DNA from: a virus
Length of the DNA: 64,000 nucleotides
Virus record (IMG/VR): IMGVR_UViG_3300047560_000921
Location: 1 to 64,000 of that record
Reading direction: 5' to 3' (one strand)
Every line of letters begins with the position of its first letter. Positions within the stretch are counted from its first letter, which is position 1. The position numbers and the translations under genes are program-made. Shown piece after piece: positions 1 through 64,000 of this stretch. The notes beneath the pieces are model-generated. The model had not been told where the DNA came from and searched no databases. It saw nothing but the letters and a program-made list of their open reading frames with translations.

Positions 1-173
1 GTAACTTGCACACCTACGTGCCCGGCTGGCACAATAGTAAAAGATTCAAAGGCAATTACAACTGCAAGGAAAGCCAAGCCTAGTAAAATACCTGCCTTGC
101 TTTTCTCAAACAGAACATAAACTCCGCCTGCAATGGCAAGAGCAACAAGTACCGCGATGATTAAAATATACAT
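1..173 (-). CDS. SPFH/prohibitin-like membrane protein (5' part only)
   Basis: The gene runs off the left edge; only about 57 N-terminal residues are visible. They hold a hydrophobic N-terminal segment (about residues 2-22), a short charged stretch (FEKSKAG) and a second hydrophobic segment (about 31-47), followed by TIVPAGHVGVQV. VPAGHVGV after an N-terminal membrane anchor is typical of the start of SPFH (band 7/prohibitin/stomatin) domains. The ATG at 173 has an AAGGA ribosome site 6 bases upstream, right after the stop of the preceding gene. It is the last visible gene of an early operon. SPFH proteins form membrane-associated rings; a role in this phage is unknown. The call rests on a short motif. 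Confidence 0.6.
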   Translation of the reverse strand, partial: MYILIIAVLVALAIAGGVYVLFEKSKAGILLGLAFLAVVIAFESFTIVPAGHVGVQV

Positions 174-182
174 GATTTTTCC

Positions 183-356
183 TTAATAAAAGATTACAAA
201 CAAAAGCATTGCGCCCATGGTAAGCATGGAGCAAATTATACTATAAGCCAGCATTTTAGTCAATGACCAACGTTGGCTTAGATCCGTATTTCGAAACGCA
301 AAAGTGCTAACAACGAACAACACGAAAATAAACGCAAACGTCAGAAACATTCTCAT
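183..356 (-). CDS. small hydrophobic membrane protein, 57 aa
   Basis: The start codon at 356 overlaps the stop of the upstream 144-aa gene (ATGA), and the stop lies 9 bases before the SPFH-like gene, so the three are probably co-translated. The protein starts MRMFLTFAFIFVLFVV and ends LLFVIFY. It has two hydrophobic stretches (about residues 3-21 and 36-56) separated by a polar linker with RNTDLSQRW, which suggests a two-span inner-membrane protein. No family is recognised. Its position next to an SPFH-type protein makes a joint membrane role possible, but that is inference. Confidence 0.55.
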   Translation of the reverse strand: MRMFLTFAFIFVLFVVSTFAFRNTDLSQRWSLTKMLAYSIICSMLTMGAMLLFVIFY

Positions 357-787
357 GCAGTGTCTCCAAATTTAACTGTTGCTCCGCCCATTGTACCTGG
401 CATGGCCATTTTAATGGGAAGGTTGTCGTAGTAAGTGTCAGCAATATCAGCCATGTACTTTAGCATCAAATCGCCATAGTCAACTACGCTGTACTTGACA
501 TCGTCCCATGCTAGATACGGGTCCACTTCTCGTTCGCGACATTCATCAAAGTATTGCTGAACATGCGAAGTGTTATTCCACAGGAACGTTTGGTCTTGTC
601 CGGGAATCTCCATTGTAATTTGATATACTTCGTAGGTCTTTGTATCAAATACACAACTTGCAAAGCCCATGCCATCTGCATCGCAGAATTCCATGTACTG
701 TGCATTAGGACCAAAACAATTCCAAAGATACGAGTCGCCGCCATTCACTCGGCCCTTTGCGGCCGTAATAACGTCAAGTAGTTTCAT
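353..787 (-). CDS. hypothetical protein, 144 aa
   Basis: A clear ORF whose ATG lies one base after the stop of the 52-aa gene at 789-947, and whose stop overlaps the next start. The product is soluble and acidic, rich in Tyr, Asp and Trp (for example WDDVKYSVVDYGDLMLKYM). No domain is recognised. It belongs to the early operon driven from the promoter at 978-1006. Function unknown. Confidence 0.7.
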   Translation of the reverse strand: MKLLDVITAAKGRVNGGDSYLWNCFGPNAQYMEFCDADGMGFASCVFDTKTYEVYQITMEIPGQDQTFLWNNTSHVQQYFDECREREVDPYLAWDDVKYSVVDYGDLMLKYMADIADTYYDNLPIKMAMPGTMGGATVKFGDTA

Positions 788-788
788 G

Positions 789-947
789 TTAAGCCTTTTC
801 AGGAACTTTGTCTGTTTCGATGATTACTTTAATAAAGCGAAGTGCTTTGCGTTGATTGTCAAAAACAAATTCGTCCTGACCCTCGTCTGTGTTTACAACG
901 ACGATGACGCCGTTCTTCGCTTTTCGTACTTCCAATGCTTCGAGCAT
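789..947 (-). CDS. small hypothetical protein, 52 aa
   Basis: The ORF reads MLEALEVRKAKNGVIVVV...KVPEKA and is the first gene after the consensus promoter at 978-1006. It has a GAAAGGAAT ribosome site ahead of ATG 947. The stop is separated by one base from the start of the 144-aa gene. The predicted mix of beta strands (VIVVVN, EFVFD) and a helix (KALRFIKVIIE) suggests a compact alpha/beta fold, like many small early phage proteins that bind host factors. The family is not recognised. Confidence 0.6.
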   Translation of the reverse strand: MLEALEVRKAKNGVIVVVNTDEGQDEFVFDNQRKALRFIKVIIETDKVPEKA

Positions 948-977
948 AGTGATTCCTTTCGTAAGAAGTGATACTGT

Positions 978-1006
978 ATTATAAATTAAAAGGAATTAAA
1001 TGTCAA
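978..1006 (-). promoter_or_regulatory. consensus sigma70-type early promoter
   Basis: Read on the minus strand: TTGACA (1006-1001), a 17-base spacer, TATAAT (983-978). Both hexamers match the bacterial sigma70 consensus exactly. The expected start near 971 gives a leader of about 25 bases with a GGAAT ribosome site before ATG 947. It should drive the 52-aa, 144-aa, 57-aa and SPFH-like genes. The -35 box overlaps the end of the upstream 80-aa gene. Confidence 0.8.
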
Positions 1007-1245
1007 TCGCCAGTAGACAGCGAAGTCATCAAATGCTCTTGTTCGGTCATGTGTGCTGTTACTGTAATGTAGCCTAGTTGGTGGTAGTACAGGATTTGGT
1101 CTTTAATGTGGGGAGGACAGTTTTTGGATATTTCAATGCTAGCCCTGGGCGTAATTGAAATGCCGTCTGAAAAGGTAAAGCCTTTGTCACCGGGTCGGAG
1201 ACTTACTGTTTTGGTTTTTGGGAATATAAACTTTAACAAATCCAT
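1003..1245 (-). CDS. hypothetical protein, 80 aa, leaderless
   Basis: The ORF starts at ATG 1245, only six bases after a perfect TATAAT box, and has no usable ribosome site, so its mRNA is probably leaderless. The product begins MDLLKFIFPKTKTVSLRPGD, with a basic N-terminal half and a His-rich C-terminal half (PPHIKDQ, YYHQLGY, HMTEQEH). No family is recognised. A small protein under a palindrome-covered promoter is often a regulator, but no DNA-binding motif is evident. Confidence 0.65.
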   Translation of the reverse strand: MDLLKFIFPKTKTVSLRPGDKGFTFSDGISITPRASIEISKNCPPHIKDQILYYHQLGYITVTAHMTEQEHLMTSLSTGD

Positions 1246-1280
1246 ACCTGCATTATATAACAGGTATGGATTAATGTCAA
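1241..1280 (-). promoter_or_regulatory. sigma70-type promoter overlapped by a 10-bp palindrome
   Basis: On the minus strand TTGACA (1280-1275) and TATAAT are separated by exactly 17 bases, and ATG 1245 follows the -10 after six bases. A perfect 10-bp inverted repeat (TCCATACCTG at 1241-1250, CAGGTATGGA at 1261-1270) flanks the -10 box. This looks like an operator: a dimeric repressor there would block the promoter. In RNA only one arm would be transcribed, so a DNA-level role is more likely than a hairpin. Confidence 0.75.
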
Positions 1281-2852
1281 TTACTTTAGCTTGCGAGTCA
1301 TTGCGACTGGCGCTTTTTTGGTTTTGGCCGCTGTAGTTTGCGCTAATTCTGGAGCCAAATCTTGCGCTACGCTACCGGTGTCTGCCTTTTTGGACTTTTT
1401 CTTCTTGTCTCGGATTTCTTTACCGTAGGTAATTTTTGGAGCAACACTTTGAGTATCTGTCCAATTGTATAAGGTGCTGTTAAGTTCAAAATCGCCCCAC
1501 TGTTCACTCATTGCATCGGGACCTTTGATATAAGAGTAAGTGAACGTAGGCTGGTGAATGAACAAGATACCATCGTATGTTTGTCCTGTTTCGTCGCGAC
1601 TTGTTTCCATGTAGTACTTGTAAGTCATTAGGAACCATTGCTTGCGGAATTCTTCTACATCAAAACTACAAGACCTGTCAATTGTTTTTAGCAAGTCATT
1701 GTACATCGACTTATCCATTTTAGGATAAACGTGCATGATCATACCATGAAACATATCCTTAACTGTATTAGGTGTTGCTCCGTTTTTCTTTGCAAATAAC
1801 TTTAGTGCTTGTGACAATGCATTTAAGTTAGCTAGACCAAAGTGCAGTGGACTCTTTCCGTTGTTCCAACCTAAACTTGGTTTAGCTCCTTTAGTAGGCG
1901 GAGTTGCTTGTGTTAGCCAATCGCTACCTTCTTTACCGATGATGTTAAACAACTGTTGGTTAAAGTCTTTATAATATGTTGCTCCATCTCCGTATGTACC
2001 TTTGCCACCGAAGCCTTTAAGTCGAGCACCTTGAGCTTTAACTTCAACTTCCTTGCCGTTAATTTCCATTGGGCTAGGGTTATGCAGTTTATCTTTCTTT
2101 GTTACGCCAGCATTGCCAACGTTCAAGTCGCCCTTACCACGCTTAGTAATGCCTGCTCCTAAGATTAAGAAGAACGCTTCGCCATCACCTGTAGCCGCAG
2201 ATGTTGTACTAGGATAAACACGCATAGTAATCAAACGTGTCTTAATAAAGTCAACAACTGGATTCTTCTTGATCATAATCAAATCATCAATACTACCCTT
2301 ACCTTGTGTTGTAAGTTTCTTAGTGTTAATAATGCCACCACCAGTGTTTGGACGTTCACCAGTAGTGTCTAAACGCATAGCAATAGCTAACTTGTCTTCT
2401 AGTGTACCCGGGGCTTCTACAAACAAGTTAATGATACGCTGATGGTCGTCTGGGCGGTTTACGTCTTTTTCTAGTAGGGCAGGAACAATGTATTCTTCCA
2501 ACATCTTCTTGTTATAGAACGCCCATACTTGGTCAGCACGTTCTGGGTTTACTTGTTTAAGCAAACTTAGCAACTGTAGCTCGTCGGCATTAATAGCTTC
2601 GCCGACTGGAGGCTGTTCAGTTGGCTCTGCCACTGGGGCAGGTTGTACTTGTGCTTGCGGCTCTTGTGCGGCTTGTTGATCTGTTTGTGCTAGCTGTGTT
2701 AAAAACTGGACCATGCTAGCCATAACATTTTGGCTAACATCTCCTGCTTTAACGTCCGTAGCAATTTCTTGTAATTCAGGCTCTAATGCTTGAATTTCTG
2801 CATCTGGCTTAGATGCTTCTGAAATGATGTTAATATATTTTCTAAGACTCAT
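1281..2852 (-). CDS. putative capsid-targeted PD-(D/E)XK nuclease-like protein
   Basis: I place the start at ATG 2852 (MSLRKYINIISEA) because an ACTAAATA late promoter lies 20 bases upstream; this gives 523 aa. The first 13 residues resemble the T4 capsid-targeting sequence of internal head proteins (MKTYQEFIAEA), including an I-x-E|A cleavage site for the gp21 protease (after E12). Residues 60-80 are a Gln/Pro/Ala-rich linker. Around 225-272 the pattern GEAFF, GDLNV, then EVEVKAQ places E225, D242, E270 and K272 as in PD-(D/E)XK nuclease cores. The C-terminus is Lys-rich (DKKKKSKKAD). I infer a packaged nuclease-fold protein delivered with the DNA; activity is not shown. Confidence 0.5.
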   Translation of the reverse strand: MSLRKYINIISEASKPDAEIQALEPELQEIATDVKAGDVSQNVMASMVQFLTQLAQTDQQAAQEPQAQVQPAPVAEPTEQPPVGEAINADELQLLSLLKQVNPERADQVWAFYNKKMLEEYIVPALLEKDVNRPDDHQRIINLFVEAPGTLEDKLAIAMRLDTTGERPNTGGGIINTKKLTTQGKGSIDDLIMIKKNPVVDFIKTRLITMRVYPSTTSAATGDGEAFFLILGAGITKRGKGDLNVGNAGVTKKDKLHNPSPMEINGKEVEVKAQGARLKGFGGKGTYGDGATYYKDFNQQLFNIIGKEGSDWLTQATPPTKGAKPSLGWNNGKSPLHFGLANLNALSQALKLFAKKNGATPNTVKDMFHGMIMHVYPKMDKSMYNDLLKTIDRSCSFDVEEFRKQWFLMTYKYYMETSRDETGQTYDGILFIHQPTFTYSYIKGPDAMSEQWGDFELNSTLYNWTDTQSVAPKITYGKEIRDKKKKSKKADTGSVAQDLAPELAQTTAAKTKKAPVAMTRKLK

Positions 2853-2871
2853 GGAAAACCCCGTAATCAAC

Positions 2872-2879
2872 TATTTAGT
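2872..2879 (-). promoter_or_regulatory. late promoter box ACTAAATA
   Basis: The minus-strand octamer matches the TAAATA core of T4-type late promoters and lies 19 bases before ATG 2852. It overlaps the stop codon of the upstream 152-aa gene, a compact arrangement repeated at several late genes here. Confidence 0.5.
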
Positions 2880-3337
2880 TAACCCAGGGTTGCATCTTCC
2901 ATGCCAGCCACGCGGAGTTTGACAATATTGGTAATTTGCCATTGCTTAGTGTCCAAGCCTTTGATTACGCCCAGGAACTTGTTACGCAATAGTGCAAATT
3001 CGTTTATTAGCTTGCTCAAGCTAACAACTTCCGAGTCGCCGTCTACGTATCTATCCGCATCACGTGAACTTAGTGCCCTGTTGTAGTGTTCAATGAATTT
3101 CTTGAACTTGTCGCTACGCAATTTACGTAGGTCAATGTTAAGGTGCTCCAGGATAGCTTCAATGTCCTGTAGCTGATTAAATCTATGCTCAAAAATGCCG
3201 GGCATTTCCCGGCTTGCAATTTCAACGTTACCACGAAGCCTAATATCAGATTTTGCGTCTGCAATCTCAGCTTCGTAGTACTCTATGCAATTTGCTATTT
3301 GAGTTAAGTCCTGTGTGACTGTATTAAACCAAGTCAT
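2879..3337 (-). CDS. hypothetical protein, 152 aa, helical
   Basis: The start overlaps the stop of the 91-aa gene (TAATG), so it is translationally coupled. The protein is predominantly helical (IANCIEYYEAEIADAKSD; LQDIEAILEHLNIDLRKL) and probably coiled-coil, with no catalytic motif seen. It is the last gene of the gp32-uvsX transcription unit, so a replication/recombination accessory role is plausible but unproven. Confidence 0.7.
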   Translation of the reverse strand: MTWFNTVTQDLTQIANCIEYYEAEIADAKSDIRLRGNVEIASREMPGIFEHRFNQLQDIEAILEHLNIDLRKLRSDKFKKFIEHYNRALSSRDADRYVDGDSEVVSLSKLINEFALLRNKFLGVIKGLDTKQWQITNIVKLRVAGMEDATLG

Positions 3338-3612
3338 TATTCTTCGTCATCGTAGTCGTCATAGTCTAGCGTATCGCTTTCGAAAGCTTCGTCATCCTCA
3401 TATTCCGAATCCGATTCGCTGTACTCATATAGCTCGTTAAGAGCAGAATCCAAAGTATTGTCTTGGCCGCGCATATCTGCAGAAATGCTTTCTACGTCGC
3501 CGAATTCTTCTGCTGTTCTAAGCATAGACACTGCGGCTTCGAGAGCTTCTTTCTTTTGAATATACGGCTTTAGGGTAAGCCAAAGGTTTACTAAAAATTC
3601 TGGATCATGCAT
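3337..3612 (-). CDS. acidic hypothetical protein, 91 aa
   Basis: It lies two bases after uvsX and overlaps the next gene by one base. The first half is helical (HDPEFLVNLWLTLKPYIQKKEALEAAVSML); the second half is extremely acidic (SESDSEYEDDEAFESD, then DYDDYDDEE). Acidic C-terminal tails in phage replication proteins often act as DNA mimics or protein docking tails. No family is recognised. Confidence 0.65.
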   Translation of the reverse strand: MHDPEFLVNLWLTLKPYIQKKEALEAAVSMLRTAEEFGDVESISADMRGQDNTLDSALNELYEYSESDSEYEDDEAFESDTLDYDDYDDEE

Positions 3613-3613
3613 G

Positions 3614-4684
3614 TTATTCTTCCTCAGTTGAAATTTCCTCGGTATTTATTGCCGGTGCATTTAAATTTCTTAGTGTAAAGTCTGCCATAACTTTGTCAAG
3701 ACTTCCGTTGTCGTTACGTTCCCATGCCTTGCGGAATTGTTTAATAATTTCGCCGTCAATGGTTGTGTAAACCAAACTGTTGCCTTCTTTCTTTAATAGC
3801 TCTTTACCTTCGAACATGTCAACTAAGCCGCTGTAAGGACTCATACCAGTTTCATAAGGAATCTTTACCTGCACACTTTCAAAAGGTTTGGCATAACGTG
3901 TCTTCATGATTTTACATGCTGAACGAATACCTTTAACATCGCTGACTTTGTTACCTTCGTCGTCTTCTTTCAACTTCAGTTTACGCATTGCAACAACGAT
4001 TGAGCTTGCATAGATAAAGCCCTGTCCACCAGAAATTTTATCGTCTGGATCAAACATGTCTTGACTTGCGTATGTGTGGTTAGTTGCAACTAGACCCAAA
4101 TTCAAACTACCAAACATGTTAACACAGTTACGAACAAGTGCTGTAAGTGCTTTAGGCTTGCGACCCATGTCACCTTTCATGTCACCTGCTTCAAACTGAT
4201 TAACGTCAGTTGGTGTCAACAACATACCCAAGCTGTCCAGTACGAATAGTACTTTTGGCCTATCTGCTTCTGGTAGTGTTTTGTATTCCTTAACGAACTC
4301 ACTAATCATTTTAGCGACATCGTCAATCATAGCCATGTTAAGTTTTAGCAACTTAGATTCGCTAGTGTCAACGCCAAGTGCATGTAGCCATGCTTCGTCA
4401 AGGGCGTTTTCAGTGTCAACTAGAACAACATAAATGCCTTGTTCTTGTGCGTGACGAACTAAATTACCGCTGGCAATAAAACTCTTGCCTGCTCCAGATT
4501 CACCTGCTAGTACAGTTACTTTGCCTAGTGGTACTCCGCGATTGAAGTCGCCGCTAATCAAATAGTTCAGTGCATAGTTGCCTGTACTGATCCAATCTGT
4601 AGGATCGTTAAACCCAATACTAAGTCCGTCAATTGACTTAGTCAAGGTTTTGCGAAATTTGCTCGCGTCAAATGGTTTTGTCAT
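3614..4684 (-). CDS. uvsX: UvsX RecA-like recombinase
   Basis: The 356-aa length fits T4 UvsX (391 aa). UvsX coats single-stranded DNA and drives strand exchange for repair and recombination-dependent replication, working with gp32 and gp46/47, which are also in this window. The Walker A motif GESGAGKS is at residues 61-68. Walker B is the hydrophobic strand ending VLFVLDSLGML. Further RecA landmarks are a TNHTY loop and GGQGFIYASSIVVAMRK. A short acidic tail (EEISTEEE) ends the protein. It follows gp32 after a hairpin and continues into two small genes. Confidence 0.95.
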   Translation of the reverse strand: MTKPFDASKFRKTLTKSIDGLSIGFNDPTDWISTGNYALNYLISGDFNRGVPLGKVTVLAGESGAGKSFIASGNLVRHAQEQGIYVVLVDTENALDEAWLHALGVDTSESKLLKLNMAMIDDVAKMISEFVKEYKTLPEADRPKVLFVLDSLGMLLTPTDVNQFEAGDMKGDMGRKPKALTALVRNCVNMFGSLNLGLVATNHTYASQDMFDPDDKISGGQGFIYASSIVVAMRKLKLKEDDEGNKVSDVKGIRSACKIMKTRYAKPFESVQVKIPYETGMSPYSGLVDMFEGKELLKKEGNSLVYTTIDGEIIKQFRKAWERNDNGSLDKVMADFTLRNLNAPAINTEEISTEEE

Positions 4685-4711
4685 ATTTCTTCCTATTAGA
4701 TTAAACAGAAT

Positions 4712-4731
4712 AGCAGGGGTTTCCCCCTGCT
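4712..4731 (-). terminator. intercistronic hairpin between gp32 and uvsX
   Basis: An 8-bp perfect stem (AGCAGGGG/CCCCTGCT) with a 4-base loop lies just after the gp32 stop. On the minus strand it is followed by ATTCTGTTT, a weak T-rich tail. It probably acts as a partial terminator, reducing uvsX relative to the abundant gp32, or protects the gp32 3' end. Confidence 0.6.
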
Positions 4732-4736
4732 AGCAA

Positions 4737-5729
4737 TTAAGCCTGTTTACGATTACGAATCATGCTCAGCAAGTCGTCTACGCTGGGCTTACCAGCGCCA
4801 CTAGCTGTTACACTAGGTGCTTCAGCTTGCGCTGGAGCGGCAGGTGCCGGAGTTGGTGCGGCCACTGGGGCTGGGCGACTTACAACTGCTGGGGTATCTT
4901 CATCCATGTCGTCAGTGGAAGCAGTAGTACCGCTACCAGAGCTAAAGCCAGCTGGCTTGTAGAAGTTTGCCCAACGAGCTGGATCATACAACTCACCGTC
5001 AACGCTAGCTTCGAACATTTCGTAGATGGCGTTTAGTTCTTCAGCATTAGGCTTCTTAGGCATAAAGTCGTTTAAGTTGTACAAACCAAACTGAGCGATA
5101 GCGCCAAGTTCTTGTTCGTTCAAGCTACGTTCTTTACGTGCCCATGAGCTAGTGCTGTAGTCAGCGTATTGACCTTTAGTGGTCTTTGCAAGGCGGAAGT
5201 CTGTACCTTGCATGTAATCGGTTGGAAGTTCAACCATTTCAGGATCCATCAATGCTGTCTTGATGATGTTGAAAATGCTTGAGTTGATAACAAAGCGACG
5301 GATCGCATTTTCAGGAAGTGCGTCTTCTTGAAGTGGGCTGTTAACAACAAAGCCTTGGAACAAGTAACTACGCTTTTTCCAGTACTTACGTGCTGTTTCT
5401 TCCATGCGCTTGTCTTTGAACCATGGGCGAATTGCCGCATGGACTGGACATGTTTCATTCCACATTTCAACGCAAGGAACTGTTACTGTTACCTTCTTGT
5501 TTGTTTCTCCGCCTTTAATGCCAGCGAAGTCAATACGAATCATTTGACGTTCACGCCAAAAGAATGTGTTGCTTTCATCTGCGTCTGGGAGGAATCGTAG
5601 TGTTGCGGTGCTACCTTCTGGGATGTTCCAGAACGGATAAATTGCATTATCCATACCGCCTCGGCTGTTGCCTTTAGATTTGTTTTCTTCTTGAAGAAGT
5701 CTTGCGCGAATATCTGCCAATGATGCCAT
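4737..5729 (-). CDS. 32: gp32 single-stranded DNA-binding protein
   Basis: Cooperative ssDNA-binding protein of the replisome and recombination machinery. The 330-aa product starts MASLADIRARLLQEENKSK, a basic N-terminal arm like that used by T4 gp32 for cooperativity. It has the core pattern YPFWNIPEGSTATLRFLPD, and a Cys/His stretch (VPCVEMWNETCPVH) that could bind zinc as in T4 gp32. The Ala/Pro-rich linker (about 265-310) ends with the segment PSVDDLLSMIRNRKQA. The start has a strong AAGGAG site. It is preceded by its own promoter and a leader of about 55 bases. Confidence 0.92.
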   Translation of the reverse strand: MASLADIRARLLQEENKSKGNSRGGMDNAIYPFWNIPEGSTATLRFLPDADESNTFFWRERQMIRIDFAGIKGGETNKKVTVTVPCVEMWNETCPVHAAIRPWFKDKRMEETARKYWKKRSYLFQGFVVNSPLQEDALPENAIRRFVINSSIFNIIKTALMDPEMVELPTDYMQGTDFRLAKTTKGQYADYSTSSWARKERSLNEQELGAIAQFGLYNLNDFMPKKPNAEELNAIYEMFEASVDGELYDPARWANFYKPAGFSSGSGTTASTDDMDEDTPAVVSRPAPVAAPTPAPAAPAQAEAPSVTASGAGKPSVDDLLSMIRNRKQA

Positions 5730-5764
5730 AATTTTTCTCCTTAATGTGCCATTGTTTGCCTAGA

Positions 5765-5787
5765 GAGGCTTACTATATGTAAGTCTC
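5765..5787 (-). promoter_or_regulatory. inverted repeat at the gp32 transcription start
   Basis: An 8-bp stem with one mismatch (GAG-A-CTTAC, loop ATATA, GTAAG-C-CTC on the minus strand) spans the predicted gp32 transcription start, 36-58 bases before the ATG. T4 gp32 represses its own translation through a structured leader; this repeat is a candidate analogue, or a DNA operator. The evidence is only the symmetry and position. Confidence 0.35.
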
Positions 5788-5790
5788 ACG

Positions 5791-5820
5791 ATTATAACTG
5801 TACTACTCAGTGTAAGTCAA
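5791..5820 (-). promoter_or_regulatory. sigma70-type promoter for gp32
   Basis: On the minus strand TTGACT (5820-5815), an 18-base spacer and TATAAT (5796-5791). The predicted start near 5784 gives a leader of about 55 bases ending in a strong ribosome site. It serves gp32 and, through the weak hairpin, uvsX and the two small genes behind it. Confidence 0.75.
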
Positions 5821-5824
5821 GTTA

Positions 5825-7120
5825 TTATTTTTGTTTGGTTAAAACAGATTTTACCGAATACTTTTGGCTTACGCCACGTACTAGATCAAATACTGATTCA
5901 TCCAAACTACGTGTTTCCACGTGTTCAGTATTTACGCTTTTAGATTTCCTGATCAGATTTCTAATTGCGCTGTTAAATGAATTTTTACCTTCTACGTCCA
6001 TTGTACCGTAATGCTCAGCCGCAGTGTCAATGACGTCTTTGTGCTGGGGATTAGTTAAATGGTCGCTGATGTAACGTGCTAAGTGTTTAAGTTTAGCATC
6101 GTGATCGTCGAATGTCAAGTTAATAGGATTGTCTGGATCATTTTCATCCAGGTCGCTGATATCAAATTTCGGTTGTGCATCAACTAAGCTAACCAAATCA
6201 CGTAAGGCTTTTTGGCTGGACTCTAGTTGCTCGCGTTCTTTAACCATGCTATACAAGAATGGTGCGGCGCTTTCGACTGCTTGGTTTAGTGTATGGCGTG
6301 TGAACTTAGCTGTAATAGGACTAATGTCATCGTCTTCACTTAATGTTACTGGTCGATACTTGATAGATTCAAATTTGTTGGTACGCACTGCACGTAGAAT
6401 TTCTTCGCTACGTGTGTTGGCCATTTCAACTAAGTCGCTAGTTTCTTCATTAATGAAACCTTGACCGTTAGCGTGACGTACAAACTTACGTAGACTTGCG
6501 TACTGTTCGCACAAGCCTAAAATCATTTGGCCGCGTTCATCGTATGGGTAGCCGCCTTCTGCAATGTGACGTGCCATACTACGTGCGCCTGTTAGCCAAC
6601 GCATTGGGAACTGGAAACGTTCGCCTTGGGCGTTTTCAATGTAAATGGACTTGATGCTACGGCTACGGGCGCCGCGGATCTCTTCGTTAACAGGCTTGCT
6701 GTGGCGAATGATTAAACGAGCATTACCTGTACTTTGGTAGCTACTGCGTGTTGAGCCCGACATTGGACTAAAACTTTCATCAACATGTTCTACGTTCATA
6801 AATGCAAAATTCTTAGGTTCTAGTTTCTTGCCAAAGTTCTTTACTGTGAACTTTAGCATATAGTGTTCTGCTGTATTTTTAACTGCGTTTTTCAATAACT
6901 CAATATCGTCGGGATCTGCTTGGTTGCTTACGTTCAAACTGACTTCGCCGTTTTTGTCATCAATGAAAACTAGTGAGTGCAAGTCTTCAATAAAGAATCG
7001 TACTGCTTCATTAGGGTCCAAGGTTTTCTTAGCTTCCTCGTCGCCCATGATAAATTTACGATTTGTACCAGTTAACAAATCAAATATTCTTTTACTAACG
7101 TTTTTGTAATTGACAGTCAT
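5825..7120 (-). CDS. hypothetical protein, 431 aa
   Basis: I chose ATG 7120 (MTVNYKNVSKRIFDLLTGTNR) because a GATAAATA late box ends five bases before it; a longer TTG start at 7147 would lie upstream of that box. The protein has KEREQLESSQKALRDLVSL, a likely coiled coil, and acidic stretches (DLDENDPDNPINLTFDDHD). No catalytic motif is recognised. It lies between the terminase and gp32, on the late side of the boundary. A virion or assembly role is the likeliest, but I cannot name it. Confidence 0.65.
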   Translation of the reverse strand: MTVNYKNVSKRIFDLLTGTNRKFIMGDEEAKKTLDPNEAVRFFIEDLHSLVFIDDKNGEVSLNVSNQADPDDIELLKNAVKNTAEHYMLKFTVKNFGKKLEPKNFAFMNVEHVDESFSPMSGSTRSSYQSTGNARLIIRHSKPVNEEIRGARSRSIKSIYIENAQGERFQFPMRWLTGARSMARHIAEGGYPYDERGQMILGLCEQYASLRKFVRHANGQGFINEETSDLVEMANTRSEEILRAVRTNKFESIKYRPVTLSEDDDISPITAKFTRHTLNQAVESAAPFLYSMVKEREQLESSQKALRDLVSLVDAQPKFDISDLDENDPDNPINLTFDDHDAKLKHLARYISDHLTNPQHKDVIDTAAEHYGTMDVEGKNSFNSAIRNLIRKSKSVNTEHVETRSLDESVFDLVRGVSQKYSVKSVLTKQK

Positions 7121-7125
7121 GCTTT

Positions 7126-7133
7126 TATTTATC
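7126..7133 (-). promoter_or_regulatory. late promoter box GATAAATA
   Basis: The box lies immediately after the terminase stop codon and only five bases before ATG 7120, so the late transcript of the 431-aa gene may be leaderless. Confidence 0.6.
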
Positions 7134-8690
7134 TTATAGTACACCAATTGGCATTGGCATTATCAAGTCAGGATTGTGCCCAGATTTGTCTGTTAACGCT
7201 TCAAATAAACGCTCATCGTAGTTACTTAGGTACTGAATAACCCTTGTAGCTAATAGTAGCGCACTAACCAAGTCGTCAGTTTCACCTTCTTTAGCTTCAA
7301 AACTTACACCCTTGGCCACAAACGTTTTTAGCTCTCGTACCAAGTTCTTGCTCTTAGGAACAAGTTTATCTGTCTCAATCCAATGCTTTAACTTAGCACA
7401 GGCTGCAATCTTACTCTTGTTAGTAGTTGTGAAACCCCTGCGTTTATTACCTGGTTCACTTACAAAACTTCCTGCAATGTTTTCTTCACCAAATTCACTA
7501 ATAGCCATTAGTGCGGCTTCCCCTAGTGTGTTGTTTTCTACACTCCAGAACAGCTCGGATTTTTTACTGCCCTTTTTAACTTCATGATCAATGTATGCTA
7601 GTATACTTTGTACAATTCTTAATTGACCTCTGATGTCTGTTTTATTATGTTGCCATTCTGCTATTTGGAACATACTAGGTAATTCAATAACTTGAATAGC
7701 GGCATTGTCGCCACCTGTACCCAAGCTAGGATCCCAGCCTAGGATATAACTGCTGTTAGGGTCAACGTGTTTATAGTAACGAACTTGTCCTGCTTTGAGC
7801 AAGGGATCGTCTCCGTGCATAGTAAACAGTTTAAGACTGTTAATTAATGTTTCATCGTATACAACGAATTCACATAAGTGCTCGCGACGGAATCGTTCTT
7901 CGCCAATCTTGTTACGTTCTGCATCTGCCCATACTTGGTCGCGTTCTGGGTGTGCATCCCATATAAACTTAATGCTCTTAAATCCGTTAACACCAATACC
8001 AGTGTCGTTACCGTACTCGTCAGTGGTCTTACATGCCTGGCGCCAAATTTGAGCAAACTGGTCATCATCTTGGTTAGGTGTGCTTGTAATAATACACTTA
8101 CCACCTGTAGACAGTGTCGGGCTCAATGACGTCCAGAATTCGCTGGCAATGCGTGGCGGAACGAACGCAAATTCGTCCAAGTAAACTAATGTTAACGACA
8201 TACCACGACCAGTGTTTTCTGTTGTTGTAGCACTTACAATACGCGATCCGTTATCAAATTCGATACTACCCTTGTTGTAGCTAGTTACACCTGCACGTAA
8301 AAAGTTAGGTAAACTTTCATACATGAAACGAATACGTTGCATAATTTCCTGGCTACCAGTATGCTTGTGCGCGGCAATAAGAATAGTACTGTCCGGTTTA
8401 AACATTGCAAACCATAACAAGTATCCGCCTGCACATGTGGACTTACCCATCTGACGTCCTAGCATGTTAATGCTATAACGGTTTTCATGGTAACATTTTA
8501 ACAAGTCGATTTGATAGTCAAACAAATCAAACTTAACACGGCCTTTAGTAGGGTGTTGAATATATGCATGTGTGGTTAAAAAGTAAACAGGGTCGTCTGC
8601 ACATCTAACAAGTTCTTCAATTTGTTCGTGTGTATATTGTTCCTGTTGATAGGGCTTTTTAACTAATACGTTTTCTTGAGGTTGTGCCAT
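7134..8690 (-). CDS. 17: gp17 terminase large subunit
   Basis: The DNA-packaging motor ATPase and headful nuclease. At 518 aa it is shorter than T4 gp17 (610 aa). Walker A is GRQMGKST (78-85). Walker B is LTLVYLDEFAF. Motif III is CIITSTPNQ. The C-terminal RNase H-like nuclease starts with YILGWDPSLGTGGDNAAIQV, and further acidic residues are in WSVENNTLGEA and EGETDDLVSALLLA. It docks on the gp20 portal with gp16, both encoded here. A GTTAAATA box precedes the ATG by eight bases with no evident ribosome site. Confidence 0.95.
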   Translation of the reverse strand: MAQPQENVLVKKPYQQEQYTHEQIEELVRCADDPVYFLTTHAYIQHPTKGRVKFDLFDYQIDLLKCYHENRYSINMLGRQMGKSTCAGGYLLWFAMFKPDSTILIAAHKHTGSQEIMQRIRFMYESLPNFLRAGVTSYNKGSIEFDNGSRIVSATTTENTGRGMSLTLVYLDEFAFVPPRIASEFWTSLSPTLSTGGKCIITSTPNQDDDQFAQIWRQACKTTDEYGNDTGIGVNGFKSIKFIWDAHPERDQVWADAERNKIGEERFRREHLCEFVVYDETLINSLKLFTMHGDDPLLKAGQVRYYKHVDPNSSYILGWDPSLGTGGDNAAIQVIELPSMFQIAEWQHNKTDIRGQLRIVQSILAYIDHEVKKGSKKSELFWSVENNTLGEAALMAISEFGEENIAGSFVSEPGNKRRGFTTTNKSKIAACAKLKHWIETDKLVPKSKNLVRELKTFVAKGVSFEAKEGETDDLVSALLLATRVIQYLSNYDERLFEALTDKSGHNPDLIMPMPIGVL

Positions 8691-8698
8691 TATGTAAG

Positions 8699-8706
8699 TA
8701 TTTAAC
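8699..8706 (-). promoter_or_regulatory. possible late promoter box GTTAAATA
   Basis: It retains the TAAATA core and ends eight bases before the terminase ATG, implying a leader of at most a few bases. Weaker than the NATAAATA sites. Confidence 0.4.
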
Positions 8707-8722
8707 CTTTTTCACAGATAAG

Positions 8723-8743
8723 AAAAGGTGCCAAGCACCTTTT
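8723..8743 (-). terminator. intrinsic terminator
   Basis: A 9-bp perfect stem (AAAAGGTGC/GCACCTTTT) with a 3-base loop follows the stop of the 323-aa gene at 8759. On the minus strand it ends in TTTTCTTAT. It separates the prohead-protein genes from the terminase. Confidence 0.75.
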
Positions 8744-8758
8744 CCATGTTTTAAAAAA

Positions 8759-9730
8759 TTACTTTAAACCTGCTAGTTTACGCATGTATGCCAATTGTTC
8801 TGCTGATTCGTTAGTCTTAGATTTCTTGTCTTTGATAGCTTTCTTCATAGGTTCTTTCTTGTCTCCGTCTTTATCAACGTCAAGGAAGTCTGGTTTAGAT
8901 TTAGCTTCTTTTACTTTATCTTTGCTTTCTGGTTTCTTACCTGTTTGCGGTACGCCTGATTTCTTTTGTAGGTCTTTGATTAATTCTTCATCGTCGCCAT
9001 GGCCTAGTGTATCTAAAGCCTTTTTACCAAATGCTTTAACTTTGTCCATAACGCCTTCGTTGGCCTTAAATTTCTTATAGCTTTCCATCATTGATTCAAA
9101 GGCCAATGGGTTGTCTCCTTGGCCTGGAGCTTTGTTTTGTCCGTAGTTCTTATTGCCTTCGCCTGTGCCAGCGGCACTTTGGTCAGCAATGTCACCATGA
9201 CTACGAGCTTGTCCGTCAGAACCTGCAGGAGTGTTACCCCAGTCGCCAGATTCTTCAACTTCGTCGTCTTCTTCGTCTTGGTCATCGTGCTCGGCTGCTT
9301 CTTCGTCATCAGTTTCGTGTTCTTCGTGGTCGTCGCCCATTTCAACATCGCCAGCATCAATAGTACCTAGTACTTCAACACCCACTGGTTCGTCGTGTGC
9401 AGGTTCGCCGCCCATACCAGGCAGGCCCAGACCCGTCAATTCGCCACTACCGTAACCAATGTCAGTAGCTGGCTCAACAGAGTGTGAACCAACTTCAACG
9501 CCGCCCAACTTCATCATATGAATAATGTCTTCAGGGTTAGTTGTACTAACTGTAACTGTTTTGTCGTTAGTTGTGATTGTTAAGTTATAACGATCTTCTT
9601 GTTGTTGCTGTAAAGGAGCTTGCCAATCCATTCCGCACTCTTTAAGAGCAGATTCGTTGATTTTAACTTTAGCGTTGCGTAAGATGCTAGTTACTTCTTC
9701 GCCTACTGTTTTGTTGTCTTTAAATGCCAT
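8759..9730 (-). CDS. acidic prohead core/scaffold-like protein
   Basis: 323 aa. The N-terminal 90 residues form a small globular region (YNLTITTNDKTVTVSTTNPEDIIHMMKLGG). A long, very acidic middle follows (DDHEEHETDDEEAAEHDDQD) with Gly/Asn/Gln-rich linkers. The C-terminal 120 residues are Lys-rich and helical, ending EQLAYMRKLAGLK. That last motif also ends the gp22 scaffold (ALRKLAGL), suggesting that both dock the same shell partner. Composition resembles the prohead core proteins of T4-like phages. Function is inferred from tail motif, composition and neighbours. Confidence 0.6.
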   Translation of the reverse strand: MAFKDNKTVGEEVTSILRNAKVKINESALKECGMDWQAPLQQQQEDRYNLTITTNDKTVTVSTTNPEDIIHMMKLGGVEVGSHSVEPATDIGYGSGELTGLGLPGMGGEPAHDEPVGVEVLGTIDAGDVEMGDDHEEHETDDEEAAEHDDQDEEDDEVEESGDWGNTPAGSDGQARSHGDIADQSAAGTGEGNKNYGQNKAPGQGDNPLAFESMMESYKKFKANEGVMDKVKAFGKKALDTLGHGDDEELIKDLQKKSGVPQTGKKPESKDKVKEAKSKPDFLDVDKDGDKKEPMKKAIKDKKSKTNESAEQLAYMRKLAGLK

Positions 9731-9731
9731 A

Positions 9732-10331
9732 TTATCTTCCTAGTTTCATTGGATCAGGGATTGTATTTCTACCGCTGATTGGACTTAATGATTTCTCTTG
9801 CTTTTGAGGCTTAGAAGGTTTAACTTCAGACTTCTTAGCAAACTCTTGCTTGCGCTTCTGTCCAGCTAAGTCCTTTAAGAAGCTTGCATTAAAGTCATCA
9901 CCAAATGCAGGCTTTGTTTTTGTTTTTTCGATTTCAGAGTAGTCCTCGTCTGTTAAACGTGCTACATACTCTTCTTCTGCTTCTTCTTGTTGATCCACTT
10001 CGTCTTCACGTGGAACATCTGGGTTACGTACTCGAACTAGGCTAGGATCCGCACATAACAAATCACATAGTTCTTGCTTAATAGTTTCGTAACTTACAGG
10101 AAGTGCTGTTACAGCATCAATCAAGTAAATCTCATATCCCTTGTATTCTGGGAAATCTGTAGGTTGGCTTTGTAGCATTAAACGTGCTACATCGCTTACA
10201 TCCTTTACATCATACTTCTTAAGGTGACGTTCTAGCGTTGCCATTTGGTCTTTGCTAGGTTCAAACGCCAGTTTGATGCGGATTTTATAATCTTTTTGGT
10301 TAGCTTCAATGTATTCTAATAGGGTCTTCAT
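9732..10331 (-). CDS. structural/prohead-associated protein, 199 aa
   Basis: Starts MKTLLEYIEANQKDY, similar in pattern to T4 capsid-targeting sequences. It continues with a compact domain (YKIRIKLAFEPSKDQMATLERHLKKYDVKDVSDV; EYKGYEIYLIDAVTALPVSYETIKQEL). The C-terminal 80 residues are charged and low in complexity. A GATAAATA late box lies 20 bases upstream with a CGGAG ribosome site. It sits between gp16 and the acidic core protein; I infer a head-interior role. Confidence 0.55.
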   Translation of the reverse strand: MKTLLEYIEANQKDYKIRIKLAFEPSKDQMATLERHLKKYDVKDVSDVARLMLQSQPTDFPEYKGYEIYLIDAVTALPVSYETIKQELCDLLCADPSLVRVRNPDVPREDEVDQQEEAEEEYVARLTDEDYSEIEKTKTKPAFGDDFNASFLKDLAGQKRKQEFAKKSEVKPSKPQKQEKSLSPISGRNTIPDPMKLGR

Positions 10332-10349
10332 TGCATAATCTCCGATGTA

Positions 10350-10910
10350 TTATTTATCGTTTTTGATTTGATTGACAATACCTTGAAGAAGCGCATTACG
10401 GTCCGTAACAATATAGCCTTCTCCTTCAACGATCCCAGCTGGGGTATCGGGTGCTTTGCCGCTTTGGAACTTGTCTTTGTCTAGCTGTAGCTTGCTGGCT
10501 TTAAGTTGAAGTTCAATCCTACGTAGTTTTGCATCTAGTTTGCTGTTCTTTGCAGATATGGCGTTGCTCATCATTTTACTGGCTACGTCAAATATCATAC
10601 CAGCATTTCTATCGTCTACGTTCATACCTAAGTCTACCAAGCGGTCATATGTTTCCATGGCTTTCTTGGCATACTCGTCTAAGTCTGCATCTGTACTGTC
10701 TACATCTTTAACTTGAGGCAATGCACGTTCAATCTTTTCAGCTAAGTCTAAGGTTGCTTTCAATTGTTCCTGGGGTACGATGTCGGTACCAGTTGTAATT
10801 TCTTCTTCAACATCTGCATCCTGCTTGGCAAGATCCCAGTCGGGGTCTTGTGTGTTAATCGTTGCATCATTTGGAGGGAGTCCAAATAACTCTTCAAGTT
10901 TGCGTGTCAT
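10350..10910 (-). CDS. 16: gp16 terminase small subunit
   Basis: 186 aa, close to T4 gp16 (164 aa). It recognises viral DNA and stimulates gp17. The recognisable core is YDRLVDLGMNVDDRNAGMIF followed by ASKMMSNAISAKNSKLDAKL, the central helical oligomerisation region of gp16. A long helix (RRIELQLKASKLQLDKDKF) follows. It overlaps gp4 by four bases. It is unusual only in being separated from gp17 by two prohead-type genes. Confidence 0.88.
   Translation of the reverse strand: MTRKLEELFGLPPNDATINTQDPDWDLAKQDADVEEEITTGTDIVPQEQLKATLDLAEKIERALPQVKDVDSTDADLDEYAKKAMETYDRLVDLGMNVDDRNAGMIFDVASKMMSNAISAKNSKLDAKLRRIELQLKASKLQLDKDKFQSGKAPDTPAGIVEGEGYIVTDRNALLQGIVNQIKNDK
10351..10358 (-). promoter_or_regulatory. 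late promoter box GATAAATA
   Basis: It lies at the very end of gp16 and 20 bases before ATG 10331, with a ribosome site (CGGAG) in the short leader. It would start a late transcript for the two prohead-type genes. Confidence 0.6.
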
Positions 10911-11350
10911 TTTTTCTTCTGTCCCATTCTGTTGTAAATGTCTTCCTCAGTGACTACCCTGAACACTGCGCCGTGTTTGCGGCACCATGCTTTACAGGCT
11001 TCCCACTTTGCCATATTTAAGACCACTGCCGCCTTTTGTTGTTGACTACGTGCTTCTTCTAATCTAGCTTGGCCGCGTGGCTTAATTTCAATTACTTCTG
11101 TTGTTTTTTGGCCTTGTGGATTTTGATACATGATGACAAAATCTGGAACATAGAATGTTGGTTTGCCAGTAAAAGGATTAATATAAGGTATACGTAAACT
11201 TTCGCTGGCCCAGTTGATAATACCAGGATGGTTATCGCAGAAACGCATAAAAGTTAATTCCCATCCACTGCGATATTTAGGCGTGCTGTTGCCTATGTAT
11301 TTGTCTGGGTTTTGTACTGTGTATCTACCCTGTCTGTAATTTGCTGCCAT
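10907..11350 (-). CDS. 4: gp4 head completion protein
   Basis: 147 aa, matching T4 gp4 (150 aa). It carries the gp4 pattern: YRQGRYTVQNPDKYIG, YRSGWELTFMRFCDNHPGI, NWASESLRIPYINPFTGKP and FYVPDFVIMYQ, then TEVIEIKPRGQ. The spacing E (GWEL), PDF and EIK is that of a PD-(D/E)XK-like nuclease core. In T4, gp4 is needed to finish the filled head before tail joining. It overlaps neighbours on both sides by a few bases. Confidence 0.88.
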   Translation of the reverse strand: MAANYRQGRYTVQNPDKYIGNSTPKYRSGWELTFMRFCDNHPGIINWASESLRIPYINPFTGKPTFYVPDFVIMYQNPQGQKTTEVIEIKPRGQARLEEARSQQQKAAVVLNMAKWEACKAWCRKHGAVFRVVTEEDIYNRMGQKKK

Positions 11351-11667
11351 TAAACTATTGCACGAGAAATGAACTTATTAGTCTTAGCCAAATTCTCGAC
11401 TCCTAATTTGTTGCCTGCTCCACGCAATAAATTCAACTGGTCTATTAATTGTTGGTCAATGTTTAATCCGTTAGCAGAAATCTTTGCAAGGATAGCATTG
11501 TATGGTTGTTGTGTAATATTTGCAATCAACAATACTTCATAGGCTAGAACACGAGCAATGTTAGGTGTAATACCTTTACGCTCTAAGTTAGCTGTTACAA
11601 TATCGTATGTTTGTTGATTGATAGCATAATTTAAAGGGCTATCACCGGTAATAGTTGACGCTACCAT
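11350..11667 (-). CDS. hypothetical protein, 105 aa
   Basis: Encoded between the tail-tube-type gene at 11669 and gp4, abutting both. The sequence is helical and fairly hydrophobic (IARVLAYEVLLIANITQQPYNAILAKI). No catalytic motif. It could be a small tail or head-completion component given its coupling to gp4, but no family is recognised. Confidence 0.65.
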   Translation of the reverse strand: MVASTITGDSPLNYAINQQTYDIVTANLERKGITPNIARVLAYEVLLIANITQQPYNAILAKISANGLNIDQQLIDQLNLLRGAGNKLGVENLAKTNKFISRAIV

Positions 11668-11668
11668 A

Positions 11669-13018
11669 TTAACCCAATCTTATAAATTTTTGCAATGAAC
11701 TCATGTTTGCCAAGTTAGTAACAGAGCCAACGTCTACACCGTTAGCGGCTGCTTTGTCTAATGTTGCTTGTTCGTATTGGCTAGCTTGTTGATTAATTTT
11801 ACTGTCAGATGTTTCGCTACCAAATGCTTTACCGCCAAGGCCACTAATAGGAGGTAATTGCTTGGCTAAGGTAACTGCAACGCCTGCGGCTGCAATAGGA
11901 TTCTTTAACAGTCCGCCAACACCTTGTTGTTTAACCATAGATGCTACGCTCAGTGCTGCCGCAATAGTTGTAGGGTTAATAGCTTTGCCTACCCCAATGT
12001 TGCCGCCGCCTAACTTGTCGATGGCCGAACTACCTGCACTAACGATGTTATTCTTTAAGTTGCTAATCTTATCACCAATTTGTTCTGCTAGGTTAGCAGG
12101 AGGTTTGTTACCTGGGCCAGTAATAGCATCACCAGACGCTCCAGTCGTCCAACCTGGTTCTTGTTCGTCCATGCCAGCTTCGCCCTGTGCATCCCAACGT
12201 TCTTCAGGAGGAAAACCTGCAAGTTCGTCACTGCTTGCATTGGGACTGTCGCCACCAAACTCATTGGCTGCACTGTTTGAGTTAGCATACTGTGCTTGAT
12301 CTTCGTGCATAGTAGTTGGACGAAATACTACGCTTTCATACTGAATTGTAATAGTCCATGTTACTGGGCTACCGGTGTCAGTATAATCTAATGTATCGTG
12401 CTGTACTGCGGTAATCTTAGGGTTGATTAATAATGTCTGGTCAACCCAGCCGCCGTACTCCCTATTAACAACCATAGTGATGAAGAAATTGTTATTTGCA
12501 TCATCGACACTAGCATAGCCGTATTCGCCCTTAAACTCCAAACTCAATTGGTCAGGGTTCATGGCATTAAAGCCAGTATCGTTAAAGTTGTTAGGGAAAT
12601 AATATTCCATGTACGCCATTAACAATGCTTGGAATGCATTGTCAATAGTGTCAAAGAATTTAACTTGAACTTGTTGCCACTCTACTTTAGTGTGGACTAA
12701 TCTATGCTTATTGTATTGATTTAAACTTTGTGTACTAACGTTCCATGTTGGCAAGTCTACGCTTTGCGCTCTAAGGGTTAGTTCACTTAATAATTCACTG
12801 ACTTTGTCTGATCCTATTTTATTAGCCAATAGGTCAGTAGCACCTGGACTTAGCTCAAAGCCAACAGTCCAGTTGTGTTTAAGTCTTGGGATCCTACCGA
12901 ATTTGATCCAGTTAGTGCTAGACAGATCTTTATCACGAGATTCCGGGGTTTGGTTATTCCCCGGAACATAGTAACCAAATGCGTAGTGAGGATCTTGTTT
13001 AAGCTCGTAATCAGCCAT
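11669..13018 (-). CDS. second tail-tube-fold protein, 449 aa
   Basis: The first 245 residues look like a tail-tube fold. RLKHNWTVGFELSPGATDLL, then NVSTQSLNQYNKHRLVHTKV, EWQQVQVKFFDTIDNAF and PVTWTITIQYESVVF are beta-rich and arranged as in gp19/gp54-type tube proteins. The last 200 residues are Gly/Asn/Ala-rich with hydrophobic helices (KAINPTTIAAALSVASMVKQ). The gene overlaps gp19 by eight bases. Candidates are a tube initiator/terminator (gp54-like) or an accessory tube protein; I favour a tail-tube paralogue. Confidence 0.6.
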   Translation of the reverse strand: MADYELKQDPHYAFGYYVPGNNQTPESRDKDLSSTNWIKFGRIPRLKHNWTVGFELSPGATDLLANKIGSDKVSELLSELTLRAQSVDLPTWNVSTQSLNQYNKHRLVHTKVEWQQVQVKFFDTIDNAFQALLMAYMEYYFPNNFNDTGFNAMNPDQLSLEFKGEYGYASVDDANNNFFITMVVNREYGGWVDQTLLINPKITAVQHDTLDYTDTGSPVTWTITIQYESVVFRPTTMHEDQAQYANSNSAANEFGGDSPNASSDELAGFPPEERWDAQGEAGMDEQEPGWTTGASGDAITGPGNKPPANLAEQIGDKISNLKNNIVSAGSSAIDKLGGGNIGVGKAINPTTIAAALSVASMVKQQGVGGLLKNPIAAAGVAVTLAKQLPPISGLGGKAFGSETSDSKINQQASQYEQATLDKAAANGVDVGSVTNLANMSSLQKFIRLG

Positions 13019-13643
13019 TTGTTGCAGACGAACCTGTAGTACGTAGTGATGGGCCTAAACCTAGTTCGCCCAATTGGCCTGGTAGGTTTGGAACAACTGC
13101 GTTACCAATTTGGTAATCAGCCGCATCGTACTGTACAGTCATCTGAATTGTAACGGCGTCGCTTGCGCTATAATCCATGTCGCCGAACTGAACGTCTTGC
13201 AAGAAGCAACCATTCAAGCTCCATGTATCGATAACACCAGTAACATCATCTTGACTTCCATCAAGAGTTTGAATTAGCATACCGAACTTATAGTTAGCGC
13301 CAGCTAATGGACCGCTTTGGTTAGCGTGATCCATTTGACGACCTAGTTGTGCAGAAATCAAACTTGTTACACTGTTGCTTACATCGTCACGAACTGTGAT
13401 GCTAATTGGGCTCCAGCTGTGCTTACCTGCAACATAGATTTTACTGTTGTAAACGTCTAGTTCAACTGCTTGGTGTTGTAGTTGTGGACGACCAACACTT
13501 ACAATTTGACTTGTGAATGTATTTGCGCCTGGCATTAAGCCGTTACCTGCACCAATAAAGACTACACGAAATCTATATTTTAGTTTAGGCATTAGGAGAG
13601 GTGTATCGCCACCTGGAACTCCGAATTTTGATAATTGTGCCAT
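13011..13643 (-). CDS. 19: gp19 tail tube protein
   Basis: 210 aa (T4 gp19, 163 aa). It forms the stacked hexameric inner tube inside the gp18 sheath. Supporting pattern: KYRFRVVFIGAGN, ITVRDDVSNSVTSLISAQLG, FGMLIQTLDGSQ and WSLNGCFLQDVQFGDMDYSA, then VTIQMTVQYDAADY, the usual final strand of tail-tube proteins. A strong AAGGAG site precedes the ATG. It lies directly downstream of the sheath gene, as in T4, but behind a terminator and its own late box. Confidence 0.88.
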   Translation of the reverse strand: MAQLSKFGVPGGDTPLLMPKLKYRFRVVFIGAGNGLMPGANTFTSQIVSVGRPQLQHQAVELDVYNSKIYVAGKHSWSPISITVRDDVSNSVTSLISAQLGRQMDHANQSGPLAGANYKFGMLIQTLDGSQDDVTGVIDTWSLNGCFLQDVQFGDMDYSASDAVTIQMTVQYDAADYQIGNAVVPNLPGQLGELGLGPSLRTTGSSATNG

Positions 13644-13673
13644 GTTATAATAACTCCTTTACGGACATACATC

Positions 13674-13681
13674 TATTTAGC
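13674..13681 (-). promoter_or_regulatory. late promoter box GCTAAATA
   Basis: Variant late box with the TAAATA core, 30 bases before the gp19 ATG and downstream of the sheath terminator, as needed for independent high-level tube expression. Confidence 0.5.
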
Positions 13682-13713
13682 CAAAAAGCCAGTAGAAAAT
13701 TAAGTACATATAG

Positions 13714-13740
13714 AAAAAGCCAGGATTTCTCCTGGCTTTT
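13714..13740 (-). terminator. intrinsic terminator after the sheath gene
   Basis: Near-perfect stem AAAAGCCAGGA/TCCTGGCTTTT with a short loop, followed on the minus strand by a T run. The stem is symmetric, so it could also work in the other direction. Confidence 0.85.
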
Positions 13741-13780
13741 AATGCCTATTACTAGGCGCTTCCCATCCCACGGGTTGTTT

Positions 13781-16165
13781 TTATTGTAATGCCCCTGTAT
13801 TAACGATACGTACTGGGATATAGATAAATTCAGCGGCCTTTGTTGGCTCGATTGCAATATCAATCCATAGTTCGTTAGCATCAATACGTGATGGTGTATT
13901 GTTTGTAGTATCGCAAACTACTAAGAAGTCATAGATACCACGTTTCTGCATGATGTCTCCTAGGAAACCATCAAACAATGTCTTAACGTTAGCTCTTGTT
14001 GCTGTATCGTTTGGTTCAAAGATGAACGGACGAGCTAGCGGATCAAAACGCTCACGCAAGTAAGCAACTAGACGTGCTACGTTTACACGGTCTAATGCGC
14101 TGGCAATTGGACTCAATGTCTTCTGACCGAATACTACTAAACCAGTACCAGGGAAGTTGACCAATGGGTTCATCTTGTTAGCATATAATGTATCACGTTG
14201 GCCGTTGTTTAGTGCCAATGGCATAAACTCGCCTTCGCCGTTAACATAACCAAAGTTAGAACAGTTAGTTACAACACCACGTGTTAAACCAGCTGGGGCA
14301 AACCATGGGTAGCTGATGCTGTCATTGTAAGCATAGGTACGCAACACTGCATAGCTAGCTGGGGCAACTACGTCATAACCGTTTAAGTCTGTAGTCAATA
14401 CGCTTGGGTAGTACACAGCGGCTTCGCTGGACTTAGTAACAATTCCGTCTTCGCCGTTTGTACCAGCGTTAACACCTGTTACCCACTCAACCCAACCCTG
14501 TGCATCTGGTGCTAAACGTAATGGGCTGTCAACGATAACAAACGCTGTTTCCTTGCGGTCAACGTTTAGAGTTAACATTTCGTCAATTAGTTCAGGATAT
14601 CCAGGAGCCGCAATCAATGTAAATGCCATTGTTTCTTCACGGATTTGTTGATTCTCAGTTACAGCCTTTTGCATTGCACGTACAATAACTTGACGTTGTG
14701 CTTTGCGGCCCATGTAAGGGGCGCCTGCATTTGGGCCAGCACTGATGTTACCGCTGATTGTATGCCATGCACCTTCAGTCGCATTGTACTGCTTAACGTT
14801 GTAAGTAGATACCATGCTGTTCCATAGCAACATACCATCTGGATGTGTTAATGGATCTGGTGTATCTACTTCGCTGTAAGGAGTTGCGCCATAACCGTTG
14901 TATGACTCATCCGCGGCTGTTGCTGTTAAGTCAGCAAATACCACACCCTCGGGAGTTGTTTGGTCAGCATTGTTACGTAGTTGCCATGCGCTACCATCGT
15001 AAACTTTAATTACTGGATAGTTTTCCAAGTCGTTAGTGTCAACCCAAACGTCAGCGATTTGAGCACCTTCTGGCTCTGCTGTATCGATTGTAACACTATT
15101 ACCGTTCTGAACTACGCTTCTCCACAAACCGTTAGACTTAACGTAAATGTCTGCTTGTAGTTCAGTGTTGTACCATAATGTACCGTCTGCTGTTGGGCCA
15201 GTTGGTTCTGTAGCTTTAGCTTCATAAACTAATGTGTCCCATACACCTGCACTGTAACGGCGTAGTTCAAACTGTGCATTGCCTGATGTAGACATTGCAT
15301 AGATACTGCCTGTTACTAAACCTGCGCCAAACGCTGTTTCTGCTTCAGCATCGTTGGCATATACGCTAACTGGCAAGCTGGCAAATTGTCCAGTTGTACT
15401 GCTGTAACGCTTAACTGCTGGCATGAAGCCTTTGTTAGGAGTTGTAGTTTTGAACCATACATCACCGTTGTTGCCTGTGTTTGGAACTTGGTAGTGTGGT
15501 GCTACAGTAACGTTTGTATAGTAACCTGTTGCGGTAGTTAAGCTGCCGCTGTTTACATCAAACCATTGTCCGTTGATTTTCTTGAAATAGTTGTTTGCTG
15601 TTGTGCTTACTACTACTGCGTACTCGCCGTTGGCACCGATGTTGCTCAATGGGAAACCGTTGTTTGTTGTTTCAGTAGTAACTACTGTTACGTCTTGTGC
15701 AATCCACTTACCGTCGATAGCTTCAAAGACGCCCCATACTGTTTCCGCTGTATCTAACCAGTATGTACCGTTAGCAGGTAAACCAGCTGGTTCAATTGCT
15801 GTTGCTTCTAATTGTGCTACGTCTACATCAGCACGTAATACATACGCACGATTTGCTAGGCCTAAGTAGCTGTATGCTGTTAATAAACCGTATTCGTTTA
15901 GTTCGCTTCCGTGTAGCGGTGTACCATTCAAGCTCTTAAATTCAGGAGCTCCGAAAAGTTGTGCTAGTTCACGTTGGCTTGTTAATAGTACCGGTTGTGC
16001 GGCCGCAGACTTAAGAGTCTTTGATGCTAAACCTGTTCCGCCAGGTACTGTCTTATTTTCTGCTGTTGCCAGGATAATAAGTGGCACTGTGCCTTGACCT
16101 GCGCTTGCATACGCACTTTCGTCAATAACACTTACCGCTACGCCTGGAGAAACTAATGTTGCCAT
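13781..16165 (-). CDS. 18: gp18 contractile tail sheath protein
   Basis: I chose ATG 16165 (MATLVSPGVAVSVIDESAYA) because GAGGAA lies six bases upstream; 794 aa versus 659 in T4. The N-terminus is the classic sheath start. The conserved C-terminal core includes ERFDPLARPFIFEPNDTATR, then GIYDFLVVCD and EFIYIPVRIVNTGAL. Between about residues 121 and 470 sits a large insertion of about seven similar modules (G-x-x-W/Y-x-x-T ... Y-x-x-G-x-W), expected to decorate the outside of the tail. A hairpin and a direct repeat lie in its leader. Confidence 0.93.
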   Translation of the reverse strand: MATLVSPGVAVSVIDESAYASAGQGTVPLIILATAENKTVPGGTGLASKTLKSAAAQPVLLTSQRELAQLFGAPEFKSLNGTPLHGSELNEYGLLTAYSYLGLANRAYVLRADVDVAQLEATAIEPAGLPANGTYWLDTAETVWGVFEAIDGKWIAQDVTVVTTETTNNGFPLSNIGANGEYAVVVSTTANNYFKKINGQWFDVNSGSLTTATGYYTNVTVAPHYQVPNTGNNGDVWFKTTTPNKGFMPAVKRYSSTTGQFASLPVSVYANDAEAETAFGAGLVTGSIYAMSTSGNAQFELRRYSAGVWDTLVYEAKATEPTGPTADGTLWYNTELQADIYVKSNGLWRSVVQNGNSVTIDTAEPEGAQIADVWVDTNDLENYPVIKVYDGSAWQLRNNADQTTPEGVVFADLTATAADESYNGYGATPYSEVDTPDPLTHPDGMLLWNSMVSTYNVKQYNATEGAWHTISGNISAGPNAGAPYMGRKAQRQVIVRAMQKAVTENQQIREETMAFTLIAAPGYPELIDEMLTLNVDRKETAFVIVDSPLRLAPDAQGWVEWVTGVNAGTNGEDGIVTKSSEAAVYYPSVLTTDLNGYDVVAPASYAVLRTYAYNDSISYPWFAPAGLTRGVVTNCSNFGYVNGEGEFMPLALNNGQRDTLYANKMNPLVNFPGTGLVVFGQKTLSPIASALDRVNVARLVAYLRERFDPLARPFIFEPNDTATRANVKTLFDGFLGDIMQKRGIYDFLVVCDTTNNTPSRIDANELWIDIAIEPTKAAEFIYIPVRIVNTGALQ

Positions 16166-16181
16166 GATGTCTTCCTCTAAA

Positions 16182-16208
16182 ATGTCCAAATACTTGGATG
16201 TCCAAATA
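16182..16208 (-). repeat. direct repeat and hairpin in the gp18 leader
   Basis: ATGTCCAAATA occurs twice (16182-16192 and 16198-16208), and TCCAA/TTGGA (16185-16198) form a 5-bp hairpin with a 4-base loop, between the late box and the ribosome site. It may stabilise the sheath mRNA or reflect a recent duplication. Confidence 0.5.
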
Positions 16209-16214
16209 TTTATC
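16207..16214 (-). promoter_or_regulatory. late promoter box GATAAATA for gp18
   Basis: A strong NATAAATA-type late box 42 bases before the sheath ATG. Confidence 0.65.
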
Positions 16215-16264
16215 GATACTTAGCGGAAAACCGGGGTATTTAGCTGAACTTGTGTTTTTTGAGT

Positions 16265-16906
16265 TTAGGCGTGCATCGTGTCTAGCACTAGTTCTACTTG
16301 CGAATATAAGTCTTCAATGCTGTTGTCGTTGTTTAGAACAAAGTCAAACTGTGTACCTACCCATGAAGTTTCGCTGGCGTGTATATTTAACCTTCTTAGC
16401 TTATCTCTGCTGGTTGCCCACGTCATATTGCCCCACTCGCCTGCATTGGCACTAACTGCGGCATCGTACCATTCTGGCTCTGGTCCGCGCTTAACTCTTA
16501 GTACTGCGCCGCCGGCATTTTTAATTGCTTTGATTTCGTTAGGAAAGCGGCAATCACTAATAACAATATTGTCTTTACTAGTACGCAATTTGTTTTCTAA
16601 GCTAGCAATCCAGATATCATCATGAAAGCCTTTGCGGCAAACTTCTGTACCCCATTGCTGTAGTATGTAACGTGGAGTAATTGTCATACCTAAACGTTTA
16701 CTCCACCATTCGTCGGGCTGTTCTCTCCACTCTCTAGCTTCTTTTGTGCGGCCTTCTATCATAGTCCTGTCCCAACTGAACACAGAACTAACTGCATCCT
16801 TTAGTGTGTTGGCGAAACTTTCTCGCCTAAATTCATGTGTGTTAACTAGATAATCAGCTATTGTATCTTTACCGCTACCAATGAATCCGCAAATACCTAT
16901 AATCAT
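16265..16906 (-). CDS. 1: gp1-like deoxynucleoside monophosphate kinase
   Basis: Phosphorylates dNMPs to dNDPs to feed phage DNA synthesis. I start it at ATG 16906 (MIIGICGFIGSGKDTIADYL), giving 213 aa; T4 gp1 has 241. The P-loop GFIGSGKDT is at residues 7-15. The family region TPRYILQQWGTEVCRKGFHDDIWI and the later VISDCRFPNEIKAIKNAGG are typical of dNMP kinases of T4-like phages. The start lies just after the T-run of a terminator-like hairpin, and no strong ribosome site is visible. Confidence 0.85.
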   Translation of the reverse strand: MIIGICGFIGSGKDTIADYLVNTHEFRRESFANTLKDAVSSVFSWDRTMIEGRTKEAREWREQPDEWWSKRLGMTITPRYILQQWGTEVCRKGFHDDIWIASLENKLRTSKDNIVISDCRFPNEIKAIKNAGGAVLRVKRGPEPEWYDAAVSANAGEWGNMTWATSRDKLRRLNIHASETSWVGTQFDFVLNNDNSIEDLYSQVELVLDTMHA

Positions 16907-16913
16907 AAAAATG

Positions 16914-16944
16914 CCCCAGTGTGTAATATATTTTAGCACTGGGG
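16914..16944 (-). terminator. terminator-like hairpin upstream of gp1
   Basis: An 8-bp perfect stem (CCCCAGTG/CACTGGGG) with a 15-base loop, followed on the minus strand by CATTTTT. It lies after gp13 and touches the gp1 start. A TTGAAA-N17-TAAAAT promoter-like pair overlaps its 5' side on the minus strand, so read-through or a local promoter may supply gp1. Confidence 0.6.
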
Positions 16945-16965
16945 TCAGATTATTTCAACTGCAAT

Positions 16966-17703
16966 TTAACCAATAACAAACGTATATGGGGTGCCGCCTT
17001 CTATGTATTGTGTTAATTCTGTTTCTAGCTTTTCAATTTCAGCTTGAGCTTCGGATTTTAAAGCATCGCCGTTAAGTGTGGTGCCGCCGCCAGGTCCAGC
17101 TACTTGGCTGAACTTGCTACGAGCTTGGCCTAGCATCATCTTACATTGTGCTAGTGCATAGTCACGTAACCATGGGCCACCGTATGGATCATCTAACAAG
17201 AACTCTTCTGGGCGGTGCATGTAAACGTGCAAAATAACACTGTCTGCGGCACGAATATTACGGTGCAATAACAGTGTATGACGCTGTGGGTACCAATTAA
17301 AAATCATGTGAGCGCCAAACATACGGCCAACTAATTCTCTGTATTGACTGTACAATTCGAATGTCAGCAAGCCGCCTGCTCGTGCGCTGTTAAGCAAATA
17401 TGTGTTAAGGAAACCTGCTTCAAACGGCTCGATATCTTGACCTGCTGTAGAAAGGCCGCCTGCTACCCTGCGGTAAACAACACGAACTTCCATTACTTCT
17501 GCAGGAAGTACATATTCGTTTTTACCTTCTTCTACTTCTAATACTAGAAACGCTTCTTCTACGCTTCTGCTACTACGCTGACGGAATTTTTGCAAGGATT
17601 TATCTATGCACAAGTCATAGTCCTCGCGGTCCAATTCAACATCAACCATACTGCCGCCTAGGCGGCGTTCTAGTTCACTAATAATTTTATCTCTTTGAGC
17701 CAT
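16966..17703 (-). CDS. 13: gp13 neck protein
   Basis: 245 aa (T4 gp13, 309 aa). With gp14 it closes the filled head and forms the site where the tail docks. The most telling region is near the end: DPYGGPWLRDYALAQCKMML, then GQARSKFSQVAGPGGGTTLN and GDALKSEAQAEIEKLETELT, the gp13 C-terminal signature. The N-terminal part is helical (IISELERRLGGSMVDVELDR). It has an AAGGAC ribosome site and a CATAAATA late box. gp14 lies about 1.5 kb away on the opposite strand, unlike the adjacent 13-14 order in T4. Confidence 0.85.
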   Translation of the reverse strand: MAQRDKIISELERRLGGSMVDVELDREDYDLCIDKSLQKFRQRSSRSVEEAFLVLEVEEGKNEYVLPAEVMEVRVVYRRVAGGLSTAGQDIEPFEAGFLNTYLLNSARAGGLLTFELYSQYRELVGRMFGAHMIFNWYPQRHTLLLHRNIRAADSVILHVYMHRPEEFLLDDPYGGPWLRDYALAQCKMMLGQARSKFSQVAGPGGGTTLNGDALKSEAQAEIEKLETELTQYIEGGTPYTFVIG

Positions 17704-17721
17704 AAAATCGTCCTTATCGAC

Positions 17722-17729
17722 TATTTATG
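17722..17729 (-). promoter_or_regulatory. late promoter box CATAAATA for gp13
   Basis: NATAAATA-type box 18 bases before the ribosome-site-bearing leader end and ATG 17703. Confidence 0.6.
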
Positions 17730-17742
17730 GCTCTTGGAGTTA

Positions 17743-18891
17743 TTACTTGAAGGCCCTGAGGATTAGAATGTCTTCGCTCAGTCGGCCGTTGAGCTTAGTA
17801 TCAACACTGCGTACACCTTTAAGCCACTTGCGAGCTCCGGCTTTGGTCATGCCCATGAACTCTTTAACTTGCTCTGCTGGCTTACGCATAGTCTTTTGGA
17901 TACTAGCAACTGCGTCAAAGCCTGTAATGCTAGTGCCTTTGATGCCCAATGGGCCCAATTGGCTGTCTGCAATATAGCAACCCAACTTGCGGGTCTTAGT
18001 GTTAAACACCCATACTTCGCTAGCGCCAACGATTTGTGCTGGTTGGGCAGATACAACTTTAAGGGCAGTGTCCTCTTTCTTGAACTTGACCTTAGCTGTA
18101 ATCTTTTCCACACTCTTGGGCTTTGCCAAGCGGGGTTTACGTGCAACCTTTTTAGTGTTAACGTAACTTTCCAAGTCTTTTACAATAAGTCCATAAGCCT
18201 TAATAAGTGCTTTCATTTGAACTTTATTCAAGAAGCTGTAGCCCTCTTTAAGCTGTGCATCTTTGCCTTCCAATGCTTCTGTTACTTCGGCAATGCGCGG
18301 AGTAAACATAGCAATCATCTTACTTGCTTGGACTTGTGGCAGGTTGTGCTGTTTAAGAATAGTAAACGCACCAATTTTATCTTCTTTGCAACCACTAGTA
18401 ACAAAGTCGTCGATACCGCCTTCAATATCGCCGGCACATTCATGCATCATTTCACGCAAGCGGTCCTGGATGTTAGGCTTCCACACTGCGGGCTCGTCGC
18501 TTTTCTCTGCCTTAACTACTACTTTTTCTACTGGCACTGCGTCAAGGATACGGATAACGTGTCGCATTTCACTAAGCGATGCTTTCCAGCCCATACGAAG
18601 CATACGGCACACCCAGCCAATTGTAGTTGTAATAGAGTCTGGATTACTTTTTACTGCCTGTACCAGCTTTTTACGCTTGGGCATAGTTTCAAGATACTGC
18701 ACTACAAACTCAACTGCCTGCTTGCTGTCACAATTATAGTTGTACCAGTTTAAGGAGCGCATCAATGCCGCACGACGATTGTCTGGCATAGTGTCCCAAA
18801 CGGGTTCTTCACCTACAAACTTGCCATCGCCGGCTCGGGCATGGATTTGTTTTGGACGTGCGGTAGGGTCAGCGGGTTTGCGAGTTGCCAT
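17743..18891 (-). CDS. hypothetical basic protein, 382 aa
   Basis: A strong ORF with a GGAG ribosome site behind a consensus early promoter. It contains Trp/Asp/Asn-rich helical text (NRRAALMRSLNWYNYNCDSK), a Lys/Arg-rich linker near 250-275 (KKVARKPRLAKPKSVEKITA), and a C-terminal domain VWVFNTKTRKLGCYIADSQ followed by TSITGFDAVASIQKTMRKPA. The basic linker and final domain suggest nucleic-acid contact. The long open frame on the opposite strand is a shadow. Family not recognised. Confidence 0.75.
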   Translation of the reverse strand: MATRKPADPTARPKQIHARAGDGKFVGEEPVWDTMPDNRRAALMRSLNWYNYNCDSKQAVEFVVQYLETMPKRKKLVQAVKSNPDSITTTIGWVCRMLRMGWKASLSEMRHVIRILDAVPVEKVVVKAEKSDEPAVWKPNIQDRLREMMHECAGDIEGGIDDFVTSGCKEDKIGAFTILKQHNLPQVQASKMIAMFTPRIAEVTEALEGKDAQLKEGYSFLNKVQMKALIKAYGLIVKDLESYVNTKKVARKPRLAKPKSVEKITAKVKFKKEDTALKVVSAQPAQIVGASEVWVFNTKTRKLGCYIADSQLGPLGIKGTSITGFDAVASIQKTMRKPAEQVKEFMGMTKAGARKWLKGVRSVDTKLNGRLSEDILILRAFK

Positions 18892-18913
18892 TTAAATCTC
18901 CAGTAAAAGTAGT

Positions 18914-18942
18914 ATTATATAGCCAAATTGAATTGTTGTCAA
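18914..18942 (-). promoter_or_regulatory. consensus sigma70-type promoter
   Basis: Minus strand: TTGACA (18942-18937), 17-base spacer, TATAAT (18919-18914); both hexamers exact. It gives the 382-aa gene a short leader with a GGAG site. The -35 abuts the stop codon of the 87-aa gene. Confidence 0.8.
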
Positions 18943-19206
18943 CTATTTGCCCAAAGCGGCTATCATCAAGTGCATTTCCAGCTCTGTAATACTTTCGTTT
19001 ATCCTGGCAACCAGTTCCCTGTACTGTATACCAGGGGGACGCTTCATGCGCCTACAGTCTACTTCCATATTACCCAACTTTTTTACTTGGCTATCTATAG
19101 TTGACAAATACTTACTAAGGTGTGTGGGATTAGTTGACGCTTTTCTGCCAATTTGGCGTAGTTGGGAGCTTACATCTCCCCAATCAAGACTAGAATGTAT
19201 TTCCAT
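18943..19206 (-). CDS. hypothetical protein, 87 aa, leaderless
   Basis: ATG 19206 follows a perfect TATAAT by six bases, so the transcript is probably leaderless. The product is helical and basic (DVSSQLRQIGRKASTNPTHL; ELVARINESITELEMHLMIA). No family is recognised. Its early promoter faces the late-transcribed neck genes on the plus strand. Confidence 0.65.
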   Translation of the reverse strand: MEIHSSLDWGDVSSQLRQIGRKASTNPTHLSKYLSTIDSQVKKLGNMEVDCRRMKRPPGIQYRELVARINESITELEMHLMIAALGK

Positions 19207-19212
19207 TTGTGT

Positions 19213-19241
19213 ATTATAACACCAAATTCTTTTACTGTCAA
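19213..19241 (-). promoter_or_regulatory. consensus sigma70-type promoter, leaderless start
   Basis: Minus strand: TTGACA (19241-19236), 17-base spacer, TATAAT (19218-19213), then six bases and ATG. Same architecture as the promoter at 1241-1280. Confidence 0.8.
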
Positions 19242-19245
19242 TTTA

Positions 19246-19253
19246 GGTAAATA
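19246..19253 (+). promoter_or_regulatory. late promoter box GGTAAATA for gp14
   Basis: Plus-strand variant late box 18 bases before ATG 19272, immediately next to the minus-strand early promoter, so early and late transcription diverge from one 40-bp region. Confidence 0.5.
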
Positions 19254-19271
19254 TTGCTATTAGGACACGAA

Positions 19272-20279
19272 ATGGCACGTTTATCGCTTTGGAGAAACCA
19301 CAAAAGTAAGGACTATTATTTTATTGATAGTGCTGTAAAGAACCAATTTGAAATTGGCGGTACCGGCGTCTATGTACACAAATACCTAGGTCCAGACGTA
19401 AGTGATCAAAAAGTTAAAAATAAAGACATTCCTGAAATAACTATCCAAGACGTTGTTTTCATGGAAAACAGGGATCGTAAATATGAAACTGATGTTTATG
19501 AGCTTCGTGGTGTTTATCAAGTAAGCGATGCCGACTTTGATCTAAGTCAGTTTGGACTATTTTTACAAACTGATACAATTTTTATTACATTCCATATCAA
19601 TGACATGATTGCAAGAATGGGACGTAAGCTAATGGCCGGTGACGTATTAGAGTTGCCGCACCAAATCGACGACACTGCACTAGACACTACTAAAGCTCCG
19701 GTTAAGAAGTTTTATGTTGTACAAGATGCTAGCAAAGGACAAGAAGGTTATAGCCCTACATGGTGGCCGCATATTTGGCGTGTTAAATGTGTGCCGTTAA
19801 CTGACAGTCAAGAATACAAGCAGATTCTCGGAGATCCTAATGATCCTAACAGTATCAGCGCACAACAAAGTACATTGAATACACTGTTAGATATCACCGA
19901 TGCTATTGTAGCAGAAGCAGAATCTAATAGCCCAACAGTTACTCCATTGACACAACACCTAGTTAACTATGCAGATGAAACTCCGGGATGGGAACCAGGA
20001 CAGGCGGTGCCAATTGGAGATTCATTCCCAATGGAACCTAATCAAGGAGACTTGTACATTCGTAGCGACTTTAAACCGCATCGTTTATTCCAGTATCGCG
20101 GTAAACGCTGGCACAGAATGTACGATAACGTTGACACTAGCACATGGACTAGCAAAACAATCAACGCTGGTGGCTTTATCAATAACGAAAACGTTACGGC
20201 CATTGGCAAGCGCGAATTTGATGAACGTCAAGCTCTTAGCAAAATTGTTACTAACAGAAAACCTAAGGCGGACAATTAA
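19272..20279 (+). CDS. 14: gp14 neck protein
   Basis: 335 aa (T4 gp14, 256 aa). Together with gp13 it forms the neck below the portal. The start MARLSLWRNHKSKDYYFIDS has an AGGA site. The family pattern includes GGTGVYVHKYLGPDV, IQDVVFMENRDRKYETDVYE, FGLFLQTDTIFITFHINDMI and RMGRKLMAGDVLELPHQID. The C-terminal extension (PMEPNQGDLYIRSDFKPHRL then FQYRGKRWHRM) resembles the modules inserted in the sheath and at the end of gp15. The stop overlaps the gp15 start (TAATG). Confidence 0.88.
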   Translation: MARLSLWRNHKSKDYYFIDSAVKNQFEIGGTGVYVHKYLGPDVSDQKVKNKDIPEITIQDVVFMENRDRKYETDVYELRGVYQVSDADFDLSQFGLFLQTDTIFITFHINDMIARMGRKLMAGDVLELPHQIDDTALDTTKAPVKKFYVVQDASKGQEGYSPTWWPHIWRVKCVPLTDSQEYKQILGDPNDPNSISAQQSTLNTLLDITDAIVAEAESNSPTVTPLTQHLVNYADETPGWEPGQAVPIGDSFPMEPNQGDLYIRSDFKPHRLFQYRGKRWHRMYDNVDTSTWTSKTINAGGFINNENVTAIGKREFDERQALSKIVTNRKPKADN

Positions 20280-21628
20280 TGCAACAATTCTTTTATGACC
20301 AACAAGTTAAACGCTATCTAGAGCAATTCATGCGCCTGTTCGCAGGCCTTAGTGTTCGCATGGGCGTAGACAAAGACGGAACTGAAATATTCCAACGTGT
20401 GCCTATTCGTTATGGCGATACTAGCCGTATGGTTGCACATATTTTGGCTAACAACAGTGAAAATGCTCTGAACACTGTGCCAATGATTAGTGTACACATT
20501 CAAGCATTTAACATGAATGCCGCACGTAGAAACAATCCTACGTTCCAAGACAAAGTACAAGTATATGAAAAACGATACAACAAAGACTTGGGCGTATATG
20601 AAAACAACACTGGCGATACTTACACTGTCGAACGTTACATGCCTGTGCCTTATGACTTAGAAGTAGTATGTGACATTTGTACTAGCAACACTGACCAGAA
20701 GATGCAAATCTTAGAGCAGCTGGCTGTGGCTTTTAACCCTGGTGTTAACATTCGCAGTAGCGGTAACGTATTCGATTGGAGTGCGTTAACTTACGTAGAA
20801 ATGACTAATGTACAGTGGAGTAACCGTAGCTTGCCAGTGGGCAATGACGAGCAATTAGACTTTGCCACTGTTACATTCTTAATGCCAATATGGATCAACC
20901 CTCCTGCTAAGGTCAAGCGTCAGGTTCTTATCTATAACATCATTGGGAGTATTCAAACTGCTTCAAGTAGTTTTGATTTAAGTACTTTCCCAGAAACGTT
21001 TACTACCGATGAGCCAACCACTAAACAATACTTGGTACTTACATTTGAGAACTATAAGATTGATGTAGAAGGTGATAAAGTTTACTTGCTTAACAGTATA
21101 GGACAAAACGTTGGTGCAGATTGGTTAAATGAAATCAAGCCTTATGGCGAACTGCGTCCGGGTGTTAGTCAGTTACGTTTACGTCCTAGCGAAGCAGTGA
21201 ATCCTGGATTCAAAGACGATGACATCATTGGTACTATTGTCTATGACGAAGATCCTAATCGCTTACACTTTACTATTGACAGAAATACATTACCGGCCGA
21301 TACTTTAAGTATGGTTAACGGTATTATTGACCCTAGCAAGAACGCACCAGGACAAGGTAACTTGCCACATGCCGCTGTTGGTCAGAGATATTTGTTAATT
21401 GCAGAAACTCCTGACATTCCTGAATGGAATAATGTAGGTGGTAAGCCTAACGACATTATTCAGTTTAACGGAACAAACTGGTACATCGCATTTAATAGTG
21501 CAACAGAGCAGGAACTAAATATTGTAACTAATGCTAACACTATGTTAAAATACAAGTGGGTAGACGGAGAATGGATAGACGTTTACCAAGGCATATACAA
21601 AGAAGGTTACTGGAGATTATATCTGTGA
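20279..21628 (+). CDS. 15: gp15 tail terminator/completion protein
   Basis: 449 aa, much longer than T4 gp15 (272 aa). It caps the tail tube and sheath and joins the tail to the neck. The gp15 core is visible: QQFFYDQQVKRYLEQFMRLF, RVPIRYGDTSRMVAHILANN, VPMISVHIQAFNMNAARRNN and VTFLMPIWINPPAKVKRQVL. Beyond residue about 350 there is an added region with G-x-R-Y-L-L...W-N...I-Q-F-N-G-T-N-W-Y and WVDGEWIDVYQ, again of the sheath-insert type. It is coupled to gp14 upstream and to the Nudix gene downstream. Confidence 0.87.
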   Translation: MQQFFYDQQVKRYLEQFMRLFAGLSVRMGVDKDGTEIFQRVPIRYGDTSRMVAHILANNSENALNTVPMISVHIQAFNMNAARRNNPTFQDKVQVYEKRYNKDLGVYENNTGDTYTVERYMPVPYDLEVVCDICTSNTDQKMQILEQLAVAFNPGVNIRSSGNVFDWSALTYVEMTNVQWSNRSLPVGNDEQLDFATVTFLMPIWINPPAKVKRQVLIYNIIGSIQTASSSFDLSTFPETFTTDEPTTKQYLVLTFENYKIDVEGDKVYLLNSIGQNVGADWLNEIKPYGELRPGVSQLRLRPSEAVNPGFKDDDIIGTIVYDEDPNRLHFTIDRNTLPADTLSMVNGIIDPSKNAPGQGNLPHAAVGQRYLLIAETPDIPEWNNVGGKPNDIIQFNGTNWYIAFNSATEQELNIVTNANTMLKYKWVDGEWIDVYQGIYKEGYWRLYL

Positions 21629-22116
21629 AGACTGTTAGCGCAACTGGAGCAATATTTTATAGTATAAACACTAACAGAGTGTTAATGCAGTTGCGTAGCA
21701 CAGAATGTAGTTTTCCACTTACATGGAGTTTATGGGGTGGCAAACGTGAACACGATGAGCGCCCTGTGCAAACTTTACTGCGTGAAATTCAAGAAGAAAT
21801 TGGCTTTGTACCTGAGCTAATTAAAGTATATCCCTTACATCAATATCAAAGCAGAGACGGTGGCTTTGTATATGATAGTTTTTGTTGTGTCGTGCAAGAC
21901 GAATTCATCCCAAACATTAATCACGAAAGTGCAGGATACTGCTGGATTAATTTAGGCCATTGGCCTAAGCCGTTGCATCAAGGTGCTAAGAGTCTGTTGC
22001 TTAGTAAAAGTTTCCGTAACAAACTAGATGCGATGATTAAACATATAAGAACAAAAGATCATGACAGCGAAAGTAATACCATTTCCTATTACACAGCCCG
22101 CACAGCCGCAGTATAA
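21625..22116 (+). CDS. Nudix hydrolase
   Basis: I choose GTG 21625 (VKTVSATGAIFYSI) as start: it overlaps the gp15 stop (GTGA) and has GGAG nine bases upstream; the longer ATG version would overlap gp15 by 73 bases. The 163-aa product has a complete Nudix box, GKREHDE-x7-REIQEEIGF, matching Gx5Ex7REUxEExGU. Nudix enzymes hydrolyse nucleoside-diphosphate-linked compounds: oxidised nucleotides, dNTPs, NAD, sugar nucleotides or capped RNA. The substrate is not predictable here. Its place inside a neck operon means late expression. Confidence 0.88.
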   Translation: MKTVSATGAIFYSINTNRVLMQLRSTECSFPLTWSLWGGKREHDERPVQTLLREIQEEIGFVPELIKVYPLHQYQSRDGGFVYDSFCCVVQDEFIPNINHESAGYCWINLGHWPKPLHQGAKSLLLSKSFRNKLDAMIKHIRTKDHDSESNTISYYTARTAAV

Positions 22117-22456
22117 GTTAGTAGAGTTCAGAAGTATAGACTTACTACATTGTTGGTCTAAACAATTTTTCAATCCGTATCTCAATCGTCTTTATCAAGA
22201 CAACATCAGTTATGTGCAACGTTGGTATTTTGAAGTTGCACACTGTTTCAATTTAGAAAATACCACAGCCGTATCAAAACAATTAATTTACGACCATGAA
22301 TTTAGAGAAGGGCTCATTAAGGCCTGTGATTTAGATTTTGACCGTTGTCAGCATTATGCACAGTACGCCGAGTATGAAGCGGCCGCACTGTACTGGATGC
22401 CAAAGTTAAAACGCTGGAAAGGCAAGTTTGTTGCTTGCCGTTCACTTGCCGCGTAG
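22061..22456 (+). CDS. hypothetical protein, 131 aa
   Basis: Starts inside the Nudix gene (56-base overlap) and ends 15 bases into the opposite-strand fibre gene. It is rich in aromatic residues, Cys and His (FRSIDLLHCWSKQFFNPYLN; ALYWMPKLKRWKGKFVACRS). No motif is recognised. The large overlap and weak ribosome site make the exact start uncertain. Confidence 0.5.
   Translation: MTAKVIPFPITQPAQPQYKLVEFRSIDLLHCWSKQFFNPYLNRLYQDNISYVQRWYFEVAHCFNLENTTAVSKQLIYDHEFREGLIKACDLDFDRCQHYAQYAEYEAAALYWMPKLKRWKGKFVACRSLAA
22421..22439. terminator. possible bidirectional terminator between convergent operons
   Basis: A 6-bp GC-rich stem (GGCAAG/CTTGCC) with a 7-base loop lies at the meeting point of the plus-strand neck operon and the minus-strand fibre gene. 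There is no strong T-run on either side, so its strength is doubtful. Confidence 0.35.
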
Positions 22457-25400
22457 TTCAATCAATTCTGCTTTTACAGCATCTAGCTCTGCTTTTAAGT
22501 CTTTGATACTTTCAATCAATAGACCCACCATGCTGCCGTAGTTAACAGATAGGATGTCGCCTTCATGTCCTGCTTTAACTGCTTCTGGTAATACCTTTTG
22601 TACTTCCTGAGCAATTACACCAGTACCATGAGTCTTGGTATCGATACGTGTAAATGTTACACCACGTAGTTGTAATACTTTTCCTAACGCATCTGGAATA
22701 ACTTGTACATTCTCTTTTAGTCTAGCGTCAGAGTAAGCTGTAACTTCACCCGTTGCAGTAATGTCGCCGCGACAGTCTAATGCGCCATGACGCATACCAG
22801 TGTAGCCTGTGCCTGCACTCCAGCCGTATGTGCTGAATACGTTATCGGTATCTAAACCAAAGTGAGCGCCGTATACACCTTCTCTGTGGAAGCTGATGTT
22901 ACATGCACCGCTACCTGCGTTGTTGATTTCCAATTGGCTGCTGTTACCTGTTGCCAACGTTACGCCAGTCATACGTGGAGTAATTTTAGCAGTAGTTTGT
23001 AAACCAGCAAACCAACTGTAGCCAGCGCCGATGCCGCCACTTACAACTAATGCACCACTAGCAGTGCTAGAACTTCCAGTTGTATTAGTAATGCTGATTG
23101 CGCTACCTGTACTGCTTCCGCGGCCGGTTACACTACTTAATGTGTCTGCTTCAGTTGCAGTTACAGTTACAGTCTTGTTTGTGCTGTTAAAGCTAACGCT
23201 GGCAATACCTGCGCCAGCAAAACGTAAACTGTCAGTATTTGAACCTGCACTGAATTGGGTAGTACCTGCACTGTCTGCAATGTTCTTGAAGATATTTTGT
23301 GCAGAACCTTTATCAGTGTTAGTTACACGCAATGCCACGTTAGTAGTATCAACGTCAACATCAACACCGGCGCCACTTACTACACGTAAGTTTGTACCAA
23401 CTGCACTTGTACCAGTTGCGCTCCATATAAATCCGCTGTCCGAATCAACTGCCTGGACTGTTTGTAGTGCGCTTAGTGTTGTTGTGCTTAGACTTGTAAT
23501 GTGGCCAGATGCGTTGACAGCAATAACCGGAATAGCATTACTTGCACCGTATGTACCACTTGTAACACCGCTGTTAGCGTGAGTCAATGTTACTGAACCT
23601 GTGCTTGCACTTGCTACAATTGGAGTTGTAGCTGTGATGCTAGTTACACCAGTGTTAGTGATTGTAACTGCACCAGTGGCGCCACTTACACTAATACCTG
23701 TGCCGGCCACGTTGCTTGTTACACCTGTGTTAGTTACTGTAACTGCGGCGTTGTTAGTTCCACTACCACTAATACTAATACCAGTGCCTGCACCAACTGT
23801 AGCGACATAGTTGCCAGAAGTTTCTGTACTTAAACTGATTGTAGCTGAACCAAAACGGATATCATAGTAGTTAGTTCCGTCATTGGTAATTTGCCATTTG
23901 CCGCTAGATCCGTTTTCTAACCAACGTAGTGCCGTTGTAGCTTGTGCTCCGCGGCGCACTTCGATACCTGCGTTCTCTGTCGGAGTACCGCTAGTATAGT
24001 CACTATTCAATGTAACGATATTATCTGCTACGCTTAATGTAGCAGTGTTGATTGTTGTAGTTGTACCTGCAACAGTTAAGTTTCCGCCTACGTACAAGTT
24101 CTTAGCAATACCAACACCACCTGTTACTATTACAGAACCAGTTGTTGCACTAGTAGAATCTGTTGCGTCAGAGAATGTACTTGGCACTACATGACTTACA
24201 GAACTTGCCGTTATAGTCATAGCGTTGTTAATGTTTAAGCTAGATGTATTTGAGTTAAACGCAATACCTGTGCTGGCAACACCTATCGTCTTATTGCCTG
24301 AACCAGTTGTTGTAACCCAAGTTGGATACAATACTGTGTTAGTGCTGTAGTCACTGACTGCTACTGTGCTTGCATTTACACTAGTTAAACCAGATCCGTT
24401 GCCTGTCACAGTTCCGCCAACTTGCAAGTTGCCGCCGATACCTACACCGCCTGTTACAACTACTGCACCAGTCGATGTGGTTGTACTAGCAGTTGCATTG
24501 GTAAATGTTACTGCTGTACTTGTTGTTGCTCCGCGGCTTGTAACAGTTGCCAGTGTATCTGTTTCGGCGAATGATGTCACGCTACCGCTTATTACACGAC
24601 CTTTGGCATCAACTGTTACAGTGTTGTATGTGCCTGCTGTGACGCCAGTGTTAGAAAGAGTTGCTGTAATACTTGTGCTACCCGATCCACTAACGTCGCC
24701 GCTAATGCTAATAGTTTGGTTGCCTGTCAGGTAAGCAGTATTTGAACCTGCTGTTACACGACCTTTAGTGTCTACAGTTACAGTGTTGTATGTACCTGCA
24801 CCGACTCCGCTAGTTGCTAAGGTTGCTGTATTTGAACCAGCGTTAATTGTAATATCACCGCTAATAGCTGGTTGAATGATTTGCCATGTGCTACCTGTGT
24901 CGCGATATAATGTGTTAACTGTAGTATCAATATACATACGGCCAACTGTACCTGCCGCTGGGCGGTTTACAGTTGTATCAACTTGTACGCTTACTGCATT
25001 ACCCGCATTGATAACTTGCAAGCTGTTGGCAACGTTTGCCAAGCCCACATCCGTTTTGGTCAATGAAACTGCGCCTGTCTTACCAGCTACGCTAGAAACA
25101 GGATATACAATGCTTAGGTTACCTACTTGAGTAACTTGGCCTTTGCTGTTAACTGTTAACTGTGGCACTGCTGTAGTAGTACCGTACTGGCCGATGGTTG
25201 CGTTTACATCTGCCAATGTTAAGTTAATGCTAGTAGTTCCAGAACCAGTTGCATCTCCACTTACTGTAATAGTCTGGTTACCTGTAATATATGATGCGTT
25301 GCTGCCGCTAGTTACACGACCTTTGGCGTCAACTGTAACAGTGTTATATGTACCTGCGCTTACGCCTGTAGTTGCCAATGTTGCTGTTGTACCGCCGGCA

Positions 25401-28400
25401 CTGATTGCAATATCACCTGTAATTGCAGGAGTTTGTAATTCCCAACCAGTACCAGAATCTCTATAAATGCTTCTTGTATCTGTACTAATCCAAATACGGC
25501 CAGCAGTACCGAACAATGGTCTTGTGCTAGCAATACCTTGTGCAATGCTAGGCGTGTTGCCTGCATTAATAACTTGTAAACTGTTTACAACGTTGTTTAA
25601 TCCAACATCAGTATTAGTTAAAGTAACTGCACCTGTCTTACCAGCTACACTAGACACTGCATTGACTACGGCATTTGTTGTTACGCTAGTAATACGACCT
25701 TTGGCATCAACAGTAAAGCTAGGAATCGACGATCCAGTACCATATGTACCAGCAGTAACACCGGTTACCATCAATGATGTAGATATACTAGTTGTACCAG
25801 AACCTGTTACGTCACCGTTAAGTGTAATCGTTTGATTACCGGTTAGATATGCGGTATTTAAACCAGTTGTTACACGACCATATGCATCTACAGAAACTGT
25901 GTTATATGTGCCTGCGGTGACACCAGTAGTAGCTAAGTCAATGTTGTCTGCGTTAACAACAATGCGACTTGTACTTGCTGTACCAATATCAAGCTGGCTG
26001 TAAGTTTTGTACAGGCCGGCACCGGCTGTCACTTGCGGAGCACTTAAGAATACACCAAATGTTAGTGGAGTAACGTCTAGTGTAATCGGAGCAGGAGTTG
26101 TTAATACAAAACTGTAAGCGGCAAAAGTATCACCGTATAGAACAGGCATATAAACGCCGGTTTGCATTTCAGCTGAAGAATTCAAGTCTACGCTACGAGC
26201 CCATGGGCCAGCGGCTGCAACATATACACCGTTTTGACTAGCTGTGTTTTGTGCTTTAACTAAAACTCTATCACCTGCAACAAGTTGATAGTTGTCAATC
26301 ATTGGCAAGCCCGACAACGTAATGTCAGCAGTCGTTGCCACTGCCACTGGATCTTTGGCAGAAATGTTTGATAATCCGTAAAGAGCTTGATCTACGTATG
26401 CTTTGCTTGCGGCGTGTGCTGGTAAATCTGGAGTCAATACAGACAAGTAACCAGCCATAGAATCACCTGCTCGGTTAACAGGAGTATATCCAAGAGTAGT
26501 TGTAATGTCGCTATCAGTTAATGGCACATTACTTGCACTAGTAATACGGCCTTTACCGTCGATAACCAATTGCGGGAAAGTCACGCCGCCGCCATATGTG
26601 CCCGATGTAACACCCGTTGATGCTAATGTTAAACCTGCACTTACGTTACCAGATCCATTGAAGTTTACGGTCCAGCTAGCATCGCCTGTAGCAGTAATAC
26701 TACGAGTTGTTTGTAGTGTGCCAGCTGTGCTTGCATTGCCGCTTAAACTAGCAGTGATAGTTCCTGCGCTAAAGTTACCGACTGCATCCCTGTAAACAAT
26801 AGTACTTGGAGTATTTGCATTGGTTGCATTGCTGGTAATAATACCAGTCAACGAATCGTAACTTAATCCGTTACCACTTACGCTGATAGCACTTCTTGCT
26901 CTTGCATTAGTAAAGAATAGCTTGCTTATACCTTCTATAATACCGTCGGTATTTGGTGTTGTATAACTCATTACACCTGTTGCACTGTTGTACGACAAGT
27001 TTCCGCTTGCACTAATGCTACTACGAGCTCGTAGCGTTGTAAAGTATAAGTTGTTGTAACCTTCTAAAATTTCATCGGTAGTGTCTTTAGTAGCAACAGC
27101 GTCGTCTACATATTGTTTTGTTGCCAATTGGTTTGGCATAGTAGGGGCATTGGCGCTAACTGTTCCGTTAACTTGTAGAGCATCGATGCCATTATCAAAA
27201 GAATTAATCAATACACGGCCAGCGCCGTTGACTTTAAGCCTATCGTTGCCAGCGGTAACAATACTAATCTCGTTGGCTGCTGGGCTAAACAATCCTGCCG
27301 ATGTAGTCGTGCCAAAGTACAAGCCAGGGTCAGTTACAGTACCAATAGCAAGTCCAAGTGCTCCGGACATTACGTCTCCTGCACGGTTAACTGGAGTGTA
27401 ACCCAGGTAATTCTTAATGTCTAAACTGGTTAATTGGCTACCTGCAAATGCGCGGCCTTTACTATCTACACTTAGCTTTGTGTATGTACCGCTGGTAATA
27501 CCAGTTGTGCTCAGCGTACTGTTTCCTGCGTTTGCAGGAATAATAACATCACCAGTTACAGCTGGTCGTAAAATTTCCCATGCACCACCGTTGTCACGAG
27601 CAATACTTAATGTATCTGTAGCAATATACAAACGTCCGACTACACTGGCAGCAGGACGGTTAGCAGTTAAGCCTGCAAGTACACCAGGAACGTTACCATA
27701 GTTAACTACTTGGACTTGGTTAGTAACGTTACTCAAACTAACATCGCTAGGTGTTAGCACAATAGCACCGTAACGTCCTGCTACACTAGTAACAGGGAAA
27801 GCAATAGGATTATCCTGTGCTGTGATAATTCTACCTTTGCTATCGACAATAGCAGAGAATGAACTTGTTGTGCTACCGTATGTTCCAGCAGATACGCCAG
27901 TGTCTGCTAATGTAGTAGTAATGTTTGTTGTACCAGTACCAGTTACATCTCCGTTGATAGTAATCGATTCGTTGGCTGTTAGGAATACTTCGCTGCCTAA
28001 TGCAGTAATGCGGCCTTTAGTGTCAATAGTTAAACCATTCCATGTACCCGCAGTAACGCCTGTGTCAGCAAGAGTAATAGCAATGTCAGTTTTACCTGTA
28101 CCGGTTGCATCACCGGTAAAGTTTAATGTTTGGTTTTCAGTTAGATAATTATTTTCTACTGCCCCAACAACACGGCCGTATTCGTCGATGGTTAAACCAT
28201 TATATGTACCTTGTAGTACATCTACAATGGCCAAGTCTAAGCCGGCCGCATTGGCAGTAATTCTACTTGCATTACCTAGTTTGGCGCTTAATGTATTTCC
28301 GGAAAACTCAATGCCTGGGCCAGCTACTAAACTACCTACGCCAGTGAACTGCACAAAGTCCAATGGAGTTACATCAAGTTCCACTGTTTCTTTAGTAGTT

Positions 28401-28849
28401 AAAATCCAACCAGTTCTAGCCCATTGCTGGCCTTCTGTAACAAGGGCATACATACCAGATGTAATGTCAGAGCTAGTGTTTGCATCCTCTGCTCGTGTTA
28501 ACGGTACACCAGCGCCGTTATATGTATAGATACCGTTTTGGGGTCTAAATGTTTGTCCTACTAGGAAAATTCTATCGCCGGCTTGCGGATCATGTCCGTC
28601 AATTTCAGCAGGTGCTATAGCAATGTTAATATTGTTGCGAGCAAGTAAATGACAGTTAGCTTTTACGTCTAAGCCTTGGGCAACACTGTCCACATAGGCT
28701 TTAGTTACAGCATGATTTAAGTCTGTAGGAGGTTGTTGTAGCACTAAGTGGCCACGGATTACTTCTAAATCACCTACTTCGTTAACTAGAATTTGATCCT
28801 GGTTATCAGTGTTTAAGATGTACTTACTTTGAGCTTTGGTTTTTAGCAT
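22442..28849 (-). CDS. giant tail fibre with C-terminal S74 chaperone domain
   Basis: 2135 aa, the largest gene here. The N-terminus (MLKTKAQSKYILNTDNQDQI) leads into a module of about 100 residues (VAQGLDVKANCHLLA ... AGDRIFLV ... QNGIYTY ... LDVTPLDFVQF) that appears twice here and once in the 858-aa fibre. The shaft consists of many copies of GTYNTVTVDAKGRV and of VSSVAGKTGAVTLT...DVGL units. The C-terminus has SDARLKENV, LRGVTFTRID, GVIAQEVQKVLPEAV and LSVNYGSMVGLLIESIKDL: the peptidase S74 intramolecular chaperone, which trimerises the fibre and cuts itself off before the Ser of SDARLK. A final coiled coil follows. Likely long-tail receptor-binding fibre. Confidence 0.9.
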   Translation of the reverse strand: MLKTKAQSKYILNTDNQDQILVNEVGDLEVIRGHLVLQQPPTDLNHAVTKAYVDSVAQGLDVKANCHLLARNNINIAIAPAEIDGHDPQAGDRIFLVGQTFRPQNGIYTYNGAGVPLTRAEDANTSSDITSGMYALVTEGQQWARTGWILTTKETVELDVTPLDFVQFTGVGSLVAGPGIEFSGNTLSAKLGNASRITANAAGLDLAIVDVLQGTYNGLTIDEYGRVVGAVENNYLTENQTLNFTGDATGTGKTDIAITLADTGVTAGTWNGLTIDTKGRITALGSEVFLTANESITINGDVTGTGTTNITTTLADTGVSAGTYGSTTSSFSAIVDSKGRIITAQDNPIAFPVTSVAGRYGAIVLTPSDVSLSNVTNQVQVVNYGNVPGVLAGLTANRPAASVVGRLYIATDTLSIARDNGGAWEILRPAVTGDVIIPANAGNSTLSTTGITSGTYTKLSVDSKGRAFAGSQLTSLDIKNYLGYTPVNRAGDVMSGALGLAIGTVTDPGLYFGTTTSAGLFSPAANEISIVTAGNDRLKVNGAGRVLINSFDNGIDALQVNGTVSANAPTMPNQLATKQYVDDAVATKDTTDEILEGYNNLYFTTLRARSSISASGNLSYNSATGVMSYTTPNTDGIIEGISKLFFTNARARSAISVSGNGLSYDSLTGIITSNATNANTPSTIVYRDAVGNFSAGTITASLSGNASTAGTLQTTRSITATGDASWTVNFNGSGNVSAGLTLASTGVTSGTYGGGVTFPQLVIDGKGRITSASNVPLTDSDITTTLGYTPVNRAGDSMAGYLSVLTPDLPAHAASKAYVDQALYGLSNISAKDPVAVATTADITLSGLPMIDNYQLVAGDRVLVKAQNTASQNGVYVAAAGPWARSVDLNSSAEMQTGVYMPVLYGDTFAAYSFVLTTPAPITLDVTPLTFGVFLSAPQVTAGAGLYKTYSQLDIGTASTSRIVVNADNIDLATTGVTAGTYNTVSVDAYGRVTTGLNTAYLTGNQTITLNGDVTGSGTTSISTSLMVTGVTAGTYGTGSSIPSFTVDAKGRITSVTTNAVVNAVSSVAGKTGAVTLTNTDVGLNNVVNSLQVINAGNTPSIAQGIASTRPLFGTAGRIWISTDTRSIYRDSGTGWELQTPAITGDIAISAGGTTATLATTGVSAGTYNTVTVDAKGRVTSGSNASYITGNQTITVSGDATGSGTTSINLTLADVNATIGQYGTTTAVPQLTVNSKGQVTQVGNLSIVYPVSSVAGKTGAVSLTKTDVGLANVANSLQVINAGNAVSVQVDTTVNRPAAGTVGRMYIDTTVNTLYRDTGSTWQIIQPAISGDITINAGSNTATLATSGVGAGTYNTVTVDTKGRVTAGSNTAYLTGNQTISISGDVSGSGSTSITATLSNTGVTAGTYNTVTVDAKGRVISGSVTSFAETDTLATVTSRGATTSTAVTFTNATASTTTSTGAVVVTGGVGIGGNLQVGGTVTGNGSGLTSVNASTVAVSDYSTNTVLYPTWVTTTGSGNKTIGVASTGIAFNSNTSSLNINNAMTITASSVSHVVPSTFSDATDSTSATTGSVIVTGGVGIAKNLYVGGNLTVAGTTTTINTATLSVADNIVTLNSDYTSGTPTENAGIEVRRGAQATTALRWLENGSSGKWQITNDGTNYYDIRFGSATISLSTETSGNYVATVGAGTGISISGSGTNNAAVTVTNTGVTSNVAGTGISVSGATGAVTITNTGVTSITATTPIVASASTGSVTLTHANSGVTSGTYGASNAIPVIAVNASGHITSLSTTTLSALQTVQAVDSDSGFIWSATGTSAVGTNLRVVSGAGVDVDVDTTNVALRVTNTDKGSAQNIFKNIADSAGTTQFSAGSNTDSLRFAGAGIASVSFNSTNKTVTVTATEADTLSSVTGRGSSTGSAISITNTTGSSSTASGALVVSGGIGAGYSWFAGLQTTAKITPRMTGVTLATGNSSQLEINNAGSGACNISFHREGVYGAHFGLDTDNVFSTYGWSAGTGYTGMRHGALDCRGDITATGEVTAYSDARLKENVQVIPDALGKVLQLRGVTFTRIDTKTHGTGVIAQEVQKVLPEAVKAGHEGDILSVNYGSMVGLLIESIKDLKAELDAVKAELIELRGK
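24570..25920. repeat. near-identical repeats inside the giant fibre gene
   Basis: Blocks encoding TVTVDAKGRVTSGSN and the flanking TATLATTGVSAGTY / YLTGNQTI recur near 24590, 24750, 25310, 25690 and 25870 with high nucleotide identity. Such repeats allow unequal recombination that changes shaft length or swaps tips among the neighbouring fibre genes. Confidence 0.65.
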
Positions 28850-28875
28850 TTGAATTCCAAACGGTTATATCCTAA

Positions 28876-28883
28876 TATTTATT
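28876..28883 (-). promoter_or_regulatory. late promoter box AATAAATA for the giant fibre
   Basis: NATAAATA box between the upstream terminator and ATG 28849, giving the fibre its own late transcript. Confidence 0.6.
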
Positions 28884-28890
28884 CAAAAAA

Positions 28891-28910
28891 ATAGCGGCCG
28901 AAGCCGCTAT
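28891..28910 (-). terminator. strong intrinsic terminator with TTCG loop
   Basis: An 8-bp perfect stem (ATAGCGGC/GCCGCTAT) closed by a TTCG loop on the minus strand and followed by seven T residues; it ends the glycosyltransferase transcript. UUCG loops are exceptionally stable. Confidence 0.92.
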
Positions 28911-28927
28911 ACTAAAAACTAAGCAAA

Positions 28928-29620
28928 TTATTCTAAGTTAGGCTCTACTAAGTCGGTAGTGTAAGCAAAACTGCCCACATGCTGTAGCTTAGTGCTTAAC
29001 TCATTGTCGACTTGCACCGTATATCCCGCAGATTTCAATGCCCTACAGTGATACATGTCTTCGCCCATGTGATCATCGCTTTTAGCTTGATACTCTAAGG
29101 CGAACCATGGCTTAGGAAGTACTTTATAAACGTCAGTGCGTTCTAACATACAGCCCATGCCAATACCTTCTACTTCAGTAAGTCCTTTTGTATTTTTATC
29201 ATGAACAAGATAACTGCGCCAATCTAAAATTCTCTTATAAGCTACAGTTTTAAAAGGTGTTCTGCGAGTAGCATAATTACCTGCAACAACTGCCTTATCA
29301 TGAGCTAGTAGTCGTTCCACTGTGTCTTTAGGGAATCCCATGTCGCTGTCAATCCACATAATATGTGTAGCTCCAACATCTAAGGCTTGCTGAACTAGTG
29401 TTTCTCTCTGATTTACTACCAGGGTACCCATGTTAAAATGTACGCTGGTTCTAATACCTTTTTGTGCGTTATAGTTCATTAGTTCTGCTAGGCCAAAAGC
29501 AAAAACAGTATGTACCATATCCCTACTAGGAACACAAATTGCCACGCTAACATTTTCTAAAGATTGCTCTTTAGACTGTGATTGCAATGGCTTTTGTAAT
29601 GCGTTTTTAAGTAAACTCAT
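28928..29620 (-). CDS. GT-A type glycosyltransferase (GT2-like)
   Basis: 230 aa. After about 25 residues a nucleotide-sugar-binding fold begins (NVSVAICVPSRDMVHTVFAF). The metal-binding DxD motif is in HIMWIDSDMGFPKDTVERLL. Later landmarks are VVAGNYATRRTPFK, EVEGIGMGCMLERTDVY and DDHMGEDMYHCRALKSAGY, which supplies the candidate catalytic acidic ED. It transfers a sugar from an NDP-sugar to an unknown acceptor; its place in the fibre cluster suggests glycosylation of a virion protein or of the host surface. It overlaps the upstream gene by four bases. Confidence 0.82.
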   Translation of the reverse strand: MSLLKNALQKPLQSQSKEQSLENVSVAICVPSRDMVHTVFAFGLAELMNYNAQKGIRTSVHFNMGTLVVNQRETLVQQALDVGATHIMWIDSDMGFPKDTVERLLAHDKAVVAGNYATRRTPFKTVAYKRILDWRSYLVHDKNTKGLTEVEGIGMGCMLERTDVYKVLPKPWFALEYQAKSDDHMGEDMYHCRALKSAGYTVQVDNELSTKLQHVGSFAYTTDLVEPNLE

Positions 29621-30129
29621 CCTTGGATATCGCTACCAGTACCTAGGCCTTCTGCTTCGCTACCAAACGCTTCTTGTTCGATACGGGCAGTGGTACTACG
29701 GATATATTCCATGATTCTGTTTGTAATGATTACACTATTCTTAAAGTCTTCGATTGGCAATAGTGCTAGCTTGTCTAATGTTGCTGGACTAGGGCGATCC
29801 ATTGTTAGACTTTCAATTGCGGCTACTTTACCTAAGTAAGCGGCCCAATATTGTCCTTCTTCTGCTTCAAAGTTAGCCAGTGTTGCTTCGATTTGTTCTT
29901 CAGTAAAGCTGTCCAATACTGTGTTAACTTGTGCTAGTTCTTTTTGATATCTATCATTAAGTCTAAACTCGCCAGCACTTTCCTGAACTGCATGTTCTAA
30001 TTGTTCTTTTTCAACAAGTAAGTCTCTTACGTAACGTGCTTCAGAATTTGCGCCGCCGGTGACAAAATTATCAAATTCGTATTGGCTACGACCGATTGGC
30101 ACATTAGCCAATAATTTCTTAACATCCAT
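29617..30129 (-). CDS. hypothetical protein, 170 aa, fibre cluster
   Basis: Helical and acidic (YVRDLLVEKEQLEHAVQESA; LNDRYQKELAQVNTVLDSFT), with a Gly-rich end (EAEGLGTGSDIQG). It starts after the 64-aa structural gene with an AGGAG site and is coupled to the glycosyltransferase. Conserved text such as IESLTMDRPSPATLDKLALL suggests a real structural or assembly protein. Family not recognised. Confidence 0.65.
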   Translation of the reverse strand: MDVKKLLANVPIGRSQYEFDNFVTGGANSEARYVRDLLVEKEQLEHAVQESAGEFRLNDRYQKELAQVNTVLDSFTEEQIEATLANFEAEEGQYWAAYLGKVAAIESLTMDRPSPATLDKLALLPIEDFKNSVIITNRIMEYIRSTTARIEQEAFGSEAEGLGTGSDIQG

Positions 30130-30153
30130 GTGTGTCTCCTAGTGTGTTTAAAT

Positions 30154-30348
30154 TTAGTATGTGCCTGGGTAAGTTTGGCCACCCATCTTAGAACTGAATG
30201 CCCAAGGCGATGATGTTGTGTCAGCACCAGGGTAAGCTCTTTTGGCACCTAAGCCGGCACGCAATGTGATAGTTCCCGAAAGGTTATAAGCATTTCGGGT
30301 TCTGCCCATTGTAATTGTAGTGCCAGTTGCTGGTAATGTTCCTGCCAT
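30154..30348 (-). CDS. small virion structural protein, 64 aa
   Basis: The sequence (MAGTLPATGTTITMGRTRNA ... SSPWAFSSKMGGQTYPGTY) is Gly/Thr/Tyr-rich, as in small phage tail or fibre accessory proteins. It has an ACTAAATA late box upstream and its own start between fibre genes. I infer a fibre-attachment or tip component; exact role unknown. Confidence 0.6.
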   Translation of the reverse strand: MAGTLPATGTTITMGRTRNAYNLSGTITLRAGLGAKRAYPGADTTSSPWAFSSKMGGQTYPGTY

Positions 30349-30363
30349 AGTTAAATTCTCGTG

Positions 30364-33300
30364 TTATTTAGTACTTAGCAATTCTTTAACCAGAGCTTTT
30401 AGCTCGGCGATTTCTTTTGCCTGTGCTTCAATCTTATCATTCAAATCTTTGGTAGATTCGATTAATGCACCAACCATTGCACCGTGATTAACGTGCAGGG
30501 TCTTCATTTCATCATTGGCTTCACCAACAACTTCTGGGAATACTTCTCTGATTTCTTGTGCAATTACACCAATTTGGCGTTTGCCGTCTTTGTCAAAGTA
30601 TACACCACGTAATTTTACAACCTTGTCTAGTGCCTTGTCAATGGTTACAATGTTTGTTTTCAAACGTGCGTCTGAGTAAGCGGTAACTTCGCCGGCAAAT
30701 GTTGCGTTACCTGTGTTAGAGATAGATGCTTTGTTACCGTTGGTTGTATCACGGAAAATCCAACCGCGGTTAGCAGTTGAGTCCATTGTAAAGTATGTTG
30801 CCCAATCTGCTGTTACGTTACCGTGTGTACCCCACGACGCAGTTTGTCCAAAGAATATACCGTATGTTGGTTGACCTGCTACTGCACCGTTGTACAACGA
30901 TAAACCATAACCTGTGCCGCCACTTGTGTTTTGTACACCTAAATAGTTACCGTTAACTGTACCGCCGCTGGTGTTTGTAGCTGTAGTAGCAGTAGACGAG
31001 TTGCCGGAGCAACTTGTAGAGCTACCGCTAATGTTCATTGATTGGCCAGAAAGAAACGCGGCCACTTTGGCGGCGCTGGCACTTCTATGGTAGTTGTCGC
31101 CAAACTTAGCCATTATGTAAGTAACACTACCAGTATTAACATCATCAGATGTATTCAAGTAACCGTAGAAACCGTAGTTACCAGTAATGTGACCGCTGCC
31201 GTCGCGATATACAATAGTATTTGCTGTAGCCGCAGTAGTTGGGTTGTTATATCCGCTAATAGAGCCAGCTGTACCTGTTACGTTAATGCCCCATGTGCCG
31301 CTGGCTCCAGTACCAGTTAGTGTTGGACTGTAGCTGTTGTAGTTGGCCGCTGTTAGCACTTCATAGAAGCTGTTCCATGTGCTATCAATACCGTTACGAA
31401 TTCTCAGTCTTGGTGTGCCAGAACCGTTAGTTGCCGTTGAACCAAATGCCAGCTGATAAGATGCATCACCAGTACTTGCACTAGTTCCAGTATATGGTGC
31501 AAATGTCATTACACCACCATAGTTACCACTTGTACCAATTGCACTAGCGTTAACAAAGTCAAAACGTACACTTTGTCCGAATGTTGTTGGCAATGTGCTG
31601 GCTAAGGATCTATCTCTGTCGTAGCTAGGAATTGCAGTTGCGCTAGCAACCGTACCAGTAACGTTAACGGTTACTGCGCCAGTTGAGCCGCTCAGTGATA
31701 TATTTGTACCAGCAGCCAAACTAGTTACACCAGTGTTAGTAATAGTCAATGGATTAGTACCGCTTACACTAATACCAGTACCTGCACTTGCTGTAATAAT
31801 ACCAGTGTTTGTAACTGTTGTACCACTTACACTAATACCTGTGCCTGCTGTATGCACTGTCACGTCTGCACTACCGTTGAATGATACGCCGTTAATTAAG
31901 CGAGCTGTTTGCAATGTTGTGGCTGTGGTTGCGTTACCGCTTACCGCACCAGTATGGGTTCCTTCTGTGTTTGCTTTTAATGTATCTATTGCAAACGTAG
32001 GATCAGTTAACGTAATAGTACCAGCAGTCTGCGGTTCAGTTGTCACACCGCTGAATAATCTCCATTTTCCGTCTGCCGCAGAACGGGCTAAACCAGTATG
32101 TTGATATGTACCGTTGTTAAAATGGCCTACAAAACCAATGTCATTGGAGTTACCACTATTACCAGAAGCCAAATAAATTAGCGCATCACTAATGCTCAAA
32201 TTTGTTGCACTAATTGTTGTACTAGTACCGTTAACTGTTAAGTTGCCGGTAACTGTTAAATCTCCGGGCACGGTTACTGCACTTGGCAAGCTCAATGTTA
32301 CGCCACCAGTGCTAGCACTGGCTGTGATTTGGTTTGCTGTACCTGCAATACTTGTTACACCTGTGTTAGTTACTGTAACTGCACCAGTTGCGCCGCTTAC
32401 ACTAATACCTGTGCCAGCTACAGCACTAGTTACACCAGCGTTAGTTACTGTAGTGCCGCTAATACTAATGCCAGTGCCAGCAGTGTGTACAGTTACATCA
32501 GCACTGCCGTTAAACGACACGCCGTTAATTAAGCGAGCAGTTTGTAATGTAGTGGCTGTACTAGCGTTACCGGTAACGTTACCTGTTAGTGCACCAGTAA
32601 ACGCTGTACTTGTTACACTGGTTAATCCGGCCAATGTAGTAGAACTCGCGCCTAGGCTAATAGCAGTTGTACCAATAGTAACTGCGCTGTTTGATAGTTT
32701 TGCATTAGAAATGCTACCAGCCAACATTGTATTAGTTACTGTACCACTGTCGCCAGTTGTTACCACTGTGCCAGTCGTTGCCGGTAGTGTTAATACAGTA
32801 CCAGTCCCTGCTGTGGCTGCTGGAATAACTTGTACCGATCCACTGCTACTACCAGGAAGTGTAACACTGCTAATACCAGTTAATGCCAGGTTAGCACTTG
32901 CACGGTTTAATGCAACAGATGTTGTACCAATGAAATGTGCATCAGCTTTTAATGCTACAGTGCTATCAATGCCTACGGTAATAGCCGCTGTTTCGCTACC
33001 GCTACCACTAACAGTAATTCCAGATCCGGCGGTTACAGTAGCAATATAGTTACCGGTTGTATCTGTTCCTAAGACTACAGTGTTTGCACCAATTGTAGTT
33101 GAAATAGTAGCGTTTGACGAACCGTCGAAACTTACACTACCTGTTACATCACCTGTTAAAGCAATTGTTCTAGGAGTTAGTAATTTGTTAGCAATCGTAT
33201 ATGTACCAGCAATACCGTCTTCTGCGTCTGTTAAAAACGCGGCTGCGGCCAAGACTGTAATATTCTTTTCAACAGCATCTAGTCGATCACTGATGTTGGA

Positions 33301-33462
33301 TTTTTTACCGATGATAACAATGTCGCTAGTTGTAACGGACGCATCGTCTGTAAACGTATCGTATGCGCCAGTTGTTCTATTCAACTTATAGTTGTTTGTT
33401 CCGCTGGTAAGGTCAGCGCCTACACCTGCGTTTCTAATTTGATATTTTCTAGAGTTTGACAT
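30364..33462 (-). CDS. tail fibre with C-terminal S74 chaperone domain
   Basis: 1032 aa. The N-terminus MSNSRKYQIRNAGVGADLTS is followed by beta-repeat shaft units (AVAGTGISVSGATGAVTVTN repeated; ATTLQTARLINGVSFNGSAD twice). A module SDALIYLASGNSGNSNDIGF then VGHFNNGTYQHTGLARS is shared with the 740-aa fibre. Near the end are AYSDARLKTNIVTIDKALDK, LRGVYFDKDGKRQIGVIAQE and LHVNHGAMVGALIESTKDLN: a second S74 auto-cleaving chaperone. The coiled-coil tail ends LKALVKELLSTK. Likely receptor-binding fibre or distal segment. Confidence 0.88.
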   Translation of the reverse strand: MSNSRKYQIRNAGVGADLTSGTNNYKLNRTTGAYDTFTDDASVTTSDIVIIGKKSNISDRLDAVEKNITVLAAAAFLTDAEDGIAGTYTIANKLLTPRTIALTGDVTGSVSFDGSSNATISTTIGANTVVLGTDTTGNYIATVTAGSGITVSGSGSETAAITVGIDSTVALKADAHFIGTTSVALNRASANLALTGISSVTLPGSSSGSVQVIPAATAGTGTVLTLPATTGTVVTTGDSGTVTNTMLAGSISNAKLSNSAVTIGTTAISLGASSTTLAGLTSVTSTAFTGALTGNVTGNASTATTLQTARLINGVSFNGSADVTVHTAGTGISISGTTVTNAGVTSAVAGTGISVSGATGAVTVTNTGVTSIAGTANQITASASTGGVTLSLPSAVTVPGDLTVTGNLTVNGTSTTISATNLSISDALIYLASGNSGNSNDIGFVGHFNNGTYQHTGLARSAADGKWRLFSGVTTEPQTAGTITLTDPTFAIDTLKANTEGTHTGAVSGNATTATTLQTARLINGVSFNGSADVTVHTAGTGISVSGTTVTNTGIITASAGTGISVSGTNPLTITNTGVTSLAAGTNISLSGSTGAVTVNVTGTVASATAIPSYDRDRSLASTLPTTFGQSVRFDFVNASAIGTSGNYGGVMTFAPYTGTSASTGDASYQLAFGSTATNGSGTPRLRIRNGIDSTWNSFYEVLTAANYNSYSPTLTGTGASGTWGINVTGTAGSISGYNNPTTAATANTIVYRDGSGHITGNYGFYGYLNTSDDVNTGSVTYIMAKFGDNYHRSASAAKVAAFLSGQSMNISGSSTSCSGNSSTATTATNTSGGTVNGNYLGVQNTSGGTGYGLSLYNGAVAGQPTYGIFFGQTASWGTHGNVTADWATYFTMDSTANRGWIFRDTTNGNKASISNTGNATFAGEVTAYSDARLKTNIVTIDKALDKVVKLRGVYFDKDGKRQIGVIAQEIREVFPEVVGEANDEMKTLHVNHGAMVGALIESTKDLNDKIEAQAKEIAELKALVKELLSTK
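30365..30372 (-). promoter_or_regulatory. late promoter box ACTAAATA
   Basis: TAAATA-core box overlapping the stop of the 1032-aa fibre, 16 bases before ATG 30348. Confidence 0.45.
31890..32560. repeat. internal duplication in the 1032-aa fibre gene
   Basis: Blocks encoding TLQTARLINGVSFNGSADVT near 31880-31920 and 32500-32560 are nearly identical at the DNA level, as are the flanking GTGISVSG segments. This points to a duplication of shaft material of about 640 bp. Confidence 0.6.
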
Positions 33463-33474
33463 CTGTTATCCTAT

Positions 33475-35697
33475 TTAAATGTATGTAAATGTAGAGATTT
33501 CTAATTCATCGCCTACATCTAGCACGCCTGAACCAAAGGTAATTGTACCGTTTGAATTCACTGTATACTCTGCCCCGCGCATTTTCAATCTGTTAAAGAA
33601 CACCGTAACGTTATCTGGGTTAACTGCAATTGGTGTTGTGTTCAATGTAAATGTATATGTTAACGTAGATGCGTTAGTGACTGTAATTACATCGCTATGC
33701 ACTGTACCAATGTGAACTTCTGTGATACCGGTTACACGACCTTTGGCATCAACAATTACAGTACCAACTGTTCTTGAATTTGCTGTACCATATGTGCCTG
33801 CTGTAACACCACTGTTAGACAATGTTACGCTAATGTTCGTTCCGCCCGAACCTGTTGCGTCGCCACTTAGGTTAACAGTTTGGTTAGTTGTTAAGTAACC
33901 TACGGTGCTTGCCGCTGTAACACGGCCGTTTATGTCAACTGTTACGCTGTTATATGTTCCTGCCGCAACACCAGTGTTAGTTAATTCTAACGACAGCTTG
34001 TTTGTGTTGTCATAATAAATTGTACTAATACCAACGTGTGTAGCATTAGTAATCATTGCACTAGCACTATCTTGAACTGCTTCAGTCCAATCAGTAACTT
34101 GTGTGCTTGGGATAGCAATGTCTTGCTGTGCGGCACTAGTTAAACGGCCTTTAGCATCAACTGTATATGTTGTTGTTTTGGTTGCACTACCGTATGTACC
34201 AGCAGTAACACCAGTAGTTGACAGCGATGTGCTAATTGTTGCGTTAGCGGTGCCGTTAAATGTTGTTGTGCCGGTTACATCACCGCTAACTGCTAATGAT
34301 CTAGATGTTTGCAGTGCTGTAGCTGTACTTGCGTTACCTGTTAACGCACCCTCTACGTTGGCCACTAGTGTATCTGTAGTCCATGTTGTAAAATCAACAG
34401 TGTTGGTTACTTCCGGGACCACTCCGCTAAACAATTTCCACTTACCATCAGTTGCATCTTTTACTAAACCTGTATGTTGGTATATGCCTGGGTTAAAGTG
34501 TCCTACAAAACCAATGTCATTGACGTTGCCGCTATTTCCTGTTGCAAGGTAGATAATTGGATCACTTAATTCCAAGTTAGTAGAACTAATTGTAGTTGTT
34601 GTGCCGCTAATAGTTAAGTTGCCGCCCACTGTTATGTTACCAGTTGTAGTAACTGTTCCGAATGTTACATCACTAGTTGTTGCAACTGCTTGGCCAATAC
34701 TAAAAGTCACGTTGCCTGTTGCGCCACTTACGCTTACGCCTGTGCCTGCTACTGCACTTAACACACCAGTGTTAGATACAGTAATAGCCGCAGTTTCTGA
34801 ACCAGAACCGCTAATACTAATACCAGAACCTGCTGTAGCTGTAGCAACATAGTTACCAGTTGTATCTGTACCAAGTGCAACACTGTCCGGTTGGATAGTT
34901 GCCGTAATTGTTGCATTAGCACTGCCGTTAAATGATACGCTGCCTACAACGTCGCCTGATAAGGCGATTGTTCTTGCTGTTTGTAATGTTGTGGCTGTAC
35001 TTGCGTTACCTGTCAGTGCTCCAACAAACGATGTTGCGGTTACAGTTGTTAGCCCGCCCAATGTAGTAGAACTTGCGCCCAATGCAATACTTGTTGTACC
35101 AACTGTAACAGTGCTGTTAGCTAGTTTTGAGTTGGCGATTGCCGCTGATGCGCTGATATCTCCGTTAACAATACTAGAAGTTAAGTTTAGCTTACTATAG
35201 GCAATTGCCGCAGAACTATTAATATCAGTGTTTACAATCGTATCGTTGGCAATCATTGTACTTGTGACTGTACCGCTATCGCCAGTGGTTACCACTGTAC
35301 CAGTGGTTGCTGGCAAAGTAATTGTAACTGTAGATCCTGTTGCGCTAGGAATTAGCAATACACTGCCACTTGTACTGCCCGGTAATGTAACACTACTAAT
35401 ACCTGTTAAAGCCAAGTTACCGCTTAGTCTATTTAAAGCAACGCTAGTTGTACCGATATAATGAGTATTATCAGTAAAAGCGATTGTTTTCCTATCAAAT
35501 CCTGGGGTAAAGAATAAGTCAGTCCCGTCGAATTCCATTGCACCTTGGTAGGGCGTAGTTAATGTATCACCGTCTGCAAATAGCAACGGCGCCGCGGTAG
35601 TTGTACCTGCGGGTAAAGTAATGGTGCTAGTGAACGTTGCACTACTTGGGGTGATTACGCCAGTTAATAAACTTGCTCTTACTCTTGTTAAACTCAT
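33475..35697 (-). CDS. tail fibre protein, 740 aa
   Basis: Starts MSLTRVRASLLTGVITPSSA. The shaft is made of Ser/Thr/Gly-rich repeats (SIALGASSTTLGGLTTVTAT) with the SDPIIYLATGNSGNVNDIGF then VGHFNPGIYQHTGLVKD module shared with the 1032-aa fibre. It ends with an 85-residue beta domain (TVTNASTLTYTFTLNTTPIA ... GDELEISTFTYI) in place of an S74 domain. It may be a proximal fibre segment joined to the next product. Late box GATAAATA precedes it. Confidence 0.82.
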   Translation of the reverse strand: MSLTRVRASLLTGVITPSSATFTSTITLPAGTTTAAPLLFADGDTLTTPYQGAMEFDGTDLFFTPGFDRKTIAFTDNTHYIGTTSVALNRLSGNLALTGISSVTLPGSTSGSVLLIPSATGSTVTITLPATTGTVVTTGDSGTVTSTMIANDTIVNTDINSSAAIAYSKLNLTSSIVNGDISASAAIANSKLANSTVTVGTTSIALGASSTTLGGLTTVTATSFVGALTGNASTATTLQTARTIALSGDVVGSVSFNGSANATITATIQPDSVALGTDTTGNYVATATAGSGISISGSGSETAAITVSNTGVLSAVAGTGVSVSGATGNVTFSIGQAVATTSDVTFGTVTTTGNITVGGNLTISGTTTTISSTNLELSDPIIYLATGNSGNVNDIGFVGHFNPGIYQHTGLVKDATDGKWKLFSGVVPEVTNTVDFTTWTTDTLVANVEGALTGNASTATALQTSRSLAVSGDVTGTTTFNGTANATISTSLSTTGVTAGTYGSATKTTTYTVDAKGRLTSAAQQDIAIPSTQVTDWTEAVQDSASAMITNATHVGISTIYYDNTNKLSLELTNTGVAAGTYNSVTVDINGRVTAASTVGYLTTNQTVNLSGDATGSGGTNISVTLSNSGVTAGTYGTANSRTVGTVIVDAKGRVTGITEVHIGTVHSDVITVTNASTLTYTFTLNTTPIAVNPDNVTVFFNRLKMRGAEYTVNSNGTITFGSGVLDVGDELEISTFTYI

Positions 35698-35717
35698 GTT
35701 AGGATCCTATATCCAAA

Positions 35718-35725
35718 TATTTATC
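35718..35725 (-). promoter_or_regulatory. late promoter box GATAAATA for the 740-aa fibre
   Basis: NATAAATA-type late box 20 bases before ATG 35697; the surrounding text (TCCAAATATTTATC on the plus strand) matches the gp18 late promoter region closely. Confidence 0.65.
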
Positions 35726-35760
35726 AAATACTCTACCGAAGTATTTTGAATTCATTTACT

Positions 35761-36204
35761 TTACGGTTTTTCGGGCCAAATTATAGCGTTAGGAAAACCT
35801 TCTTGATTTGTAATATCTCTTAATGCTTGTCTGTACTCAGTCCACTGCGATGATACTGCATCCGGAATGTCTTTTGCTTGGGTCCAGTCACATTCTTCTA
35901 ATAACCTGTTTCTGCGATTTCTTGCAAATCCAGCGGCAGCATTAGTATCTAATAACTGTTGATAATCGTCAAGCAAAATCCACGACGCTGTGTATTCCCC
36001 TGATTCGGACTTAGACACTGCTAGTACAGAGTCTGCAGGCTGTTGCTCTATAGGTTCTTCTACAGCAATATAGCCTGCGGCGCTGATTTGTTCTGCGGTT
36101 GTACTTTCAGAAAATCCCAGCCATGTCATGTTTTGTATACTCTCAGCCGACAATACCTCTGTTGTCGGAAATACTGTTAAGTTAGGTTTAATATATATTG
36201 TCAT
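35761..36204 (-). CDS. tail fibre assembly chaperone-like protein
   Basis: I start it at ATG 36204 (MTIYIKPNLTVFPTTEVLSA), one base after the stop of the 920-aa gene, giving 147 aa. The C-terminal 50 residues (RNRRNRLLEECDWTQAKDIP ... WTEYRQALRDITNQEGFPNA) match the Phage_tail_APC-type domain (R-x-x-x-L...CDWTQ...D...W..YRQ.LRD), found in small proteins next to fibre genes. It is thought to assist fibre folding or attachment. Confidence 0.78.
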   Translation of the reverse strand: MTIYIKPNLTVFPTTEVLSAESIQNMTWLGFSESTTAEQISAAGYIAVEEPIEQQPADSVLAVSKSESGEYTASWILLDDYQQLLDTNAAAGFARNRRNRLLEECDWTQAKDIPDAVSSQWTEYRQALRDITNQEGFPNAIIWPEKP

Positions 36205-36205
36205 T

Positions 36206-38968
36206 TTAATAATTTCCAAAGTAATAACCGTTCACGCCATATGATCCAGTAAACCCGGCCAATGAACCAATTGGCGGGTTGCCTATTGAATTATTCCAGA
36301 ACGATGCAGGAACTTTAATAAAAGTAAACCCGGCCATAGAATCATAATATGCTGTCACGCCTGCGGCTGCTTGAAAATTGTTCATGTCGTAGCCACCGCC
36401 GCCGCCTTGCAAGTATAATATACCGTAAAAATAATTTGTAGTTGACCAATATTGGTTGCCGTATTGTTGCGGTGCATTAAACATCGAAAAGTTACCGTCC
36501 GGGCTATATAAGCCAGCACCACCGTTGAAACAGGCCATTGTCGATGGATCAGTTGTGCTATCTAAAACCCATCCTAATATATCCATGCTACCGGAACCGC
36601 CGTTTGCATAGTTAGTGCTAACATGCACCGTTGTGCCTGATGCGATCGACTGAGACGAATACCATGGATATTGCTGGCCGCTTGGACCGTAATACGGAGC
36701 GTTGAGTAGTTGATTGAAAGGACCTAAACCAGGTCCTCCTACTGACATAATCGACTCATTAAATGACATTGGTTGCACTAACAGTTTACCTGTGACTGGC
36801 ATAGTAAATGTGGCGTCACCGTTTGTGTATGCCACACTAGATGGACCCATTTTTGTAACAAAAGGAGGAACATTACTGCCTCCGCCACTACTGCCTCCGC
36901 CACCTGTTGAGCTAATAGTAATAGTTCTTGATCCTGAGTTAGATGTTAATGTTACATTTGACCCTGCCGCAAAGTTAACATAGTCGCTCCCTGACGCCAT
37001 CATCGATGGTGAACCGTTGACATATATTTGTGTATAAGCGTCTGTCATACCAGCACTTGGTAAGGTAAAGCCATTTTTCGTTACTGCTACCACTCTGCCG
37101 TATTCGTCAACTTGTAATGTTGGTAGTTCTACATAGTTGTTAGAGTTGTTATAACTTCCGTATAAGCCAGGAATAACAGATGTTTGCGACAATCCAATAG
37201 TTGTTGCTGTGTTGCCATTAAATGCTAGCGAACTGAAATTGTATAATACAACCATGCCGCCGCCTTGGTTTTGCCAGCCAGACCCGCCGCCACTGCTTAA
37301 TTCTCCAGGGGCGCCGATGGCAGCTGACGTTCCAGACAAAGATACTGCACCACCAAATGAATCTCGCTGGTAGTTACCTTCTGCACCAATGGGGTTAGGT
37401 GAGTAGATTGTTTTTATTAATGTACCTGTGTTTAAGTCGTATAAGTGAGCCGCACCTGGTGTGTCGTTACTGTCGCTGAAACTTTCACCTACTAATAGTT
37501 GAGTACCTGATATCGATATAGATCCACCAAACCATTGGCCACCGTTTATAACCGGTGCAGGAGAATATATTGTGTACAGCAATGCATTGTTGTCTAATGT
37601 ATTGAATACGTACACTGCTCCGACTTGTTGTTTGCCGCCTGATGTCGGAGGTACGTTTCCTCCTATCCATGGTGCGCCGACTGCAATATAAATGCCGTTG
37701 GTTGCAACAGAGAAACCAAAGTATGCGGCTGCGTTGTTTGGGTTCGGTCTATTGATAGTAACACCGTACGATGACCAGTTAGACGAACTTACTGTACTTC
37801 CTTGCGGAGCAAAGTTAGCTAAGTCAATCTTATATGCTTTACCGTTGGAGTTATTATAGCTATCGCCTTCGATATACGCACCCATAACTACCATATTACC
37901 AGATATTGCCACAGAACATCCAAAGAAGTCACCTGTGCCGTTAGACGAATATGCATTAGGATTAGTAATAGTCCAACGTAATACGTTATCGGCTAGTGTG
38001 TAAATGTACACTGCCCCAGCCTGGCTATTATTCCCTTGCGCTCCTACTACTAATCTTGTTGTGGACATGGCAATAGCTGATCCAAATCCGGCACCTGTGG
38101 GTGCCGCTACTGGATTAGAAATCGTAGCAGTTGCAGATGTAATAGTTATAGTAGAGCCAGAATATGTTGTCCATGTTGACATGTCAAATAAACAAACCCT
38201 GCCAGCAGTTGACCAATTGTCTCCGATGGCAATAATATTATTTGAGTTAATACATACTGCGCCATTCAAATAATAGTTTGTCATCTGAATTTTATACAAG
38301 CACTTACCTGTTGCATTTGAAAATACATAAGCGTAGAATGCCGAACCGCCTCCTGCTACAACTGTATAAGTTCCGTTAGTAGAAACTTTACCACCAAAAT
38401 ATGTGTTTTCTACAACTGGCGAGTATAAGATTTGCGATAGTTCATTACTAGTTGTCAATCCGTTACCAATTGTAAGTGCATTTGTAGTTGTTCCGCTACT
38501 ACCACCTCCGCCGGCAACTGTGCCCCAGCTTAGTGTAGTACCGTCTGTAGTCAAGTATTTGCCAGTGTTACCAGTTTGCGATGGTAATGATGTTCCGCCA
38601 CCAGTAGACGAAATAATGCCATTACTAATAGTAATCGTAGAACCGTCTACTTTTACGCCGCCCAATGTGCTAGTACTTGCTGTTGGCAATGTATATGGTG
38701 CTGGCGGCGTAAATGTAAATGCTCCGCCGCTGTAGCTCAATCCGCCATTACCGCTAGCAGACGCTGTACTTACGCTAATGTTACTAGCAGTAATAAATCC
38801 TGCACCGTTAGTCAATTGGCTAGTATTAGACGGGATAGAAATAATACCAGTTAGTGGGTTAAAGCCTGCGGTACCAGCCGTAACACTAATTAAATTTCGA
38901 GCTGTAGCATCTGCAGAGTTATCTGCACTGTATGTTCTATCAACTCTGGTTTTTATGGTTGCTGCCAT
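36206..38968 (-). CDS. tail fibre with seven-bladed FG-GAP beta-propeller
   Basis: 920 aa. The N-terminal 180 residues are fibre-type repeats, including STLGGVKVDGSTITIS, shared with the 686-aa fibre. Residues about 182-580 show seven similar blades, most with an F-G-x-S/A-V/I...G-x-x-hydrophobic-VG-A motif (FGSAIAMSTTRLVVGAQ; FGCSVAISGNMVVMGAY; FGFSVATNGIYIAVGAP; FGGAVSLSGTSAAIGAP) and AVYIYTL/AVYVFNT strands. This is the FG-GAP/integrin-type propeller. A Gly-rich linker and a 220-residue C-terminal domain rich in Tyr, Trp and Asn follow. Propellers of this kind bind proteins or glycans, so it is a candidate receptor-binding protein. Confidence 0.8.
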   Translation of the reverse strand: MAATIKTRVDRTYSADNSADATARNLISVTAGTAGFNPLTGIISIPSNTSQLTNGAGFITASNISVSTASASGNGGLSYSGGAFTFTPPAPYTLPTASTSTLGGVKVDGSTITISNGIISSTGGGTSLPSQTGNTGKYLTTDGTTLSWGTVAGGGGSSGTTTNALTIGNGLTTSNELSQILYSPVVENTYFGGKVSTNGTYTVVAGGGSAFYAYVFSNATGKCLYKIQMTNYYLNGAVCINSNNIIAIGDNWSTAGRVCLFDMSTWTTYSGSTITITSATATISNPVAAPTGAGFGSAIAMSTTRLVVGAQGNNSQAGAVYIYTLADNVLRWTITNPNAYSSNGTGDFFGCSVAISGNMVVMGAYIEGDSYNNSNGKAYKIDLANFAPQGSTVSSSNWSSYGVTINRPNPNNAAAYFGFSVATNGIYIAVGAPWIGGNVPPTSGGKQQVGAVYVFNTLDNNALLYTIYSPAPVINGGQWFGGSISISGTQLLVGESFSDSNDTPGAAHLYDLNTGTLIKTIYSPNPIGAEGNYQRDSFGGAVSLSGTSAAIGAPGELSSGGGSGWQNQGGGMVVLYNFSSLAFNGNTATTIGLSQTSVIPGLYGSYNNSNNYVELPTLQVDEYGRVVAVTKNGFTLPSAGMTDAYTQIYVNGSPSMMASGSDYVNFAAGSNVTLTSNSGSRTITISSTGGGGSSGGGSNVPPFVTKMGPSSVAYTNGDATFTMPVTGKLLVQPMSFNESIMSVGGPGLGPFNQLLNAPYYGPSGQQYPWYSSQSIASGTTVHVSTNYANGGSGSMDILGWVLDSTTDPSTMACFNGGAGLYSPDGNFSMFNAPQQYGNQYWSTTNYFYGILYLQGGGGGYDMNNFQAAAGVTAYYDSMAGFTFIKVPASFWNNSIGNPPIGSLAGFTGSYGVNGYYFGNY

Positions 38969-38986
38969 GTTACAATATTCCCTTTA

Positions 38987-41047
38987 TTATATTAATTTAA
39001 ATGCTGTGGCTCTAACTTTAAACTTAGTGTTTGCGTTTGTTGGTGTAACTAATAGTTTCAAATTTCCACCAGTGACTGTTGCATCGTAAGTAGCTTGGAA
39101 AGGTGTTACAGTTGAAATTAATGTCACTGTGTTGATGTACGGTGTTGTACCGCTGTAGGTTAGTGATATTTCTACTAGTTCTGTACCTGTTGAATTAATT
39201 GCTTCTACAATATACTTTACTGATGTATAGCTAGCAACTGCTAGTGTATCTAAGACTTGGTTCGCTGTAGTTGTTGATGCGTTCAAATACACTACATATT
39301 CGTCCGCAACACTAGTGCTACCAGTTTTCATTACAGTAGCGCCTGTGATAGTAGGTGTTGTTATTGCAGGACTCGATCCAGTTATAAAACTAGAATCGTT
39401 AGTTAATTGACTAACTGCTGTTGGTATTGTTGGCTTATTAGTTAAGTCAGTATAGCTACCGCTTGTCGACACTGTAGCTAGTCCCAAGTTAGTCACTGCG
39501 TTAGCTTTTTGCTGTGTAGTTAAACTTTGTGTGTTTATATCCACACGCAATCTGTTACCCAACGCTGTGCTAACTGTTGTAGAATAGTTTGCGTCACTGC
39601 CTAATGCTTGTGCTAGTTCGTTTAAGGTGTTTAATGCACTTGGAGCACTGGCCACCAAATCACTTACTGCTGTGTTAACATAGGTTTCTGTAGCGTAACC
39701 AGTCAAACTAGGAATTGTCGGTTTGTTTGTTAAGTCGTTATAGTCGCCGCTAAAGCTAGATGGATTTATTCCTCCACCACTTGCTCCTGCTGTATAATCT
39801 GCACTAAAATTCCAAGCATCGTCTGTATAAATGCCTGTAACGACTACTGGGAATTGGCTTACGTTTCCAAAAGGTTTATATGTTGCATTCGTACTAACTG
39901 TGGACTCTCCTAGTACTACGGTACGCAAGCGAGATACTGTAATATCTATGTCCGATACTGTTCCTGCGCCCGGTACAAACTGAATAATCTGGCCTTCTAT
40001 TCCAGGATCTAATGTATACGCATACGAGCCAGTCCAACTAAGTTTATGAACTTGCTTGCTTAAATCAATAGGTGTATCTACGCCGATGCCGTCATTATTT
40101 TCTGCGATTGTAGTTGCCGCAGTAGTCGATGTAGTTGCATCAATCGGGCTTCCAGTTATAAGTGTAAGTTCTAACCAATCACCTGCGGGAATAGACTCGC
40201 TTAGTGTCAGCGTATAATCTAATGTAGTGTATGCATCAGTGTGTTGATATAAGCCGTTCCATACTACCTTACACAAGTCGCCAGCTTGTAAACTATATCC
40301 CATGTTAAACACGGCAGTTGTGCTAGTGGCCAGCAACGTCATTTTTTTAATGTTTAGTGTTGGGCTATACGTTAGTATTTCTATTAGGCTTCCAGATTCT
40401 GGTGCTTCTGACAAAATAAGCTGACTTTTCTTGTCGATAATGACGATTTCTATTAGTGTATCTGTAGGAATTGCTTCGGAGAAAGAAACAGTATCATCTG
40501 TTAATGTATATGCCGAAGTGTCTTTTTGTAATAAGCCTTGCAAGTATACTTCAATGTAAGATGCATCGACTGGCGTAACTGTTAGTACGAAATCTGTTTG
40601 AATGCCGTTACCAGTAAATGTGTTCTTAATACCTGTACCTGATCCAGCTGTAAACGAATCTTTCTTTTGGTACACACCATCGATGTACAAGTCTACATAG
40701 TCAGGTGCTTTTGGAGCAACGTCTAAAATGTATGTTAATGTGCTTCCGTTGCCAATGATTTCTTGTCTATTAATTGTATAAGCGGCTGTACCTGCGCTGA
40801 TAACACCTGTTTGACTAACGGTAATCGATGTACCGTCAACTTTAACACCGCCCAATACACTAGTAGTTGCAACTGGCAAGCTATAGCCGGCGCTAACGTC
40901 GACGATAGTGTCATTGCCTGCGGCAGAGCGTCTTAGGTATAATTTACCGTCGTAGGTATTAATTGCAAGTTCGCCAAGCTCCAAGTCTTGGACTACCGGA
41001 ACGCGACCCGGTACCGCTGAACGTTTCAGCTTAATATTAGAAGCCAT
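38987..41047 (-). CDS. tail fibre protein, 686 aa
   Basis: N-terminus MASNIKLKRSAVPGRVPVVQ then LELGELAINTYDGKLYLRRS, a common phage fibre attachment start also seen, in shorter form, in the 858-aa fibre (MASTIRIKRSSTNGNPAALL). Middle modules repeat the theme YVDLYIDGVYQKKD / YIEVYLQGLLQKDTSAYTL / LCKVVWNGLYQHTDAYTTLD, a small beta domain in three copies. The C-terminal part has SQLTNDSSFITG and a final beta domain. No S74 domain. Confidence 0.8.
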   Translation of the reverse strand: MASNIKLKRSAVPGRVPVVQDLELGELAINTYDGKLYLRRSAAGNDTIVDVSAGYSLPVATTSVLGGVKVDGTSITVSQTGVISAGTAAYTINRQEIIGNGSTLTYILDVAPKAPDYVDLYIDGVYQKKDSFTAGSGTGIKNTFTGNGIQTDFVLTVTPVDASYIEVYLQGLLQKDTSAYTLTDDTVSFSEAIPTDTLIEIVIIDKKSQLILSEAPESGSLIEILTYSPTLNIKKMTLLATSTTAVFNMGYSLQAGDLCKVVWNGLYQHTDAYTTLDYTLTLSESIPAGDWLELTLITGSPIDATTSTTAATTIAENNDGIGVDTPIDLSKQVHKLSWTGSYAYTLDPGIEGQIIQFVPGAGTVSDIDITVSRLRTVVLGESTVSTNATYKPFGNVSQFPVVVTGIYTDDAWNFSADYTAGASGGGINPSSFSGDYNDLTNKPTIPSLTGYATETYVNTAVSDLVASAPSALNTLNELAQALGSDANYSTTVSTALGNRLRVDINTQSLTTQQKANAVTNLGLATVSTSGSYTDLTNKPTIPTAVSQLTNDSSFITGSSPAITTPTITGATVMKTGSTSVADEYVVYLNASTTTANQVLDTLAVASYTSVKYIVEAINSTGTELVEISLTYSGTTPYINTVTLISTVTPFQATYDATVTGGNLKLLVTPTNANTKFKVRATAFKLI

Positions 41048-41079
41048 ATGGCAGTAATCCTTTTTCTATATAGAAAAGC

Positions 41080-41108
41080 AAAACAGGATAGTATGTAACT
41101 ATCCTGTT
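41080..41108 (-). terminator. intrinsic terminator after the 858-aa fibre
   Basis: An 11-bp perfect stem (AAACAGGATAG/CTATCCTGTTT) with a 7-base loop, followed on the minus strand by TTTTGCTTTTC. Confidence 0.82.
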
Positions 41109-41129
41109 TATGGTATATAACATACTCTG

Positions 41130-41137
41130 TTATTTAG
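41130..41137 (-). promoter_or_regulatory. possible late promoter box ACTAAATA
   Basis: TAAATA-core octamer overlapping the stop codon of the 858-aa fibre. It is upstream of the terminator above, so its usefulness to the next gene is doubtful. Confidence 0.25.
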
Positions 41138-43710
41138 TATGTGCCGCCATCAATTTCATTGCTAAAATATGGAGCGCCCGAAGCATCTTGACGTAAGAAG
41201 CTACCTGCTACTGTAGCAACTGCTGTAACTTGTAATGCACCAGTGCCGTTGCCGTAGATTACACCATTGCTTGTGAATGTTGTAGCACCAGTACCACCTT
41301 GTGCTACGGCGACAGTAGTAAAACCTGTACCTAAAGCACCGCTAGTTAATGTGCCAACAGTAACAATGCTGTTTTGACCAGCGTATGTGCTAGCAATGTC
41401 AATACTATCAGCGTTAACTGTGATACGGTTTGCAGTACCAACTACGTCTAATACGCCGCTTGTGTAAGTTAAACCAGCACCAGCTACTGTAGTTGCAAGA
41501 GCAACGTCGTTGGCGTTAACTGTAATACCTAAGCCTGCACCAACGTCAATTTGGTTACCAGTCTTAGTTAAACCAGCACCAGCAATTAACTGGCCTGCAC
41601 CGCTGAACTGTGCAAATGTTAGGGCTGTTGTACCTAATGTTACTGTACCGTCGTTGGTCAATACCCAACCAGAGTCAGCGTTTGTTGTACCTTCTTCAAC
41701 GAAAGTAAACATACCTGGGTTAACTTCGTTGCTTCCGTTGCCTGCATCTGCGCTGTTATTAGCATCCAATGCACGAGTCCATGCACCACCGCTTACAACA
41801 ACGTAAATACCGTTTTGGCTAGCAGTTGTTTGATCTTTAACAAGAACACGGTCACCAGCGGCTAGTGCAATACTGTCAACCGTTTGAGTGTTGCTTAGTG
41901 TAATGTTGGCTGTTGTAGCAACACGTACACTTTGTTTTACGTCCAAACCGTTACGGCTTGCATCAACGTAGGCTTTTGTAGCGGCATCTTGTGGGTTAAC
42001 CGGATCAGCCAAGCCAGTGATGTAGTTGCTACCCATTGCAATGTTTGCACTGTGAGTAGTAACCCCAGTTACTGCCAATGTACCACTTAATGTTGTGTTA
42101 CCAGTTACTGCCAATGTACCAGCTACGCTAGTGTTACCACTGGCTGCTACTACTGTAAACTTGTTTGTATTAACTGCAAAGTCGCCTGCAACGCCTGCTG
42201 TACCAGCAATAACAGTGTTACCGCTAGCGGCAGCTACAGTAAACTTGTTTGTATTAATAGCTACATCACCAGCAACACCTAAAGTACCAGCAATCGCTGT
42301 GTTACCACTTGCGGCTGTTACTGTAAACTTGTTTGTGTTAACTGACAAATCGCCAGTAATACCAACTGTACCACCAAATGTAGCATTACCAGTGTGAGCA
42401 CTTGTACCAGTTACGCTGAATGTACCTGCAACTGCTGTGTTACCTGAACTAGCGGCTACTGTAAACTTGTTTGTGTTTACACTGAAATCGCCAACTACGT
42501 TTGCAGTACCACTTAGTGTTGTGTTACCAGTTACACCCAATGTACCTGCTACAGTAGCGTTATTCTTAATAGCTGTTGTACCTGTTGCGGCGCCGATGTT
42601 AACTGTTGTGCCAGCGCCAGCAAAGTTAACTGTAGTTGCTGTAGAGTTTACTAAGTTAAATGTTGTTGCTGTTGTAGTGATGTCGCCACCGTTAACTGCT
42701 AAATCGCCAGTTAATGTAGTATCGCCAGTGATACCAACTGTACCACCAAATGTAGCATTACCAGTGTGGGCACTTGTACCAGTTACGCTGAATGTACCTG
42801 CAATGGTAGTGTTACCGCTAGCAGTGTCTACTTGGAACTTAGTTACGCCTGATGCGTTGTTTAATGTTAAGTATTCTGTTGCGGCAGTATCTGAACCAGA
42901 TAATGTCAAACCGTTGTTAAAAGTAACGCTACCGATAGCTGTTTCAGTTCCAGTTAGAACTAAGTTACCACCAACATACAAGTTACCAGCAATACCAGCA
43001 CCGCCAGCAACTACAAGGGCACCTGTTGTTGTGCTAGAACTTGCTGTTGTTTGTAGTAAATTTAACTTTGTTGTGTTTAATTGAGCGACTTCAACGGCTG
43101 TAGTGTTATTACTTGCATAGAAGTGGATAATGTCATCGCTAGCACCTGGGCTACTTTCAGCAATAACATAAGTTAAACCGTCGACGCTACGCACGCCGCC
43201 CAAGCTACTCCAGTTAGTACCACTATAGCCTTCAAATTGGCTAATAGTTGTGTTGTAACGGATAGCACCCTGGATCGCAGGACCTTGTTGTGCTGTTGTG
43301 CCTACTGGAATTACTAAGCCGTTTGTACCAGATATAGAAACGTAACCAGTGCCGTTTGGTGTTAATACGATGTTACCGTTGGCGTTTGTTGCGCTAATTG
43401 TGTTGGTACTACCAGTTGTAGTTAAGTTACCAACGTTAATAACATCAATCTTGTTATTTGAATCAGTGATAAGCGCACTGTCAGCAGTTAATGTACCATG
43501 TACATGGTCCATCATATCTGTAAAGTACTTACCGCCAATTACATAGTGGTTGGCAGCATTACCAGAGGATTCAGTACCGAAACCAATGTATAATCTGTCG
43601 CCGCCGTTTGCCTGCGTTCCTGCTAATGCAGAATAGGCTAGTTCGCCTGCCAACAAGGCTGCTGGATTGCCATTGGTAGACGAACGTTTAATTCTAATTG
43701 TTGATGCCAT
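41134..43710 (-). CDS. tail fibre protein, 858 aa, repeat shaft
   Basis: Fibre attachment N-terminus (MASTIRIKRSSTNGNPAALL, then AGELAYSALAGTQANGGDRL). The centre consists of repeats built on GDFSVNTNKFTVAASSGNTA and VAGTLGVTGNTTLSGT; the NTNKFTV unit occurs four times, encoded by nearly identical DNA around 42160-42480. A 110-residue domain follows (QSVRVATTANITLSNTQTVD ... AGDRVLVKDQTTASQNGIY) shared with the giant fibre. It ends GAPYFSNEIDGGTY. Head-proximal fibre or shaft protein. Confidence 0.82.
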   Translation of the reverse strand: MASTIRIKRSSTNGNPAALLAGELAYSALAGTQANGGDRLYIGFGTESSGNAANHYVIGGKYFTDMMDHVHGTLTADSALITDSNNKIDVINVGNLTTTGSTNTISATNANGNIVLTPNGTGYVSISGTNGLVIPVGTTAQQGPAIQGAIRYNTTISQFEGYSGTNWSSLGGVRSVDGLTYVIAESSPGASDDIIHFYASNNTTAVEVAQLNTTKLNLLQTTASSSTTTGALVVAGGAGIAGNLYVGGNLVLTGTETAIGSVTFNNGLTLSGSDTAATEYLTLNNASGVTKFQVDTASGNTTIAGTFSVTGTSAHTGNATFGGTVGITGDTTLTGDLAVNGGDITTTATTFNLVNSTATTVNFAGAGTTVNIGAATGTTAIKNNATVAGTLGVTGNTTLSGTANVVGDFSVNTNKFTVAASSGNTAVAGTFSVTGTSAHTGNATFGGTVGITGDLSVNTNKFTVTAASGNTAIAGTLGVAGDVAINTNKFTVAAASGNTVIAGTAGVAGDFAVNTNKFTVVAASGNTSVAGTLAVTGNTTLSGTLAVTGVTTHSANIAMGSNYITGLADPVNPQDAATKAYVDASRNGLDVKQSVRVATTANITLSNTQTVDSIALAAGDRVLVKDQTTASQNGIYVVVSGGAWTRALDANNSADAGNGSNEVNPGMFTFVEEGTTNADSGWVLTNDGTVTLGTTALTFAQFSGAGQLIAGAGLTKTGNQIDVGAGLGITVNANDVALATTVAGAGLTYTSGVLDVVGTANRITVNADSIDIASTYAGQNSIVTVGTLTSGALGTGFTTVAVAQGGTGATTFTSNGVIYGNGTGALQVTAVATVAGSFLRQDASGAPYFSNEIDGGTY
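42160..42480. repeat. tandem shaft repeats in the 858-aa fibre gene
   Basis: Four copies of a segment encoding VNTNKFTV with flanking Ala/Ser/Gly codons lie near 42165, 42240, 42315 and 42465. Spacing is about 75 bases between the first three, then a longer unit that includes the AHTGNATFGGTVGITGD insert. Confidence 0.7.
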
Positions 43711-43724
43711 TTATAATTTCTCCA

Positions 43725-44144
43725 TTAAAATTCGCCTGCATCCATGACTTGTTGATACAGGTAATTTGAAACTAACCACTTGTCGATATCCGCCGCGTAA
43801 ATTAATACGTCACCTGATCTTAAACCATCTCCTGGCGTTGGATCTTGCACGTTAGATAATTGTTGTAACTTTAAATTAGCAATGTAGTTGTTAACTTGTG
43901 CTATAGCAGAGTCTAAATCGTCTTTGATTGGAATCTGCTTAACTACTAATTGCCCTGAATCATTCAGAGCGGACATTTTAATGTGCTTATCAGTAGTATT
44001 GTACCAAACTCTTCCAGATACTGTGAGTGATGGGTCTGTGCTTACACGCTCAACGTTCAGGTTTTCCACCATTGTACTTTGAAAGTTCAATGTTTCGTTA
44101 GAAGTTGTTAGTGCATTGTCTTGATGGTTGAGATTAATGGCCAT
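43725..44144 (-). CDS. fibre-cluster structural protein, 139 aa
   Basis: First gene of the fibre operon, behind an exact TATAAATA late box. SLTVSGRVWYNTTDKHIKMS resembles the W-Y-N-T modules inserted in the sheath; a helix (DDLDSAIAQVNNYIANLKLQ) follows, then SGDVLIYAADIDKWLVSNYL. Probably a fibre connector or collar component; family not recognised. Confidence 0.62.
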   Translation of the reverse strand: MAINLNHQDNALTTSNETLNFQSTMVENLNVERVSTDPSLTVSGRVWYNTTDKHIKMSALNDSGQLVVKQIPIKDDLDSAIAQVNNYIANLKLQQLSNVQDPTPGDGLRSGDVLIYAADIDKWLVSNYLYQQVMDAGEF

Positions 44145-44169
44145 GTTTATTCAGTTACTAATATTGTTA

Positions 44170-44177
44170 TATTTATA
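44170..44177 (-). promoter_or_regulatory. late promoter TATAAATA (exact T4 consensus)
   Basis: Perfect match to the T4 late-promoter octamer, 25 bases before ATG 44144, between the gp23 terminator and the fibre operon. Confidence 0.75.
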
Positions 44178-44220
44178 CCAAAAATGTTTTTTATTTTTGA
44201 AACTTCCTGATTTGCTCAAC

Positions 44221-44246
44221 AAAAAAGCGCCTTGCGGCGCTTTTTT
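44221..44246 (-). terminator. strong intrinsic terminator after gp23
   Basis: GC-rich stem GCGCC/GGCGC extended by A6/T6 with a 4-base loop; the minus strand ends in six T residues. It ends the head operon. Confidence 0.92.
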
Positions 44247-44270
44247 GATTTTGCTAAAGCAATCCTTGGA

Positions 44271-45440
44271 TTACTGGAAGCTGATGTTAGCCATTGCAAT
44301 TTTTGCAACGTAGTCAGCAGCGTTACCAAGAGAGCTTGCAGTGTTTGTAAGCTCAACATAGCCATAACGTGTCATGAACGAAACAACTGGTTCGAATGTT
44401 GTTGGGTCAAGAACAACACCAGAGCTCATCAATGGAATGTATGGGCAGTAGAAAGCAGCCGCATCCATCTCGTTAGGACCTTTGTAACCAACTAGAACTG
44501 GGCTAGTTTCGTTAGCATAGCTGTTTACGTAAACACGCATAGAGCTATTCAATGTACCAACGAACTTAGTGTTTGTTGGAGCTTCGAATGTACCTTCAGT
44601 TGTACGTGCGAATGCAGATGTAGTAGCACTTTGTAGTACTGTCAATGCTGTTGGGCTAACAACAACATAGTTACCTGCGCCACGACGTGTACGCTGAGCG
44701 ATCAAGTTAGCGGCGTTGTTGATAAGGATAGCAAGAACGGCATGACGATCACCAACGTATGTAGGTGTACCAGTGAAAGCACCAGTGTTGTTCATGTCGA
44801 ATGTGCTTACTGGAGTACCAGCTAGGCTCAATAACGAACCGATAACTTCTTGGTCGATTTCAGCAGTGATTTCTTGTGCTAGAGCAGCCATGATTTCTGC
44901 TTCAACGTCCAAACCGTGCATAGCTTGAGCATCTTGAGCAGCTTCGAAAGTCCAGCGAGCGCTTAACTTACGAGTTTTAGCTTCAACAGTTTGCTTCAAT
45001 ACTTGAATGCTTAGTTTGTTACCAGCTTCAGCTTCTAGTGCGCTTGTAGCGGCAGCTTTACCTGTGCTAGCACCAGAGTAGGCTTCAGCGATTTTGAATG
45101 GGCTTAGAGCTTCTTCACCAGCAGTTGCGCCGTTAGCAGTTTGTGCATAACGTACACGCAATGTGTGGATTTGACCAACTGGGCCAGTCATTGGCTGAAC
45201 ACCAACGATTTCGTTAGCGATAACAGTAGGCATAACACGACGGATAACTGGCAGAATTACTTTGTTTAAAACTGCAACGTTACCGCTAGATGTAGCACCA
45301 GCTGAAACAGATTCGCTCAAATACTTACGTGTATTTTCTAATGTTGTTTCCATTACGGCCTTCTTGTTGCCGTCGAGTCCTTCTAGCAGAGCTTCTTTAG
45401 TAGCTGACCAGTTTTGTGACTCAAAAAGTTGACTTGACAT
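44271..45440 (-). CDS. 23: gp23 major capsid protein
   Basis: 389 aa, shorter than T4 gp23 (521 aa). Recognised by LNKVILPVIRRVMPTVIANE, IVGVQPMTGPVGQIHTLRVR, ALEAEAGNKLSIQVLKQTVE and YGYVELTNTASSLGNAADYV. The N-terminal arm contains KYLSES, a possible gp21 cleavage site (L-S-E|S, after residue 43). It has a strong GGAGAC ribosome site and lies just after gp22, in T4 order, with a strong terminator behind it. No separate gp24 vertex gene is seen in the window. Confidence 0.96.
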   Translation of the reverse strand: MSSQLFESQNWSATKEALLEGLDGNKKAVMETTLENTRKYLSESVSAGATSSGNVAVLNKVILPVIRRVMPTVIANEIVGVQPMTGPVGQIHTLRVRYAQTANGATAGEEALSPFKIAEAYSGASTGKAAATSALEAEAGNKLSIQVLKQTVEAKTRKLSARWTFEAAQDAQAMHGLDVEAEIMAALAQEITAEIDQEVIGSLLSLAGTPVSTFDMNNTGAFTGTPTYVGDRHAVLAILINNAANLIAQRTRRGAGNYVVVSPTALTVLQSATTSAFARTTEGTFEAPTNTKFVGTLNSSMRVYVNSYANETSPVLVGYKGPNEMDAAAFYCPYIPLMSSGVVLDPTTFEPVVSFMTRYGYVELTNTASSLGNAADYVAKIAMANISFQ

Positions 45441-45457
45441 TTAATGTCTCCTTACTT

Positions 45458-46558
45458 TTATAATCCTGCAAGTTTGCGTAGTGCAACAATCTCAGCTTTA
45501 CCTGTGGATTGATCTGCGCTAACAGACTTGTTACCAGTAAACACAGTACTCTGTGCTTTGGCGCTCTCAACTAGCGTGGATTTAGCTGTCTTGCTAACTG
45601 CTTCGTTAAGAACTGCTGGTAGATATTTTTCAAAAGATTCCTTAAGATTTGTTGTCTTTACTGTTTGCAGTAAATCTTCCATAATCTCACGCTTCTCTTT
45701 GGACAATGGAGCTACCAGCTCCTGCATTACACGGGTACGTTTTGCTACGTCTTCTGCGACTGTGGCCTTACGTACAGCTTCTGCAATCATATTGTCTTTT
45801 TGTGCTAGTCGTTGAGCGGACTCATCCAACTTAGCTTGAAGTTCGGCAACTTGTTTGCCCATCTTCTTAACTTCAGTTCCATCTGCAAAGTGGCTTGCCA
45901 TGAATTCTGCGGCGAATGTTTCCATGATCTTACGACCAAACGCATTTTCACGAGCAACCTTGATGTCTTCTTTAAGCTGAGTTAGCTCAGTCTTCATAGC
46001 ACTAGAAATAATGCCTTCAACTTTGCCAGCGGCTTCTTTAACAAACTTAGCCTTTGCATCTGCAATAATCTTTTTACCCTCTTGAACCATACGAACACGA
46101 GCTGTGCGTAGAGCCTGCTCATCTTCATGTAATTCATTAAGTTCACCGGTTAGACGTTGTAACACAAATTCTTCTAACTTAGCAAAGTTAGTTTCATGTG
46201 CTTGGCGGTCTTTTCTCAATTCACCGATTTCACGTGCAAGAGCTTCCATAACAAACTTGTTTAAAAGTTCATTGTGTTCAGCAACTTTCTTTTTGTAAGC
46301 TACACGAGCTTCAACTAGAGCGTCTTTATCTTGCTTGAATTCTACGATTTCTTGTTTAATTGCTTCTTCAATCATTTGATTCATTGATTCAACAATTAGA
46401 CCCTTATCGTGCTCATAACGCTGAGCAAATTCTTCGCGAAGGTTGGCTGTCATTTCTGCCTTAGCTTCATTTACTTTCTGTTCGAAAGCTTCAGCTAATT
46501 TAGATTTAACGTCTTCTGAGAGTACCTCTGAACCGAGTAGTTCCGAAAAAACTGTCAT
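45458..46558 (-). CDS. 22: gp22 prohead core scaffold protein
   Basis: 366 aa (T4 gp22, 269 aa). Almost entirely charged alpha-helix/coiled coil (KSKLAEAFEQKVNEAKAEMT; AELQAKLDESAQRLAQKDNM). The conserved scaffold segment is LVAPLSKEKREIMEDLLQTV followed by ESFEKYLPAVLNEA. It ends EIVALRKLAGL, the same tail as the 323-aa acidic protein at 8759-9730. It forms the inner core on which gp23 assembles and is degraded by gp21. It sits between gp21 and gp23 as in T4. Confidence 0.92.
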   Translation of the reverse strand: MTVFSELLGSEVLSEDVKSKLAEAFEQKVNEAKAEMTANLREEFAQRYEHDKGLIVESMNQMIEEAIKQEIVEFKQDKDALVEARVAYKKKVAEHNELLNKFVMEALAREIGELRKDRQAHETNFAKLEEFVLQRLTGELNELHEDEQALRTARVRMVQEGKKIIADAKAKFVKEAAGKVEGIISSAMKTELTQLKEDIKVARENAFGRKIMETFAAEFMASHFADGTEVKKMGKQVAELQAKLDESAQRLAQKDNMIAEAVRKATVAEDVAKRTRVMQELVAPLSKEKREIMEDLLQTVKTTNLKESFEKYLPAVLNEAVSKTAKSTLVESAKAQSTVFTGNKSVSADQSTGKAEIVALRKLAGL

Positions 46559-46570
46559 TATACCTTCTCC

Positions 46571-47212
46571 TTAGACTTTAAGGTTTTGGATAAACTTCAG
46601 AACCTCTTCCTGGAGGTATTTCTGTGCTTTAGAGTCATACTTTACAGCCTCTGCGACTTCCATGATTTGTCTCTGACGAGAGCTCATCATTACTCGTTCG
46701 TAAATAGCCTTAGGATACGCCTCTGGCGCACTAGGGTTCGCAACAATATCAACCGTAACGATTTCAAAGTCTTTGACTTCGCCGCTTTCGTTGACATTAC
46801 CTGAACCTCTAGAACTTACACCCAATTTTACACCGCTTTCTAACAATGTTTTCACAATGTTGCCCATCGGTGTTGGTAGGATCTTTAGCTTGCCCAAACC
46901 ATTACCACCATCCATGTAGATGTCAGTAATCATGTGGCTTACACGATCCAAATTCACTTGTAAATCATCTGGGTGATCTGCCTCACCCAATACACTATAT
47001 CCCGAATTAATGCGTTCTTTTATACTCTTGACGGCACGACCAATTTCGTTTACAGGGTAAACTCGTTGGTTTTGATTTTTAACGCCGCCTTGTATAAAAA
47101 TACCACTCATAAACAAGTCCTTAGACTTGCCGTCTTGGCCTTCACGGCTTTCCACGACAAGCTGGGCTTGATCGAAAGTCAGTGCTTCTTTAAGTGGTAC
47201 GTATTTCATCAT
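46571..47212 (-). CDS. 21: gp21 prohead maturation protease
   Basis: 213 aa, matching T4 gp21 (212 aa). Serine protease of the herpesvirus-assemblin-like prohead protease family. The histidine region is YSVLGEADHPDDLQVNLDRV and the serine region LGVSSRGSGNV, then DFEIVTVDIVANPSAPEA. It cuts core and capsid proteins after (I/L)-x-E. Start overlaps the gp67-like stop (TAATG). Confidence 0.94.
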   Translation of the reverse strand: MMKYVPLKEALTFDQAQLVVESREGQDGKSKDLFMSGIFIQGGVKNQNQRVYPVNEIGRAVKSIKERINSGYSVLGEADHPDDLQVNLDRVSHMITDIYMDGGNGLGKLKILPTPMGNIVKTLLESGVKLGVSSRGSGNVNESGEVKDFEIVTVDIVANPSAPEAYPKAIYERVMMSSRQRQIMEVAEAVKYDSKAQKYLQEEVLKFIQNLKV

Positions 47213-48066
47213 TAACGTCCTGCAACTGGAGAGCGTGTGTTACCAGCAGCTTCGCCTTTAGCAGGCTTAGCAACTGCACTTAAACTAGGAGCTTTTTTGT
47301 TGCCAGTAGTGTTTACGTTACCAGCATTGTCTTCCTTAGTAGATGGGTTTAAAAGTCCACCTTGTGTACCGCCTTTGTTGCTTTCACTTCCGCCTAGCTT
47401 GAATGGCTTAGCAGCCATACCTTTTGCACCACTGTTAGCGGCTACTGGGCTCTTAGTGTTATTACCGTTGTCGCCGTGTGATGGCTTTGCAACTGCAATA
47501 AGGTCAGCGCTTTCGTCTAGTTCGTCAGCATCTTCGAACTGGAAACTTTCTTCTGTTTCTTCTTCATCACCGAAGTCGTCACCAAGATCGTCACCGCCCA
47601 AGTCGTCGCCTAGATCGTCGCCTGTACCGTTTTCGTCTTTTAATTGAGCAAATAAGCTCTTTAGCTCGTCTAAAGCATCTTCAACGTCCATAACAGCGTC
47701 GTCGATTTGGTCTTCAGTGTCACCACCTGCATCATCACCAAACTCGTCGCCCATGTCTTCGTCGCCACCTAGCTCTTCGCTATCGTCGCCGAATTCTAGT
47801 TCGTCTTCGTCTTCTTCGCTAAACATTTCTTCGCTAGCGATGTCTTCTTTAGCGGCGCTAATATCGTCGCCGAAGTCATCTTGCATGTCGCCGTCTAATT
47901 CTTCAGTTTCTAAAACTTCTTCCTCAGACACGTCATCGCTCTCGATTAAGCCTTCATAAATGCTACGACCTTTCTCTACGAAGAAAGAGTGTAGTAAATC
48001 TTGAGCTTTGTCTTCTTCCTTATTCAGGATGTGCTCTAGCACTTGTTCTAATATCTTTTTTGACAT
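47212..48066 (-). CDS. 67: gp67-like acidic prohead core protein
   Basis: I start it at ATG 48066 (MSKKILEQVLEHILNKEEDK), which has AAAGGAG upstream; a longer TTG start is unlikely. 284 aa versus 80 in T4 gp67. A short helical N-terminus (AQDLLHSFFVEKGRSIYEGL) precedes an extremely Asp/Glu-rich centre (about 45-190), then a Gly/Asn/Lys linker with the duplicated motif AVAKPSHGDNGNNTKSPVA / AVAKPAKGEAAGNTRSPVA. Position between gp20 and gp21 fits T4 gp67/gp68. Probably part of the scaffold core. Confidence 0.75.
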   Translation of the reverse strand: MSKKILEQVLEHILNKEEDKAQDLLHSFFVEKGRSIYEGLIESDDVSEEEVLETEELDGDMQDDFGDDISAAKEDIASEEMFSEEDEDELEFGDDSEELGGDEDMGDEFGDDAGGDTEDQIDDAVMDVEDALDELKSLFAQLKDENGTGDDLGDDLGGDDLGDDFGDEEETEESFQFEDADELDESADLIAVAKPSHGDNGNNTKSPVAANSGAKGMAAKPFKLGGSESNKGGTQGGLLNPSTKEDNAGNVNTTGNKKAPSLSAVAKPAKGEAAGNTRSPVAGR

Positions 48067-48109
48067 TCCTATATCTCCTTTGGCCAAAGATAGTTTATTA
48101 TCGTAACAA

Positions 48110-48117
48110 TATTTAAA
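48110..48117 (-). promoter_or_regulatory. possible late promoter box TTTAAATA
   Basis: TAAATA-core octamer between the branched hairpin and ATG 48066. A weak match, but well placed to restart transcription after the structure. Confidence 0.35.
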
Positions 48118-48130
48118 TGATGGGAGTAAA

Positions 48131-48201
48131 ATACCCTTAGAAAAGGCCTAAAAAACGTAGTTTTTTGATTCTAGGCCTTGGCATAAGTATGCCTAGGGTA
48201 T
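48131..48201 (-). terminator. branched three-way-junction hairpin / terminator
   Basis: An outer 7-bp stem (48131-48137 with 48195-48201) encloses two hairpins: AAGGCCTA/TAGGCCTT (48143-48150 with 48172-48179), extended by an A/T-rich inner stem, and GGCAT/ATGCC (48180-48184 with 48189-48193) with a 4-base loop. It begins exactly at the stop codon of the 75-aa gene. Read on the minus strand the larger hairpin is followed by TTTTC, so it may be an intrinsic terminator or processing site. Confidence 0.6.
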
Positions 48202-48428
48202 TATTGTGCTGATGCTCTAGCGTAAATTACGCCAAGTTTTTGCGCTTTTTTATTGACTTCTGCTTTACGTAGCTCTTTCATCTTACGCAATTTATTCAAG
48301 TGCATAAGCGTTAAACGGCTTCTACGTGTGTCCGTTTTACGTAATTGATCCAATTGTCCTTTGAAAATATCATTGGACGTTTGCTCTTGTTGCTCTTCTG
48401 CACTTTCACGCAATTCTAGGAATTTCAT
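48201..48428 (-). CDS. small basic head-operon protein, 75 aa
   Basis: Overlaps the gp20 stop by four bases (ATGA). The product (MKFLELRESAEEQQEQTSND ... RLTLMHLNKLRKMKELRKAE) is helical and strongly basic in its second half. A small protein at this place is common between gp20 and gp67 in T4-like phages; it may be a core or portal-associated factor (possibly gp68-like). Sequence alone does not settle this. Confidence 0.65.
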   Translation of the reverse strand: MKFLELRESAEEQQEQTSNDIFKGQLDQLRKTDTRRSRLTLMHLNKLRKMKELRKAEVNKKAQKLGVIYARASAQ

Positions 48429-50116
48429 TGTGGGGCTCCTTCTGGAGGTGCTTCGCCTCCCATATCGCCGCCTTCTGGAGGTGCTTCTTCGCCGCCTTCA
48501 GCCGGAGGCTGTACGCCAACTGCGCCTAGTTCGTTGGTACCAATGCCGCCTGCTGTGCCTGCGCTCATCATGTCGTCCGAACCTACACCAGCATCTTCGT
48601 GCTTGTCTGGGTTCTCTTCTAACCACAACTCTTCGTTTTCTACAATCTCGTCTTCTTCTAAGCCTAGATATTTCTGTAGTACAAAGCGTCTGCTTAGGAA
48701 TGGTACCTCTGCTAGCTGTGTAAACACGCTGGCTCTGCTTGCATTTAGTTCGGTTTCTCTGTATGCCGCAAAGTTTTGTGGCGGTAGGAAACGCAAATCA
48801 AATGTACTTGCATCAATCTCGATGCCTTTGAACTTTAAGAATAGTTTAAATTCTTCGTCAAAACGTGGGGCAATTAAACCCTGAATACGTTGGCAATACT
48901 TGTTAAAGCGGAACTCTTGAATAAACGCTGTTCCTACTTTACCGTCTTGATATGCGGCTGTTCCGTCGTCTGGTCCAGTAGGCAAATAGCTACTAGGAAT
49001 ACGCAATGCTCGCATCATTTTGTTAGTAAAGAACTTCAAGTCATCAATTTGACCTAAGTTTTCACCGCCTGGAAGTGTTTCTACTTTACTGCCACGGCCG
49101 TCTGCTGTTGTGGCAAAGAAGTAGTCTTCCATCATAGATAGCGGATTGTAACCAGCATCCATAACTGTTTGTCCCCCGCCGTTACGGCTAGGAATACGGC
49201 GTTGGTGAATTTCGTTTTTAACACGTTCAACAAAAGCCATGGCCATGTGCGCTGGCATGTTACCTGTGTCAATATAGAATACACGACGTTCTGGCGCACG
49301 TTGTACGCGGTAGATAATAATAGCGTCTTCTAATAATTCTTTTTGCTTGTAAATCTTAAAAATACTATCAAGGATACTTGTACCAAAAGGCCAGTTGTTG
49401 TCCATACCTTCAGTCATTGACAAATGTACAACGTGGTCACTGTCAATACCAAATTCTTCAATTTGTCCTTGATTGCTTTTGCTACCATAGTTCATAGCTT
49501 GACCAGGTTGAATGTTACCTAGTCTGCTCATTGCACTCATGGCCATAAACTGTGTATCGTGCTTGATAACATCAGTTGCTGTTTTGTCCATAATATCTAA
49601 CGACAAATTCTTAACAACGTATTGCTCAGGTTTCTTGCCTTTAGTTTGGTTAATAATAATCTTTGTCAGTGCAGTTGGGTCTAACCAAATCCACTCAAAC
49701 GTTTCTGGATCACGAATGAAAAAGTTGTCGCCATACTTTAGTACGCTACGCACTGCTCTGAATAATCGCTTGTCCCATTCATTAATACGGCACCATTGCT
49801 GTAGTGCTTTACGCAATACTTTAACTTCACTGTCAGTTGGTGTATCGTTAAAATGTACGTCAAATGGAACGTTTGTCTTGGCATCGAACTGTGTACAAAA
49901 CTCAGCAATAGTGTCTAGGGCCGCATTGATTTCACTGTCCATGTCCATTTGGTCATATTGCATATAACGGTCAACACGGTTTGGTGTACCAGTGTACACT
50001 TCATTAAGATAACTAGAAAATTTGCTAGTAGTGACGCTTCTGGAATTGGAGCTTTGTGGCTGATTTCCAGTATTAAACGACGATTTTTGAACGTTAAAGT
50101 ATTTTTTCCAAGACAT
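48425..50116 (-). CDS. 20: gp20 portal vertex protein
   Basis: 563 aa (T4 gp20, 524 aa). Forms the dodecameric portal used for DNA packaging and tail joining. Telling segments: MDMDSEINAALDTIAEFCTQ, IIYRVQRAPERRVFYIDTGN, AFVERVKNEIHQRRIPSRNG and FTNKMMRALRIPSSYLPTG. The C-terminal 60 residues are Gly/Glu/Pro-rich (PPAEGGEEAPPEGGDMGGEA), an added flexible tail. An ACTAAATA late box ends seven bases before the ATG. Confidence 0.95.
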   Translation of the reverse strand: MSWKKYFNVQKSSFNTGNQPQSSNSRSVTTSKFSSYLNEVYTGTPNRVDRYMQYDQMDMDSEINAALDTIAEFCTQFDAKTNVPFDVHFNDTPTDSEVKVLRKALQQWCRINEWDKRLFRAVRSVLKYGDNFFIRDPETFEWIWLDPTALTKIIINQTKGKKPEQYVVKNLSLDIMDKTATDVIKHDTQFMAMSAMSRLGNIQPGQAMNYGSKSNQGQIEEFGIDSDHVVHLSMTEGMDNNWPFGTSILDSIFKIYKQKELLEDAIIIYRVQRAPERRVFYIDTGNMPAHMAMAFVERVKNEIHQRRIPSRNGGGQTVMDAGYNPLSMMEDYFFATTADGRGSKVETLPGGENLGQIDDLKFFTNKMMRALRIPSSYLPTGPDDGTAAYQDGKVGTAFIQEFRFNKYCQRIQGLIAPRFDEEFKLFLKFKGIEIDASTFDLRFLPPQNFAAYRETELNASRASVFTQLAEVPFLSRRFVLQKYLGLEEDEIVENEELWLEENPDKHEDAGVGSDDMMSAGTAGGIGTNELGAVGVQPPAEGGEEAPPEGGDMGGEAPPEGAPQ

Positions 50117-50123
50117 AGTTGTA

Positions 50124-50131
50124 TATTTAGT
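50124..50131 (-). promoter_or_regulatory. late promoter box ACTAAATA for gp20
   Basis: Only seven bases separate the box from ATG 50116, implying a nearly leaderless late transcript for the head operon; it overlaps the end of the tape-measure gene. Confidence 0.5.
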
Positions 50132-52260
50132 TAACCGTAAGCCCCTGCCTGTTCAACAGCTTTGCCAGTTCTTTCAGTATTATCTGCAATAACTTTCTGT
50201 TGGGCAACACCGGCTTTAGTAGCATCTGCCATATCCTGCATTAATTGCATTTGCGCTTTTTGTACGTCTGCTTGGGTTCCATATGAATATGATTCACGTT
50301 TAGTTGCGGCTGCAACCACTGAACTACTAGCATCACTTACTTCGCTACCCATAACAGGATTGCCCATAGCATCTGTCTGCGAAGGACCTGACGCCATATC
50401 GTCTTTACTAATACCTAGAACTTTACGGCCTAGCCATGAGCTCTTTAGCCAATCCCATAATAGTGTAAATGGTTGCATTGCAAACTCGCCAACTTTGGCT
50501 AACATCTTAAATGGCAAAGATATAACATCAAATAATACTGATGCCAAGCCCTTTGCAAGATCCCACAATAGGCCAGGTACATTACCTAGTCCTGTTGCTA
50601 GTGAATCCCAAATCTTTTCAAAGTTTAATTCAACTAGACCTTCTACTACACCCGACAGAGTATCAAATAAATTCTTAAAGATTGCCCACACTGGTTTAAT
50701 TACTTTAAAGGTTTCTCCAATTACCCATCCCAGTGATTTGAAAACTGGCATTAACAACGATTTAGTAATATTAATTAACGACCCTAATACATCAACGGCG
50801 ATAGACAATGTATCAGATAAGCCATCGATCATTTCTTCCGGGATTAAGTCGATAAATCCAAACAGTTTGCTACTTAATTTTTCAAATGTAGCACCCATCT
50901 TTTCGCTGATGCTTTTTAATTTTTCTTCTGCACGGCCTTTGGCTTTCATTGCTTCAAGCTCTTCGGTACTCATTTCTGTATATTTTTTAGCACTATTATA
51001 CATATCAAGCAGTCGCTTGGCGCTAGCATCGCCTTGTTGTGCTAACAACTGCAAGGTAGGAATGTTAGGTGCCATACTGCTGACCATGGCTTGTGCGCTG
51101 GCACCAAATTCACCTGCGCTAACTGTATTGTCTTTTAATTTCTTTTGGAAGTTGTCTAATACTTGAATATCAGCAAACGGTGCAATTTCTTGACCTAGCT
51201 TGGTGTTAATAATACTCAAACCTGCGCTTTGTGCTTCTGCAACTTGATTGAATAGTTCTTTACCTATCTGACCAAAAACTGCTTCAAAGCCGCTTGCACC
51301 ACGTGCTAGTGCTTCTACTGCTTCGCCTGTGCTACGACCAAATGCACGTAGACCGTTAATAATAACTGGACTCTTTAACAAGTCACCTAGGCTCTTTTTC
51401 ATTGCATTCATATCAGCACCTGTTGCAATGCTAACTTTACGCAATGTTTCTAAACTTTTACCGTATGCATGTGCGGCGCCGCTTACTGCATCGGCACCTT
51501 TAGCGCCTGTTGCGGCAAATACATTAATAAAGTCTGCACTGCCCTTGGCTAAGTCTGAGGCACTCATACCAAACGTGCCATAAGTGTCTCTTACTTGTGT
51601 TTGTAAGTCACCAAACGCACGGGCAGCATCCATACCATTTGAGCCTAGTGCTCTGTATGCTTGACCTGTTTCTTTTAATGCACCATAAAAACTCTTTAAT
51701 GCTAGTCCGCTGTTAGCGGCAATTTCTGCACTTTCGCCTAATTTGCTACTATAACCCAAGCCAGCATTAACCATGTCTTCCATGCTGTCAAGGTATTCTT
51801 TAGTTTTATTGGCCAGCATCATTAAGCCTTGTGCGCCTACTTGTAATGCTAGTCCCCATGGACCGCCCATCATTGATCCAATGGCAGACATACCACTACT
51901 CATGGTGCCCATTGCACCGGCAAAGCTATTACTACTACCAGCTATTTTGTATAATTCTTTAGAACCTTGGAATGCAGCGGTGCCTAGCATACCTAGTGTA
52001 CTGCTGTGACGCAGAGCGTTTGTGCCCATATCGCCAAAATTCTTTTTAAGTGTCTTGGCTGTTTCGCCTAAATCATCTAATTGTTCTGCTGGATTTTTAG
52101 TAGCAGGTGCGCCGCCGCCTGCTTTTCCTGCACTTGCACCAGTGGCGCCGGCACTACCACCGCCAAACTTATCTAGCAGTTTAAGTAGCGTTTCTTCTGT
52201 TGCCCATTGCGGTCTACTCGACCCGTCGGGTAAGTTAATATCCTGTGGTGGTTTAGCCAT
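50131..52260 (-). CDS. tail tape-measure protein (gp29-like)
   Basis: 709 aa. Long helical protein with Gly/Ala/Met-rich and hydrophobic membrane-like segments (GSMMGGPWGLALQVGAQGLM; VDVLGSLINITKSLLMPVFK; KGLASVLFDVISLPFKMLAK), the usual make-up of tape measures that set tail length and are ejected with DNA. The N-terminus has a Gly/Ala-rich linker (about 33-55). It lies beside gp26, but divergently. T4 gp29 (590 aa) is the functional counterpart; sequence similarity cannot be judged here. Confidence 0.78.
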   Translation of the reverse strand: MAKPPQDINLPDGSSRPQWATEETLLKLLDKFGGGSAGATGASAGKAGGGAPATKNPAEQLDDLGETAKTLKKNFGDMGTNALRHSSTLGMLGTAAFQGSKELYKIAGSSNSFAGAMGTMSSGMSAIGSMMGGPWGLALQVGAQGLMMLANKTKEYLDSMEDMVNAGLGYSSKLGESAEIAANSGLALKSFYGALKETGQAYRALGSNGMDAARAFGDLQTQVRDTYGTFGMSASDLAKGSADFINVFAATGAKGADAVSGAAHAYGKSLETLRKVSIATGADMNAMKKSLGDLLKSPVIINGLRAFGRSTGEAVEALARGASGFEAVFGQIGKELFNQVAEAQSAGLSIINTKLGQEIAPFADIQVLDNFQKKLKDNTVSAGEFGASAQAMVSSMAPNIPTLQLLAQQGDASAKRLLDMYNSAKKYTEMSTEELEAMKAKGRAEEKLKSISEKMGATFEKLSSKLFGFIDLIPEEMIDGLSDTLSIAVDVLGSLINITKSLLMPVFKSLGWVIGETFKVIKPVWAIFKNLFDTLSGVVEGLVELNFEKIWDSLATGLGNVPGLLWDLAKGLASVLFDVISLPFKMLAKVGEFAMQPFTLLWDWLKSSWLGRKVLGISKDDMASGPSQTDAMGNPVMGSEVSDASSSVVAAATKRESYSYGTQADVQKAQMQLMQDMADATKAGVAQQKVIADNTERTGKAVEQAGAYG

Positions 52261-52270
52261 TATCTATGTA

Positions 52271-52300
52271 TATAAATACTCCAGTACACTATTATTTATC
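52271..52300. promoter_or_regulatory. face-to-face pair of late promoters
   Basis: Plus-strand TATAAATA (52271-52278) serves gp26; minus-strand GATAAATA (52300-52293) serves the tape measure. The predicted starts nearly coincide near 52285. Both leaders carry a GGAG-type ribosome site. The two polymerase footprints must overlap, so the promoters should compete. Confidence 0.75.
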
Positions 52301-52312
52301 GGAGTAAAAACC

Positions 52313-53158
52313 ATGGAAAACACACGCACAAACCCACTGATTCAATACAATCGCAGGCCAGCCAGATATGTTAAGTTGCCTAGCATGGGCAAATGCTATC
52401 TTAAAGGGATCGACTTAACAGATACTAACGAAGTAGCTGTGTATCCAATGACTGCCAAAGACGAACTATTATTGAAAAGCCCAGATGCATTGCTTAACGG
52501 CGAGTCTATCAAGCAAGTATTCAAGGCTTGTGTACCTGGCATTGTAGATCCAAACGAAATCCCTATTATCGACCAAGATGCTATTATGGTTGGTATTCGC
52601 ATGGCCACGTATGGCGACCATATGGAATTAGACTTTACTCATGATTGTGAACCTGATGCTGTTACACAAGTTAACGTTAACTTGGGTTCTATTTTAGATA
52701 GCACTACATTCTACGGCGGTGATGTTGAAGTTGTATTACCTAGCAGTGGTATGCGAGTATTCGTTAAGCCTTATACACTAGTGGAACAAAACAAAGTTAA
52801 TATTGCTGGATTTGAAGAAATGGCTAAAAGCCAACAAGTTGAAGCAGAAGTCAAAGAACAGTTACAAAAGCTAAAAATGGCAGGCAAGAGCTTTACCCGC
52901 TTGCTAGATGCAACACTAGACTTGATTACTGCCAGCATTGACAAAGTTATCACGCCCGACAATCAAGAGTTCATCGACAAGCGCATGATCCGCGAATGGG
53001 TTACTACTATTAGTAAACCGGAATTTGACTTAATAGATCGCGCTCTTAAAAGCATTACCGAAGTAGGCGTTAATAGTAAAATCACAGTTAAGTGCGCCAA
53101 ATGCGGACAAGACTATGAAGCTGAGCTAACTTTCAACCCTAGCGATTTTTTCGGTTAA
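52313..53158 (+). CDS. 26: gp26 baseplate hub assembly protein
   Basis: 281 aa in the zero frame (T4 gp26, 208 aa). The start MENTRTNPLIQYNRRPARYV follows GGAG; then KLPSMGKCYLKGIDLTDTNE, VYPMTAKDELLLKSPDALLN and ACVPGIVDPNEIPIIDQDAI, the gp26 signature, and a C-terminal CAKCGQDYEAELTFNPSDFF with one CxxC pair. T4 gp26 is needed for hub assembly but not found in the mature baseplate. The last codons carry a TTTTTTC slippery site followed by a hairpin, so a fraction of ribosomes probably produce a 358-aa extension. Confidence 0.88.
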   Translation: MENTRTNPLIQYNRRPARYVKLPSMGKCYLKGIDLTDTNEVAVYPMTAKDELLLKSPDALLNGESIKQVFKACVPGIVDPNEIPIIDQDAIMVGIRMATYGDHMELDFTHDCEPDAVTQVNVNLGSILDSTTFYGGDVEVVLPSSGMRVFVKPYTLVEQNKVNIAGFEEMAKSQQVEAEVKEQLQKLKMAGKSFTRLLDATLDLITASIDKVITPDNQEFIDKRMIREWVTTISKPEFDLIDRALKSITEVGVNSKITVKCAKCGQDYEAELTFNPSDFFG

Positions 53159-53183
53159 GGCTTTCTCAATTACTGAAAGAGCC
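53146..53183 (+). promoter_or_regulatory. programmed -1 ribosomal frameshift signal
   Basis: Slippery heptamer T-TTT-TTC (53146-53152) is in the zero frame of gp26, two codons before its stop. After a 6-base spacer comes a 9-position stem (53159-53167 with 53175-53183; one mismatch, one G-U pair) with a 7-base loop. Heptamer, spacer and stem fit the standard -1 frameshift layout. The -1 frame is open from the slip site to 53388. Confidence 0.75.
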
Positions 53184-53193
53184 CGCTAAACTA

Positions 53194-53388
53194 ATGCAAT
53201 TCGTTAGCTCTTTCGAAAAAGACCAGAAGGCCATACAAAAAGATTTAATGCTATTAGCCATATACAGCGGAATGCCTTACAGCGAAATCTATAACTTATG
53301 CCCAGAAGAACGCAATGCTCTTTCCGAGGCATTACAGTATAAAGCTGAACAAGAAGAAAGAGCAATGAAAGAATCGACAAGAAGATAA
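53194..53388 (+). CDS. gp26 frameshift extension / small hub chaperone ORF
   Basis: From its first ATG this ORF encodes 64 aa (MQFVSSFEKDQKAIQKDLML...). However, the same frame is open back to the slippery site, adding RLRLSQLLKEPAKL, and the ATG has no ribosome site. The text LSQLLKEPAKLMQFVSSFEK is one continuous amphipathic helix, so the ATG is probably internal. Product by frameshift: 280 gp26 residues plus 78. By analogy with lambda G/GT, the long form could bridge the tail tube protein and tape measure. It might instead be a minimal gp51-like ORF. Confidence 0.65.
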   Translation: MQFVSSFEKDQKAIQKDLMLLAIYSGMPYSEIYNLCPEERNALSEALQYKAEQEERAMKESTRR

Positions 53389-53389
53389 T

Positions 53390-53407
53390 AGCTGTGTAAA
53401 CACAGCT
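53390..53407 (+). terminator. hairpin terminator after gp26 unit
   Basis: 7-bp perfect stem AGCTGTG/CACAGCT with TAAA loop, followed by TATTCTTCACTTT; it lies immediately behind the stop at 53388. Confidence 0.65.
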
Positions 53408-53408
53408 T

Positions 53409-53863
53409 ATTCTTCACTTTACTGCGTAAAGCTCGAATAATTTATTGTTTAATAATTGTTGAATGATTAAGTATTATCCTGAGTTCAGTCACACTTAGCC
53501 TTAAGCAAAGGCCAAGTATTCGAGACATTATCCTTCATCCATATGTCACACTCTAAATAAGCAACTTGTTTTGACCAAGTAAGGGCGGTTCCGCTGTACC
53601 CTTTTACGCTAGACTTAAACGCAACTACACAACACTTTTAGAGCAGTTTGTGTAACCTGTGAGTTGTAATTGTCAACAGAGCTCACTCTTTTCAGCTTTA
53701 CATATACTAAACCCAGTTCTTTTCAAGCAATTGAACTTCGTCCTGTTAAGGATAGTGGTTTTAGTCTCTGCTACGGCGCAGAAGTTCCATCCCTGTGCTC
53801 ACGCTTGGCCAGGTATAGGATCCCTTAATATGCGGCCGGGACTGGGCCTTTCCGTAGTTGTTA
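53409..53863. ncRNA. candidate structured RNA region, about 455 nt, no ORF
   Basis: No convincing gene occupies this gap, which is large for this compact genome. It holds many short perfect stems. Plus-strand examples: CTTTAC/GTAAAG near 53417-53431; GCCTT/AAGGC at 53498-53512; AAGGG..CCCTT around 53580-53603 with an inner CGG/CCG; GTTG/CAAC at about 53662-53676; TTCAA/TTGAA around a GCAA (GNRA) loop near 53722-53735; TCTGC/GCAGA around TACG near 53765-53783; GGCC/GGCC near 53834-53848. ATTATCCT...GTCACACT occurs twice (53473-53495, 53527-53552). GNRA and UNCG-type loops favour the plus strand. No tRNA, tmRNA or group I intron core recognised. Confidence 0.45.
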
Positions 53864-54292
53864 TTAGAGTTTGTTTATAATGTGGGAGCCATGGACGCGA
53901 ACTTGAATGTGCCCGTTGTAATAATCTGCTGATTCCAGTACTCTGTGAGTAAACTGTTCTCTAGCTTCTATGTACGAGCATTGAGCCTTAGATGTACAGT
54001 AAAATAAGATTTCTCTAGTAAAATTATCTTTACCTAGGGTCTCTACGTCCTTGTTGAGTTCAATGTTTGAGCCAAAATATTCGCGCCAATCAGAATCGAT
54101 TTTGCTACGAATTTTCTTTTTCTTTTTTGTGCCGTTTTTGAGTTTAACTGTTTTGTATGTGGTTTTAGAGAATTTTGCTAATTTCTTGCCGATGTATTTG
54201 CGGCCTGTTGCATTATTTGTGATAATGTAAACAAACCCAATACAATCTTCCGGAAGTGCTTCCACTTCAACTCCCTGATATAGCCAAGTCAT
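53864..54292 (-). CDS. GIY-YIG family endonuclease
   Basis: 142 aa. The N-terminal GFVYIITNNATGRKYIGKKLA is a GIY-YIG motif (GFVYI at 19-23, KYIGKK at 32-37). A Lys-rich loop (KNGTKKKKKIRSK), then DWREYFGSNIELNKDVETLG, FTREILFYC and YIEAREQFTHRVLESADYYN, which supplies the catalytic-type Glu (EAREQ). Small proteins of this form are common in T4-like phages and resemble free-standing homing endonucleases, though repair or host-DNA cutting are alternatives. Last gene of the operon, next to the RNA-like region. Confidence 0.82.
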   Translation of the reverse strand: MTWLYQGVEVEALPEDCIGFVYIITNNATGRKYIGKKLAKFSKTTYKTVKLKNGTKKKKKIRSKIDSDWREYFGSNIELNKDVETLGKDNFTREILFYCTSKAQCSYIEAREQFTHRVLESADYYNGHIQVRVHGSHIINKL

Positions 54293-54309
54293 AGCTTACT
54301 ATATAGTCG

Positions 54310-54948
54310 TCATGCTTGATTTGTATCACTTTCAGGCGAAAAACCTAGCACCATGGGAAGTTTAGATAGTTGTATTCTATTAGAGTTTATAAGTTGAGCC
54401 GTTGCGTCTTGATAATATTGTTCTACTAATTCTATGGTTTCTGCTGTTTGGATTTTGTTATTAAATGTGTATCTTAAGGATTCTAGTTGAAAAACAGATG
54501 TTTCGTATTCTTCTTGTTTAAATTTTAAAAGTTTTTGTGCGCTATCTGCAGAGCAGTTATGTACGTGCTGGAACACATCGACCCACTGATCTATAGATTT
54601 TAAATTATTGTAAAATTGATGATTGCTGTAATTGTATTTTTCAAATTGAAAGTCTACTGCACTGTTTACATAATTGATAGCCAGTGCTTTAGCCCGCATG
54701 AACTGCAACTGCTTGAATTCTGTGGGATTAGTAGTCTTTGCTTTTTTGTATAGTATACGTTTTCCGTTGTCGTAAAACAACTGGTATGTGCAGTAAAGAT
54801 GCCAAACAGACAACTTAGTTTCACCGTTAAACACATTGTAGCTAAGATTGCTTTCAAAGTTAGGAGGCTGATTATCGATGTAATAACTCAGCCAAACTAC
54901 TTGGTCAGTAATTTGATCGACTAACATTTTAAATCGATGAATAGCCAT
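54310..54948 (-). CDS. hypothetical protein, 212 aa, biosynthetic-like operon
   Basis: Overlaps the upstream PP-loop gene by 20 bases. Rich in Tyr, Asn, Gln and aromatic residues (VVWLSYYIDNQPPNFESNLS; YCTYQLFYDNGKRILYKKAK; LAINYVNSAVDFQFEKYNYS) with helices in the second half. No motif is recognised. Coupling to the PP-loop genes suggests the same pathway. Confidence 0.65.
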   Translation of the reverse strand: MAIHRFKMLVDQITDQVVWLSYYIDNQPPNFESNLSYNVFNGETKLSVWHLYCTYQLFYDNGKRILYKKAKTTNPTEFKQLQFMRAKALAINYVNSAVDFQFEKYNYSNHQFYNNLKSIDQWVDVFQHVHNCSADSAQKLLKFKQEEYETSVFQLESLRYTFNNKIQTAETIELVEQYYQDATAQLINSNRIQLSKLPMVLGFSPESDTNQA

Positions 54949-55999
54949 CTATACTCCTTACATTGGAAAACTTTATTACTCCATCTTCTTCGTAAATTTG
55001 TGTCTTGTATGTTTGTCGCAATGACATGCGTTGACTAAATGCCTTTTGTTTATTCATGTAACTAACATCATTAGTTGCATTAACAATATATCGTTTAGGC
55101 CATAGCTTGTTGTCTATGTAGTTGTGGTATTCTGGATTAGTGCTCATGTACTCAAAACTAAACGTCATTACGTCGTCATCGTAGAAGAAACGGAATATTT
55201 TGTTTTGTGTAGCAATGTCGCTAAGGTCACCGGTCGTACTCCAGTACCATGGACGTATTAAGTCGTCTTGGTGATCCAATGCATTTGCCCACCACCAACT
55301 TAGTTGGTTAATAGACTTAATTTCAAAAGGAGCTTGTCTTGCTAGTTTGATAATTATATCCTGATACAGTGTCGAGTTATCAATCCTAGTAATGTATGGC
55401 AGTAAGTTAATCCACGGATCCATTAAATCTAAGTCGCTGACATTGCCTTTAGAAAATTTTAAAATATCTGTAGACCCTATGACATGGTCGCCCATGTCTC
55501 CCGTTACTAATAATACATTAGGGTCACTCATTAGCTTGGGATAGTTTAATGGAACGATAGGAATGTTTGGTAGTATGTCTCTGTAAAATAGTTCAGGATA
55601 CTCGCCAATACTATATGATGTCATGGCAAGATTAAATTTGCCTGCTTCTAAAAATTCTTTAAATTTAGGATGCTTACGTAATGATACCAATGCACATACG
55701 CTATCGATACCACCACTGTACATTAATGTTATAGTTCTATTGCCCGCAGTGGTATAAATCTTATCAGCAACAGAATCTAGTATACTGTAGTATCTATCTT
55801 CCCAGTCATTGGTTAAGTTCTCTAATTTATACTTGGGGTCTTTAACTATACTGTAGCAAGGAAGTTCGATAGTATCTTTTAATAAGTTAAACCGATCCAC
55901 AGGGAATTCAAAGTTACCCACAACATTACGAAAGCTAGCCCGGTAAGGCAGCTTATCATATGGCATGCTACTCCAATTGACCCACAAGTATTGCTTCAT
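54929..55999 (-). CDS. PP-loop (N-type ATP pyrophosphatase) protein A
   Basis: 356 aa. PP-motif MYSGGIDS at residues 93-100 (consensus SGGxDS), preceded by the strand TITL and followed by VCALVSLRKHPKF, as in asparagine synthetase C-domains, QueC, TilS and sugar amidotransferases. Later LLVTGDMGDHVIGS matches the second conserved ATP-binding region (G-D-x-G-D) of asparagine synthetase-like enzymes. Such enzymes adenylate a carboxyl or carbonyl and let an amine or sulfur attack. There is no N-terminal glutaminase domain, so ammonia or another donor must come from elsewhere. Overlaps the next PP-loop gene by four bases. Confidence 0.75.
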   Translation of the reverse strand: MKQYLWVNWSSMPYDKLPYRASFRNVVGNFEFPVDRFNLLKDTIELPCYSIVKDPKYKLENLTNDWEDRYYSILDSVADKIYTTAGNRTITLMYSGGIDSVCALVSLRKHPKFKEFLEAGKFNLAMTSYSIGEYPELFYRDILPNIPIVPLNYPKLMSDPNVLLVTGDMGDHVIGSTDILKFSKGNVSDLDLMDPWINLLPYITRIDNSTLYQDIIIKLARQAPFEIKSINQLSWWWANALDHQDDLIRPWYWSTTGDLSDIATQNKIFRFFYDDDVMTFSFEYMSTNPEYHNYIDNKLWPKRYIVNATNDVSYMNKQKAFSQRMSLRQTYKTQIYEEDGVIKFSNVRSIDGYSSI

Positions 56000-57072
56000 G
56001 CATTTGGTCCGCTGAGTTTTCTAGTAGCCACTAAGTTGTGCGTATGCGGCGTAGTAAGGTATGTAATTAAGTCAGCAATAGGAGTTGCGATTACTTGCCC
56101 GCTACTAATACCACCGGCAGCTTCATCGACATACGCTTGATATAGCATTTCTTTGCCTGAGTTAAAGTTTTTTCCTTGTAGCTGTTCAAAGCCTGTGTAT
56201 TTTCTAGCAGGTAACATTTCTGGCCATTCACGCTGAGTCATCAACGGCTTGAACAACATATGGAAACAACGCCACCACATTCTGGGATGTGGTAACCAGC
56301 GTATAAACACTTCGTAGATAACATCTTGTGTGTTTAAAAAGTCTTTTACAGCAGGATCAGTTAAGTATGCAACAATTAGCTCAGGGGTGTAAAGATAAAA
56401 TTTACTAGTACCCTCGTAACCCATGGCCATCATGTGTTGCATAATTGGCAAAGGGGTTTGCCACCAAACTGGCTTTGCAACTCCGGGCACGTTATCTAGT
56501 TCGGGTAAATCTAAATCAGGAGTTAATGTTTTCTTATAAGGTGCAAATACAATGTCTCCGCCTGCCATAATATAACAGTAGTCGGGACAAATAAAATCCA
56601 TAGTAGCACATTGCAACAAAACGTGAACACCAGTGAATCCATACTTTGCCGCGTACTCTTTGCCCTTAGTTGCATAAAATTCATCAGGATTAATTTTAAA
56701 ATCGATGTATTCTATGTTGTACTTTTCGCAAAAAGCATAAGCATTTTTAATGTCATGGTCGTTGAGTATGCGCCCGTCGGCATCAACCATACTAACGATA
56801 ACAGTTTTAAAAGGAATGTCGGCTTGCATAAAACTCAAACATGCCATTTGACTATCACTGCCGCCACTGAGTCCTACACAAATAGGCTTAGTAGCTTTAC
56901 TGGCAATTAGTCTAGCAGTGTTAATACATTCCTGTCTGAATGATTGTATAGGCCTGGTTGTATGGCCTAACTGTATTTGATATTGTTTAGTGGGATCGGG
57001 CTTGTTGTACCACTCGCCGCCAAATCCCCATTTAAAATGGTTGTTTTCTGTGTATTCAAACTTTAAGTCCAT
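55996..57072 (-). CDS. PP-loop (N-type ATP pyrophosphatase) protein B
   Basis: I favour ATG 57072 (MDLKFEYTENNHFKWGFGGE), with GGTGGA about nine bases upstream, giving 358 aa; ATG 57081 is possible. The PP-motif SGGSDS is at 69-74 (PICVGLSGGSDSQMACLSFM), followed by FKTVIVSMVDADGRILNDHD and IEYIDFKINPDEF, the alpha-hydrolase fold. YCYIMAGGDIVFAPYKKTL fits the second ATP-site region. The C-terminal half is rich in Trp and His (IRWLPHPRMWWRCFHMLFKP). A second PP-loop enzyme, not a close copy of protein A, suggests two consecutive activation steps or a heteromer. Confidence 0.75.
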   Translation of the reverse strand: MDLKFEYTENNHFKWGFGGEWYNKPDPTKQYQIQLGHTTRPIQSFRQECINTARLIASKATKPICVGLSGGSDSQMACLSFMQADIPFKTVIVSMVDADGRILNDHDIKNAYAFCEKYNIEYIDFKINPDEFYATKGKEYAAKYGFTGVHVLLQCATMDFICPDYCYIMAGGDIVFAPYKKTLTPDLDLPELDNVPGVAKPVWWQTPLPIMQHMMAMGYEGTSKFYLYTPELIVAYLTDPAVKDFLNTQDVIYEVFIRWLPHPRMWWRCFHMLFKPLMTQREWPEMLPARKYTGFEQLQGKNFNSGKEMLYQAYVDEAAGGISSGQVIATPIADLITYLTTPHTHNLVATRKLSGPNA

Positions 57073-57583
57073 AATGTTCATTCCACCACTGTGTGTTTTT
57101 AAATCCAACGGATCTAATAGGTCTCTTAAACGGCAACTTTAGTTTCCAAATCAAGTAAGAACTAAATGTGTTGCAGTTTGCTTTTAATAAATTAAACTCT
57201 GTAATAGGATAGCTTTTTGTTGCATACAATATGTCACTAAAGTCTACAGCAGGACAGCTATCAATGATTTTTACTTTGTGGCCAAACCAACGAGCATTGT
57301 ATACTCTGTTAGTGATATAAGGAGCACGTTCATAATAGTCCATGGTACCTGCATAGATAGCATTGCATTTTTGCACATCTAGCGTTTCTCGGTCTGTAAC
57401 TTCCGCAACAAACCAAACCCCGCGAGATTTATCATAGCAGGCTATAAACGAATGGGTACCGCCCAGCAACCCTTTAAGGTGCCAGGCAGTAGCGTGTAGA
57501 TAATATGTTTTCTCTGTGTCTAATATTAAATCAAAGTCTTGACTAATATCGCACTGTTTCCAATCTTTAAACAGCATGATCAA
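57056..57583 (-). CDS. permuted papain-like-fold (PPPDE/DUF4105-type) protein
   Basis: 175 aa. The pattern resembles circularly permuted papain-like proteins: a His after a Gly-rich turn (LLGGTHSFIACYD, H44), then strands (GVWFVAEVTD), and an N-C-N-T-F motif with the candidate nucleophile (EFNLLKANCNTFSSYLIWKL, C137). NCNxF followed by a helix is the hallmark of PPPDE- and DUF4105-type families, thiol peptidases or amidases. It overlaps its neighbours on both sides. Activity could be cutting or forming an amide bond; this is a motif-based fold call. Confidence 0.5.
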   Translation of the reverse strand: MIMLFKDWKQCDISQDFDLILDTEKTYYLHATAWHLKGLLGGTHSFIACYDKSRGVWFVAEVTDRETLDVQKCNAIYAGTMDYYERAPYITNRVYNARWFGHKVKIIDSCPAVDFSDILYATKSYPITEFNLLKANCNTFSSYLIWKLKLPFKRPIRSVGFKNTQWWNEHYGLKV

Positions 57584-58403
57584 ATTTTGTATAAGGGCTT
57601 GCTGGACTTTGTTCCATTTTGTAGTAGTTATCGTGCTGTCTGTCGTAAGCGGCTTTCCAGTTAACTACGTCGGTGTCCCAATCACCTGTTGGTGCAGGAT
57701 CATGTTGCATATAGTTGTTCTTGTCTTCACCTGCAACCATTACAGTTGATTCTGGTGCAATGTTTAAGATAGGCTTACATTCGGTACTTGCAAGAATCAT
57801 GCCCATAGCAACACGAGGAGTGCTAGCCATATTAGGACCAGAACCGTGAATAATATAAGGGCTGTGTAACAATACACTTCCTGCAGGTACTACAGTTTTA
57901 ACACGCTCCTTAGGTAGATCTTCGTCTACAGTTTGGCCACGCATTAGTAAGTTAGTATCTGTTTTAACGTCTTTGTGCTTACGCTGGAATACGCGATGAC
58001 TACCTTGTACATATTCAATGCTACCGTGTTCTTCTGTAACATCGTCGAAAGCAAACCATGCGGTAACTGCTAGGTGTTTATTATCAAAGTTCCAGTAAGT
58101 AGCGTCTTGATGGAAGCTGACGTCTTTGCCGTCGCCAGGCTTCTTAACCCAAAACAATGTGTCCCAACAATGAATGTTAGGACCGATGAGTTGTGTTAAT
58201 GCTTCTATAAGTTTAGGACTGCGGCTAATTTTATCAACGAACGGAAATAGTACATTACTCTTACAACGATAATCGCTGTTCATAAGATGTAGTTGTTCTT
58301 CGGCTTCTAATACTAGCTTTTTAAGTTCCAGGGCTTCTTCCCTGGACATAATTTCGATGGGCCCAACCCAACCATTGTTTTCAAATTGTTCTTTTAATGT
58401 CAT
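57567..58403 (-). CDS. Fe(II)/2-oxoglutarate dioxygenase, PhyH family
   Basis: 278 aa. Phytanoyl-CoA dioxygenase-type enzyme. The iron triad is H98 and D100 (DVSFHQDATYWNF) with H186 (SPYIIHGSGPN), and R197 (STPRVAMG) is placed to bind 2-oxoglutarate. Typical surroundings: LAVTAWFAFDDVTEEHGSIE, then YVQGSHR. Family members hydroxylate or halogenate free small molecules, lipids, or carrier-bound intermediates. It overlaps the GNAT gene by four bases, so it is co-translated within the operon. Confidence 0.87.
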   Translation of the reverse strand: MTLKEQFENNGWVGPIEIMSREEALELKKLVLEAEEQLHLMNSDYRCKSNVLFPFVDKISRSPKLIEALTQLIGPNIHCWDTLFWVKKPGDGKDVSFHQDATYWNFDNKHLAVTAWFAFDDVTEEHGSIEYVQGSHRVFQRKHKDVKTDTNLLMRGQTVDEDLPKERVKTVVPAGSVLLHSPYIIHGSGPNMASTPRVAMGMILASTECKPILNIAPESTVMVAGEDKNNYMQHDPAPTGDWDTDVVNWKAAYDRQHDNYYKMEQSPASPYTKFDHAV

Positions 58404-58855
58404 AATGTTTTTTCCATCCTAATAAAATCGGGCTTCATACCAACCGATGCACAACTGGCTTGACGCACTTTGTTGTCTACATGTACATGACTGGCAATAC
58501 GTTTGCTGCCTGCATTGCGTACGATTTGCTCAAAGTGTCTATGCATGATGTTATATAGGCCGCGACGTCGGAACCCGTCTTCTACACAACTGAATACAAT
58601 CCATGCAGTTTTGTAATTGTCTTCTAAAATGTCGTATACAATGTGCCCTGCTACTTGGCCGTTGATTTCTATATAAACAGCTTTGCTTTTGTTAGTGCCA
58701 AACATAAACGGATTTGAATGGCCTGCATCAATTAGCCCGGCATAATTACGCAAGAAAAACGGCATTACTGGACTGCCGCCAATTTGTTGTGCCATTTTAA
58801 TAGTCACATCTTGTCCAGTTTTGTCTTTTTCCGTTGCAATAGTTATGTCTGCCAT
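58400..58855 (-). CDS. GNAT-family N-acetyltransferase
   Basis: I start it at ATG 58855 (MADITIATEKDKTGQDVTIK), one base after the gp46 stop, with GAGG upstream. 151 aa. The GNAT core is VYIEINGQVAGHIVYDILED, then WIVFSCVEDGFRRRGLYNIM with the acetyl-CoA loop R-R-R-G-L, and SKRIASHVHVDNKVRQASCA followed by SVGMKP, the usual N-x-x-x-x-x...GF/GM end. It acetylates an amine; substrate unknown. First gene of the unusual operon, transcribed from gp46. Confidence 0.8.
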   Translation of the reverse strand: MADITIATEKDKTGQDVTIKMAQQIGGSPVMPFFLRNYAGLIDAGHSNPFMFGTNKSKAVYIEINGQVAGHIVYDILEDNYKTAWIVFSCVEDGFRRRGLYNIMHRHFEQIVRNAGSKRIASHVHVDNKVRQASCASVGMKPDFIRMEKTL

Positions 58856-58856
58856 G

Positions 58857-60632
58857 TTATACCTCAATCATATCTACGTCCAGACCAAATGTAGTAAACC
58901 CATTCTCTTTGGTAACTTGTAGGATTGTATTTACACGACTGACCAGTTCGTCTCTGTGACTGATTAAGAATATGTTTTTGCTTTGTTCACGTGCCATTTT
59001 CTTAAGGATGCCTAACGCACTGTCCACGCCGTTTGGATCCATACCGCTGTCAATCATTTCGTCGATGAACAAAATGTTAATAGGTGTGTTTAGACTTTCA
59101 TAAACATCGCGGAAGCTCCAGCTTAGTCCCAAGATTAAACGATTACGCTCGCCACGTGACAAATTGTCAAAGTCGAACTCTTGGCCCAGCTGACTAATAG
59201 TAACCGACAAGTCACTTTGGAACTTAACTTCATGTGGCAGTGCTAGTTTTTCTAAATAGTATTCTAGCCTATGGTTCAAGTAGCTTAAATTCTGCTCGAT
59301 AATTTTACGGCGAATAAAGCTGTCTTTGTTTGTTAACAGTTTAAGCAAGAACTCTTGGTGTTCAATTAGTCTTGTCAGTTCGTTAACTCTAGTCCAGTCT
59401 AGTTCAGACAATGCTGTTGCCTTAAGGTGATTAATTTGTTCATCGTAAGGATCGGTTTCTAACAGTTTGTTTTCTAACTGATTGTATGTATTGTCTAATG
59501 TAGTTTTGTGATTAATTGCATCGTCCAAACTAGCATACTTTAGAACAGGACATGCACCTAAGTCGCCCAGTGCAAGAATTGCATCGCTGGCTTCTTTTTC
59601 TAATGCTTGCTCTTTAGTTAGGTCTGTTTGGATCAAACTAACTGCTTCTTTAATTTCGTTAAGCATCGACTCTTGCTTTGAATCGTGGATGTCTTGCCCG
59701 CAAGCATGGCACTTGTGATCCTCAGCTTTAACTAATGCGTTGGTCAATTCGGTTAGTTGAATGGTTAAACGTTTTACTGCACTTTGGTGTGTGCTTAGGT
59801 CTTTGTTAAATCGCTTTAATTTGTTTTCTTTTTCGCGCCATGCTGTTACTAATTGGTGATTAGCAAGTTCAGCGTTAATGTCAATGTTTTCTAACTCTTC
59901 GATTACACGTTGCAACATAACAATGTCGTCTTCGTGCTTCTTAAGCCATACGCCACTGCGACGCTCTAAGTCTTCGATTGAAGTCTTAATCTTGTTATTG
60001 CTTTCTTGTTGAGCTTTGATGCGGAACTCTTCTTCTTTCAAAGAATCTCTGCTACCTTTAGTAAGCTCTTTAAGTATGTCAGCCTTTTCACTTAACAGTG
60101 TAATGCCCAACAACTGCTCGATAATGGCACGTTGGTCGTTGCTCTTCATACTCAGGAACGGCTCAGTAAAAGTATTAAGAGCTAGAATATGCTTAAACAT
60201 ATCATAGCTCATACCTAATACTTGTTCGATATGTTCCTGAGTTAGTCTGTTCTCACCCTGTCCCTCGTCGCTAGCGTTACCAGCAATCTCGCTTTCGTTG
60301 ACAATGAATTTGAAAATGTTAGGCTTGCGACCTCTTTCGATTCTGTACGTTGATCCGTTCTTTTCGAAGTCGATAGTAACCAGCATATTTTTGGCATTGG
60401 TTTTGTTAACAAGATTGTCTTTCCTAATGTTAGTAATAGCTTGACCATACAAGCCATAGCACAGTGCATTAACTAAAGTAGTTTTTCCTGTTCCGTTACG
60501 ACTACCGTCGCCGCCAAGGTCCATGTTATTACCTAGCACCAACGTTAGTCCGTGTTGATCCAATTGAACAGCTTGGGTCACATTGCCCACGCTCATAAAG
60601 TTTTTGATTGTTAGATTTTTAACTGTAATCAT
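58857..60632 (-). CDS. 46: gp46 recombination nuclease subunit (Rad50/SbcC-like)
   Basis: 591 aa (T4 gp46, 560 aa). ATPase subunit of the gp46/gp47 complex that resects DNA ends for recombination-dependent replication. Walker A GSRNGTGKTT, ABC signature LSRGERNRL, Walker B INILFIDEMID, and a D-loop SGMDPNG. Two long coiled coils flank a zinc-hook CHAC (HKCHACGQDIHDSK) near the middle. It follows gp47 by ten bases and has a candidate promoter of its own. Confidence 0.95.
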   Translation of the reverse strand: MITVKNLTIKNFMSVGNVTQAVQLDQHGLTLVLGNNMDLGGDGSRNGTGKTTLVNALCYGLYGQAITNIRKDNLVNKTNAKNMLVTIDFEKNGSTYRIERGRKPNIFKFIVNESEIAGNASDEGQGENRLTQEHIEQVLGMSYDMFKHILALNTFTEPFLSMKSNDQRAIIEQLLGITLLSEKADILKELTKGSRDSLKEEEFRIKAQQESNNKIKTSIEDLERRSGVWLKKHEDDIVMLQRVIEELENIDINAELANHQLVTAWREKENKLKRFNKDLSTHQSAVKRLTIQLTELTNALVKAEDHKCHACGQDIHDSKQESMLNEIKEAVSLIQTDLTKEQALEKEASDAILALGDLGACPVLKYASLDDAINHKTTLDNTYNQLENKLLETDPYDEQINHLKATALSELDWTRVNELTRLIEHQEFLLKLLTNKDSFIRRKIIEQNLSYLNHRLEYYLEKLALPHEVKFQSDLSVTISQLGQEFDFDNLSRGERNRLILGLSWSFRDVYESLNTPINILFIDEMIDSGMDPNGVDSALGILKKMAREQSKNIFLISHRDELVSRVNTILQVTKENGFTTFGLDVDMIEV

Positions 60633-60639
60633 GTCTTAT

Positions 60640-60668
60640 AGTTTACTGCAATCCGTTGTAAATGTCAA
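60640..60668 (-). promoter_or_regulatory. candidate sigma70-type promoter for gp46
   Basis: Minus strand TTGACA (60668-60663), 17-base spacer, TAAACT (60645-60640), then seven bases and ATG 60632. The -35 is exact and the -10 is weak (4 of 6). Same start-codon spacing as the leaderless promoters elsewhere; lies in the end of gp47. Confidence 0.45.
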
Positions 60669-61662
60669 CGAGCAACTGTTTATCAATTACTTTGCTTTCA
60701 ATTGCTGTCAATTGGCCTAGCACAATAGTATCAACACTTTCGAAATGTATATCCCCGCCTTCCCATTCTGTTGCGTGGTCTTCTTTCTTACCTGGAATAA
60801 AACTAATTTCCCTCAGCTTGTATGTGTCCATAAAGTTTTCTTTAAGGAACGTACTTTCTTCGTAGCTAATGTCAACGTCAACAGTTACACGAATGAATGT
60901 GTTGTTGTTAAGATAGTAGTCGGGATTTTCAATTAGCTGTGTTAGTGTAACGTTTCTAAATCTAGGCTGCTGATCCCACGTTATGTATTCAGGCTTGCCG
61001 CCCCATTCCAATAACATCATACCGCGGTCATCGTCGCCAGCATCTGCATAGTTGTGCGGGAACGCATTACCAATGTAATGAATGTTACCGCGACTTTGAC
61101 GTTTGTGGAAATGTCCACTAAACACATATTCTTGATTAGGGAAATGTCCGCTGTTAAGTCCGCCATGATCCGGCATAGCAACCATGGCGTTCATGTAAAA
61201 GTTAGGAAGTTCAAAATGTCCAAACACATAACGTTCTTTCAAGTTACGCATCTTTGTCCATTCATCTTCTACAAGCCAAGGAATGATAGCAACATCACCT
61301 AACTGTAGTACTTCGTCTACCATAATAATGTTGTCAATGTTCTTGGCAAACGGCAAACTGTTAAGCTCTCGCTTTTCCCTATAGTACAAATCGTGGTTAC
61401 CGGTTATAAAGTAAACCTTTTCAAAGTTTTTGCTTAATGTTTCCAGGTTGTTAACAGTATAGTTTAAGGTACTAACGTTAACAGTGGCACGGTGATGATG
61501 CCAGTCACCTAAGAAGATACAAGTTTCTGCACCAGCTGCCTTGGCAGTTTCGCAAAACCAATTGATAAAGTTTTCACAGTCTTGGTTGTGTGCCCTGCTG
61601 TTTTGTCGCATACCAAAGTGTATGTCTGTAAAACACGCTACCTTTTTAAACAGTTGATCCAT
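60643..61662 (-). CDS. 47: gp47 recombination nuclease subunit (Mre11/SbcD-like)
   Basis: I start it at ATG 61662 (MDQLFKKVACFTDIHFGMRQ), overlapping the stop of the 65-aa gene (TAATG); 339 aa, equal to T4 gp47. Metallophosphoesterase motifs in order: DIHFG, GDWHHH, ITGNHD, FGHFE and FSGHFHKRQ. It is the nuclease partner of gp46. Confidence 0.95.
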   Translation of the reverse strand: MDQLFKKVACFTDIHFGMRQNSRAHNQDCENFINWFCETAKAAGAETCIFLGDWHHHRATVNVSTLNYTVNNLETLSKNFEKVYFITGNHDLYYREKRELNSLPFAKNIDNIIMVDEVLQLGDVAIIPWLVEDEWTKMRNLKERYVFGHFELPNFYMNAMVAMPDHGGLNSGHFPNQEYVFSGHFHKRQSRGNIHYIGNAFPHNYADAGDDDRGMMLLEWGGKPEYITWDQQPRFRNVTLTQLIENPDYYLNNNTFIRVTVDVDISYEESTFLKENFMDTYKLREISFIPGKKEDHATEWEGGDIHFESVDTIVLGQLTAIESKVIDKQLLVDIYNGLQ

Positions 61663-61859
61663 TATACTAGTTCCTCTAGAATGCCTAAACATTCGGCAAG
61701 CATTAAGAATCCAGCTGTAACTTTAAGCCAAGAGGTCATTAGTTCTGGATTAGCGCCTGCTAAGAATAGTGTAACGCCTCCTGAAATACGTAGAAAACTT
61801 TTTAACAAACTAACATAAAAATGTCCGCGACTTGTATCTTTAGGTTGTACTTCAATCAT
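61662..61859 (-). CDS. small membrane protein, 65 aa
   Basis: Lies between gp55 and gp47, overlapping both by a few bases. A basic N-terminus (IEVQPKDTSRGHF) is followed by two hydrophobic segments (LRISGGVTLFLAGA and WLKVTAGFLMLAECLGIL), likely one helical hairpin in the inner membrane. Function unknown; small genes here are usual in T4-like phages. Confidence 0.65.
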   Translation of the reverse strand: MIEVQPKDTSRGHFYVSLLKSFLRISGGVTLFLAGANPELMTSWLKVTAGFLMLAECLGILEELV

Positions 61860-62796
61860 TTACTTCTCCCTCCGCTGCCTCAGTTTCGCCTTCAGTGGCT
61901 TCTGCTACAGCTTCTTCAGCTTCACGCAACGCATTATTGCGTTCACGTTCTTGTGACATTAGTGCTTCGTACTCTAGCTGTCTAGTATAGCTAGGCAGTT
62001 GTCCGCTGTCAATTAACAAGTCATCGCGGATAACTTGGTTTTTCTTTTCGATATTAAGAATACGTGTAAATGAGTTTGTAATCGCCGCAGTGTAGTAAGC
62101 AAACGGGTTTTCTGATTTTGATTCGTCAAACTGTAAACCAATTTGACTTAACTGTAGTAATGCTTGACCGCGCATTTCTTCTACGTAAGTGTAACCGCGC
62201 CAGTTGCTACGCATACTATAACGTTCGCAAAGTTTGATATACATTTGGGCTAAACCACGTGTAGTTTGTCCATGGTCAACACTAAATGATCCTGTAGCCA
62301 AATCGCCCTTCCAGTGACTGCGGGCAACTTCTTCCCATGCACCGTTAATTTTAGCAAAGTGCTTGTATGGTGGGAAATTTACTTTGCTGTGATAGTCAGA
62401 TGTAATCTTAGGCTTGTTTTTGCGCCCAGGCTCTTCGGGAATATGCCCAAACGTCATTAGTCTAATAACTAAGTCGTCGGCATTAATAGTTTCTGGATCT
62501 ACTTTGTGCTGAATAGCTTTTGGCCTTTCGCCCTTGCTGTTGCGTACTTCTTCCCATTCTTTAAGAGCGGCTTCGTGTGCTTTTACGCTGAGTACACTGG
62601 CTCTGTTAGCTTTTGCTTCAGCAATAACGCCGTTAGGGAATTTTTCAGTGGGAGTATCGTTAAAATCATTTAAATCACGTACAATAATGTCATATTGAAA
62701 GTATTCTGGGGCTTTGAGCCAGGAGTAAGTCATCTTACTTTTGTGAATTTCTTTAAGCAATTCTTTGTTGCTTAGATATATTTTAGGTGCGGTCAT
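61852..62796 (-). CDS. 55: gp55 late-transcription sigma factor
   Basis: Replaces the host sigma factor so that polymerase reads TATAAATA-type late promoters. I start it at ATG 62796 (MTAPKIYLSNKELLKEIHKS), six bases after TACAAT; a TTG start at 62832 would lie upstream of that box. 314 aa versus 185 in T4. The sigma core is RGLAQMYIKLCERYSMRSNW, YVEEMRGQALLQLSQIGLQF and NPFAYYTAAITNSFTRILNI. The added N-terminal 150 residues (IVRDLNDFNDTPTEKFPNGV) are typical of longer gp55 proteins of aquatic T4-like phages. It ends in an acidic tail. Confidence 0.9.
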   Translation of the reverse strand: MTAPKIYLSNKELLKEIHKSKMTYSWLKAPEYFQYDIIVRDLNDFNDTPTEKFPNGVIAEAKANRASVLSVKAHEAALKEWEEVRNSKGERPKAIQHKVDPETINADDLVIRLMTFGHIPEEPGRKNKPKITSDYHSKVNFPPYKHFAKINGAWEEVARSHWKGDLATGSFSVDHGQTTRGLAQMYIKLCERYSMRSNWRGYTYVEEMRGQALLQLSQIGLQFDESKSENPFAYYTAAITNSFTRILNIEKKNQVIRDDLLIDSGQLPSYTRQLEYEALMSQERERNNALREAEEAVAEATEGETEAAEGEVND

Positions 62797-62802
62797 AAGG
62801 CT

Positions 62803-62832
62803 ATTGTAACAGTTATGCAGTACAAGAGTCAA
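62803..62832 (-). promoter_or_regulatory. sigma70-type promoter for gp55, leaderless start
   Basis: Minus strand TTGACT (62832-62827), 18-base spacer, TACAAT (62808-62803), then six bases and ATG 62796. Two further TTGAC words lie just upstream (62842-62837 and 62848-62843). It drives gp55, the 65-aa gene, gp47, gp46 and probably the downstream seven-gene operon. Confidence 0.6.
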
Positions 62833-62839
62833 CTCTTGT
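62822..62839. repeat. palindrome over the gp55 -35 region
   Basis: A 7-bp perfect inverted repeat ACAAGAG/CTCTTGT separated by four bases is centred on the gp55 -35 box; a candidate operator. Confidence 0.5.
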
Positions 62840-62867
62840 CAACGTCAAAAACACCGTTTTTACTTGC

Positions 62868-62875
62868 CATAAATA
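62868..62875 (+). promoter_or_regulatory. late promoter box CATAAATA
   Basis: Plus-strand NATAAATA box 19 bases before ATG 62895, with AAGGA in the leader. It opens a late operon diverging from gp55. Confidence 0.65.
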
Positions 62876-62894
62876 TTAGATAAGGATCCGTAAT

Positions 62895-63515
62895 ATGAGA
62901 TTTAGTCAAATTAGCAAAAACTTTGTAGTAGTATATCCAGGCCGTTTTCAGCCTTTCCACTTAGGGCACAGGGGTGTTTACGACCATTTAGTGCATCAGT
63001 TTGGTGCAAGTGCTGTGAGTATTGCTACCAGCGATAAAGTTGAATTGCCTAAAAGTCCGTTTAGTTTTGCGGAAAAGAAAGCATTAATGATGCTTACTGG
63101 TGTACCGGGCAATGCAATCGTACAGACTAAAAACCCATATCAAGCTCAAGAAATTACAGCACAGCACAATCCTGCAAAAGACGTTCTAGTATTTGCAGTG
63201 AGCCAAAAAGATATGGACGAAGATCCTAGGTTTAAGTTTGGCACTAAAAAGGACGGAAGTCCAAGCTATTTACAGCCTTTTAAGAAAGATTTCGATTTCG
63301 CAACGTTTGACAAGCATGGCTACGTTTATGTTGCGCCTACGGTACAATTTAAGATTCTGGGACAGGAAATTCAAAGCGCCAGTGAGATTAGACGCATGTT
63401 TGCAGAATCAGATACAGAAACAAAAATGAAGTTGTTTACTGAGTTGTTTGGGAAGTTTGACCAGCAGTTGTTTAATATGGTTGATGCTAAACTAGGAGCA
63501 ATCCAGCATGATTGA
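62895..63515 (+). CDS. cytidylyltransferase-fold nucleotidyltransferase (NadM-like)
   Basis: 206 aa. Contains both signatures of the HIGH-type adenylyl/cytidylyltransferase fold: GRFQPFHLGH (17-26) and, near residue 160, EIQSASEIRRMF in the place of ISSTxIR. FVVVYPGRFQPFHLGH is closest in style to NMN adenylyltransferases (NadM/NadR) that make NAD. Other members (CoaD, FAD synthase, CTP-using enzymes) cannot be excluded. It overlaps the gp48-like gene by eight bases and is late-transcribed, odd for a metabolic enzyme. Confidence 0.75.
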   Translation: MRFSQISKNFVVVYPGRFQPFHLGHRGVYDHLVHQFGASAVSIATSDKVELPKSPFSFAEKKALMMLTGVPGNAIVQTKNPYQAQEITAQHNPAKDVLVFAVSQKDMDEDPRFKFGTKKDGSPSYLQPFKKDFDFATFDKHGYVYVAPTVQFKILGQEIQSASEIRRMFAESDTETKMKLFTELFGKFDQQLFNMVDAKLGAIQHD

Positions 63516-64000
63516 TTATACAAAAAGAGTAGCATTGGCCAGCAAGAAAGGTGTTGCTGATCCATTGTTTACTAGTCCTATGCTTGCACCGCTAAAGCAG
63601 TTTGGCGGCGTAATGTTTCCTTACATGCCCGACATTCAATACGATGTGCGAGCAGTATGGGACCCACAGCCGTTAACACATACAAACTACGCACCTAACA
63701 TTTATCAAAGAACAGAAAACCCAAAGATAAGTATTAACAATGCTAAGTTTACAGCCAGTACAAAAGAAGAAGCAGAGTACATGGTTGCAGTTATGCATTT
63801 CTTTAAAACTGTAACTAAGATGCACTTTGGTGTAAACGACAGTTTACGTGGCAGTCCTCCTCCTGTACTAGAGTTTAGTGCGTATGGTCCTGCTATATTC
63901 CAAAGCGTTCCGGTAGTAATCAGTTCTGTAAACTACAGATACCCTAGTGATGTAGACTACACTCCAGTAGATACCCCAATCGGGCAAGTGGTTGTTCCTG
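63508..64000 (+). CDS. 48: gp48-like baseplate tail-tube cap protein (5' part)
   Basis: Open to the right edge; 164 residues visible, starting MIDYTKRVALASKKGVADPL. ASTKEEAEYMVAVMHFFKTV, then TKMHFGVNDSLRGSPPPVLE and FSAYGPAIFQSVPVVISSVN, match the central part of T4 gp48, which sits on the baseplate hub and starts tube polymerisation with gp54. A gp54 gene may follow outside the window. Confidence 0.8.
   Translation, partial: MIDYTKRVALASKKGVADPLFTSPMLAPLKQFGGVMFPYMPDIQYDVRAVWDPQPLTHTNYAPNIYQRTENPKISINNAKFTASTKEEAEYMVAVMHFFKTVTKMHFGVNDSLRGSPPPVLEFSAYGPAIFQSVPVVISSVNYRYPSDVDYTPVDTPIGQVVVP

Follow-up and report, generated by a model that had tools for sequence, protein, structure and literature searches.

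A seven-gene operon with two asparagine-synthetase-like ligases in an uncultivated T4-like phage, probably devoted to amide formation

Introduction

Phage genes for making complex organic molecules are seldom recognised, and seven closely packed genes behind gp46 of a large uncultivated T4-like phage raise the question of what such a virus might build or modify with them. They lie in a stretch of 64,000 nucleotides (hereafter the window), corresponding to positions 1 to 64,000 of IMG/VR record IMGVR_UViG_3300047560_000921. A preliminary description had proposed an unrecognised pathway of biosynthesis or modification that includes two PP-loop ATPases, with DNA, surface sugars or tRNA as possible targets. 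The core of that proposal is retained here, on the strength of co-conservation, intact active sites and an amide-forming enzyme class, while its tRNA and sugar outcomes gained no support. The operon probably builds or attaches an amide-containing chemical group during infection.

Organisation of the locus

The seven open reading frames were all recovered at 53864-58855 of the window, on the minus strand (as are all features given below), in the order GNAT-PhyH-C97-PP370-PP356-U212-segE, where C97 is the papain-like protein, PP370 and PP356 are PP-loop-1 and PP-loop-2, and U212 is the 212-aa protein. They follow gp46 (58857..60632), the recombination endonuclease subunit used as upstream anchor, which by tblastn is ~50% identical to gp46 of named phages. 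Neighbouring genes overlap by 4-20 bp, apart from gaps of 1 bp between gp46 and the GNAT gene and of 17 bp, the largest, between the U212 gene and segE; the tight spacing described earlier thus holds. Two starts were corrected, the likely ATG of PP370 being at 57072 (358 aa) and that of C97 at 57577 (173 aa).

As for expression, the operon may, to judge by its position behind gp46, be transcribed early; sigma-70-like promoter sites were at chance level, no commoner than in shuffled sequences, and the T4-like late promoter TATAAATA was not enriched. A RiPP or lasso cluster was rejected, since overlapping genes and a largest gap of 17 bp leave no room for a precursor-peptide gene, and none is present in the operon. 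A known anti-phage defence system was likewise rejected: the sole PADLOC match was a homing endonuclease model (2e-6). None of the operon's genes was recognised as coding for a transporter or for resistance.

The two PP-loop proteins

PP370 (55996..57072) matches NAD_synthase/ATP_bind_3 of Pfam weakly, and its first HMM matches were NcsA/TtuI-like proteins (3.4e-8), NadE and MnmA, all covering no more than the roughly 80 residues of the PP-loop region. Its AlphaFold model (pLDDT 91.1, pTM 0.91) retrieved beta-lactam synthetase 1m1z on top in Foldseek (E 3.2e-7), together with human ASNS, carbapenam synthetase ranking lower. The TM-scores to the top PDB matches are low (0.30-0.43), and the match is therefore to the class and not to any single enzyme. 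The ATP-binding motif SGGSDS (residues 69-74, 56851..56868) is kept as SGGxDS in the homologues, with a rare D to E or S to T exchange in two distant members, so that the active site is intact in nearly all of them. Towards the C-terminus, Lys291 (56200..56202) is invariant, and its stretch RKYTGFE was aligned to RPKMGF of AsnB, an instance of the (R/K)xKxGF motif, by full-length hhalign at a relaxed alignment threshold. No protein of the window, nor any in the genome, exceeded the curated cut-off of Asn_synthase (PF00733); the distant PP370 homologue L023 scored 19.7 bits vs. 21. Judged by its predicted structure, PP370 is best read as a stand-alone C-domain of the asparagine-synthetase/beta-lactam-synthetase class. 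With beta-lactam, carbapenam and asparagine synthetases it shares the predicted fold class, SGGxDS and the C-terminal Lys motif; unlike them, it has no N-terminal glutaminase-type domain, and identity is about 14%.

PP356 (54929..55999, 356 aa) had no real Pfam match, and neither had U212. Against the AsnB C-domain (hhalign, 95.8%), its SGGIDS motif (residues 95-100, 55700..55717) was aligned, GDMGDHVIG fell on GDGGDELFG, and, at the relaxed alignment threshold, NKQKAFS fell on the C-terminal Lys motif RPKMGF. SGG(I/V)DS is present in all nine PP356 homologues aligned. On this profile evidence, PP356 is best read as a second stand-alone C-domain of the same class. A resemblance to botulinum light chain (E 0.008-0.03) was judged to be chance, because it falls within the first 85 residues and does not reach the PP-loop. 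The two ligases are not close paralogues, since hhalign aligned their PP-loops alone. No glutaminase domain was matched in either, with only 60-95 residues ahead of the PP-loop.

The 212-aa protein (54310..54948), whose gene overlaps that of PP356 by 20 bp, appears to be the partner of PP-loop-2: its homologues adjoin PP356 genes in five contigs (L004, L006, L017, L027 and L029). The model (pLDDT 78.5) consists of an N-terminal beta part followed by four helices. A PDB fold search gave nothing below E 0.001, tail-fibre-assembly proteins and DUF4376 proteins were matched weakly by fold (E 6.5e-3 to 0.05), and the best BFVD matches were uncharacterised proteins.

Accompanying enzymes and the terminal nuclease

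Among the other family assignments made earlier, GNAT, PhyH and GIY-YIG are borne out by Pfam matches, the papain-like one being sub-threshold. The PhyH-type Fe(II)/2-oxoglutarate oxygenase (57567..58403, 278 aa) scores 86.6 bits vs. a cut-off of 22 (PF05721, 3.7e-24), and its iron triad and 2OG-binding Arg (H98, D100, H186 and R197) are invariant across nine homologues. The nearest solved relatives are 6zyk, human PHYH, SnoK, EvdO2, SyrB2, MysH and EctD. An HxD motif marks hydroxylases and HxG/A the Fe-dependent halogenases; the motif found here, H98-Q-D100 (58104..58112), fits a hydroxylase better. The permuted papain-like protein (57056..57577) matches PPPDE/C97 (PF05903) at E 0.0021, with 18.3 bits below the cut-off of 29.2, and has the His-before-Cys dyad of that class, the candidate catalytic residues His42 (57452..57454) and Cys135 (in NCNTF, 57173..57175) both being invariant. 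A search of its profile against PDB sequences gave GTPase matches only, which were judged to be chance. The first gene codes for a GNAT-family N-acyltransferase (58400..58855, 151 aa; PF00583, 2.4e-8) and adjoins the cassette in many relatives.

Concerning the last gene (53864..54292, 142 aa), PF19835 is matched over positions 1-123 of 123 with 114 bits vs. a cut-off of 25 (6.5e-33), as in T4 SegE and freestanding GIY-YIG homing endonucleases, from which it differs in standing beside a metabolic cassette and at differing genome sites in relatives. The same type of gene lies beside PP356-family genes at another genome site in L004 and L106. Listed earlier as one of the operon's seven genes, it is of the freestanding homing-endonuclease type and probably a hitch-hiker, mobility gene or neighbour and not a pathway enzyme.

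Distribution in viruses and bacteria

The whole seven-gene order behind gp46 recurs in four other viral contigs (L001, L002, L003 and L005; 38-96% protein identity), that is, in five viruses in all, and the arrangement is therefore not due to chance. The gp46 flank is common to these contigs and L017. The gene set is co-conserved in relatives, where two sub-modules come apart, PhyH-C97-PP370 on the one hand and PP356-U212 on the other. Of the 23 loci bearing this PhyH, 21 have the papain-like gene no more than two genes away, and 20 have PP370 nearby (distance correlations r 0.68-0.85). In phage G003, the PhyH-C97 pair is unlinked to the PP370-PP356-U212 set, yet both are in one genome. The PP-loop proteins had no match among 50,697 named phages. 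Further enzymes occur in relatives: a Trp halogenase (1.8e-102) inserted between PP370 and PP356 in L017, a class-III aminotransferase in L025, L080 and L088, a GARS-type ATP-grasp enzyme and a third PP-loop family.

A bacterial counterpart was found in a Herminiimonas MAG (L031), with the order cupin-AsnB-115 aa-ATP-grasp-PP370-PhyH-C97. The cupin encoded there shares 43% identity with one that adjoins PP356 in phage G007, whereas for C97 the identity is only 25%; the bacterial operon contains neither the 212-aa protein nor phage structural genes. This MAG was the only bacterial genome with the operon, no other being found among 399 Burkholderiales genomes searched.

The window's phage itself (G000) carries seven SGGxDS genes, with four copies of the PP356 family. 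A second cluster comprises PP370b, PP356b, a U-like protein, TauD, two Asp-hydroxylases, a desaturase, a B12-type radical SAM enzyme, an SDR and GNATs.

Possible functions of the operon

We tentatively favour, ahead of any other reading, an amide-forming biosynthetic or tailoring pathway that most likely yields a small molecule resembling an amide or peptide. PP370 and PP356 would each adenylate a carboxylate with ATP and transfer it to an amine; given that neither has a glutaminase domain, this acceptor would be an amino compound or free ammonia. The substrate would be hydroxylated by PhyH, with which the His-Cys papain-like protein may act as acyl-transferase or amidase, GNAT would acylate an amine, and the 212-aa protein, as constant partner of PP-loop-2, may bind or present its substrate. 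The product would be made during infection and diversified among phages by exchange of tailoring enzymes, with SegE outside the chemistry and probably helping the cassette to move. Beta-lactam pathways also pair a ligase with a 2-oxoglutarate oxygenase. Against a small amide product counts that identical enzyme types could instead act on DNA or protein. The low TM-scores of PP370, the single bacterial occurrence, in a MAG and with a distant C97, and the failure to recognise a transporter or resistance gene also weigh against this reading.

DNA hypermodification, in which the PP-loop enzymes would couple a carboxylate borne by a DNA base or modified dNTP to amino compounds and PhyH, GNAT and the papain-like protein would trim the adduct, allowing escape from host nucleases, is unlikely but a serious rival, because a phage ligase does this: in Synechococcus phage S-B43, glycine is joined to the 5-carboxymethylcytosine of DNA by CmoY, a stand-alone C-domain of asparagine-synthetase type with 271 aa (PMC12783734). 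The operon would then belong to a relative of CmoA-CmoX-CmoY, with which it shares a marine T4-like phage and a stand-alone ligase without glutaminase domain. CmoY is well within PF00733 (1.7e-14) and PP370 and PP356 are outside its cut-off; hhalign to CmoY gave 69.1% probability for PP370 and 36.4% for PP356, in the PP-loop region only. Unlike CmoY, the operon's ligases neighbour PhyH, C97-like, GNAT and partner proteins. A TET/JBP oxygenase occurs in two relatives (G003 and G007) but is absent from G000 and G002, both operon-bearing. ThyX adjoins the second cluster, and known thymidine hypermodification enlists PLP, radical-SAM and GNAT enzymes. On the other hand, tblastn and a motif scan of the G000 genome pieces examined found no CmoA, CmoX or CmoY orthologue, the one generic methyltransferase match (E 5e-6) having no C5-methyltransferase motifs; membership in the CmoAXY 5gcxmC system was rejected, as the CmoX C5-carboxymethyltransferase was not found in these pieces. 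Moreover, the chromosomal-looking bacterial operon has the same genes and no obvious need of DNA camouflage. A small peptide-like molecule is a more likely product than a DNA base; should DNA be modified, CmoY would be joined by a second, independent route to amide-based hypermodification.

Modification of a virion (tail or fibre) protein or of a host surface lipid or glycan, the 212-aa protein being a relative of tail-fibre-assembly proteins that serves as adaptor, is rather improbable. It would accord with the weak fold matches of that protein, with PP356d beside tail-like genes in G000 and with the Asp/Asn hydroxylases, desaturase and GNATs of the second cluster, which could target proteins or aminolipids; the 212-aa model is, however, of limited pLDDT with uncharacterised best BFVD matches, the operon sits among replication genes, not tail genes, and the bacterial version dispenses with the 212-aa protein and structural genes. 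Surface sugar amidation, suggested earlier, gained no support.

Still less probable is an ordinary accessory hot spot with functionally unrelated passengers. In cyanophages, the interval from gp46 to gp25 is indeed variable (PMC3037559), and in S-B64 a Trp halogenase stands alone in it, directly behind gp46, but PhyH-C97-PP370 stay joined at other genome sites and in the bacterium, as do PP356 and its partner.

Modification of tRNA or nucleotides by thiolation or queuosine-type chemistry, to which the first HMM matches of PP370 and a separate QueC-like gene elsewhere in this phage had pointed, is very improbable, and tRNA thiolation was rejected as leading idea: those matches cover the PP-loop only, beta-lactam and asparagine synthetases, not MnmA/TtuA, come first by fold, no CxxC or Fe-S cysteines are conserved in the PP370 alignment (Cys115 is the sole invariant Cys, Cys49 nearly so), and the window contains no tRNA genes.

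Comparison with other phage-encoded pathways

Returning to the amide-product reading, a wider and yet more tentative extension is that large, apparently lytic T4-like phages possess a modular non-ribosomal, non-NRPS amide-forming system of expanded stand-alone asparagine-synthetase-like ligases and interchangeable oxygenase, halogenase, aminotransferase, radical-SAM and ATP-grasp enzymes, exchanged with bacteria and yielding a peptide-like small molecule during infection. If a metabolite is made, phage biology would reach into small-molecule biosynthesis, with several unexplored amide-ligase families. The biosynthetic gene clusters reported from phages (Dragos et al. 2021, summarised in PMC10452541) are mostly bacteriocins of temperate phages, and antiSMASH predicted none in 153 cyanophages (PMC10452541). 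The operon resembles such clusters in placing multi-enzyme biosynthetic genes on a phage, and differs from the bacteriocin ones in belonging to large T4-like phages and having no precursor-peptide gene. Concerning cyanophage flavin-dependent halogenases (PrnA/VirX1-type), no PP-loop ligase is annotated in the two neighbourhoods inspected; the window's operon is without such an enzyme, and the halogenase of the L017 operon is up to 48% identical to them.

Operon layout and conserved residues

The seven minus-strand ORFs that the preliminary description read as an operon at 53864-58855 are all present and tightly packed, directly behind gp46, gp47 and the sigma factor gene gp55, in a virus record of 231,384 bp. 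Adjacent genes overlap by 4-20 bp, except for one 1-bp and one 17-bp gap. Pfam support is strong for GNAT (58400-58855), PhyH (57567-58403) and the SegE-type GIY-YIG gene (53864-54292) and weak for the papain-like C97 (57056-57577), while PP370 (PP-loop-1; 55996-57072), PP356 (PP-loop-2; 54929-55999) and U212 (212 aa; 54310-54948) received no Pfam assignment. Divergent from sigma gp55, a candidate nucleotidyltransferase-like ORF (62895-63515, plus strand; NMN adenylyltransferase-like by eye) keeps its place in the related contigs L002, L005 and L017.

In alignments, SGGxDS is intact in nearly all PP370 members and every PP356 member; PhyH homologues keep H98, D100, H186 and R197, and C97 keeps His42 and Cys135 in His-before-Cys order. 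By sequence search, resemblance to NcsA, NadE and MnmA is limited to the PP-loop. With a confident AlphaFold model of PP370 (pLDDT 91.1, pTM 0.91), the top Foldseek matches were beta-lactam synthetase (1m1z, E 3.2e-7) and asparagine synthetase, followed at lower rank by NadE and carbapenam synthetase; since TM-scores are low (0.30-0.43), this is read as a class assignment. PP356 gave a 95.8% profile match to the AsnB C-domain, with SGGIDS present and GDMGDHVIG aligned on GDGGDELFG, and a relaxed alignment placed RKYTGFE of PP370 and NKQKAFS of PP356 on the RxKxGF lysine motif of AsnB. No glutaminase domain was found in either protein. Both would adenylate a carboxylate and then form an amide with ammonia or an amine.

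Conservation and modules

The complete gene order is kept, at 38-96% identity, in the close relatives L001, L002, L003 and L005, and modules of it recur in other viruses. In L004, GNAT-PP370-PP356-U212-segE stand together, the PhyH-C97 pair of that genome lying ~35 kb away. PhyH-C97-PP370 is retained in L006, L016, L017, L018, L020 and L021, and PP356-U212 occurs on its own in L027 and L029; these partial sets point to two modules. C97 lies within two genes of PhyH in 21 of the 23 loci bearing operon-type PhyH (one five genes off, one at a contig end) and PP370 is near PhyH in 20, some of the 23 being near-identical. Pairwise distances of PhyH, C97 and PP370 are correlated (r 0.68-0.85, a value which ignores shared phylogeny). 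PP370, PP356 and their second-cluster paralogues had zero matches among 50,697 named phage records and no convincing family in a PHROG search.

The GIY-YIG gene is of the freestanding homing-endonuclease type (PF19835). As genes of this sort also stand next to PP356-family genes close to nrdB in L004 and L106, it seems to move together with the cassette, and we infer a mobility gene. Its protein matches PHROG family 447 (1.2e-37), whose annotation, 'NAD synthetase', is probably a mislabel.

On the viral contig L016 (5603-6305), IscU/NifU-like and IscA-like ORFs (by eye) adjoin PhyH-C97-PP370 and radical SAM genes. The T4-like contig L007 (3864-15434) has, by its terminase gene, a dense accessory cluster with a distant PP370, a Pfam-supported desaturase and Asp/Asn hydroxylase and, by eye, GNAT, sulfotransferase-like, SDR and glycosyltransferase-like proteins.

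Tailoring genes and further PP-loop loci

In L017, a tryptophan halogenase (PF04820, 1.8e-102; WVWNIP and GGGSAG motifs) separates PP370 from PP356; in L025, L080 and L088 a class-III aminotransferase stands between PhyH and PP370 (the latter two identified by resemblance to L025). In cyanophages the stretch between gp46 and gp25 is a hot spot for accessory genes, and tryptophan halogenases occur sporadically (PMC3037559); antiSMASH recognised no cluster in any of 153 cyanophages, and those known from phages are for the most part bacteriocin clusters in temperate ones (PMC10452541). The bacterial locus L031, from a Herminiimonas MAG, has in this order genes for a cupin, an AsnB-like protein (531 aa), a 115-aa protein, an ATP-grasp-like protein, PP370, PhyH and C97, the last three at 32, 50 and 25% identity, respectively; the cupin shares 43% identity with one of phage origin that adjoins a PP356 gene in the related genome G007. 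This operon type was found in no other Burkholderiales genome searched (399 in all).

The window phage (G000) has a second, larger, biosynthetic-looking cluster at ~100.5-110.3 kb (L035:2581-12314, ~100.6-110.3 kb), recurrent in the related genomes G002 and G005, with PP370b, PP356b, a U212-like protein, TauD (6e-24), two Asp/Asn hydroxylases, a fatty-acid desaturase, a B12-type radical SAM protein, and SDR and GNAT-like proteins (called partly by eye). ThyX adjoins it. PP356 has two additional copies, one at 173-174 kb, beside a methyltransferase, a hydrolase and a U212 relative, and one at 186-187 kb. The seventh SGGxDS ORF (~73.3-74.0 kb) is QueC-like (211 aa, PF06508 1.3e-8); within L112:8631-10653 (~72.6-74.7 kb) it is flanked by two 2-oxoglutarate-oxygenase-like proteins (by eye, without Pfam match). 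At ~164.4-165.5 kb (L104:391-1479), a UvdE-type UV endonuclease (PF03851 3.3e-35) neighbours a hotdog-like 125-aa protein. PhyH-C97, cluster-2-type genes and a third PP-loop family share one locus in L076, L077 and L078, with GARS-type ATP-grasp proteins in L076 and L077; neither ATP-grasp nor this third family was found in G000.

Proposed function

Stand-alone asparagine-synthetase-like ligases are already known in phages, and the cassette belongs to that kind; unusual are its ligase expansion, tailoring partners and bacterial counterpart. No published description of it was found, in a search mostly outside the subscription literature. The modification or biosynthesis pathway proposed in the preliminary description is partly supported, by the co-conserved modules and the amide-forming class of the PP-loop enzymes; no particular product was borne out. 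Tentatively, we favour an amide-forming pathway that would yield a small peptide-like molecule, since a metabolite, more than a DNA base, would account for the halogenase, aminotransferase, ATP-grasp, radical SAM protein and bacterial operon.

DNA hypermodification, the strongest alternative though a less probable one, has a precedent in CmoY of Synechococcus phage S-B43, a stand-alone asparagine-synthetase C-domain of 271 aa which ligates glycine to 5-carboxymethylcytosine in DNA (PMC12783734). The relation of PP370 to CmoY is limited to the PP-loop region (profile-alignment probability 69%). Neither CmoX nor CmoA/CmoY orthologues were found in the examined pieces of G000, and TET/JBP oxygenases are missing from G000 and G002, though present in the relatives G003 (C1:82701-83132) and G007 (C1:117772-118206), where they suggest cytosine hypermodification. 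Modification of virion proteins or surfaces, to which a weak tail-fibre-assembly resemblance of U212 would point, is improbable.
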